Below are positions 1 to 40,572 of a DNA stretch of 40,572 nt, in pieces (position 1 is the first letter of the stretch; each line of letters opens with the position of its first letter). The DNA is from an uncultured Opitutia bacterium. GTDB lineage: Bacteria > Verrucomicrobiota > Verrucomicrobiia > Opitutales > CAJWYM01. The position numbers were made by a program, and so were the translations under genes. Where the stretch lies: the NCBI GenBank assembly GCA_913049555.1, contig CAJWYM010000032.1, forward strand, positions 1-40,572, read 5' to 3'. A model generated the notes under the pieces. The model saw only the letters and a list, made by a program, of their open reading frames with translations, was not told the DNA's origin and did no database searches.

Positions 1-846
1 CCTTCGGTAGCTTTCTCAAGTATCACGTTCCAACCATCAAATATATATTCAATGCCTTTTTCAAACTCGAATTCTAATTCATTTAATTACCAATTCAAAT
101 CAAAGTAAGCCTATATTGCCTGTCCTTAATTTTACATAGTCCTTTATTTTACTTAAAATAGGGATTTAAAAAATCTTGAAAGCATTTTGTAATGAAGATG
201 AATTATTTTAAAGGCTCGCTGTACGTTCTTTTCAAGAGTTATAGAAATGAGGAATTTGCAGAATGAATGAGAATGATTTTTCTGTTGTTCAATATTGGCC
301 AAAGAATGGATGGCAAAATTAGGAATTCTATTTTGGATAATTGGATTGAATATTTGAAAAGAATTTGAATTTTTGGGAGTTCCATTGTGCAAGCCACACT
401 TCAAATCTTTATTTTCTATTAGATTCAGATTCTATAATGAATGAAATGCATGAACATTAATGAGAGTTATCTGCATCGATAATCATATTGGGATTTTCAT
501 AAATCATAGAGTAAAAATTTCAAATTTTTAGGGCAAATGAGATATCTGCATTAAAATTGAAAATTCATGGCTATTTGTTTTATAGAAGCCAAGATTGAAA
601 TCAGGGAATTCAGAAAAGATTCCAAGCATCCTTGAATTTAGGATTAAAAAAGAGGAATCCAACTTGTATAATATGAATAATTTTTCTTCGTAAATAAATC
701 TATATTTTCTAAAGAGGAGAACAAAAAAGGTAGCTTCTTAGAAAGAGTCTTGAGAGATGGTTAATTGAGGGCTTGTCTTTTGTGTCATTGCACATTAAAT
801 TATTAAGTTTTTTCAATTACACGACTACAATTATATTACTATTACG
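1..846. other. Non-coding leader region upstream of yajC
   Basis: AT-rich stretch with no convincing gene. The only long open frame (about 153-404, - strand) has no recognisable motif and low-complexity composition, so it is not called. On the - strand, positions 2-86 are open to the window edge and read like ordinary protein (GIEYIFDGW is part of it), but the frame has a stop at 87-89 and no ATG, GTG or TTG. It could be the 5' end of a gene cut by the window or a relic. The yajC promoter should lie in the last 100 bases; no strong -35/-10 pair is evident. Confidence 0.4.
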
Positions 847-1161
847 ATGGACATTTCTTATATATCATTCGCTCAGGCTCAACCACCGGCTGGTGGAGGT
901 TTGAATATGGTTATCTTTTTGGGCCTTATGTTCGCAGGGATGTGGTTCTTAATGATTGCGCCTCAGCGCAAAAAACAGAAACAACATGAAAAGATGTTGA
1001 AAGAGTTGAGTGCTGGAGATCCAGTGGTCACTACGGGTGGCATTTACGGGACAATTACAAGCGTCAAAGAGGACCGTTTTGTTGTTAAAGTTGGGGAAAA
1101 TTCAAGAATTGAGTTCACAAAGAATGCAATCGCGAAGGTTCTAGAAAAAAACAATTCTTAA
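847..1161 (+). CDS. yajC: Preprotein translocase subunit YajC
   Basis: Small inner-membrane partner of the SecDF complex, which assists Sec-dependent export using the proton motive force. The 104-residue protein has one membrane segment near residues 20-38 (MVIFLGLMFAGMWFLMIAP), followed directly by the family hallmark PQRKKQKQHEKMLKEL. A small beta-rich cytoplasmic domain containing GDPVVTTGGIYGTI comes next. Length and architecture are typical. Its stop lies four bases before secDF, so the two are almost certainly one transcription unit. No good Shine-Dalgarno sequence precedes the ATG. Function is taken from the family; identification is firm. Confidence 0.96.
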   Translation: MDISYISFAQAQPPAGGGLNMVIFLGLMFAGMWFLMIAPQRKKQKQHEKMLKELSAGDPVVTTGGIYGTITSVKEDRFVVKVGENSRIEFTKNAIAKVLEKNNS

Positions 1162-1165
1162 TCGG

Positions 1166-3709
1166 ATGTCAGGCAATTTAATCGGTAAATTTATCGCAAC
1201 TGCTATAGTCCTTGTTTGGGCTGTGGCAAGTATGTTCCCTTTGCAGGATTATCCCTTCCAGGATTATGTTCAAGAAAAAGGTCAGGGATCCAAGACCTTT
1301 AAGGCTCTAGATTCTGCAATCTTGGATGGCATTGAGTCCAAGAAGTACGCAACCTATTATGTAGGATTGCAGGAGTTGGGAAGAAAAAATGCTTATGACT
1401 ATGCTACTATTTTTACTGAATTGAATGTCTCTGGTGTCAAAAATGTTAAAAAACGGAATGACATCATTGTAAGAACTTTATTTAAAAACTCTCAAAGCCC
1501 ACTCAAAATGGGCTTAGATCTTCAGGGAGGCGTCGCATTTACATTAAAAATCGACGATACCAAAAACAAAGCAATCTCTGATTTTGAAAAAGAAGAGCAG
1601 TTGAATAAGGTCATTGAGATCATGGGTCAGCGTTTGAATGGTCTTGGAGTTGCGGAACCAATCATAAGGAAATCTGGTTCCAATGGAGTGGAAGTTCAAT
1701 TGCCTGGGATGTACACTCGCGAAAATCCTGAGTATATCGATACCCTTCAAAAACCAGCGCGTTTAGAATTTCGACAAGTGCATCGTTACCTGACTCCTGT
1801 TTCTGCCGAGGATAAAAAGGTCTCTGGATACGAAATATTAGTGAAAGAGCGGGAATCAAGCACGGGAGAAATCATCGAGGACTATTTGTATGTCGAAACA
1901 CTGCCCATGGCTCCTGGGGATATTTTGGAAAATGCGTTTGCCCGACAAAATGAGTACGGCGGCTTTGCTATTTCTATGGACTTCACGGATGAGGGAGGCA
2001 AAATATTTGCGGCAATCACCAGACAAATTGCTGAAGGGAATCAAAGAACAGGTTCCACAGGTCGTTTGGCAATTGTTTTGGATGGCAAACTTTACAGTGC
2101 TCCCACAGTGAGAGAAGAAATCCCCTCAGGTTCTGCGGAAATCAGTGGCGACTTTGATCAAAGAGAGGCGTTGGAGCTGTCGAATGTTTTGAACAACCCA
2201 TTGGATGCTCCTCTTATACTGGATGAAAAGTATGAGGTCAGTGCTTCATTGGCTGCAGATGCCAAGCAAAGCAGCATTCATGCATGCTACCTAGGCGCTG
2301 GTTTGATTGCTGCCTTTATGATTTTTTACTATGGATTGGGTGGAATTGTTGCGGTGATCTCAGTTTCAATCAATGTTTTCATTGTTGTTGGTGTATTGGG
2401 GAGTTTGCAGGCAACGATAACTTTGCCCGGGGTTGCAGCCCTTGTTTTGACTGTCGGAATGGGCGTGGATGCTAATATTTTAATTTTTGAAAGAATTCGA
2501 GAGGAATTGAAGGCGGGCAAGACCACTGTGAATGCTCTCATTGGAGGTTATCAAAAAGCACTTTCTACAATTGTAGATGCGAATGTAACTACCTTTATCA
2601 TTGCGGTTATATTGATCTATTTAGGCACTGGACCAGTCAAAGGGTTTGGAATCACTCTTGCAATTGGTATTTGTGCGTCCATGTTTTGTGCATTGGTCTT
2701 AAGCCGACTTTTGCTTGATATTTTGGTCAATAAAATCGGTTTAAAGTCTATTTTAGGACTCAATTTTATTCCTCAAAGCAATCTTTCATTTTTAGACAAA
2801 AGAAAGCCAGCTTTTGCGATTTCTTGGTTGATTGTAATTGTAGGAATTGTTTCTCTAGTAACCCGGCATGACAAAATACTAGGGATTGATTTTACAGGTG
2901 GAGATGAAGTCACCATAGAGTTCGCTCAGAAACCGGAAGTCAATAAAATTACCGAAATCGCTCTTGAGAAAAATTTAGGCGAGGTAAACGCTGTTTTTCA
3001 AAAGGATTTGGGAGATGGGATTGAACGTCTCAAAATTCAAACAGAGAGTTCTAGGGGAACAGAGACCTTTGATGTGCTGGCTGTTGCTATGCCGGACAAG
3101 GGACTCAAACTTGTGGGAGAATCTCAAATTGGAGCTTCTGTGAGTGATGAAATTCAGGAAAATGCCTATATTTCTGTGGGTGTGGCATTGTTTGGAATTT
3201 TGTTGTATGTTGCGCTACGATTTGAATTAGGATATGGGGTTGGGGCTGTAGTTGCGACCGTGCATGATGTTTTAATGACCCTAGGGATTTTTGTTATGGT
3301 CGGTGGTCAATTCACCTCTCCAATGCTGGCAGCGGTGCTGATGATTGTTGGTTACTCCATCAATGACACCATCGTTGTATTTGACAGAATCCGAGAGGAG
3401 TTAAAATTGAATCCACACCTTGGTTTGAAAAAGGTTGTGAATATCGCAATCAATCGGGTTATTTCTAGATCTTTATTGACCTCTGTTACAACCTTACTGG
3501 CTGCATTTTCTCTCTTCATTTTTGGAGCTGGTATCATTAAAGACTTCTCATTTGTGTTTATAGTCGGTATTTTGACCGGAACTTTTTCATCCATTTTTAT
3601 TGCGAGTCCAGTATTTTTCTGGTGGCACAAAGGAAACCGAAAGAGTGTTGAAGAGAAAGAGGATACTCCGACCTATGAGTGGAGCTCATCTACCGATAAT
3701 AGCAAATAA
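1166..3709 (+). CDS. secDF: Protein translocase SecDF (SecD-SecF fusion)
   Basis: Membrane component that pulls exported proteins through SecYEG from the periplasmic side, powered by protons. The 847 residues carry a full SecD followed by a full SecF. SecD shows an N-terminal membrane helix, the motif PLKMGLDLQGGVAF (about residue 113), a large periplasmic P1 region, and helices with GMGVDANILIFERIREEL (about 430). SecF begins near residue 545 with its own first helix, then GIDFTGGDEVTIEF and the matching helix motif YSINDTIVVFDRIREEL (about 730). The paired Asp residues in these helices are the proton-relay positions known from SecDF. Fused SecDF occurs in several phyla, including Verrucomicrobiota. 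The ATG start is four bases after yajC. Confidence 0.97.
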   Translation: MSGNLIGKFIATAIVLVWAVASMFPLQDYPFQDYVQEKGQGSKTFKALDSAILDGIESKKYATYYVGLQELGRKNAYDYATIFTELNVSGVKNVKKRNDIIVRTLFKNSQSPLKMGLDLQGGVAFTLKIDDTKNKAISDFEKEEQLNKVIEIMGQRLNGLGVAEPIIRKSGSNGVEVQLPGMYTRENPEYIDTLQKPARLEFRQVHRYLTPVSAEDKKVSGYEILVKERESSTGEIIEDYLYVETLPMAPGDILENAFARQNEYGGFAISMDFTDEGGKIFAAITRQIAEGNQRTGSTGRLAIVLDGKLYSAPTVREEIPSGSAEISGDFDQREALELSNVLNNPLDAPLILDEKYEVSASLAADAKQSSIHACYLGAGLIAAFMIFYYGLGGIVAVISVSINVFIVVGVLGSLQATITLPGVAALVLTVGMGVDANILIFERIREELKAGKTTVNALIGGYQKALSTIVDANVTTFIIAVILIYLGTGPVKGFGITLAIGICASMFCALVLSRLLLDILVNKIGLKSILGLNFIPQSNLSFLDKRKPAFAISWLIVIVGIVSLVTRHDKILGIDFTGGDEVTIEFAQKPEVNKITEIALEKNLGEVNAVFQKDLGDGIERLKIQTESSRGTETFDVLAVAMPDKGLKLVGESQIGASVSDEIQENAYISVGVALFGILLYVALRFELGYGVGAVVATVHDVLMTLGIFVMVGGQFTSPMLAAVLMIVGYSINDTIVVFDRIREELKLNPHLGLKKVVNIAINRVISRSLLTSVTTLLAAFSLFIFGAGIIKDFSFVFIVGILTGTFSSIFIASPVFFWWHKGNRKSVEEKEDTPTYEWSSSTDNSK

Positions 3710-3866
3710 AAATTTAAAGACAGTCAAAATAGAATAACCCTCAAAAACCAGGAGTGAAATCAACAACCAGGAATTAGAAAAAAAGAAGCTAGAAGAGGAA
3801 GATAAAGGCATAACAAGCCAGTTTGATTGGGTAGAACCAGATCTACCTGTAGAAATTATAGATCCA

Positions 3867-5546
3867 TTGTCGGGTGAATTAGATATTCATCCAACTTTGA
3901 TGCGCTTGTTGGTAAAAAGAGGCTTGAATTCAGCAACGATGATTCAGGATTTTTTGAATCCTCGCTTAGCAAATCTGGACGACCCATTTAAGATTGCGGG
4001 AATGAATCGCTGTATTTCTCGCTTGATTGAGGCAATAGAGGGGGGTCAAAAAATACTAGTCCTTGGAGATTATGACGTAGACGGGGTCACCAGCACGACC
4101 TTGTTTGTTTTGATTCTACGACATTTTGGTTCCCATCCTCGCTACCTAGTTCCTAGGAGGTTGGATGAGGGCTATGGATTGAGTATTCAAGCCTTGGAGC
4201 GGGCTATGGAATTTGAAAAACCGGATCTTTTTGTAGCTTTAGATTGTGGAACAAATTCTATTGAAGAAATCAGTTATTTAAAGAATCAAGGAATCGATGT
4301 TATTGTGGTTGATCATCACCAATGTACGATCGATCCAAACTTGCAGGACGAGTTCACCCTAATCAATCCTCATAGCTCAGAGAACTCAAGCTTGGCTTGG
4401 AAGAATATGTGCACGGTTGGACTTGTTTTCAAGGTGGTTCATGCTCTAATTAAAGAATTGAGAAAACAAGGAAATTCCATCGCCCATGAGTTGAAGATAA
4501 AAGACTTTCTAGATCTAGTTGCTCTAGGTACGATTGCAGATATGGTTCCCTTGCAACAAGAAAACCGAACCTTAGCTCGCTATGGTATGGACCAACTTAG
4601 AAGTTCAAAAAATGCTGGAATTCAAGCGCTTTGCGAGTCCAGTGGCATTCATGAGAGTAGAGTTTTACAAACTTCAGACGTATCCTTCAAATTGTGCCCA
4701 CGCATAAACGCCAGTGGTCGATTGGCAGATGCAGCGCTTCCTGTTCAGATGCTTTTGGAAACGAATCCTGTAAAATGTAAAGAATATGCAAATAAACTGA
4801 ATCAACTCAATCTCGATCGTAGAAAGATTGAGTCCACAATTGCCCAGGAAGCGGAAAATCTTGTTGAAGAAGGGATGACCTCTATGCGAGGAATTGTTGC
4901 TTACAGTTCAGATTGGCACCCTGGGGTTGTAGGAATAGTCGCTGGAAAACTTTGCCGTCAATACAACAAACCTGCGATCGTTTTAGGACAAGATGGAGAT
5001 TATGCTCAAGGCTCGGCTCGAAGTGTTGGAAAAGTAGACTTGGTTGCAGTGATGAATGAATGCAAGGATCACCTGGTTCGATGGGGGGGACATCCTATGG
5101 CTGTAGGCTTGACTCTTGAAGCAGGTCAAGTGGATGCTTTTCGTGAAAGTTTCTCCATTGCAATCAAAAAGTTGTATGGTCCACGCTTGCCTCCCCCAAG
5201 TCTTGAGGTGGAGGCTTGGATAGATATTGAAGATTTAGGGGAAGATTTGCTAGACCTACTAGATCTTATGCAGCCTTTTGGTCAAACCAATCGGGAACCT
5301 ATTTTTGGAATTCGAAGCGTTCAATTGCCTTTCAATCCAAACCCCTTTGGAAAGGATCATTTTAGGTTTCATCTTTACAATTCATCTGGAGATCGTTTGC
5401 AAGGGATTGCATGGAAAATGGTCGATTATATGCCAACCATGGGTCAAAAAATTGATATTGTCTTTCGTTTTGCTTGGAATGAATGGAATGGCAATCGCTA
5501 CCCACAAATTACATTGTTGGACTGGCGTTTGTCAGATTCGAACTGA
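3867..5546 (+). CDS. recJ: Single-stranded-DNA exonuclease RecJ
   Basis: 5'-3' single-strand exonuclease of recombination and mismatch repair, DHH superfamily. Counting from the TTG at 3867, the metal-binding motifs are LGDYDVDGVTS (67-76), ALDCGTNS (124-131), VVDHHQC (147-153) and ALGTIADMVPL (219-229). INASGRL follows near 280, and the DHHA1 motif GGHPMAVG is at 407-414. The C-terminal OB-fold region ends the protein. TTG 3867 is the first ATG/GTG/TTG in this frame, but it is probably not the true start. The frame is open from 3738, and its upstream residues (DWVEPDLPVEIIDPL) look like the usual RecJ N-terminus. The best upstream candidate is ATC at 3759 behind an AGGAG at 3750-3754, which would give about 595 residues. 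Identity is certain; the start is not. Confidence 0.95.
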   Translation: MSGELDIHPTLMRLLVKRGLNSATMIQDFLNPRLANLDDPFKIAGMNRCISRLIEAIEGGQKILVLGDYDVDGVTSTTLFVLILRHFGSHPRYLVPRRLDEGYGLSIQALERAMEFEKPDLFVALDCGTNSIEEISYLKNQGIDVIVVDHHQCTIDPNLQDEFTLINPHSSENSSLAWKNMCTVGLVFKVVHALIKELRKQGNSIAHELKIKDFLDLVALGTIADMVPLQQENRTLARYGMDQLRSSKNAGIQALCESSGIHESRVLQTSDVSFKLCPRINASGRLADAALPVQMLLETNPVKCKEYANKLNQLNLDRRKIESTIAQEAENLVEEGMTSMRGIVAYSSDWHPGVVGIVAGKLCRQYNKPAIVLGQDGDYAQGSARSVGKVDLVAVMNECKDHLVRWGGHPMAVGLTLEAGQVDAFRESFSIAIKKLYGPRLPPPSLEVEAWIDIEDLGEDLLDLLDLMQPFGQTNREPIFGIRSVQLPFNPNPFGKDHFRFHLYNSSGDRLQGIAWKMVDYMPTMGQKIDIVFRFAWNEWNGNRYPQITLLDWRLSDSN

Positions 5547-5577
5547 TTATTTAGCTTACTTTCATTGGGTTGAATTT

Positions 5578-6078
5578 GTGGCGACCATTAAGAATAAATA
5601 CAAACAACGAAGTCATTTCGGAATTGGAATCATTCATGGAACGAATGCTTCTAATGTAGGCACTCTTTGGAGATCTGCTTATGTTCTAGGAGCCTCATAT
5701 ATTTTTACTGTTCATCGTAAGTACAAAAGAGTGACGAGCGATGTCTCTCAAGCCTGGAGTAAAATTCCATTGTTCCATTACAGTTGTTTCGAAGATTTGA
5801 AAGAACACATCCCTTACAATGCAAAACTGGTTGGTATTGAAATGGTAGAAAATGCAGTTTCCCTACCCTCCTACGAGCATCCACAGCATGCAGTTTACCT
5901 ACTCGGAAATGAGCAAAGTGGTCTGGGTCCGAATGTATTGAACCTTTGCCATGATGTCATTCAAATTCCTGGTAATTATTCTCTAAATGTCGCTGTGGCT
6001 GGGAGTGTTATTATGTACGATCGTGTAGCAAAAATACCTAGCTTTTTGCCAGATGAAAAATTTTTGTCTTCTCCATAG
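5578..6078 (+). CDS. TrmH/SpoU-family RNA 2'-O-methyltransferase
   Basis: Predicted SAM-dependent ribose methyltransferase of the SPOUT class; whether it targets tRNA or rRNA cannot be told. All three SpoU motifs are present in this 166-residue form: NVGTLWRSAYVLGA (motif 1), VYLLGNEQSGLGPNVL (motif 2) and IQIPGNYSLNVAVAGSVIMYD (motif 3). These form the knotted SAM site. The open frame extends back to 5278 inside recJ, but that part is a shadow of RecJ in another frame. GTG at 5578 is the only sensible start and gives a minimal, TrmL-sized protein without an N-terminal substrate-binding domain. It starts 31 bases after the recJ stop, suggesting co-transcription. The ribosome binding site is poor. 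Confidence 0.86.
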   Translation: MATIKNKYKQRSHFGIGIIHGTNASNVGTLWRSAYVLGASYIFTVHRKYKRVTSDVSQAWSKIPLFHYSCFEDLKEHIPYNAKLVGIEMVENAVSLPSYEHPQHAVYLLGNEQSGLGPNVLNLCHDVIQIPGNYSLNVAVAGSVIMYDRVAKIPSFLPDEKFLSSP

Positions 6079-6175
6079 TCCGGGCATTAAAAATTTTAAA
6101 TGATTCTCTTAAAAGCAATCAATGAAGCTTCCATGATTATTCTGGCTCTTAAGAATATCTTCTTGTTTTGAGTGC

Positions 6176-7249
6176 TTGATTTTATATTCTAGTAATGTGC
6201 AAAAACTTTCAGATTTAAGAGTCCGTTCTTCAGTTTCACTTCCCTCTCCGGAATCGTTGAGAAAAGAAATTGACAAAACGAAACAGCAACGAGAATTCAT
6301 AGCTAAAAGTCGTGACGAAATTCATCGAGTCCTTACCCGAGAGGATAAAAGACTTTTGGTGATTGTAGGTCCTTGTTCCATACACGATGTCGAACTCGGT
6401 AAAGAATATGCACGAAAAATAAAGAATCTCTCGGGGGAACTTGAAGATAGGATGTTGATTCTTATGCGGGTTTATTTTGAAAAACCCAGAACCACAGTTG
6501 GTTGGAAAGGATTGATCATGGATCCCTACCTAAACGGAAGCTGTGAGATCCCAGAAGGTTTGAAAATTGCCCGAAAATTTCTGGATGAAGTCACTGCGAT
6601 GGGAATTCCAGCAGCCACGGAGTTCGTAGATCCAATAACACCCCAATACATATCGGATTTTGTATCTTGGGCGGCAATTGGTGCGCGCACCACAGAATCT
6701 CAAACACACAGGCAAATGGCTTCAGGATTGTCCATGCCCGTTGGATTCAAAAACTCCACAGAAGGCAACTTAACACCCGCTATAAACGCTATTTTAGCAG
6801 CCACTCAATCTCAAACATTTTTGGGTATAGGCCCTGATGGAATGGCATCCGCAGTAACTACGGATGGCAATCCAGATTGCCATGCCATTCTAAGAGGTGG
6901 GATTCATGGTCCTAACTATCAAAAGAAAGAGGTGGATGAAACGGTTTTAAGACTTGCAGAAAAAAATGTTTCCACCGCAGTCATGGTTGATTGCAGTCAT
7001 GACAACTCATCTAAGGACATCCGAAAATATGGGGAAGTATTGAATGAAGTTCTGAACCAAGTGGCAGGAGGCAATGATTCTATCATAGGAGTCATGATTG
7101 AAAGTAATTTAAATGAAGGAAGTCAAAGCTTGGCGGAAGACAGAAAACTTTTAAAAACAGGTATTTCCATTACAGACCCCTGTATAGGATGGGAGGAGAC
7201 CGAACAAGTTCTTCGGAAAGCCTACCAACGACTTGCCTGTAGATTTTGA
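6176..7249 (+). CDS. 3-deoxy-7-phosphoheptulonate synthase (class I DAHP synthase)
   Basis: First enzyme of the shikimate pathway: phosphoenolpyruvate plus erythrose 4-phosphate gives DAHP. It is clearly of the AroF/AroG/AroH type, with LLVIVGPCSIHD, RVYFEKPRTTVGWKG, WAAIGARTTESQ, GFKNSTEGN, MVDCSHDNSSKD and GVMIESNLNEG in the expected order. The Cys of GPCSIHD and the His of DCSHDNSS are metal ligands in the E. coli enzymes. Length (about 350) is normal. The isozyme type, and so the feedback amino acid, cannot be assigned from motifs, so no aroF/G/H symbol is given. The start is either TTG 6176 or GTG 6197; neither has a good Shine-Dalgarno sequence, and the GTG version fits the family N-terminus as well. 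Confidence 0.95.
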   Translation: MILYSSNVQKLSDLRVRSSVSLPSPESLRKEIDKTKQQREFIAKSRDEIHRVLTREDKRLLVIVGPCSIHDVELGKEYARKIKNLSGELEDRMLILMRVYFEKPRTTVGWKGLIMDPYLNGSCEIPEGLKIARKFLDEVTAMGIPAATEFVDPITPQYISDFVSWAAIGARTTESQTHRQMASGLSMPVGFKNSTEGNLTPAINAILAATQSQTFLGIGPDGMASAVTTDGNPDCHAILRGGIHGPNYQKKEVDETVLRLAEKNVSTAVMVDCSHDNSSKDIRKYGEVLNEVLNQVAGGNDSIIGVMIESNLNEGSQSLAEDRKLLKTGISITDPCIGWEETEQVLRKAYQRLACRF

Positions 7250-7417
7250 CCCGAAAATCATCCAAAAAAGGAAATATTACCGAATAAATTCAAGCCGAAT
7301 AGGTCCAATAGATAATTTTTGAAGAATCCTACTGACCAACCATGCCTCTAACAAAAAGTGAGAAAGCATCTTTAATTTTTAATTTAGTTGAATCGAACCC
7401 TAAAAGAAAGATAAGTT

Positions 7418-8401
7418 ATGAAAGAACCCATCAGAGTTGCTGTAACCGGAGCTGCCGGACAAATCGGTTATTCCCTTTTAATACGACTTGCATCTGGGTC
7501 GGTGTTTGGGCCAGAACAACCGATTGCATTGAATCTAATTGAGATTGAACCGGCTTTGGGAGCTCTGGAAGGGGTGATCATGGAACTTGAAGACTGTGCC
7601 TTCCCTTTGCTAACTGACATTGTTGCGACCTCGGATTTAGATCAGGGTTTCAGTGAGGTCAACTGGGCCCTGCTCGTTGGAAGTGTTCCAAGAAAAGCTG
7701 GGATGGAGAGAGGAGATCTTCTTGGAATCAATGGTAAAATCTTTACGGGTCAAGGCAAAGCAATCGCGAAGAATGCGGCTTCAGACGTCCGAGTTCTCGT
7801 TGTGGGTAATCCTTGCAACACAAACTGTCTGATCGCTATGAACAATGCCCCAGAGATTCCGAAAGATCGTTGGTTTGCAATGACTCGTTTGGATGAAAAT
7901 CGAGCCAAAGCTCAATTGGCAAAGAAAGCCAAGGTTCATAACACTGCAGTGACCAATATGACGATTTGGGGAAATCACTCGGCTACCCAGTATCCAGATT
8001 TCTACAATGCAAAAATTAATGGAAGACCTGTCTCAGAGGTGATTGAAGACGAATCTTGGCTTCAAGACACCTTTATCCCTAAAGTGCAACAAAGAGGTGC
8101 TGAAATTATCAAAGCCCGAGGGGCTTCCTCTGCGGCCTCCGCTGCAAATGGAATTGCTGATACATTGAAATCTCTCTTGCACCCTACCCCCGAAGGGGAT
8201 TGGTTCAGCGTTGGGGTCTGCTCTGATGGGAGTTACGGAACTGAACCCGGATTGATCTCCTCATTCCCGATCCGAACTAAGTCGGACGGTTCTTGGGAAA
8301 TCGTGCCTGAGGTCGAGGTAAACGAATTCAGCCGAACCAAAATCGATGCCTCCAATCAAGAACTCTCTGACGAAAAAGCTCTGGTTAAGGATCTTTTGTG
8401 A
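7418..8401 (+). CDS. mdh: Malate dehydrogenase
   Basis: NAD-dependent interconversion of malate and oxaloacetate in the TCA cycle. The 327-residue protein starts with the Rossmann motif [15 protein letters not shown]. It contains [15 protein letters not shown], the substrate-binding Arg in [13 protein letters not shown], and the catalytic His in [15 protein letters not shown]. This is the longer, cytosolic-type malate dehydrogenase found in many bacteria (about 327 residues), rather than the 310-residue E. coli form. AAAGAAAGATA just before the ATG provides a weak ribosome binding site. It stands alone between the DAHP synthase gene and a folded terminator-like element. Confidence 0.97.
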
Positions 8402-8551
8402 TCCAAAAAGAACTGTTATAAAAATTCAAAAACTTGGGGCCGCTTCAAAAATGTAGCGAGCCCTAAGATTGTATCCAAAAACATCAAAAGGGTCCAAACA
8501 GTTCAAGGAACTTGTTTTCTTATTATAGGGATCCTGACATCCGATTGAGAA

Positions 8552-8646
8552 ACCCTCATTGTTAGAGCAATGAAGAGCAATCACTCCATGTATTGGATGG
8601 ATGATTGTGCTGCATGCAAATCGTTTATGAGGGTGATTCCTTTTTT
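8552..8646 (+). terminator. Branched hairpin with T-tract downstream of mdh
   Basis: An outer perfect 8-bp stem (ACCCTCAT 8552-8559 with ATGAGGGT 8627-8634) encloses a second hairpin. That hairpin pairs CAATCA (8578-8583) plus TCCAT (8585-8589) with ATGGA (8597-8601) plus TGATTG (8602-8607), giving 11 bp with one bulged C. A third small hairpin (CATTG 8557-8561 with CAATG 8568-8572) competes with the outer stem. A run of T at 8639-8646 follows. It most simply ends mdh transcription, but it is more elaborate than a normal intrinsic terminator and could be a small RNA with its own terminator. Confidence 0.5.
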
Positions 8647-8696
8647 TAGATCTCTTATTTAAAGGTCGATGTAAAAGATTTTAGCTCTATTTTTAA

Positions 8697-9776
8697 CTAC
8701 GAGCCACTTACAGATCTGCCTTTGGGCAAGTAGGATTTAAAAGAGGCTTTGTCGTTCGCTTTCATGTAAGCCACCTCAGGGGAGATGACTCCCTCTTGCA
8801 ATCGCTTGTGAAGAGTTCCATCCATGGAGCACATACCATACTCTTGTCCGCCTTCAATGATGTTGCGGATGTTTGCAATCGCTCCTTGGCGAATTGTATG
8901 AGGCAGAGCCTCATGTTTCAAAAGGATTTCATGAACCGCGATTCTACCTTTGTCTGTTCGTTTGCAAAGCAACTGTGAAACGACCCCCTCCAAACAACTG
9001 GCAAGCATCACACGAATTTGATTCTGCTCCTCAGCTGGAAAGGCATCCACAATACGGTCGATCGTCTTGGGGGCATTGTTGGTGTGCAAAGTTCCAAAAA
9101 CTAACATGCCCATCGTTGCGCATTTGAGGGCTAATTGGATGGTCTCGAGCTCTCTCATTTCACCAATCAGAATAATATCTGGGTCGGCTCTCATAGCCCC
9201 TCTCAATGCTCTTCCAAATGTGTTGCAATGTTCGCCTACCTCTCTGTGCACAATCACAGCCTTTTTATTTTGGTGAACAAACTCGATTGGATCTTCGATG
9301 GTAATTATATGTTTCTCAAAGTGAGTGTTTATGTAATCAATGATTGCAGCTAAAGTGGTAGACTTACCAGAGCCAGTTGGACCAGTTACCAAAACCAATC
9401 CCTCCTTCGTTTGTGCGATGTTTTTAAATACCTTGGGAAGATTTAGATCCTCTAGAGACAATATTTTGGATGGAATTTGTCTTAATACGGCTGCTTTTCC
9501 CCAATAATTGTAAAGATAATTAGCTCTAAAACGGGCAACACCCGGAATCTCATGCGCAAAATCTAAATCTTTTTTATCACAATATTGATTCCATCTTTTT
9601 TCGGAACAAATCTCTTGCATGATGTCTTTCATGAGATCCGCATGGATCACCTCTTCTCCCTCCAAGGGGATTAAAGTACCTGAGGCACGAATTTTAGGAG
9701 GGGAACCGACGGATAAATGAAGGTCAGAACCCTCCATATTTAACATTTTAATCAAAAAGTCGTTTATTTTAGCCAT
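8697..9776 (-). CDS. pilT: Type IV pilus retraction ATPase PilT
   Basis: Hexameric cytoplasmic ATPase that depolymerises type IV pili and drives twitching. The 359 residues show the PAS-like N-domain with SDLHLSVGSPP. Walker A is GPTGSGKST (132-140), the Asp box ITIEDPIEF (158-166), and Walker B ADPDIILIGEMRELETI (197-213). The His box is TLHTNNAPKTIDR (229-241). The order and length match PilT rather than PilB, which is much longer and has a zinc-binding loop. It starts two bases after the stop of the larger PilT-like gene, so the two form an operon. No pilus structural genes are in the window, apart from the prepilin-like Verru_Chthon A protein about 10 kb away. Confidence 0.93.
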   Translation of the reverse strand: MAKINDFLIKMLNMEGSDLHLSVGSPPKIRASGTLIPLEGEEVIHADLMKDIMQEICSEKRWNQYCDKKDLDFAHEIPGVARFRANYLYNYWGKAAVLRQIPSKILSLEDLNLPKVFKNIAQTKEGLVLVTGPTGSGKSTTLAAIIDYINTHFEKHIITIEDPIEFVHQNKKAVIVHREVGEHCNTFGRALRGAMRADPDIILIGEMRELETIQLALKCATMGMLVFGTLHTNNAPKTIDRIVDAFPAEEQNQIRVMLASCLEGVVSQLLCKRTDKGRIAVHEILLKHEALPHTIRQGAIANIRNIIEGGQEYGMCSMDGTLHKRLQEGVISPEVAYMKANDKASFKSYLPKGRSVSGS

Positions 9777-9778
9777 GA

Positions 9779-11287
9779 TTAATTACCGAAAAATCCTTTC
9801 CTCTTGGGTGCAGGGGGAGGAGTTTTAGAGCCTCCAGGTATTGGAGGTGGAGTGGAGCCTCCAGGTATTGGAGGGGGTTGAGATTCAGAGGCTGCAGTTA
9901 CTTGTAATTTCACACTTTTATTTTGGATATTGTCTAAGGCTGTTTCTTGAGTGATTTTCCCATCTTTAAAAAGTTCCAAAATACAATTATCCATAGAGAT
10001 CATTCCAAAGCGAGAGCCCGTTTCAATGACGCTGTTTATACCTTGTTCTTTGCCATCTCGTATCATGGAACTGACAGCAGTTACATTGATCAAAGTCTCG
10101 TAAGCCAAAACAACCCCCCCTCCCTTGGCTGGAAGTTGTCTTTGACAAACGATCCCACGCAAACTTTCCGCTGTCATCGCCCGAATTTGATTTTGTTGTG
10201 AGGGTGGAAATACGTCCAACAAACGATTTAAAGTGGTGGTCGCATCACTGGTGTGCATCGTGCCAATCACTAAATGGCCCGTTTCCGATGCAGTAATCGC
10301 CATTTCGATCGTTTCTAAGTCTCTTAGTTCTCCAATGACTATAATGTCAGGATCTTCTCTAAGAGCGCCTTTAAGTGCCGTTGCAAAACTATTGGTGTGC
10401 TCTCCAACCTGTCTTTGAGTTACAATACAGTTCTGAGATTCTTGAACAATCTCGATCGGATCCTCAACGGTAATAATATGATCTTCTCGCTTTTCATTGA
10501 TCTCTTTGATCGTTGCAGCCAATGTGGTCGTTTTACCCATGCCCATGGGGCCTGTAATCAATAAAATCCCATTGTGATAAGTGAGCATATTCTTGATAAC
10601 ATCCGCATTTTTAAAACCGAGCTCTTCTAGAGTTCGAACTCGGGCTGGAACAATTCGGTAAGTGCCGGCAATCCCGTTTTTGGTGTTCATTAAATTGACA
10701 CGATAACGACTTCGGGATTTCAGTTCTAATGCAAAATCGAGATCCATCTCTTCATTCAATTCTTCCAATTGATCCTTGTTGATTAAAATCGTGTTTATTC
10801 TTTCGGATTGTTCTGGAGTTAAAACGTCATCGGACAAATAAGTGACCACTCTTTGAACGCGTAAGAATGGTCGCCCGGCAGCGCTTAAATGCAAATCACT
10901 GGCTCCTAAAATTTCAGCATAATTGATCAGCCCAAGCATAAATGAAGCGACTTGCTGGTCTGACATCTCTGGTATTTGATCGATGGACTCTTGAAAGTTT
11001 TCGCTAGTGATTTCTGAGGCTGTCGATTCATCCAAACCGATTTCCATTTCCTCGGCTTGAGAAAGGTCCGGTGCCTCGTTTCCCTCGCTGGCCTCAGTCC
11101 ATGCTTTGTCTACCAAGGATTGCAACAATTCGTTGTCTGTACAATAGTTTTGATCTACTAAAATATCGACTAGGTCTTGAAGTTCAAAGCTTTCATCCAC
11201 CTGCTCTAAAATCAAATGGGCTTGAGATTTTGATAATACCCCCTCTTCTATACAGAGGTGAGACAACCATTGAACGTAAATATCCAT
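9779..11287 (-). CDS. PilT-like ATPase with N-terminal extension and proline-rich tail
   Basis: Second ATPase of the PilT/PilU class, 502 residues. Residues 1-65 form a helical domain resembling the N-terminal domain of GspE/PilB ATPases, followed by an acidic linker (about 66-110). The PilT core starts at SDLHLSAAGRP (130-140). Walker A is GPMGMGKTTT (246-255), the Asp box is ITVEDPIEI, Walker B is EDPDIIVIGELRDLE, and the His box is TMHTSDATTTLNR. The tail from about residue 462 contains PPPIPGGS twice and ends in PPPAPKRKGFFGN. It is encoded directly upstream of pilT with a two-base gap. It is probably an accessory retraction ATPase comparable to PilU; the exact role is inferred. Confidence 0.88.
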   Translation of the reverse strand: MDIYVQWLSHLCIEEGVLSKSQAHLILEQVDESFELQDLVDILVDQNYCTDNELLQSLVDKAWTEASEGNEAPDLSQAEEMEIGLDESTASEITSENFQESIDQIPEMSDQQVASFMLGLINYAEILGASDLHLSAAGRPFLRVQRVVTYLSDDVLTPEQSERINTILINKDQLEELNEEMDLDFALELKSRSRYRVNLMNTKNGIAGTYRIVPARVRTLEELGFKNADVIKNMLTYHNGILLITGPMGMGKTTTLAATIKEINEKREDHIITVEDPIEIVQESQNCIVTQRQVGEHTNSFATALKGALREDPDIIVIGELRDLETIEMAITASETGHLVIGTMHTSDATTTLNRLLDVFPPSQQNQIRAMTAESLRGIVCQRQLPAKGGGVVLAYETLINVTAVSSMIRDGKEQGINSVIETGSRFGMISMDNCILELFKDGKITQETALDNIQNKSVKLQVTAASESQPPPIPGGSTPPPIPGGSKTPPPAPKRKGFFGN

Positions 11288-11335
11288 GTTTTATTTAATA
11301 AATGGGAAAGAGTGTTTTTAAAAAAACGAAACTTT

Positions 11336-11341
11336 ATTATA
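11336..11341 (-). promoter_or_regulatory. Candidate -10 box for the PilT-like operon
   Basis: On the - strand this reads TATAAT, about 50 bases before the start codon at 11287, in a suitable position for a promoter. The matching -35 region is A/T-rich and poor. The adjoining stretch 11342-11685 is AT-rich with no gene or repeat that I can identify. Confidence 0.35.
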
Positions 11342-11685
11342 AGCCAATACAAGTGTTAAAATAAAGACCTATCTTGTAAAACCCAAGAAAGCTAAGAAAT
11401 GAAATCAATATTAAATTCTTAAATGTATAATGTTCAATACTTAAAGAAACATTCCTAAATTTATAAAAGAAAATTCATTCTTTATATCCGATCCCATAAA
11501 TTCAACAATAGAAAATTCCAGAAGAGCGATTCGTATCTGATCCATTGGACCTCTTTAAAGAAAATGAACGGTAAATAGTATAAGCTTTTTTAACCAAAAG
11601 AGTCTCAAGTAAGTCAAACCCTCAACTAAAAAATTGTTTGTTTGTCTTGGACAGCAAGTTTTTGGCTGATTAGAAGATTCCAATA

Positions 11686-12942
11686 TTGACAATATTTCGA
11701 TATTTATCGAAATATAGAAAGGTGAATGCTATTTTTAATTATGCCATCGTAACTTTTGCTTATTGGTGCTTCATGTTAACAGATGGAGCTCTCAGAATGC
11801 TGGTATTGCTCCATTTTCATAATCTTGGGTATTCGCCAATCGAGCTGGCCTTTTTATTTGTTTTTTATGAGTTGGCTAGTATTTTTACAAATCTTTATGC
11901 TGGATTTTTAGGAAACAAAAAAGGCTTAAAGATTCCATTGGTCGCCGGTTTATTTTTACAAACAATCGCTTTAGTAACCTTGTCTTTTATGAACCTTTCA
12001 TGGATGAATTGGCAGTTAATTCTCTATGCTATGCTTGCCCAATGTTTATCAGGGATTGCCAAAGACCTCACAAAGATGAGTTCCAAGACCGCGATCAAAT
12101 TTTTAGTACCTTCTAACCAAGAATCCACTTTATTTAAATGGGTCTCTATTTTAACGGGTTCTAAAAATGCGATCAAAGGAATCGGGTTTTTTGTGGGTGG
12201 CGCCTTCCTCCAATTTTTTGGTTTCCAGTTGGCATTGTGGATTTTAGCTGGGATTCTTCTTATTCCCTTACTCAGCTCCCTTTTCTTACCCAAAAAAATG
12301 GGAACTATAAAAAAGAAAATGCGTTTGATAGAGATATTCAATCAAAAAAAAGACATTCAAATTCTGTCCTTTGCTCGTTTTTTCTTGTTTAGTTCTAGAG
12401 ATATTTGGTTTGTGGTTGGGGTTCCACTATTTTTAAGTGCCCAATTTGCCTGGGATTTTGGCGAGGTTGGATCATTTATGGCAGCCTGGGTGATCGGATA
12501 TGGAGTTCTTCAGTCAGCTACCCCGACTATTATAAAATGGATTACCAAATCCGAGGCTGTGAGTGGCAGGACTACCCTTTGGGTCTCAATTTTTTTAATT
12601 TGGATAATGAGTCTTTTAGTTTCAGCCAGTTTTTTTGAATTCTATTTGCCCTACTTGCTTCCGATTGGCTTGATTTTATTTGGTTTATTATTTGCCATGA
12701 TATCCTCCATCCACTCCTATTTAGTTCTCTCCTATTCAGATGGAGACAAAGCAGCCTCCAGTGTTGGATTTTATTACATGGCCAATGCAAGCGGAAGATT
12801 GGTCGGGACCTTGTTGTCTGGGATTTTGTATCATTTTGGGAGTCTTACCGCTTGCCTGTCAGGTTCTTTAGTATTTGTGATGATCAACGGTCTAATCTCC
12901 ATTTATTTACCAAAGAAAGAGCTTGCTCCAAAAAGAAAATAG
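11686..12942 (+). CDS. arsJ: ArsJ-type MFS exporter (organoarsenical efflux)
   Basis: Major facilitator protein with about 12 membrane segments. It is recognised as ArsJ by the N-terminal signature LTDGALRMLVLLHFHNLGYSP, followed by GIAKDLTKMSSKTAIKFLVP and LTGSKNAIKGIGFFVGGA, which are characteristic of that family. Known ArsJ exports 1-arseno-3-phosphoglycerate, made by a GAPDH that uses arsenate; arsJ is normally next to that gapdh and arsR. Neither is in this window. The start is uncertain: TTG 11686 is also a perfect TTGACA and precedes a 24-bp palindrome, while GTG 11722 (about 406 residues) lies just after the palindrome and still leaves about 18 residues before the LTDG motif. Family assignment is from remembered sequence pattern. 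Confidence 0.8.
   Translation: MTIFRYLSKYRKVNAIFNYAIVTFAYWCFMLTDGALRMLVLLHFHNLGYSPIELAFLFVFYELASIFTNLYAGFLGNKKGLKIPLVAGLFLQTIALVTLSFMNLSWMNWQLILYAMLAQCLSGIAKDLTKMSSKTAIKFLVPSNQESTLFKWVSILTGSKNAIKGIGFFVGGAFLQFFGFQLALWILAGILLIPLLSSLFLPKKMGTIKKKMRLIEIFNQKKDIQILSFARFFLFSSRDIWFVVGVPLFLSAQFAWDFGEVGSFMAAWVIGYGVLQSATPTIIKWITKSEAVSGRTTLWVSIFLIWIMSLLVSASFFEFYLPYLLPIGLILFGLLFAMISSIHSYLVLSYSDGDKAASSVGFYYMANASGRLVGTLLSGILYHFGSLTACLSGSLVFVMINGLISIYLPKKELAPKRK
11692..11715. promoter_or_regulatory. 24-bp perfect palindrome at the 5' end of the arsJ-like gene
   Basis: Two perfect 11-base arms (ATATTTCGATA, 11692-11702, and its reverse complement, 11705-11715) are separated by TT. The size matches the 12-2-12 palindromes bound by ArsR/SmtB repressors. 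TTGACA at 11686-11691 directly precedes it, so the site could lie within a promoter. This placement favours GTG 11722 as the start of the exporter. Which protein binds it is inference; no arsR gene is visible here. Confidence 0.6.
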
Positions 12943-13003
12943 CAAAAATAGATTAAATTTTGGCCGTGACACTTAATGAATAGAATCTGAGGATTTGTTT
13001 GGA

Positions 13004-14458
13004 TTATTTTCTTTTGACCGTTATTAAGGTCAAATCATCGGCATGATTTTGCTTCCCAGCGTATTGTCTTAATCTTTGCAGGATAGCATCGTTGATATCT
13101 TTTGCGCTCCGACTGCCAAGCACACGACCATGCTCTGCCAATCGCTTGTTGGAGTATTCGATATCCTCATTGTTGGAGGTTTCTGTCAACCCATCTGTAT
13201 ACAAAATTAAGCAGTCTTCCTTTTTAAAAGGAATTGTTTTATCTTCAATAATCCCGTTGAAAAGTTCAGAGGGAACCATGCCAAGTGCCATTCCTTTTGA
13301 TTCAAGCAGCTCGACCGAACAATCTTCCAAAAACTCTTTGCTGTGAATCACAATGGGTTGCTCGTGGCCGGCTCTTGCGTATGTAAATTCCTCTTTCTTG
13401 CTGTCAAACACTCCGTATATGAGTGTAATGAACATGTCTTTTCTCATTTCCTGAGATAGCTCCTTGTTCAGCAATTTAAACACTTCAGAGGGTGCTTCAC
13501 ATTGACGTGCATAATGCCTGAGATTCGTTTGGCAAATTGCCATAATTAAAGAAGCGGGAATCCCTTTTCCAGATACATCTGCAATCGCTACTCCTAACTT
13601 ACCGTCCCCAAGATCTATGACATCATAAAAATCGCCACTGACTCTTTGAGTTGGAATAAACCTCGTATCGATATCAAAGTTACTGATATTTTGAAATTTT
13701 CTTGGTAACATCAATTGCTGGACGTTGCTGGCAAGGGTCAGATCAAGATCCAATTTATTTCTTTCGATTCGAAGGTTCATAACATCCGAATTATGGATTG
13801 CCATACCTGCCTGCTCCGCTAGAGATTCAATCAAGGAAAAATCGGTATCTGTAAACTCCAAACCATCCGATGGGTTTGCAACAGCGATCACCCCAAGAAG
13901 CTTATTCCTAAACTGGATGGGAGCCACCATCATCGACTCTACTTTTAAAGCAGGATCCTCATGCTGGTAAATCCTAGGGTCATGCGTTGCATCTCTAATA
14001 AATGCTCCTCTGCCACTTTGAGCCACTGCTCCTATGACCCCGTGCCCCATCGGAATCTCCTCAGAGCGAAGAACATCCTCAATCAACTTTGAGCGAGTTT
14101 CAACATTTCTGAGACTACTCTTTTCTGTTGGAATTTCTTTTTGAGGCGGGAAAAGACCTTCGATCGCAACTCCCTTAAGAAGATTGACTTCTTTTTTTTC
14201 ATAAACGCAGGCACTTAAAGATCCGGTTGAAAGCACGGCAGCCCTGACTATTCTTTGAAAAAGCTCTGCTCTTTGAACTCCCTCGCCAATGGCCTCAACC
14301 ATATTGTGCATGAAGTCTACAACGATTTGCTTCTCCTGCTCCAGCAGTTGAATCTGCTCATCGAAAATAAGAATCTGTTTTTTCAGTCTTAGAACATAGA
14401 TCAAAACGAGAGCCAACCCAATGACAACTCCCGAAATAAAATAAATAACTTCTGTCAT
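13004..14458 (-). CDS. Membrane-anchored GAF-PP2C (SpoIIE/RsbU-type) serine phosphatase
   Basis: Predicted signalling phosphatase of 484 residues that likely dephosphorylates a STAS-domain anti-sigma antagonist. There is one N-terminal membrane segment (FISGVVIGLALVLIYVLRL, about 7-25) and a short coiled region. A GAF sensor domain follows (about 55-215, containing GVIGAVAQSGRGAFIRDATHD and VAPIQFRNKLLGVIAVANPS). The PP2C domain starts near 245 with RVSGDFYDVIDL, ADVSGKGIPASLIMA, ILYTDGLTETSN and a final HADDLTLITVK, giving the metal-binding Asp residues. The gene begins 29 bases after a STAS-domain gene, its probable substrate. No RsbW-type kinase or sigma factor is nearby. Catalytic residues look complete. 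Confidence 0.9.
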   Translation of the reverse strand: MTEVIYFISGVVIGLALVLIYVLRLKKQILIFDEQIQLLEQEKQIVVDFMHNMVEAIGEGVQRAELFQRIVRAAVLSTGSLSACVYEKKEVNLLKGVAIEGLFPPQKEIPTEKSSLRNVETRSKLIEDVLRSEEIPMGHGVIGAVAQSGRGAFIRDATHDPRIYQHEDPALKVESMMVAPIQFRNKLLGVIAVANPSDGLEFTDTDFSLIESLAEQAGMAIHNSDVMNLRIERNKLDLDLTLASNVQQLMLPRKFQNISNFDIDTRFIPTQRVSGDFYDVIDLGDGKLGVAIADVSGKGIPASLIMAICQTNLRHYARQCEAPSEVFKLLNKELSQEMRKDMFITLIYGVFDSKKEEFTYARAGHEQPIVIHSKEFLEDCSVELLESKGMALGMVPSELFNGIIEDKTIPFKKEDCLILYTDGLTETSNNEDIEYSNKRLAEHGRVLGSRSAKDINDAILQRLRQYAGKQNHADDLTLITVKRK

Positions 14459-14487
14459 ATAGGAAAATGTTTGGCTAGATTTGAATG

Positions 14488-15003
14488 CTAGAGGGGTCTT
14501 TCATCTTCAGCTTTTTGCCTCAAATAAATCAAGACCTCTTTGAAAGTTTGAGCATTTTTAGCGTTGAGGCTAGATAAGGTTTCATGAGCTCCCAAGATCT
14601 CTAACCTAGATGCGGCTTCTTTACTGGTCTCAAACTCCAGTTCCTCCATAGATTTTCCATGATAGGGATCGCTCTTCCCCAAATCTACTTGGCAAATCAA
14701 ATGGAGACCCAGATTTTTTATGAGCTCCAGATTTCTCTCTGATAAGTGAACTAAAATAAGGCGAGAATCCTTATGAATCCTTTGCATCTCAAGTGAAGCA
14801 CCAGCAATGATCCCTAAAAACGTAGAATCCATCCCTAAGCACTCTTTGAAATCTATAATGATCTCAGTTTTATTGCATTTTTGAAAGAACTCGCTCAAAG
14901 AGGCACAATTCAAGTAAGATGCCCTGCCACAAATACGCAATAAAGCAGAATTTTCTGTTATCCCAACAGAATAAAGTGGCTGCTTTTCTAGCTCTTCTTC
15001 CAT
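14488..15003 (-). CDS. STAS-domain protein (anti-sigma factor antagonist-like)
   Basis: A 171-residue soluble protein. Residues about 12-112 have the SpoIIAA/RsbV fold pattern: a beta strand (SALLRICGRASYLNCASL), then IIIDFKECLGMDSTFLGIIAG, in which the DST is at the position phosphorylated in SpoIIAA. A C-terminal helical extension of about 55 residues is not part of the standard domain. It is sandwiched between a peroxiredoxin gene (38 bases upstream) and a PP2C phosphatase (29 bases downstream), which suggests that it is the phosphatase substrate. Its partner kinase or sigma factor is unknown. Confidence 0.82.
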   Translation of the reverse strand: MEEELEKQPLYSVGITENSALLRICGRASYLNCASLSEFFQKCNKTEIIIDFKECLGMDSTFLGIIAGASLEMQRIHKDSRLILVHLSERNLELIKNLGLHLICQVDLGKSDPYHGKSMEELEFETSKEAASRLEILGAHETLSSLNAKNAQTFKEVLIYLRQKAEDERPL

Positions 15004-15041
15004 TTTATAATTTCATAGGATAAAGAGGTCAGCAAAGCGAT

Positions 15042-15509
15042 TTAAATTGATTTTTTTAACTCTTCGAAATTAGGAAGATCCTGAGGATTGTCCGAAGACC
15101 AACTGTAAGTAATGAGTCCCTCTTTGTTGACCACAAAAGCCGATCGTTTGGAAACTCCTTTAAAACCTAGCAATTCCTCAAACAACACTTCATATGCGCT
15201 TGAAACCTCTTTGTTAAAATCACTCAAAAGAGGAAAATTGATTTTTTGCTGCTCAGCCATCACTTCTAATGCAAATGGACTGTCCACGCTGATTCCATAA
15301 ACTTTTGCGTTCAAGTCATTGTAAGCAGAAAGATCCTCGCTGATGGAGCACATCTCGGCGACACATACAGAAGTGAATGCTAAAGGAAAAAATAACAAAA
15401 CTGTGTTTTGTTTTCCAAAATTGTCAGACAATGTAACCTCCGACAATCCGGAAGCATTTTTGTGGTTGAGGGTAAAGTTAGGTGATTTTGAGCCTATTTC
15501 TAATGCCAT
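15042..15509 (-). CDS. Peroxiredoxin, AhpE/PrxQ-like
   Basis: Thiol peroxidase of 155 residues that reduces hydrogen peroxide or organic peroxides. The active-site stretch is FFPLAFTSVCVAEMC: the peroxidatic Cys is residue 49 in the P-x-x-x-T/S-x-x-C pattern. A second Cys at 54 matches the spacing of the resolving Cys in PrxQ/BCP enzymes, while FPLAFTSVC itself is AhpE-like. The later Arg of KRSAFVVNKEG fits the thioredoxin fold. It is first in an apparent operon with the STAS and PP2C genes, hinting that the signalling pair may belong to an oxidative-stress response (inference). Confidence 0.88.
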   Translation of the reverse strand: MALEIGSKSPNFTLNHKNASGLSEVTLSDNFGKQNTVLLFFPLAFTSVCVAEMCSISEDLSAYNDLNAKVYGISVDSPFALEVMAEQQKINFPLLSDFNKEVSSAYEVLFEELLGFKGVSKRSAFVVNKEGLITYSWSSDNPQDLPNFEELKKSI

Positions 15510-15629
15510 AAATAAGAACGTTTAAATGTTTTAATGTGAAGAGCTTAGAGTAACAAACATTCGATGTCGAAATCAAGACTTTACGAAAATCCTTTGTATA
15601 ATTTCTTGATCTCTTTTGAGTAAATACAA

Positions 15630-15657
15630 AGAAGGCTCACTAAAAAGTGAGCCTTCT
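15630..15657 (-). terminator. Intrinsic terminator of enolase gene
   Basis: Perfect 12-bp stem (AGAAGGCTCACT, 15630-15641, with its complement, 15646-15657) and an AAAA loop. Read on the - strand it follows the eno stop codon by about 30 bases and is followed by a T-rich stretch (TTTGTATTTA). It lies between eno and the peroxiredoxin gene, so it separates the two - strand units. Confidence 0.8.
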
Positions 15658-15686
15658 CGATTTAAATTCTTTATTAATAATTGAAT

Positions 15687-17006
<1,320 letters not shown>

Positions 17007-17196
17007 CTATTGCTTTATTCACAATTATTACAAACAAACAATCCACTTTGTTTTTGAAGATTAGTGCTGTCAATGTTTAAGATAATTTTCACTAATAGAA
17101 TAAATTAGGTTGTTATCTGTACGAAAATAATTACTTTAGCTTTCCAATGAGTTCAAAGCTATTGCAAATTGTTACAACTGAATAACACAGAATTGT

Positions 17197-18729
17197 ATGG
17201 AAGTTCCCATTGGTCTAATTGTAGCATTCATCCTTGGTTCCGTTTTAAGTGTTGGCTTGATTTTTTATTTTATACTTCGATTGATCAAACAATCGGACGA
17301 AAAAGCCATCAAACAAGTAGAACTTGTTGAAAAAGAAGCCGATATAAAAATTCGGGAAGCACAAACAAATATGGAAAAATATTTGGAAGTGCGAAGAAAA
17401 GAACTTGAAGCTCAACTGAGCCAGCGCGAAATGAATGTCACTTTTCGAGAAAAGGAAGTGGATCGCTTGGTGGTCAACATCGAGGAAGATCAAACTACAC
17501 TGGAGGAAAAGAGGGCGGATTGTTATTCCAGAGAAGAAGAGCTTTCTAGAAATGAGCACGAGACAGAAAAGTTGATGCGTCTGTTTCGAATGCGGTTGTA
17601 TCGATTGACAGGAATGAGCAACCAAGAGGCAAAGCAAGTTCTTTTCAGCGAAGTGGATCGTGAGTGCCGAGAAGAACTGGGTGCGAAAAGAAAAGAACTC
17701 CTAGAAAAGTCGGAAAAAGAAATCGAATTTGAAGCCAAAAGAATTCTGGTAGATACCATGCAACGAATCAGCTCCACGCCCGATAAAGAAAGCGGTGCTG
17801 CAATTGTAAAATTGCCCAGTGATGAAATGAAAGGGCGAATTATTGGCAAAGATGGGAGAAATATTCGGGCTTTTGAGGGAGTTACAGGTACAACTCTCAT
17901 GATTGATGAAACCCCAGACTCTGTTTTGATCAGCTCTTTTGATTCTATGCGTAGGGAAATCGCACGGATCGCCTTGGAAGCCCTACTAAAAGATGGCAGA
18001 ATTCATCCAGCAAGTATTGAAAACGAAGTGCACAAAGCAGAGGACCAGATCTCAAAAATCACCAACGAAAAAGCAGAAGATGCACTCAACCAATTAAAGA
18101 TAAAACATGTTCATCCAGAACTGGTAAAATTATTGGGCAATTTATATTTTCGCCTCTCATACAATCAAAATACTCTCAATCACTCTGTTGAAGTAGCCTT
18201 TATTTGTTCTTTATTAGCCTCAGAGCTCCAATTAGATCCAGATATTGCCAAACGCTGTGGCTTATTTCATGACCTAGGAAAAGTCATGAGTGAAGAAGAG
18301 GAGGGAAGTCACGCGGTCGTTGCTGCTAATATGCTCCAAAAGTACGGGGAAGACCCTCAAGTTGTAAATGCAGTGGCCGCCAGTCATGAAGAAGTTCAAG
18401 ACATCAGCATTTATTCACCTCTATTGAAAGTTGCAGATGCCATTTCTGCAGTCCGGCCCGGAGCCAGAGCGGATTCTATGGATGGCTATGTGCAAAGAAT
18501 CTTTGCACTGGAGGAAATCGCTAAAAAAATAGAGGGAGTTAAAGAAGTGTATGCATTGCAAGCGGGTCGGGAACTTCGAGTCATCGTGGAGCCCTCATCA
18601 ATCTCTGAAATGGAAGCTCAAAAAATGGCCCGAAAGATCCGTTCGCGGATCGAAGAGGATTTGACTTACCCGGACACAATAAAGGTTACACTGATCCGCG
18701 AAAGTCGATTTTCAGAAACTGCCAAATAG
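17197..18729 (+). CDS. rny: Ribonuclease Y
   Basis: Membrane-anchored endoribonuclease that starts mRNA decay. The 510 residues have the standard layout: N-terminal membrane helix (about 5-27), a charged coiled coil (about 30-185, rich in E/K/R), a KH RNA-binding domain with MKGRIIGKDGRNIRAFEG (about 210-227), and an HD domain. In the HD domain, NTLNHSVEVAF supplies the first His and CGLFHDLGKV the HD pair, with SHEE further on. The C-terminal region SISEMEAQKMARKIRSRIEEDL is also typical. The ATG at 17197 lacks an obvious Shine-Dalgarno sequence. A modest hairpin follows the stop. Confidence 0.97.
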   Translation: MEVPIGLIVAFILGSVLSVGLIFYFILRLIKQSDEKAIKQVELVEKEADIKIREAQTNMEKYLEVRRKELEAQLSQREMNVTFREKEVDRLVVNIEEDQTTLEEKRADCYSREEELSRNEHETEKLMRLFRMRLYRLTGMSNQEAKQVLFSEVDRECREELGAKRKELLEKSEKEIEFEAKRILVDTMQRISSTPDKESGAAIVKLPSDEMKGRIIGKDGRNIRAFEGVTGTTLMIDETPDSVLISSFDSMRREIARIALEALLKDGRIHPASIENEVHKAEDQISKITNEKAEDALNQLKIKHVHPELVKLLGNLYFRLSYNQNTLNHSVEVAFICSLLASELQLDPDIAKRCGLFHDLGKVMSEEEEGSHAVVAANMLQKYGEDPQVVNAVAASHEEVQDISIYSPLLKVADAISAVRPGARADSMDGYVQRIFALEEIAKKIEGVKEVYALQAGRELRVIVEPSSISEMEAQKMARKIRSRIEEDLTYPDTIKVTLIRESRFSETAK

Positions 18730-18731
18730 TT

Positions 18732-18775
18732 GACTAGATCTAATTTATTAGACTTTATTTGGTAGTCCTTATTTT
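18732..18775 (+). terminator. Possible terminator after RNase Y
   Basis: Nested short stems (GACTA 18732-18736 with TAGTC 18763-18767, and an inner TCTAA/TTAGA pair) are followed by CTTATTTT. The GC content is low and the fold is weak. Its place between convergent rny and the Verru_Chthon gene supports a terminator role. Confidence 0.3.
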
Positions 18776-18840
18776 AAAAGGGTTCTTGGATGGTTTTGGT
18801 TGCATGGATTGTCCGCGAAATAGCCAAAAATTAAGAGTGC

Positions 18841-21800
18841 TCACTGGTCCTCTAAGATCCATCGAAAGTCGATGATTTTCAATCGTCTTCCGAATTTATC
18901 ATTCAAACTATCTTTTGAAGGCAACTCATGAGGCTCCAATGAGTAGTCGATGTATTCAGGAAACCTTTGAATTGTAGCCTCACACAATGCCTTAGACTTG
19001 ACTTGATTTTGAAACTTTACCTCTCCGTAGGCTCGAAGTTTGAAAGTATCTCCTCGAGTGGTCATGATCGGGGCCAATGCTCGGATAATATCTTGTTGCT
19101 TCAAAGTTCCAGGCAATCCTGACAAACTATTTTCATCCACACTGCTTTCAAAGATTGGCGTGGGCATATTGCTGTAGGAACTGAAATTCTGGGTGGAAGA
19201 GACCTCGTTGTTAATCCCGCTATTTCTAATAGCCGCCTCAAGAGTTCCATAATCAATATTATTATCAATATCTCTATTGATAAACTCACCTAAGGATCGA
19301 GTGGGAGCTTTTCTAAGCTGGGTTCGTTTCTTTATTTCTTCGACAATCTCCCCTGCCAAAGTATCCATTTCCTTATCAGATACAGACAAATAGCCGCTGT
19401 ATTGCTTGCCAGCATCCCCCCATAGAGAATTCAATTCTAGACTTGGAACAAAATTATGAAAAAAAGGAGTCTTTTCTTCTTTTATTTCGTAGGGCTTTGA
19501 GTCATAGGAATCAATGACGACTCCATCCCTCCAGGACCAACTCATGGCATTGACTGATAAATCTCTAAAACCAGATAAAACCGCCTTCCATGCCTCTTTA
19601 CTAAAGGAATTCACATTGAAAGGCCCATCAATCATTAGATGAGAGGCGGCACGATTGAACCCTAATTCGCCCACACCCTCATAAAAGTCTGAAGCCTTCG
19701 GATTTCCATAGTAGAGAAATCTAGTATTCGCTAATGGCTTGCCTTGTTGAATGTATTCATCATCAAAACTCACTCCGTAAGGAAAAGTTGTCTTTTTATC
19801 CCGAACATTACTCGCTCCAGATTCAGGCTCAGGAACTGTGGATAAAAAATAAGGATCGAACAGAGTATTGTTATAAAGATAAGACAAATCGTATCTACTT
19901 GGCATCCCATCCAAATTCGATGCATCCATGACCTGTGAAGAATCGAAGGAAATGGGTTTTAGAGAGGATCCTATCGGTCTTGATGGAGATCCATACGTCC
20001 AAGGAATGGGACAATGAGCAAAATCTCCCATAGAAATTAAAGGGTGCCTAGGAGCATCATACAAACAAATGCGATTGAAACCATTCAATCCAAACTCTCC
20101 CCCATAAAATCCATATCCATCATAGGTTGGAGGAAGAGCGTCGGAAGACAGAGTTTCTATATCAGAAATGAGACCCACCTCTCCATAGTACATTGCAGAA
20201 GGCGCATTGGTAAAAGAACCCAATCCACAAGCAGTAGGACAAATTTGGGAGAAAATGGGCACCTGCATATCTATACTTGAATTCGTAGTAAAAGTTCTAA
20301 TGTCATGGGCAATAATAATACTGCTAGGAATATCATTCATAGCTCCAGCAGTGCCCGATAAGAATTCAGTCTCCCCCGATGGAAAATTTACAATAAACTC
20401 TTTGCCATCGGTGGCATTGGTTGTCGAAGAGATCTCTAGATCCATATTAGCACTATGGTTATTCCTTTTCTCAACGACTATGGAAATCAAATCTCCGCTT
20501 TGAAATACATGGACATCCGTCTCTTTCTCCGTGGAATTAATCTCATTGTAAACACCGCCTTTGTAAATTACAGCTTGATGATTTTGCTCAGAAACTACAG
20601 AGCCCGGTTGCCGAAGAAGAAATAAACCTTCCCCCTTGGAGATTTTATTCCCGTTCACCGTCCATCGAATAATGACCCGATCGTCGTCTCCGACAATCGG
20701 AGAGATTGTAGACTCTGATGGCGGCTGATCATAAGAAATATCATAGTCCCAATCATAACTGTTTTTCTGAAGTGCAAGCACCCAGACAGCACCCGGTGGC
20801 ATGACTTTTCCAGCATTATAAAATTGACCACCCTCCTGAAGAGTCTTTGCATCCAAAATTTTCCATCGAACATCTCCCCCTTGAATCACATCATCAGCAG
20901 TTCCAAAAGTATTGTCGTTCCCTCTATGATTCCCGTCCAAAGAAGTTTTCAGATTGAAACTAGTCACAGTAACACCATTCCTTTTAACCTCGATTGGAAT
21001 TCTGATTGCACTCACGAGCTGCATGTAGGCATCCCCACTAATTAGAATCCCTTGATTGTTTTTATATTTCTCTAAATCGATTGGGAAGTTGTAAGGATTC
21101 CACAACATGAAAGAAGGATGCAAAGTGAATTCTAAATAATAATTATTGACTGCATTTCCTAAATTATCCACGTAGGTAATAGGACGCGTTCGAGCAGAGA
21201 CTTTTATGGTTGCTCTGATTAAGACCGGCTTGACAGTGTTTGTATTGAGATTGTTGTCATAAAAGTTTTCCGAGGGATCAGAATATTTATACGGAGAGCT
21301 GAGCGAATTGTATCGGATTCCGGCACGAAATCCCCCATATCTTCCTGGGCTGTTTAACCTCATCATCATTTTAGCATCGGAGCTTTTCACATTGTCCAAA
21401 CCATGATACTGAACTCCAGTATATCCAGTCTCTTTCACAAGAAAGTCATCTTCACTTCGATAAGAATTATAAAAATCTCTAAAAACTTTCCAATGCTCTC
21501 CATAAACTTGAGTTCCGGATAAAATCGTTTGATTGCCCGCATTCAAGTCCACTCGATTGTCTTGTCTGCTTCCACCAACTCCCTCAGTAAATACCTCCAA
21601 ATACTCATTGCTTAGAGCTCTTGACAAATCCTTTCTCAAGCCTCCATCTCTATTGTTGCTAATTACTCCCCTAGAAAAAACAGTGAAATGATTGTTAAAA
21701 TAGGTGAACTTCTCTCCGTGTGAATCTCCAGGGAGTGAGTTCAAATTAAGATACCCACTATTCACCAAACCCGAAAGGCTGTAAATTTTCTTGATCGTTT

Positions 21801-22581
21801 CCTCAAAATCAGAATGCCCCGTGTTATAATTGGAGAAAGGAGCCTGATTTCCTACTTGGAACAACAATGGATTGGCTCCCGGATATACAGACAATCGCCT
21901 ACTAGAATCTACCAATGCCAATTCATGGCTTGTATTGATTACATTTCCATTCCCATCCTTAGGAACAAAGGAAGCATGAACTGGAGCAAGATTCGCTTTG
22001 AGAGATTCATCTTGAGCAACCCATGCATAGGAACCAGATAAGTTCTGCTCAGAACCCCAAAGATAAACCCGCTCGCCTTTCAATGATTGCGGATTTTGCT
22101 CAGAGGGCGGATCTATTTTGATCAAATCCACAGCGTCTACCAATACATCCTCCCTCACTTGATTGGAAGAAAATAGTTTCTCCAATTTCGTGGCTTTCAT
22201 AGAGATCAATGGATGAGGATCATAATTTTCAATTGGATTTGAGTGCCAGACAATTGTGTAAGGATTGTTCTGATCCTCTAAACTGTCTGCTCTGCAAGTG
22301 ACTCGCTGATCGGGCCCTAAGCTTTTCTGCAATTCCGCAACAGCTATCTTAAGACCAGCAATCGCATTCAATTTAGCAAGTTGGGTGCTTCTATGATTGG
22401 AACTGCTAGACATCTCAATGGATATCAAATGCGACATTGAAACCATCAACAATAATAGAAGAGATGCAAACAACAAGGACAGGATTAAAGCAAAGCCTTG
22501 ATTCTTAGGGTTGGACCGAAACTTGAATAGATAGGAAGGATTGGTTGATCTAGAATGGGAGACTGAAGTAAAAGGTTTCAT
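18841..22581 (-). CDS. Verru_Chthon cassette protein A, giant prepilin-like protein
   Basis: About 1246 residues from the ATG at 22581; the frame could begin at TTG 22623. Near the N-terminus, NPKNQGFALILSLLFASLLLLLMVS is a basic segment followed by a hydrophobic helix, resembling PilX/GspK-type prepilins with a G-F processing site. The long exported body contains segments such as HPSFMLWNPYNFPIDL, YSGYLSVSDKEMDTLAGEIVEEIKKR and a C-terminal FRILEAYGEVK-like stretch, which match my memory of the Verru_Chthon cassette A family known almost only from Verrucomicrobiota. Function is unproven; it is thought to belong to a pilus- or secretion-like assembly. The usual B, C and D cassette partners are not adjacent. 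Two secreted paralogues are divergently encoded. Confidence 0.75.
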   Translation of the reverse strand: MKPFTSVSHSRSTNPSYLFKFRSNPKNQGFALILSLLFASLLLLLMVSMSHLISIEMSSSSNHRSTQLAKLNAIAGLKIAVAELQKSLGPDQRVTCRADSLEDQNNPYTIVWHSNPIENYDPHPLISMKATKLEKLFSSNQVREDVLVDAVDLIKIDPPSEQNPQSLKGERVYLWGSEQNLSGSYAWVAQDESLKANLAPVHASFVPKDGNGNVINTSHELALVDSSRRLSVYPGANPLLFQVGNQAPFSNYNTGHSDFEETIKKIYSLSGLVNSGYLNLNSLPGDSHGEKFTYFNNHFTVFSRGVISNNRDGGLRKDLSRALSNEYLEVFTEGVGGSRQDNRVDLNAGNQTILSGTQVYGEHWKVFRDFYNSYRSEDDFLVKETGYTGVQYHGLDNVKSSDAKMMMRLNSPGRYGGFRAGIRYNSLSSPYKYSDPSENFYDNNLNTNTVKPVLIRATIKVSARTRPITYVDNLGNAVNNYYLEFTLHPSFMLWNPYNFPIDLEKYKNNQGILISGDAYMQLVSAIRIPIEVKRNGVTVTSFNLKTSLDGNHRGNDNTFGTADDVIQGGDVRWKILDAKTLQEGGQFYNAGKVMPPGAVWVLALQKNSYDWDYDISYDQPPSESTISPIVGDDDRVIIRWTVNGNKISKGEGLFLLRQPGSVVSEQNHQAVIYKGGVYNEINSTEKETDVHVFQSGDLISIVVEKRNNHSANMDLEISSTTNATDGKEFIVNFPSGETEFLSGTAGAMNDIPSSIIIAHDIRTFTTNSSIDMQVPIFSQICPTACGLGSFTNAPSAMYYGEVGLISDIETLSSDALPPTYDGYGFYGGEFGLNGFNRICLYDAPRHPLISMGDFAHCPIPWTYGSPSRPIGSSLKPISFDSSQVMDASNLDGMPSRYDLSYLYNNTLFDPYFLSTVPEPESGASNVRDKKTTFPYGVSFDDEYIQQGKPLANTRFLYYGNPKASDFYEGVGELGFNRAASHLMIDGPFNVNSFSKEAWKAVLSGFRDLSVNAMSWSWRDGVVIDSYDSKPYEIKEEKTPFFHNFVPSLELNSLWGDAGKQYSGYLSVSDKEMDTLAGEIVEEIKKRTQLRKAPTRSLGEFINRDIDNNIDYGTLEAAIRNSGINNEVSSTQNFSSYSNMPTPIFESSVDENSLSGLPGTLKQQDIIRALAPIMTTRGDTFKLRAYGEVKFQNQVKSKALCEATIQRFPEYIDYSLEPHELPSKDSLNDKFGRRLKIIDFRWILEDQ

Positions 22582-22893
22582 TTGGGGCAGTTTAAATTTT
22601 TCACAAAAGAAACCTGAAGTCAACGGGGATTGAATACGCAGAAAACAAAAATTTTGAATACAAGAATTGAGCTCATTAAGGGATCATTACAACCTACAAA
22701 ATACCGATACTTCCAGATTTTTACAATGGTTCATCACGTCATAATGATGTCCACTTACGATTGTAGCATTGTTTAACAGTAACCTGTCATATCAAGACAT
22801 TGAATTTCCCTAATAACTCCACTATCCTGACTCTCTTTTTATTTGTATTTATCAAAAACAAGTTTATAAGCTATCACTGTTTGTAATTACCTC

Positions 22894-23604
22894 ATGCAAA
22901 ATCTAAAAACAAAAAAATGGGTGCGGATCCTCTCCCCACTCTCTTTCTTCCTATTTTCCTGCCTATTATCGGCACAAACTCCATTCAAAAAAGGAAATTA
23001 TTTCCAAGTAATTACGACTCTTGAGCCCATTAAAGGAGAGCTCTGGCACAATTCTATCCTCAATGAGAGGATTCCTATCGTGGCTACTTCTCATCAAAGA
23101 AGCGTCGCCCAAAAGTATGCAGACAGTGCCACAATTCCTTTTTACGGGAATCGAGTGGATGAGGAGGATCAACCCATTCCAGATGCCATTGCTCAAGTGC
23201 CTCCAAACAGTTCTCGACTGCTCCTACTATTTCAAAAAAACAAAGAACCTCAACCCAACGGATTGCTCTATAAAGTGATCTCGATCAAGGACGATCTAGA
23301 GAGCTTTCCTAGTGGAACCTTTCAATTTTATAATTTTAGTTCCTCGGAACTAGGCATCTACATAGACAAAAAAAATAAATTATTAGCTCCAAAAAAACAA
23401 ACCATTATTCCTGTATCTCCCCCCAAAATTGGAGATATTTGGGTAAAAATGGTTGTAATAAAAGAAAAAAAGCCCATTCAAATGGTTTATTCCAATGGTT
23501 GGTACCACCGGGAAAATCTAAGAACTTTAGTGTTTATCATTCAAGACCCTAAAACTGGAAGAATCAAACCTATCAGAATCAAACAAACCATCGTTAAATC
23601 CTAA
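22894..23604 (+). CDS. Secreted protein of unknown function, paralogue 1
   Basis: A 236-residue protein with a clear signal peptide (VRILSPLSFFLFSCLLSAQ, cleavage probably after SAQ). I do not recognise a family. The mature part seems beta-rich and shares landmarks with the next gene: FKKGNYFQVIT, PDAIAQVPPNSSRLLLLFQK, GLLYKVISIKDDLESFPSGTFQFYNF and NGWYHRENLRTLVFI. It is divergent from the Verru_Chthon A gene across about 310 bases, which suggests that it is exported to the same envelope machinery (inference). The ORF on the opposite strand is a shadow. Confidence 0.7.
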   Translation: MQNLKTKKWVRILSPLSFFLFSCLLSAQTPFKKGNYFQVITTLEPIKGELWHNSILNERIPIVATSHQRSVAQKYADSATIPFYGNRVDEEDQPIPDAIAQVPPNSSRLLLLFQKNKEPQPNGLLYKVISIKDDLESFPSGTFQFYNFSSSELGIYIDKKNKLLAPKKQTIIPVSPPKIGDIWVKMVVIKEKKPIQMVYSNGWYHRENLRTLVFIIQDPKTGRIKPIRIKQTIVKS

Positions 23605-23618
23605 GCGAATCTCTCCAC

Positions 23619-24323
23619 ATGCGTTCCCCAAAAATGAAACTACCCCTCAAATTTCTCTTCTTTTTTTATTTTACAATTTCTTTGATCTATGGGGTTGATA
23701 AATGGAAGTCAGGGAATTTTTTCAATATAGTCACTCTAGACAAACTGCATACGTCCTCTTTTCAGTATCTTTTAAATGGCAAAAAAGTAGAGCTGAACAT
23801 ACACAAATCGCGTAGTATTTCTCATCCTTATGGAGAGGAAGAGAAAAACTTTCTGTTATACTCGAATAGAAAGAATAAATTAGGTGAGTGGATTCCGGAT
23901 GCTGAAGCAATGCTTCCAAAGGATGCCAGCCGATTGCTGTTTATTTTAAAAAAGAAAGCGAATCCGAGTGTAAAAGGTCAAATCTATGACATTCATGTTC
24001 TCAAAGATGATCTAAATTCCTTTTCACAGGGTTCTTTGCGCTTTATAAACTTTTGCGATCAACCCACTGCGTTTGAAATAGGAAAAGAAAAATTCATAGT
24101 CAATCCTGAAACCGGTCATACCATTTCCAACCCATCTGAAAACAATTTAGATGTTCGAGTAAAAGCTTACCAAATGATCCAAACCGAGAATCAATTTACT
24201 AAGAAACTTGTCTACATCAATGCTTGGTCTCAAAGAGACAATCAAAGAACGGATGTTCTTATAAGTAAAAAGAAAAATAAAAATGTGACCATTGAACGTA
24301 TCAAACAAACGATCAATGAATGA
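23619..24323 (+). CDS. Secreted protein of unknown function, paralogue 2
   Basis: A 234-residue protein beginning 14 bases after paralogue 1, so both are in one transcript. The signal peptide is KFLFFFYFTISLIYG; the start may be ATG 23619 or the internal ATG at 23634. It repeats the pattern of its neighbour: WKSGNFFNIVT, PDAEAMLPKDASRLLFILKK, GQIYDIHVLKDDLNSFSQGS, RFINF and INAWSQRDNQRTDVLI. Similarity is weak but co-linear from end to end, indicating an old tandem duplication. No known catalytic motif, cysteine pattern or lipobox is visible. The KDDL-x-SF-x-x-G core is the best handle for a profile. Confidence 0.7.
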   Translation: MRSPKMKLPLKFLFFFYFTISLIYGVDKWKSGNFFNIVTLDKLHTSSFQYLLNGKKVELNIHKSRSISHPYGEEEKNFLLYSNRKNKLGEWIPDAEAMLPKDASRLLFILKKKANPSVKGQIYDIHVLKDDLNSFSQGSLRFINFCDQPTAFEIGKEKFIVNPETGHTISNPSENNLDVRVKAYQMIQTENQFTKKLVYINAWSQRDNQRTDVLISKKKNKNVTIERIKQTINE

Positions 24324-24935
24324 AATTTTTCGCCTGTTTAAACCTGTAACAAATCTTCACGTCTTCACTTTCAACAATATTTATTAAAATCAAAATTCAT
24401 GAATTCGCGTGGATGGATAAAAGTTAATTTCAATGCCCAAACTAGATCCAACAATGGTTTGAAAACGGGTCCATTGCATTTCTTTTACCCATAGTGAAAA
24501 AAGAAATCCTCAGGTTCTGTCAAAATCTGAGGATCGGTGGATATTTGCACTGAATGAAGTCAGAATCCGCTGTCAGATTCTGGACTATATTTATTTAAGG
24601 TTTCCTATCCTTGTAATTTGGCTTTTTCAAAAAAAAGAATTGGAGTGTTTTAAGCTGCCAACCCCTTAAAAAAGAGAGCATCCAATTTGTTATGAACAAA
24701 AATTGTAAACCTTACTCAAAAATTCGTAATATTGTGCGCAAATTCCTCATTTTAACTTTGATTTCGAGCATCACAGATTCAGATGCAATGCTCTTTCAAA
24801 CCTTCATGAAACCAATAAGTTCTATTTCAGGAAATAAGAACTCATTTCGTTCAAATATTTTTGCATGAATCTCATTCTCTATTTCATCCACGGGATTGAG
24901 AAGCCCGATTTACTAAAAAGATTATGGAAAAGAAA
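24324..24935. other. Intergenic region with two hairpins
   Basis: A 610-base gap between the + strand secreted pair and the - strand carbohydrate operon, with no plausible gene. It contains two adjacent hairpins, at 24506-24534 and 24558-24585, described separately. The rest is AT-rich with no visible repeat family or tRNA. Confidence 0.4.
24506..24585 (+). terminator. Tandem hairpins, possible terminator or small RNA
   Basis: The first hairpin pairs ATCCTCAG (24506-24513) with CTGAGGAT (24527-24534). The second pairs AGT-CAGAATC (24558-24567) with GATTCTG-GACT (24576-24586 region), about 10 bp with one bulge, followed by ATATTTATTTAA. They start 180 bases after the second secreted-protein gene. 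They may end that transcript, or be a separate small RNA. Confidence 0.35.
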
Positions 24936-25619
24936 TCAGTCAGAAAAAGACAAAGAGGTGAATCCATAGGACCCACCACCTGTGTTTTCAAAACGGATGG
25001 GAGTATTTCTTTTAATAGGCAGTTTCGCATCTTTTTTACCAATCATATCTCCGACTGTAAAACCGTCCTTAAAGATTGGATTATTTTTTATAATGAAAAG
25101 ACCCTCAGAACTTTTGTATTGAATGCCATCGGAGGGATTCAAACCCTGCAATCCCTTCCAGGAATCGCAACGAATAGAAATCTCTTTTTGTTGTCCATTC
25201 CAACTCCTGAAAGTTATGCCCACAAATTTAAGGTCATTGTCTGCCTTAAATGCAAGGGCTTCTTTCGGATCAATAAACCATCGCTTGTCTCCCTTCAATC
25301 CATAGCAATCGATACCCAGTCCATTCATATCCACAAAAATTGATGGCTCTGTGGATAAATTCTTGCCATCGCAAGCCACAATCTCAGTCATAGTAAAGCG
25401 AATCTCTTTTCTGCCAATTTTAAGACCCTCTCCACCCCAGGAGTCCCCAACAATGCAACTATGAATAGAATCTTCCACATCATAATTGGAAACATTGATA
25501 GTAGAAACACCATCGCCGTCTACGTCGTCCTTAGTTAACAAGGCAACCGTTCCTGCATTCAACACAAAAACACAACTGACAAAAACAAAAACTAAACAAG
25601 TAGACTTCGACACATTCAT
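24936..25619 (-). CDS. Small secreted protein of unknown function in carbohydrate operon
   Basis: A 227-residue protein with a signal peptide (STCLVFVFVSCVFVLNAGTV). No family recognised. The mature N-terminus has DDVDGDGVSTINV, a D-x-D-G-D-G pattern like a calcium-binding loop. Beta-strand-like segments follow (LKIGRKEIRFTMTEIVACDG, DLKFVGITFRSWNGQQKEISI, GGGSYGFTSLSF), so a carbohydrate-binding or beta-sandwich domain is possible but unproven. It is third in an apparent operon after the GH127-type and large glycosidase genes, 38 bases downstream of the latter. The overlapping + strand ORF is a shadow. Confidence 0.65.
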   Translation of the reverse strand: MNVSKSTCLVFVFVSCVFVLNAGTVALLTKDDVDGDGVSTINVSNYDVEDSIHSCIVGDSWGGEGLKIGRKEIRFTMTEIVACDGKNLSTEPSIFVDMNGLGIDCYGLKGDKRWFIDPKEALAFKADNDLKFVGITFRSWNGQQKEISIRCDSWKGLQGLNPSDGIQYKSSEGLFIIKNNPIFKDGFTVGDMIGKKDAKLPIKRNTPIRFENTGGGSYGFTSLSFSD

Positions 25620-25657
25620 ACAATTCCTTTCAATTTATATTATTTATTGGGATCGGA

Positions 25658-28600
25658 TCATTTCATTCTTTTCCAAGCTTTGGCTGGAATCTTCTTTAAA
25701 ATAGGATCATCACCGGGACGCATTTCATAAAGTAATTTCGATCTATGGTGGGCTTGATAATAATATATATCTACGCGATGGAGTCCTTTCTTCAATCCAA
25801 TATAATCATCTTTAATCCAAGGATCATAATCACTGCTTGAGTTCAATTCAACGGCACTTTGACCATCAATCAACAAATGAGATCCATCATCCGAGTGCAC
25901 TTTAATATTATACACCTGATCGGCTTGAATATCCAGATATCCTGTTAAATGAAGCGCATAATTTTCATTGCGTCCAATTTTTTTCTGAATCGAGTCCAAA
26001 ACGATTTCATTCGACACTCCTTTTTGATCTAAATGTCCCCTACCCAATTCCTTGAGGGAGGAAAAATCTGGCAACCGCTTTTGTTGAGGAGGAATTTCAT
26101 AAGCTACAAAGTCCAATCCTGTTTCCAAAAGACCTCTGTCAATATCTGCAGCCGGCAACAATTCGGTGTCCTCAAAAGTCAAATCAAAAGGCAGGTAGGA
26201 AGAACCCTCATCCCCAAATGCCCGAAATCTAAATTCGGTGGTATTTGTGATTTCAATCCCTTGATCCGGAAAAACCGGAGATTTGGTATCGGGAACACTT
26301 CCATCCATCGTGTATCTAACAATTGTTCCAGGAGTTAAATTCTCCGCCTGAACAAGAGTAGATTTATGAAATATTCTCGTGCGAGGGGTTGCCCATATCA
26401 GAGACTTATGTGATTTGTTCTTCTGAGCATTCAAATGAAGTTCTGCGGACATATTTGCAAATGCTCCCTCATTTGTTTCTTCAAAAAGCATCTGTCCAGA
26501 ATCCTGTTCCTTTACAAAACTTCCTTTTTTGCCTAGAAGATTCCGATCTTCAGGATGAATTTTGATAGCATTTTTATTCATTGGAGAGCCCGACAAATCC
26601 ACCTTTAAATGGTAAGCATTGTCCTCTTTTTCACGAGAAACATGGGCACGAACCCAATTTGTTTTACCTTCCAAAACGACTGGTGTGTAGGTCTCTATAA
26701 AATCCCAACTCGGTGGCAGATTAGGAGCCACAGTGAAAGTGCTTTCCGGGATCGAATAATCAATGCCTGCCAACCACTCAATCATAGGACAAACCAGAGC
26801 AATATCCCAATTGTAGTACCGAGAACCCCAACTTTTATGATCGGATTCCCAAGCCTCAGGCGCTACTGGGTATCCCCATTCACGAGTCATCCCTTTAATA
26901 TGGTTGAGAATGGTTAACATTCCTGGATAAGGTCTTTCCTGTCGAAACATACCATCCGCTCCCAACCAAAGTGAGATCGTAGAACACCGAAAAATCCCAT
27001 TTGGAGGGGAGTCTGCAGCGCGTGTGTTGATCCCAACTGGGGACATGAAACCCACCTCGGTGTCCATGACATGCTTATCAATCATCTCTGCTCCCCATTC
27101 TTTAGGCATGGCATCAGACTGCAATGCAACTAAGGCCCAAATATCCTTCCAAGGTGTATTTTTACCTCCAAAAAATCCATCCCACTGGCCGGACCAACGA
27201 TTTTTAAAGGATTTAATATTATTTTTACGGAAATTTTCCCATTGAGCAATGTCATCAGCATAACCCAGAGTTTTGGCCATCTTTTGGAGGTCATTGATCG
27301 CATTGATCTCAATCCCAAAAGTAGGAGTCGGTCCTTTTTTATCTAAATAAAGAGGTTTAAAAACTTTGGTATACACTTCTTCCAAATAACTTTTATCTCC
27401 CGATCTTCTATACTGCTCCCATGCGGGTTCTACAGTTCCCGTAAATCCCATAAAAGCATCCATACTACGCCACTCTATACCAAAATTATCGGGCATTTGA
27501 TTGGCTTTATTTTTGAAAGGAACCATAAATTGCCAGGATAAAATGTTGCCATGTCCGTAGGACCATTTATCGGCAACCCAAGAACCTGCTTGGGTATAAG
27601 CCCAAGAGTCCCACAAATGAAGACCCATAAAATTATTAATCGCAGTCTGTGTATGGGGATATTTCAAATAACCCTCTTCGATGTCTCTAAAATACATGAA
27701 GTAAAGGGACCAAAGGTAATAATAGGTTTTTACAGACAAATCGTCAGAACAGCGAAAATAAGGGATCTGTTGATTCAACAAATCGTTCATGTAAGTAGTT
27801 TTGCCATCGAGAGATTTTTTCGGCGCTTTCAAAACCTTTTTGGCAGCAGCAATCGCGTCCTCCAACTCATCCGCTACCGAATAAGTCAAAGTGACTGGTA
27901 TCCCGGCTGGTATTTTTATCTTGAATGAAAAAAGTACATTTCCATGCTTCTCATCCCTATCAAACTTTGGATTTTCAATCGGAGCGTCCGAACTAATCAC
28001 AAAATCCAGACCATTGTACATGAGATCGCCTGTTACAACTGGCTTCTTCCACTCAGTCTTCACAAAAATCTTAGCATTCTCTTCAAAGTGAATCGCGTTG
28101 TTTGCTTTATCAAACTCAATTTTTGTTTTGTTTCCACGCATCATTGGCTCTGTTGGGTCATCCCCATCAAATCCGGGAACATTTTGCTTCATTGCAAAGC
28201 TTTCACCATCAAAAACGATTTCTATATCTTTATCAGAAGTAATGATGTCTGTTAAAACATCGTTTTCACTGATAAATTTTTCCTCTTTGATACGAACCCC
28301 ATCAATGTTGTATTCTGTAATCTGTCTATCAGGTCGCCAATAATTTTTTTCTGCGCGAGGATATTCGTACGATTTGCCATTCAAAATCAAGGTTCCTTTC
28401 GCACCTTTATTGTGTCTGTAAAAGTCCCAGCCCCATTTATCATGTCCAATCCCTGTTCGTTCATCTTTGACAATTCCATAACCTCGAGCTCTTCCATCTC
28501 TAAAAATAGGGTGAGTAAAACCTAAAGTTTCAAATTCAAAATGTTTGTCCCATTCAGCCGCACTTTTACCAGATACGTAGTACAGTTTGTTGCCTGCAAG

Positions 28601-28777
28601 AAAACCATGGTGTTCCCCTTCGATGTCTCTTTCCAACATCTTGCAATAATCCTCAAAAGGAGGTTCTGATGTATCGATTTCCTTGGAATACTTAGAGTCA
28701 GTTGGGCCCGAACAAGCAGCCACACTTACAATGACAAAGAGCGAATACACCCATGCATATTTTTTTTGTTTATTCAT
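25658..28777 (-). CDS. Large lipoprotein with glycosidase-like core, CHB_HEX_C-like and PA14-like domains
   Basis: About 1039 residues from ATG 28777; an in-frame GTG at 28801 would add eight. It has a lipoprotein signal peptide with lipobox SVAAC (Cys 22), so it is probably membrane-tethered outside the cytoplasm. A beta-rich N-terminal domain precedes an alpha-toroid region (about 330-700) with NNFMGLHLWDSWAYTQAG, GYPVAPEAWESDHKSWGS and YYNWDIALVCPMIEWLAG. These recall six-hairpin glycosidases such as GH63 and its relatives. Near residue 800-870, VRYTMDGSVPDTKSPVF is a chitobiase C-terminal-like motif. The last 130 residues (IKVHSDDGSHLLIDGQSAV and GLHRVDIYYYQ) are PA14-like. The precise GH family and substrate are not known to me. 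It follows the GH127 gene closely. Confidence 0.75.
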   Translation of the reverse strand: MNKQKKYAWVYSLFVIVSVAACSGPTDSKYSKEIDTSEPPFEDYCKMLERDIEGEHHGFLAGNKLYYVSGKSAAEWDKHFEFETLGFTHPIFRDGRARGYGIVKDERTGIGHDKWGWDFYRHNKGAKGTLILNGKSYEYPRAEKNYWRPDRQITEYNIDGVRIKEEKFISENDVLTDIITSDKDIEIVFDGESFAMKQNVPGFDGDDPTEPMMRGNKTKIEFDKANNAIHFEENAKIFVKTEWKKPVVTGDLMYNGLDFVISSDAPIENPKFDRDEKHGNVLFSFKIKIPAGIPVTLTYSVADELEDAIAAAKKVLKAPKKSLDGKTTYMNDLLNQQIPYFRCSDDLSVKTYYYLWSLYFMYFRDIEEGYLKYPHTQTAINNFMGLHLWDSWAYTQAGSWVADKWSYGHGNILSWQFMVPFKNKANQMPDNFGIEWRSMDAFMGFTGTVEPAWEQYRRSGDKSYLEEVYTKVFKPLYLDKKGPTPTFGIEINAINDLQKMAKTLGYADDIAQWENFRKNNIKSFKNRWSGQWDGFFGGKNTPWKDIWALVALQSDAMPKEWGAEMIDKHVMDTEVGFMSPVGINTRAADSPPNGIFRCSTISLWLGADGMFRQERPYPGMLTILNHIKGMTREWGYPVAPEAWESDHKSWGSRYYNWDIALVCPMIEWLAGIDYSIPESTFTVAPNLPPSWDFIETYTPVVLEGKTNWVRAHVSREKEDNAYHLKVDLSGSPMNKNAIKIHPEDRNLLGKKGSFVKEQDSGQMLFEETNEGAFANMSAELHLNAQKNKSHKSLIWATPRTRIFHKSTLVQAENLTPGTIVRYTMDGSVPDTKSPVFPDQGIEITNTTEFRFRAFGDEGSSYLPFDLTFEDTELLPAADIDRGLLETGLDFVAYEIPPQQKRLPDFSSLKELGRGHLDQKGVSNEIVLDSIQKKIGRNENYALHLTGYLDIQADQVYNIKVHSDDGSHLLIDGQSAVELNSSSDYDPWIKDDYIGLKKGLHRVDIYYYQAHHRSKLLYEMRPGDDPILKKIPAKAWKRMK

Positions 28778-28804
28778 AATTAATTTACTTTGATATTTCA
28801 CTCA

Positions 28805-31234
28805 TTAACTGACCATTAAATCCAAATCATACAACCCAACGGACTTCCCATCCTGAGGGTGAATGTTCAAACGAAGCCCTTCGCAAATTAGGTCTTGCGA
28901 AGGATGCACCACGATATACATATTTTTGTCCAATCCAAAAAAATCCGTCACATACAATTTAAAAGGCAACCATTCTCCATTCTTTAAATACTCCATGTCC
29001 CAGCTTTTCGGAATGCAGACTTCTTTTTCATTGTCGACCCAGTAAACCCCTAAGCTTTCCATTTTTTGAGATTCAGGGAACTCTAGAAAAACGGTTTGAG
29101 ATTTGCCTGCCTGCCCAAAGCTAGTCCAGCGCGAGAGGGTCTTATCATTCGCGGACTGAGGTCTACGACCATCGGATAGAGCCTCCACGGAATCCCCTTC
29201 AGCACAAAAGCTAGCCGAGACTATTCCGTACTTTCTATTGTTGAATATAGAATCCTCCAGAGCTTCTTGCGCAAGTTTTTCTGTTTTTGGAAACCAAACA
29301 TTCATAGAACCATTCCCACGATTGTTCCAAGCAAAATAAGGAATCAATTTCATACTTGAATCTTGTCCTACCCCATTCACCAACTCTAATGAAGGATTTT
29401 GAATGGAAACCATTCCTTGCAAAGGACCCTCTTCCAAAGTCTCGTAAGTAACCTCTGCTTGCGAACTTTCTCCTTGAAGAATAAATCTTTGAACCAGACC
29501 GTCATTGTCCACTTCCTCTGCACAATAAACTAAAGGACCCCGTGTGATTGCAATCCGATCTAAGTTTTCCTCCACTTTCTCTGAACAAGTGGAATAGCGA
29601 ACCGGCATGGGTAAATTTAATTCAACCACATCCCCGTCGTTCCATAATTTTTCAACAACAGCAAACCCTTTATCCATTTGTGCTAATACGGGTTCTCCAT
29701 TGACTTCCACAGTCCACATTTCTTCGTCTGAATTAATAAAATCATACAAAGCTCCTGGAACAAACTGGTCTTTGGTCCATGTTGGGATACGCAACTTCAT
29801 GATAAAGTTTTTAGAGGATTCAAGGGATAGGGATAATTTAACTTTACCCTCAAATGGATAATTAGATTCCTGATCGATAGCAACAGTAAAACCATCTCCC
29901 AATTTCTTTTTCGTTTCACTGCTTCCATAAAGAAGACAATAAATCTCATTGTAAGTGGTTGCATACATATAACCTGATATTTGAGGCATCAGGCGTGCGA
30001 TGTTAGAAGGACAGCAAGCGCAATCAAACCAAGGAGCCCTTCCAGCATTTCCGTGATTGAACAATCGAACCCCATCTGCTTCCAAAGGATTTACATAGTG
30101 AAACCGATCGCCTTCCATGTTAACACCCGCCAAAGAATTGTTGAACAAGGCAACCTCAGCCACATCGAAATATTTGGCATCTTTATGTCGCATGAACAAA
30201 CGATGGTTGAAAAAGACATTGCCAATAGCTGCACAAGTTTCATTGTAAGCATCTTTATTCGGCAAGTCATACTCAGGACCGAAACCCTCAATCCCGTGAA
30301 TAGCTCCAAGTCCTCCAGTAATATGCATTCTAGTGTCCACGATATTGCTCCAAATGCCATCCAATGCATCGTCATAACAATCGTCCTGAGTCATCGATCC
30401 GACATCAGCCATAGCGGCATACATATAGGCAGCTCGAACTGAATGCCCCAGGGCTGTTTTTTGCTTTGCTACTGGTTCATGTTGTTGTGCATATTCTGGG
30501 GAGAATGTTCCCTTACCCTCAGGGTCTAATTTAAAAGTAACTCCTCGAATGTCCAAAAATCTTTTTGCCATTTCCAAGTACAATCGATCCCCAGTAACAC
30601 TGTATAATTTACAAAGTCCGATTTCTATCTCTTGGTGACCAGGAGCTTGATTTACAGGCTTTCCATCATTGTAATTTGGATCTCCTTCAAAGAATACTTT
30701 GTGGACGTGGCGAGCACTTTTTTCTGCAACCTCCAACCAAGCAGTCTTCCCAGTAGCTTGGAAATAAGCAACTGCGCCTTCATAAAGATGTCCTACATTG
30801 TACAACTCATGACTGTGAAGAACGAAAGAATAAGGCTTCATGCCCATCTCTGCATCTGGAGTCGCTAAACCACAAATATGAGACACGTACAAATAACCAT
30901 CCTCTTTTTGCGCTTCTGCAATAATTCCAATGATCTCATCCATCAGCGCTTCTAATTCTTCGTCTTTCTGAAGCATAATCAAATATGCAGCCCCCTCCAT
31001 AACTTTGTAGAGGTCAGAAGAGATAAAGCGATGAATCACAGGCAAATCGCCTCCTTTACCCTTTAGAAAGTTCCCACATCTTCTTAAGTTTTCGATCGCC
31101 CGTTCGGACTTGCCAATCGCAAAAGGAAGCGTCCTCCTTTTTTGAGTTTCTAGCCTAGGAAGCCAGAAAGTATCTGTGAGTCTAACCTCATTGAAAGGGA
31201 TCGCTGAGCATATATCATTTTCTGTAGTTATCAT
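28805..31234 (-). CDS. GH127-family glycosidase (beta-L-arabinofuranosidase class)
   Basis: About 809 residues of the DUF1680/GH127 family, whose characterised members release L-arabinofuranose using a cysteine nucleophile near a zinc site. The signatures are intact: IEGFGPEYDLPN (Glu 316, candidate acid/base), YNETCAAIG (Glu 332 and Cys 334) and DCACCPSN (Cys 407-408). These correspond to the Glu, Cys and Cys-Cys residues of bifidobacterial HypBA1. An (alpha/alpha)6 barrel and then beta domains are expected. There is no signal peptide, so it should act in the cytoplasm on imported oligosaccharide. ATG 31234 is chosen because GGAG precedes it by six bases; the longer frame begins with TTG. 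It is first in its operon. GH127 relatives also include other specificities, so substrate is provisional. Confidence 0.88.
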   Translation of the reverse strand: MITTENDICSAIPFNEVRLTDTFWLPRLETQKRRTLPFAIGKSERAIENLRRCGNFLKGKGGDLPVIHRFISSDLYKVMEGAAYLIMLQKDEELEALMDEIIGIIAEAQKEDGYLYVSHICGLATPDAEMGMKPYSFVLHSHELYNVGHLYEGAVAYFQATGKTAWLEVAEKSARHVHKVFFEGDPNYNDGKPVNQAPGHQEIEIGLCKLYSVTGDRLYLEMAKRFLDIRGVTFKLDPEGKGTFSPEYAQQHEPVAKQKTALGHSVRAAYMYAAMADVGSMTQDDCYDDALDGIWSNIVDTRMHITGGLGAIHGIEGFGPEYDLPNKDAYNETCAAIGNVFFNHRLFMRHKDAKYFDVAEVALFNNSLAGVNMEGDRFHYVNPLEADGVRLFNHGNAGRAPWFDCACCPSNIARLMPQISGYMYATTYNEIYCLLYGSSETKKKLGDGFTVAIDQESNYPFEGKVKLSLSLESSKNFIMKLRIPTWTKDQFVPGALYDFINSDEEMWTVEVNGEPVLAQMDKGFAVVEKLWNDGDVVELNLPMPVRYSTCSEKVEENLDRIAITRGPLVYCAEEVDNDGLVQRFILQGESSQAEVTYETLEEGPLQGMVSIQNPSLELVNGVGQDSSMKLIPYFAWNNRGNGSMNVWFPKTEKLAQEALEDSIFNNRKYGIVSASFCAEGDSVEALSDGRRPQSANDKTLSRWTSFGQAGKSQTVFLEFPESQKMESLGVYWVDNEKEVCIPKSWDMEYLKNGEWLPFKLYVTDFFGLDKNMYIVVHPSQDLICEGLRLNIHPQDGKSVGLYDLDLMVS

Positions 31235-31294
31235 AATTTTCTCCAACAAATTGTTCTTTGTTTAAATTCTGTGTTAAATTCCCAAATAGCAAAA

Positions 31295-31385
31295 ATACCC
31301 ACTTCTTCTATAAATTTGAAAGTGTCATTCCAATTTCAATGCGAGTTTGTAAAGCTTCGAAGATCGAAAGAAACGCAGTGGGTAT
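31295..31385 (-). promoter_or_regulatory. Foldable leader of the GH127 operon
   Basis: In the - strand transcript, ATACCCACT (from 31385 to 31377) can pair with AGTGGGTAT (31303 to 31295), a perfect 9-bp stem. An inner TTCGA/TCGAA pair (within 31350-31372) lies inside, and a U-rich stretch (TTTTGCTATTT) follows. It ends about 60 bases before the GH127 start codon, as an attenuator would. No known riboswitch class is recognised. Confidence 0.4.
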
Positions 31386-31440
31386 AAAGGCTAGTTTTGA
31401 CATCAATTAATTTCTGGGTTCAAAAAATTTTAATTAAAGA

Positions 31441-31468
31441 ATTATACTTGAAATAAAGATATTTTCAA
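31441..31468 (-). promoter_or_regulatory. Sigma-70-like promoter for the GH127 operon
   Basis: On the - strand TTGAAA (31468-31463), a 16-base spacer and a perfect TATAAT (31446-31441). Transcription would start near 31434, leaving a leader of about 200 bases before the GH127 ATG at 31234. The leader contains the 9-bp inverted repeat described separately. Confidence 0.5.
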
Positions 31469-32254
31469 TGTTTCGCTTCGCCATAAAAATGTCAAATAAC
31501 GACAAAAAAAGCAGATAAAGAATATTTTAAAATGGAAAAAATATGAAAACGCTTGCTCTATACACCTTCAAACGCCTTTTTAAGGAAATGTTTCAAGATG
31601 ACATCGGAAGACTTTCTTTTTATCGAAGCGAACATTTCGAAAATGAAGAATCCACCCTGCAATCCAAAGATCTCGTTTTTTAGGATTTTTAAGGCACCCA
31701 AAAATATTTGAATAAATCCTCTAAGAAGTGAGCGCAAATACGATAAATTCAGAATTCATTTTTTAAACGAGAATCTCAACTATTAGGGGTCTTAGAAGCA
31801 AATTTCGAACTCTTTATTCTAAAAAACCATGCTTCAAGAACCTAAAAAATGAAACGCACGAAGCGTATTTTTTAAGCTCCATAAAATTCCATTTTTAAAA
31901 TAAAAAGCAGTAAAGATCGATTTTCTAAACAATGTGTTCCAATCTATTTACTGATCTAGATTTTCATCCAAAGTCTAATCCTGACATTGTAATGAAAAGG
32001 ACTTAAAAAATGGATTCCATTCTCCTCCGCACTTGACAAAAATCGAGTTCAAGGATTTTCATAAAATATGTCAGACTAAAAGTTGAAGCAAGTAATCAAA
32101 GTTTTAGCGAGGAATTTAGATTCAAAATGGAATCCTGTAAATTCAATAAAACCCTTGTTTTAAATCCAGAATATTGGATAAAATTAAGTAAAAATAGATT
32201 ATAAATTAATAAAGAAACTCTTGTTTTTCCAACATTTTATAGAAGTGAATCGGA

Positions 32255-34066
32255 TCATTTTTCAGTAGGAACCACGATTCCCCTAAGAATGACATTCTGA
32301 CACAATACAAAAATGATCAAAGTTGGGATTGCAGCAATCATCAAAGATGCATAAACAACCCCTTGGGATGAAAACTGCTGCAATTGATACAACCATACAC
32401 TCAAGGTCCACATATCTTTATCCTGACAAAGAATAAAGGCATACATAAAATTAGAATAGGCAGCATTGAAGGCTCCAAGAGCAATGACCGCTAAAATCGG
32501 TTTGGAAAGATTCATCGTTATCATCCAAAACTTTTGCCACTCATTGGCCCCATCAATATCTGCAGCTTCAAACAATTCCTTGGGCAAACTGTCAAAGAAC
32601 CCTTTGAGTAGAAAAATAGAATACCCATTCGCCATCGATGGTAACAACAAAGCAAAGAAGGTATTCAATAATCCTAAATCTCGTAATAACAGGAAATTCG
32701 GGATCATTGCCACAACTTCTGGGAAAGCCATGGTAGCAATCAAAAATAACAATATCTTGTATTGCCCAGAAAGATTGTATCTTGACAGTGCATAAGCAGC
32801 GATTGGGTTCACAAAAAGAGCCAATCCAATTGAAGACAGACAATAGATCAGTGTATTCTTAATCCCGCTCCCATAGTAAAGAATGTACTCCAAAACCATG
32901 AGATAATTGTTACTAATAAATCCCCATCTGATTGTGCTTTCATTCTTTAAAACATACTCTAAATCCACTAACTCCTGAGGCATTCCCACTTTATTCAAAT
33001 TCTCAAACTCTTTACCAAAAGATGCAGACAATGAAGAAGCATTCCCATATTTACTGTTTAAATACTCTCGCCATCGAATCTCAGGGGTATCTAAAACGAG
33101 TGCCTCTTTTGGACATTTTTCAGGGTTGGATATAAAAAGAAGAAAATCAGACAAATGGGAAGAGGCTGTTAATTTATCCACAGGAAAAGGAACCTCTGAG
33201 AAATTACTGAAGGAAACACTGTAGAGCTTATTCAAATAGCTCAAATCCTTATATTTTTCTTTTAGAAAAAGAGACCAGGAAGGCCGGTAACTTTCTTCCA
33301 CTATAATAAACTGAGGATGAAGAAAAGTCCTGACATAGTTTTCCCATGCTGCACTGTTGGATCGAGGTGGTAAAAAGTCCCCCCCTTTGCCATTCCAACT
33401 TAATTTCACATATTTTCGGAATGCACTGTCACAAGATACATAAATGCGATCCTTTAGCTCCAAGGTGTCCTTAAATTCATAAAATGCTTGAATCAATCCT
33501 GAACCCCCAAGTTGATACTTTCTATCCGTCAACCTTTCAGGAGGAAATTTTAAGAAAAACCAACTCTCCAACGGTTCTTCGAAGCGCTCCTGAAAAACAG
33601 CCAAATCTCCACCACACAAATCCGTCACGTAATTCCGGAAAGCTCTCTCATTGTTTTGAATAATTTTCCCATCAGAAGTCGGACCAAAAGCTGTCAAGAA
33701 CCATCCAAGAGGAAGCTCACTTGTTGCAACAAAATCCACCCAATCCTCTAATAAAGCAGGGCTTGTTTCAGGAAGATCCACTTGCCGGAAATTTCTCACA
33801 TTGTTTCCCGATGCATCATTGTACTCTTGCGGGGCCTCATTGTACTTGCTCTCGATGTACTTGCGGTAAAGCATCGACTCATCATGCCAATACCTTGGGA
33901 TGATATCTAAATCCTGGACATCCAAACGACTCTTAAAAGATCCAGAAGCCATCAATAGAAATGGGTATACCATACTTACAGACCCAAATGCTAGTATAAT
34001 ATACAACAAAAGGTATATCAACCTAGAACTCGTTTGCTTTTTCTCAGATTGTAATATTACAGGCAT
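32255..34066 (-). CDS. Carbohydrate ABC transporter permease (MalG-like) with large periplasmic insert
   Basis: A 603-residue inner-membrane permease. The first helix (about 17-39, IYLLLYIILAFGSVSMVYPFLL) is followed by ASGSFKS, as in MalG-type proteins. The next helix does not come until about 385; ordinary relatives total about 280 residues. The C-terminal part is a complete permease with the EAA loop LPKELFEAADIDGANEWQKFW (about 493-514), which contacts the ATPase. The roughly 330-residue insert contains several copies of a 35-residue unit, consensus W/F-x-x-Y/F-L/V-x-x-K-Y ... L-N ... F-x-x-F-x-x-V-x-x-P, at about 66-100, 143-177, 264-298 and 332-366. It overlaps nothing and starts three bases after the fused permease gene, its partner. 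No ATP-binding subunit is in the window. Confidence 0.9.
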   Translation of the reverse strand: MPVILQSEKKQTSSRLIYLLLYIILAFGSVSMVYPFLLMASGSFKSRLDVQDLDIIPRYWHDESMLYRKYIESKYNEAPQEYNDASGNNVRNFRQVDLPETSPALLEDWVDFVATSELPLGWFLTAFGPTSDGKIIQNNERAFRNYVTDLCGGDLAVFQERFEEPLESWFFLKFPPERLTDRKYQLGGSGLIQAFYEFKDTLELKDRIYVSCDSAFRKYVKLSWNGKGGDFLPPRSNSAAWENYVRTFLHPQFIIVEESYRPSWSLFLKEKYKDLSYLNKLYSVSFSNFSEVPFPVDKLTASSHLSDFLLFISNPEKCPKEALVLDTPEIRWREYLNSKYGNASSLSASFGKEFENLNKVGMPQELVDLEYVLKNESTIRWGFISNNYLMVLEYILYYGSGIKNTLIYCLSSIGLALFVNPIAAYALSRYNLSGQYKILLFLIATMAFPEVVAMIPNFLLLRDLGLLNTFFALLLPSMANGYSIFLLKGFFDSLPKELFEAADIDGANEWQKFWMITMNLSKPILAVIALGAFNAAYSNFMYAFILCQDKDMWTLSVWLYQLQQFSSQGVVYASLMIAAIPTLIIFVLCQNVILRGIVVPTEK

Positions 34067-34069
34067 AAC

Positions 34070-36586
34070 TTAATTTTTTGCTGTGGTGAAACTCATGTTA
34101 GAAATACGCTTCATTTGAAACATTGTAAGCCCAATCAAAAAGAATCCTAAAATCCAAGCGATTGCGATAGCCACTCCAAATCGAAGGTAAACGTAAGCGT
34201 TGTAAAAGATCTCTAATCCAATTACGTGCGTTGCAAAATCAGGCCCCCCAGCGGTCATGACCAACACGTTGTCAGCAGACTGAAAGGCACCTATCAATAC
34301 AAAGATCATTTGAATCATGACCAATGGACGAATGGTCGGAAAAGTAATGTGCCAAACTCTTTTGAAAAACCCAGCACCATCCAAAGCGGCAGCCTCATAC
34401 AAGTCCTCTGGCACGGTCTTTAAGGCAGCCAAATAAATCAAGCAACCTGGTCCCAAACCTGCCCATGCTAGTGGGGTTAATATAGAAACCATCGCCTGTG
34501 ATTTATCCTGCAACCACTTCTGAGGTCCAAAATCTAATATTGCTAATACTTGATTCAAGGTTCCTGATTCACTCGGGTCAAAAAATATTTTCCACATCAA
34601 CATTACAATCAAACCAGAGACCAAAGCAGGCAAGTAATACAAAACCCGAAAAATTACACTCCCTCTAGGGATTTCGCTCAAAATAACCGCCAATACAATT
34701 GGAGGAGTAAATATAAGTAACATACTCCAAAACACATACTCTCCAGTGCGGAACAAAGACAACCAAAATACATTGTCGAACAGAACCGCAGCAAAATTAT
34801 CCACACCAACAAAGGCAGAACCTCCAATTACGTTGAAGTCTTGGAATGCCATTTTAGCACCCACCAACAATGGGTAGTAATCGAACACAAAAACTGCCAA
34901 CAACGCAGGTGTCATAAGGACATAGGCAATCCAAGTCTTCTTAAATCGTTTCTTAAAACCGACTTTTTCACCTCCACCCCCTCCAGAAAATAAGCGCCAT
35001 ACATAAACACTGAGTCCAATAAAGGACAAAGCGACCAAGCTCATAATTACAAAAGCAATCTTTCTTCTAAATGACTGAACCTCTGGGGGGATCTGTCCAA
35101 GCATTTTTTCATTAATTTCGCCTACAGCCTCGTCATACAATTCTTGAAATCGAGAAAGCCGAGCCTCTTTATCTGGATTTCGAGGAAGATTCTCTGCAAA
35201 TGCAGTTTGTAGAGGTTTACTAGCACGCTCGATGTATACTTGACAGTTTTCTCCGTAGGGTTCGGGTAAAGAATGTTTTAGGGAATACTGCAAAGTTTCT
35301 ACCCATTGCTTGGGCACTGTCCGGACATAATTGTCATATCCATGTCGCTCCAATTTTTCTGGATTTATATAACTACCGTATCCGTTTTCAACATAGGTTT
35401 TAACAACTACTTTTTCCGCTTCTTCGCTTCCAACAAATCGCAAAAATTGAAAAGCCGCAGCACGCTTTTTGGGATCTTCAGTCGTTGCGCAAATTCCCAA
35501 ACCCCGAACATGCAATTCCGTGATCGAGTGACCCAAAGGACTTTTAGGGATAGGAACAATTCCCAATTCCTCAGGGTTCATACTAGAAATCAAAGAATCT
35601 TGGTTGATAAGTGTGTCATTAATGTAGAGCAAGGCCATTCCAATTCGACCCTTTTCCCAAATCGACCAACCATCATTGCTTACCCCCACTCCATATCTCT
35701 TTTTGCCCCCTTTACCGACCCAAGGACCATCGACTAAGTTGCAATAAAAATCTGCAGCTTCAATTCCCCCCGCATCGTTGAACTTGGCAAGCCACTTACC
35801 GGTTTCTTTTTGTCTTTCAACCACCTGTGAATTCATGGAGTAAAAGAAGGGTAAAGAGGTCCATCCAGCCCCTCCCTCTTTTCCCAAGATAATACCATAG
35901 CGTCCAACTTCAGGATCTTGTATAGCGCGAGAAACCTTTAATAATTCATCCCAAGTTTTAGGGTAGGTGCTGTCAGGATCTAAACCAGCCTCGGCAAACA
36001 CCGTTTTATTGTAAGCCAACACCCTGACAAAATAATTAAAAGGTAAGAAATAAAAATGACGTTTTCCCTCAGAATCCACTCGCGATACAGCATCCCAAAG
36101 TTGTGGACGAACTCTCCTCTTCAATTCATCCAGATACATGATATCAGGATCATAAGTTCCAAGAGTTTTCGCTTCTGAAGCCGTAATCTCAGAATTGATG
36201 TAATCATCCAAAGGAACCAAAAAATTACGACCTATATAACTCCCAGACTGCCTCGTATTAACGTGGATCACATCAGGAGCCGTTTTACCAGCAATAGACA
36301 TCAAGAGAGGGGCCTCACCCGCTGGACCTTCAAGTTGAAGGGAAAGCGCATTGCCCTCAGGGTAAATATTTGGATATTTATCACGAAAAGCTTGATAAAC
36401 GGCCATATCTGCTTTGCCAGAAATATTAAAAGCTCCATCAGGACTCGGCGCAAAATCAGTCGTTTTAATTACAACCGAATCCTCTGCTCGCAAACTGAAA
36501 GACACTATAAAAAATAATAGTACCTTCAAAAAGTTGTGCGTTAGACTCGCAAGAGTATTTGCAATGTTCATTTGTTTAACCTTCAT
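34070..36586 (-). CDS. Fused sugar-binding protein and ABC permease (MalF-like)
   Basis: An 838-residue fusion. Residues 20-34 are a signal-like helix ending FSLRAED. Residues about 35-500 are a family 1 extracellular solute-binding protein (PDVIHVN, FLPFNYFVRVLAYNKTVFAEAGLDPDS, TWDELLKVSRAI, EKGRIGMALLYIN). A helix at about 508-530 and a glycine-rich linker (SGGGGGEK, 534-541) lead to a MalF-type permease (about 550-825) with TWIAYVLMTPALLAVFVFDYYP and EAA loop EDLYEAAALDGAGFFKRVW (727-745). The binding protein is therefore fixed to its channel. It lies between the regulator gene (70 bases) and the second permease (3 bases). Substrate is probably an oligosaccharide from the glycan attacked by the neighbouring enzymes (inference). 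The start is ATG 36586 or ATG 36571. Confidence 0.93.
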   Translation of the reverse strand: MKVKQMNIANTLASLTHNFLKVLLFFIVSFSLRAEDSVVIKTTDFAPSPDGAFNISGKADMAVYQAFRDKYPNIYPEGNALSLQLEGPAGEAPLLMSIAGKTAPDVIHVNTRQSGSYIGRNFLVPLDDYINSEITASEAKTLGTYDPDIMYLDELKRRVRPQLWDAVSRVDSEGKRHFYFLPFNYFVRVLAYNKTVFAEAGLDPDSTYPKTWDELLKVSRAIQDPEVGRYGIILGKEGGAGWTSLPFFYSMNSQVVERQKETGKWLAKFNDAGGIEAADFYCNLVDGPWVGKGGKKRYGVGVSNDGWSIWEKGRIGMALLYINDTLINQDSLISSMNPEELGIVPIPKSPLGHSITELHVRGLGICATTEDPKKRAAAFQFLRFVGSEEAEKVVVKTYVENGYGSYINPEKLERHGYDNYVRTVPKQWVETLQYSLKHSLPEPYGENCQVYIERASKPLQTAFAENLPRNPDKEARLSRFQELYDEAVGEINEKMLGQIPPEVQSFRRKIAFVIMSLVALSFIGLSVYVWRLFSGGGGGEKVGFKKRFKKTWIAYVLMTPALLAVFVFDYYPLLVGAKMAFQDFNVIGGSAFVGVDNFAAVLFDNVFWLSLFRTGEYVFWSMLLIFTPPIVLAVILSEIPRGSVIFRVLYYLPALVSGLIVMLMWKIFFDPSESGTLNQVLAILDFGPQKWLQDKSQAMVSILTPLAWAGLGPGCLIYLAALKTVPEDLYEAAALDGAGFFKRVWHITFPTIRPLVMIQMIFVLIGAFQSADNVLVMTAGGPDFATHVIGLEIFYNAYVYLRFGVAIAIAWILGFFLIGLTMFQMKRISNMSFTTAKN

Positions 36587-36604
36587 TGGAATGTATTTTA
36601 CTAG

Positions 36605-36622
36605 AGGTAAGCGTTTTCAACA
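36605..36622. promoter_or_regulatory. Candidate operator ahead of the transporter genes
   Basis: The + strand reads GGTAAGCGTTTTCA within this interval, about 20-35 bases upstream of the fused transporter start. It fits the catabolite-type palindrome TGWAANCGNTNWCA at all but the first fixed position. The core TGAAAACGCTT (- strand) recurs at 31544-31554 (+ strand) upstream of the GH127 promoter. It could bind the adjacent AraC protein or a LacI-family regulator. Confidence 0.35.
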
Positions 36623-36656
36623 ATGGCTCTCAACGTCAGGAAACTGTCAAATTACG

Positions 36657-37595
36657 CTAACTTTTCCGAACACCGTCTATAACAGACTTCCTGTAAGCCC
36701 CCGGTGGAATAGAAAAGTAGCGCTTAAACGCCTTCGAAAACGAATAAACACATTGATATCCAATTCGGTCAGAAACCATGGATAGGGTAAAATCTGTAAA
36801 GCTTATCAACTCTCGAGCGTTCTCCATTCGAATCCGCATCAACATTGCCTCTGTAGTGAGTCCATAATTTTCTCGAATCATCCTTTGGAAGTGGCGGACA
36901 GAAACATGCATTCTTTTTGCTAAATTTTCTAAACGCCAATCCGCACCCGGATTAGCATTCACCTCTTCCCACAATTGATCTAGACGAATTCTAATTCGGC
37001 TGTGCCCTTTATCACTATCTGTCACAAGTTCGCGAAGAATATTGTCCGCAAGAAATACAGAAAGCCCTTGCGGGACTTTAGAATTTGCACTGTCATACCC
37101 ACCCGATTCACTCATGTAGGCTTGAGCTGCCAAGTAAAGAGACTTGCTATTGTACATCAAATCACGATGCAATAATTTACCCTCTAAATGAGCGAAGGTA
37201 TTGGTTTCGTGCAAAGCCACAGAAACAAACTTCCAATTTCCTTTAGCATAATAATGATGCGCTATGTTGGAAGGACCCACCCAAATTTGATTGGGTTCAA
37301 TGGTTCCCCTTTTACCATCACATTCAAACTCAGCATAACCGGATAAGGAGATCAACGCAATGTGCCAGGGAAAAATACCACTCGGTCGACGAATCTCATA
37401 AGGAGGAATTACTTCATGTAAACCAAAACCTCTTATACCACATTCCCTCATTGGAGATGCATAGTCCGGCACCATCGACAAATGATAATCCTTACATTCA
37501 TCGGGAATGCAATAATAGCCTATATCTTTGTTTGTAGTAATATACTTAGGGGTTAGAGAAAACTTTACTGTTAAACTACGACATCTAAATGTCAA
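36657..37595 (-). CDS. AraC-family transcriptional regulator
   Basis: A 312-residue regulator, probably sensing a sugar. The N-terminal part (about 45-135) is cupin-like with HEVIPPYEIRRPSG, LISLSGYAEFECDGKRGTI and IWVGPSNIAHHYY. The C-terminal 90 residues form the two-helix-turn-helix domain: RLENLAKRMHVSVRHFQRMIRENYG, then LSMVSDRIGYQCVYSFSKAFKRYFSIPPGAYR. It is the first gene of the operon with the fused transporter, 70 bases upstream of it, and is divergent from the sulfatase. The called start is a TTG that is also the first part of TTGACA on this strand and overlaps GACAT/ATGTC arms; no good alternative exists until residue 39-41, so the 5' end is uncertain. Confidence 0.88.
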   Translation of the reverse strand: MTFRCRSLTVKFSLTPKYITTNKDIGYYCIPDECKDYHLSMVPDYASPMRECGIRGFGLHEVIPPYEIRRPSGIFPWHIALISLSGYAEFECDGKRGTIEPNQIWVGPSNIAHHYYAKGNWKFVSVALHETNTFAHLEGKLLHRDLMYNSKSLYLAAQAYMSESGGYDSANSKVPQGLSVFLADNILRELVTDSDKGHSRIRIRLDQLWEEVNANPGADWRLENLAKRMHVSVRHFQRMIRENYGLTTEAMLMRIRMENARELISFTDFTLSMVSDRIGYQCVYSFSKAFKRYFSIPPGAYRKSVIDGVRKS

Positions 37596-37815
37596 GACTC
37601 ACAAGAAGATTTCTGAATAATTAAAATTAAATAAAATCAAAGAATGCATAGGAATCCCCTTTAAAGTCGCACTGAATTCCTCCAAAAAATAAAAAATAAA
37701 ATCCACAAAATGGCGTAGTAAGATATTAGAATGACATCTGTAAACATTGTAAAATTTTAAATAAAACCTACAATGTCAAATTCTTTTATTAACATTCACT
37801 TAAATCGTTATAAAA

Positions 37816-39480
37816 ATGCGAACATTACTTTCAAACTTCTTCCTAAAAAGAATCTTTTTCTCATCACTCGTCTTCTTTCTAGCTTTTCAAATACTTTTAT
37901 CTAACAATGAACAGCCCCCTAATTTTGTCATTATGTACATAGACGATCTGGGTTGGGCTGATACCTCCGTGGAGATGAAAAAAGGAGTGGAATCCAAGTC
38001 TGATTTTCATCAAACCCCCGCACTTGAAAAAATGGCTCAGAGAGGGGTGGTCTATTCCAATGCCTACTCACCAGCCCCAACTTGTACCCCATCAAGGATT
38101 AGTGTAACCTACGGCAAAACAAATGCTAAATTGCAATACACCACCGTGCATGACATTGCTGCCCACAACAGAGGAAGAAAAGAGTCGATTCCTAAGGAGC
38201 ATACATCCATTCCTCAAATGCTTAAACAAGCAGACCTTGGCTATGTAACTGCTCATTTTGGAAAGGGAATTGCGATTGCAAAGCCAGATGAGATTGGTTA
38301 CGACATAGACGACTGCTACGACGTAGCAGACAACGGCAATTATCATGGTGAATGGGAAAAAATAGCCCCTCTTGAGGATCGTGTTCCAATACCTCCAGAC
38401 AACCCCAAAAGAATCTACTCTTTGACAGACACGGCGGTCAAATTTATCAACGATCAGGCCAGCAATAAGAATCCATTTTTCATGTTTGTTTCTCATTATT
38501 CCGTTCATGTCCCCCACGGAGCCTCCCCAGAAATGATTGAGAAATACCGAAATCTACCCCGTGGTAAATTTTTAAGAGACGAAGATTACAAAGATCCTAG
38601 TGAAATGACTGAAGGATACCGCACCTGTGCATGGAGATTACAATATGCAGCCATGGTTGAAGAAACAGACATCGGTTTAGGTAAAATTATGAAAGCACTG
38701 GATGATACAGGACTTTCTGACAACACCTACTTCATATTCACCTCAGACAACGGAGGTGGACTCACACCCAATGGATTGCTCACTGGTGGAAAAGCAAATC
38801 TATACGAAGGGGGAATAAGAGTCCCGACAGTAGTCATGGGTCCAGGGATTCCAAAAGGAGAATACTGTTCAACTCCAATTATCCAATGGGATTTCCTATC
38901 CACTTTCCACGACTTGAGTGGCAGTCAAGCACCTATTCCATCCGGTTTAGACGGTGGAAGCCTGCGCGATGTTTTTTTCAATCCCAAAGACGGCAAAGTG
39001 AAACGCTCGGCCCCAGGACTCATTTTCAATTACCCTTATTATGCTGCAGCACCCATCAATGCAATCCGAGTGGGCAACTACAAACTCATGCAAAATCTTA
39101 ACACGGATGAGATCCGACTCTTTAATTTAGAGAACGATCTCCAAGAATCCAACAATCTTGCCGATACAATGCCAGAGAAAGTCGCTCAATTGTCTAAAAC
39201 AATGAATGATTATCTCACGGAAGTAGATGCTTTGACAATTGATGAAGTTTACAAAGCCCGAGGAGAGGAGCTTCAATACTTCAAACAAAGGGCCAAAGAA
39301 GATTATAAAAGAAACCTCGAAAAAGAACTCAAAAAATCTCCCGTGGAAGAGCATGCCCAAATCGAGAAAAAGCACAAAGATCAATTAGATAAAAGACACT
39401 CCCAATACGACAAACAAATCGAACACCTTGCCATGCAGATGAAAAACGAAAACTTTATCGGGGGGAATTATAAAAAGTAG
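37816..39480 (+). CDS. Secreted type I sulfatase
   Basis: Sulfate ester hydrolase of 554 residues, exported (signal region LKRIFFSSLVFFLAFQILLS). Metal ligands are in MYIDDLGWADTS (40-51) and FIFTSDNGG (about 307). APTCTPSRISVTYGK (87-101) holds the C-x-P-S-R motif; Cys 90 should be converted to formylglycine by a maturase not encoded here. The C-terminal 70 or so residues are highly charged and helical (KQRAKEDYKRNLEKELKK onward), an unusual tail. It is divergent from the AraC gene and faces a methyltransferase gene. Together with the glycosidases, it suggests that the target glycan is sulfated, as in algae. Sulfatase subfamily and sulfate position cannot be determined by eye. Confidence 0.93.
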   Translation: MRTLLSNFFLKRIFFSSLVFFLAFQILLSNNEQPPNFVIMYIDDLGWADTSVEMKKGVESKSDFHQTPALEKMAQRGVVYSNAYSPAPTCTPSRISVTYGKTNAKLQYTTVHDIAAHNRGRKESIPKEHTSIPQMLKQADLGYVTAHFGKGIAIAKPDEIGYDIDDCYDVADNGNYHGEWEKIAPLEDRVPIPPDNPKRIYSLTDTAVKFINDQASNKNPFFMFVSHYSVHVPHGASPEMIEKYRNLPRGKFLRDEDYKDPSEMTEGYRTCAWRLQYAAMVEETDIGLGKIMKALDDTGLSDNTYFIFTSDNGGGLTPNGLLTGGKANLYEGGIRVPTVVMGPGIPKGEYCSTPIIQWDFLSTFHDLSGSQAPIPSGLDGGSLRDVFFNPKDGKVKRSAPGLIFNYPYYAAAPINAIRVGNYKLMQNLNTDEIRLFNLENDLQESNNLADTMPEKVAQLSKTMNDYLTEVDALTIDEVYKARGEELQYFKQRAKEDYKRNLEKELKKSPVEEHAQIEKKHKDQLDKRHSQYDKQIEHLAMQMKNENFIGGNYKK

Positions 39481-39508
39481 ATTGCTAATATTAAAAGACT
39501 TGGATGTG

Positions 39509-39526
39509 CAAAATTAAGTAATTTTG
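39509..39526. terminator. AT-rich palindrome between convergent genes
   Basis: CAAAATTA and TAATTTTG are perfect arms two bases apart, between the ends of the sulfatase and methyltransferase genes. As a hairpin it would have 7 AT-rich pairs and a 4-base loop, so it is a weak candidate bidirectional terminator. Confidence 0.25.
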
Positions 39527-39543
39527 ATTCCTAATATTGAATT

Positions 39544-40257
39544 TTAAAACGAGAATACTAATCCTTCCCGATCTTCAATCTTAAAATATTTTTGTAGAAA
39601 GTCACCAGATTTTGGATAATCCCTCACTTCAAAAAGAAAAGGTGCGCTGTATTTTAACTTCTGCTCCAACAACTCAAGATTGGGATTGTTTTTTCTGGAG
39701 AGAATATAAGAAGGAAACGCATCCATGGTAATTGCAAATAGAACCGCATCCTTTTCCTGAACAAACTTATTAACCCCCTCGATCACACCAAATTTCTGAC
39801 TTACAGCCCCTGGATTGTTTGCATAATCATGCCCAAAAATAAATCCATCTTCCCGGACTAAAGGCCAATAAGCATTTAAATCCTCCAAAACGGCCTCCTC
39901 GGTGTGCATCGCATCAATGTATACCCAATCAAAGTAACCTTCAGAAAATAAGCATGCTGCATCGGTCGAAAATGCACGATGTAGGAAAACTTGATTGTTA
40001 TCCATCTGAGTTTTAAAGTCCTTTACGATTTTTTGATACCGAGCTTCATGACCTGTATCTGATATATTATTCAGATCTGTTGAGTAAGCCTCAAGCACTT
40101 GGTGTTCCCATGGATCGATTAAATGAAGTTCTCTAGGATTCGTTTGTTGCAAGATACTCTTCGAAAAAACCGCTTCAGCCACACCAATCTCAGCAACCAC
40201 AGCATTCTTTTTCATAAATAACAGGAATTGCTCACGGGTGAATGGACAAACATACAT
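39544..40257 (-). CDS. Class I SAM-dependent methyltransferase
   Basis: A 237-residue protein from ATG 40257; the open frame extends to a TTG at 40302, but the added residues are not needed. Rossmann motifs are present: VVAEIGVAEAVFSKSIL (motif I, SAM-binding), ELHLIDPW (motif II acidic residue), FDWVYIDAMHTEEAVLEDLNAYWPLV (motif IV/V) and GFIFGHDYAN. The DWVYIDAMHTEEAV and HDY motifs fit the Methyltransf_24 or CmcI-like group often acting on small molecules or sugars. Substrate unknown. It is convergent with the sulfatase, and its upstream neighbour lies outside the window; a role with the glycan locus is possible but unsupported. Confidence 0.82.
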   Translation of the reverse strand: MYVCPFTREQFLLFMKKNAVVAEIGVAEAVFSKSILQQTNPRELHLIDPWEHQVLEAYSTDLNNISDTGHEARYQKIVKDFKTQMDNNQVFLHRAFSTDAACLFSEGYFDWVYIDAMHTEEAVLEDLNAYWPLVREDGFIFGHDYANNPGAVSQKFGVIEGVNKFVQEKDAVLFAITMDAFPSYILSRKNNPNLELLEQKLKYSAPFLFEVRDYPKSGDFLQKYFKIEDREGLVFSF

Positions 40258-40572
40258 AATAACAAAATAAATATGTATCGAGATTGAATCAATCCCTAAC
40301 AAAGCAACTAAGAAGAACTAGTTAAAAAAATTTAGAAACCTCTAAATAAGCCAAAATTACTTTAAACAAAAATCAATGAAGCGAAAAACAAAAAAACTTT
40401 TATAAATCAAAACTGTGACCCCAAAAAAATAGCCATTCATATCATAACCATGACCGAAAGTACGATATTAACGGACAAATAACACCAGAGATCCTATAAG
40501 CTCAGCTCTTCCAAAAACAAAAATCTTACAATCTAAATTCAGTCAAAAGTGTCGACGTCAATTTGGACTTTA

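Follow-up and report, generated by a model that had tools for sequence, protein, structure and literature searches.

The MalG-like permease described here carries about 330 extra residues in its first periplasmic loop (P1), and these residues are made of five related units of about 70 residues each. In the window, which is the whole 40,572-nucleotide stretch of DNA analysed, its gene adjoins an upstream gene for a MalF-like permease with a fused binding protein. By analogy with the E. coli maltose importer, we see about an even chance that the P1 domain serves as the platform on which the tethered binding protein docks, which is our best explanation.

The MalG-like gene encodes 603 residues as an open reading frame at 32255..34066 (minus strand, like all features of the two permease genes given below). 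TM1 covers residues 12–42 (33941..34033) by hydropathy and as a helix of the AF2 model, and the next hydrophobic transmembrane segment does not come before residue 405. The AF2 model places helices at residues 376–398 and 400–429 after the insert. In comparison with an insert-free MalG of 280 residues from a genome of the same order, the extra stretch is flanked by SFK (residue 45) and NNY (residue 386); only these flanks were used, because MAFFT scattered the short loop through the insert. Hydropathy, the AF2 model and the insert-free MalG agree on an insert in P1 at residues 58–385 (32912..33895), as the sequence-only reading of this DNA had claimed when it put about 330 residues between the first and the second helix. 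The insert is periplasmic by topology. The permease core follows at residues 387–603 (32258..32908), with the Pfam domain BPD_transp_1 at 428–589. This domain was matched in both subunits (47.8 and 48.5 bits, cut-off 26.4), and both have an EAA coupling loop that is conserved among relatives (EAADIDGA in the MalG-like and EAAALDGA in the MalF-like subunit). The loop of the MalG subunit, EAADIDGANEWQKFWMITM (32513..32569), was located by sequence and by the residues that are invariant among relatives. The closest solved relatives of the MalG-like core in sequence comparison are AlgM2 and MalG.

The partner gene encodes 838 residues (34070..36586; ORF and Pfam). Its fused solute-binding protein spans about residues 35–500 (35087..36484), with a match to SBP_bac_1, the family-1 solute-binding proteins, at 94–391 (9.8e-29) and to PDB 6rjy over residues 63–489. 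The tethered binding protein expected next to the MalG-like permease is thus present in the neighbouring fused gene. The tether is an extra transmembrane helix at residues 507–535 (34982..35068), identified by hydropathy, and the MalF-like core follows at 546–838 (34073..34951). Among solved permeases, the P2-less AlgM1 and SugA matched this core over the full length, whereas E. coli MalF matched only from residue 261 onward. A passage of PMC3150292 places the P2 domain of E. coli MalF at residues 91–271. The MalF here therefore lacks P2. The closest solved permease by both sequence and fold is the alginate importer AlgM1M2 (PDB 4tqu, 4xtc), which, unlike the system here, has neither a P1 insert nor a fused binding protein. 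No MalK-type ATPase was found in the window operon; the genome holds 59 ABC_tran matches, and ABC_tran together with OB_MalK occurs near some relatives. In the fused MalF of Lentisphaerota (L020, L023, L025 and L034), an extra hydrophobic stretch was seen in the permease core (A4 columns 1000–1200), and none was seen in the window clade.

The five units were delimited by profile comparison as U1 (residues 58–121, 33704..33895), U2 (122–205, 33452..33703), U3 (206–251, 33314..33451), U4 (252–321, 33104..33313) and U5 (322–378, 32933..33103). U4 is the best match to the unit profile and contains a GH42-like stretch at residues 260–313, and U5 continues into TM2, consistent with the AF2 model. 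When the five insert pieces from 36 relatives were compared profile against profile, all ten unit pairs matched, with scores of 26–70 and E values from 1e-5 to 3e-15. Controls with permuted alignment columns scored at most 17, which rules out that the repeats arise by chance. Each unit runs in the order short strand, helix A, helix B, 3-10 turn, proline and helix C, with the rough consensus RVD-P-A-x3-YRxFLxxKYGxIxxLNxxYGTxYxSFxEVPLPxxxP..G....DWxxFVxxxLP. Four 35-residue units had been proposed earlier (residues 66–100, 143–177, 264–298 and 332–366). These are real, being the conserved halves of U1, U2, U4 and U5, but the units are in fact about 70 residues long and five in number, and U3 had been missed. 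The D-W-x-x-F-V motif, formerly read as a spacer, is actually helix C of the same unit. U3 is degenerate in the window clade and complete in Lentisphaerota relatives. The number of recognisable units per relative is mostly five and ranges from 4 to 8, which suggests that units were gained and lost over time, and in some lineages the insert is shortened to about 200–270 residues. The MalG of one locus, L059 (4114-7563, plus strand), has about 880 inserted residues with at least seven recognisable units; the binding protein of the matching fused MalF includes a stretch rich in Cys.

The insert alone was predicted as a compact fold, with a mean pLDDT of 93.7 and a pTM of 0.89 over 323 residues. 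This prediction and the conservation across phyla rule out a disordered, clade-specific or poorly conserved insert. Foldseek with the whole permease gave permeases alone among the matches listed, and the insert was therefore folded separately. Searched against the PDB, the insert had no match at E 0.001; the best one reached E 0.095, and the weak best matches were clan-A glycosidases in local alignment, with a TM-score to the query of at most 0.18. The unit profile against PDB sequences matched the GH42 beta-galactosidases 9ta3 (1.6e-8) and 1kwg (4.1e-7 over residues 156–218), and also GH167 and a GH50 agarase, while the whole-insert profile gave a weak GH14 match. Pfam assigns GH42 (PF02449) to the window permease at 6.4e-5 over about 60 of 376 model positions, and to 30 of the 36 relatives with E values of at most 0.01 (best 4.7e-20), so the resemblance to GH42 pointed out by the sequence-only reading is borne out. 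By sequence, the kinship of the unit with GH42 and other clan-A glycosidases is confined to one sub-element, which follows the acid/base strand (residues 156–218 of 1kwg), and the whole domain has no counterpart. In contrast to GH42, the sub-element occurs here alone and in about five copies, with neither the TIM barrel nor catalytic residues. The acid/base and nucleophile glutamates of GH42, which flank the 1kwg segment 156–218, are both outside it, and the insert units carry no catalytic residue; the Pfam label on these permeases is misleading for this reason. A genuine GH42 fusion was rejected, as Pfam coverage, the unit profile and Foldseek all gave a sub-element only and no complete (beta/alpha)8 barrel.

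Relatives of the insert were found in Puniceicoccaceae/Opitutia, Lentisphaerota, Kiritimatiellota, Phycisphaerales, Armatimonadota and Hydrogenedentota bins. The isolates Lentisphaera marina and Oligosphaera ethanolica are among the carriers. The search elsewhere proposed by the sequence-only reading thus found the insert in several phyla, including the window phylum and Planctomycetota, and Armatimonadota and Hydrogenedentota carry it as well. In the window phylum, the insert profile was matched in at least 112 of 388 sampled genomes; these counts are lower bounds, since the sweeps scored no more than a few top candidates from each genome. The majority of the matches fall in other classes, and within the window class itself the distribution is patchy (at least 4 matching genomes in the phylum sweep, and the full-length form in 3 of 52 genomes). 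The copy of Lentisphaera marina is 59% identical to the window copy. This identity and the patchiness suggest, at the level of sequence, that the insert-bearing gene moved between classes.

The insert goes together with one clade of fused MalF. Where the DNA upstream of a family locus can be read, it nearly always holds the fusion as the adjacent gene (in L056 in broken frames), and in the outgroup L063 the MalG is insert-free and MalF is unfused. The phylum sweep gave at least 114 insert-bearing MalG loci; the fused MalF was directly upstream in 84 of them and elsewhere in the genome for 24 more. In families f48 and f58 of the window phylum, both genes are present though apart. No fusion was listed for six genomes of the sweep; in four of them the fusion matches are broken or weaker, which leaves two (G376 and G417). 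In Armatimonadota, where the best few candidates were scored per genome, a single insert-bearing MalG was found in each of the 18 genomes with the fusion clade, beside as many as 16 ordinary paralogues. This MalG is often far from the fused MalF, in several cases by 90–650 kb. A second, divergent type of binding protein–MalF fusion (801–927 residues) adjoins an ordinary MalG of about 300 residues in Armatimonadota (L207–L213), and none of the three genomes with this type alone had an insert-bearing MalG among the best few candidates scored. These loci rule out that every fused binding protein demands the insert; the insert goes with one fusion clade and not with fusion as such. The co-occurrence is partly due to shared ancestry. 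In the loci examined, the repeats were found in MalG and never in the fusion protein. A third fused system, in Armatimonadota (L244–L246), has an unrelated stretch of about 110 residues in the same MalG loop. This stretch is probably beta-rich and has no Pfam match. The MalG proteins of these loci (L244:1320-3056, plus; L245:1256-3175, plus; L246:1093-2817, minus) form a distinct family with extra N-terminal transmembrane helices, and adjoin a MalF that includes a fused binding protein's C-terminal end.

As a docking platform, the insert would work in a MalFG-type (CUT1) ABC sugar importer in which the extra transmembrane helix joins the binding protein to the MalF-like subunit. The rigid P1 domain of about five units on the MalG-like subunit would hold the tethered binding protein over the translocation path, most likely gripping the lobe that faces MalG, and would thereby take over, on the MalG side, the role of MalF-P2 in E. 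coli. In the passages of PMC3150292 that bear on this, E. coli MalE interacts with MalF loop P2 and MalG loop P1, the MalE N-lobe being mainly the MalG contact (its refs 88, 89), P2 is said to bind MalE, and Daus et al. 2007 is cited by title for the contact of MalG P1 with MalE. MalF P2 in MalFGK2 (PDB 2r6g) is likewise a large domain in the periplasm, and it too belongs to an outer loop of one of the MalFG subunits. The domain here differs in that it is in P1 of MalG, mainly helical and built of repeats, with MalF lacking P2, and neither sequence nor fold searches found a resemblance between the insert and P2. When both membrane domains were controlled, insert distances followed binding-protein distances (partial r 0.47–0.50, bootstrap 5–95% 0.09 to 0.64–0.67), whereas the correlation with MalF core distances was about 0 and that with MalG core distances was weak. 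This mirror-tree signal is modest, with a wide interval. Docking is favoured by the absence of P2 from MalF, the large domain in MalG P1, the pairing with one clade of fused MalF even where the genes are unlinked, the confinement of the repeats to MalG, the tracking of distances and the P1 stretch of L244–L246, and the predicted rigid fold is also in line with it. It is weakened by the ordinary MalG beside the divergent fusion in L207–L213, which shows that a binding protein can be fused without the domain being present, and by unit number and insert length, which vary more than a fixed surface would suggest. The sequence-only reading had offered docking or glycan binding. Of these, docking is the better supported, because the insert is periplasmic, occupies the loop through which E. 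coli MalG contacts MalE, and accompanies a binding protein fused to the partner subunit, while positive support for glycan binding ends at the glycosidase-related unit.

That the insert itself binds glycan, its glycosidase-like units capturing oligosaccharide and passing it to the tethered binding protein, appears unlikely. The kinship of the units to a clan-A glycosidase sub-element, the aromatic content of the insert (15.9%) and the nearby GH127 and sulfatase genes would fit. However, glycosidase ancestry alone does not establish binding, the related GH42 segment is free of catalytic residues, and the domain search matched no carbohydrate-binding family to the insert. The most strongly conserved positions are mostly repeat consensus (L, N, F, W and D), and for this reason the strongest conservation looks structural; K69, E72, R182 and R246 are conserved positions outside this consensus. 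We consider very unlikely the specific form in which the P1 domain, multiplied from a glycosidase sub-element, would be a glycan-capture module, keeping long or sulfated oligosaccharides next to the tethered binding protein and giving the importer a capture surface of its own in the permease.

The insert might also ensure that MalG pairs only with its own fused MalF, which would matter where paralogues are many and genes unlinked. The single insert-bearing MalG of Armatimonadota genomes, unlinked from its partner amid up to 16 ordinary ones, and the weak correlation between insert and MalG core distances speak for such an assembly or fidelity role. It is nevertheless quite unlikely, as the domain is large and periplasmic whereas subunit pairing runs through the membrane core, and the insert tracks the binding protein instead of the MalF core; such a role would also be compatible with docking. 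We give only a slender chance to the insert being a spacer, or an anchor to peptidoglycan, to the outer membrane or to some other partner in the periplasm, for example a glycosidase. Unit numbers of 4–8 and inserts of up to about 880 residues resemble repeat domains that adjust length, but the five-unit insert is predicted to be compact, five units are kept in most relatives, and the neighbour genes vary, so that no fixed further partner is apparent.

OpuA and GlnPQ belong to other importer families. Their binding proteins are likewise tethered to the permease polypeptide, but the system here is a carbohydrate CUT1 system, with the fusion at the MalF N-terminus and the P1 repeat domain on the second subunit. 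Pfam places a GH127 gene downstream of the permease gene and a sulfatase nearby. The substrate may be an arabinose-containing oligosaccharide, a guess by analogy, because the best full-length PDB relative of the binding protein is an arabino-oligosaccharide-binding protein and because of the downstream GH127 gene; the tally of neighbour genes across relatives was too varied for naming a substrate. Between the permease and GH127 genes, about 1 kb of the window (31250-32254) contains no ORF longer than 60 residues and is perhaps a decayed gene. The same cluster as GH127 includes a 1047-residue protein (25658-28801, minus) with C-terminal CHB_HEX_C and PA14 and a large N-terminal part to which no domain was assigned. 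A 1260-residue ORF at 18841-22623 (minus) had no Pfam match at 1e-5.

The sequence-only reading had spoken of a new transporter design. Neither Pfam nor NCBIfam has a model for the domain itself, its whole fold has no match in the PDB, and the open-access literature searched gave no description of it. In this respect it is new; the importer as a whole is a variant of the MalFG (CUT1) design. If the docking explanation is true, a tethered binding protein on one subunit and a repeat docking domain on the other would make a widespread, undescribed sugar-importer architecture of Verrucomicrobiota (with the lentisphaeral and kiritimatiellal lineages) and Armatimonadota. It would show how a transporter has built a tandem repeat from a glycosidase sub-element, and it warns annotators that Pfam labels these permeases as GH42 enzymes. 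It also poses a testable mechanistic question, namely what a permanently tethered binding protein needs for docking.
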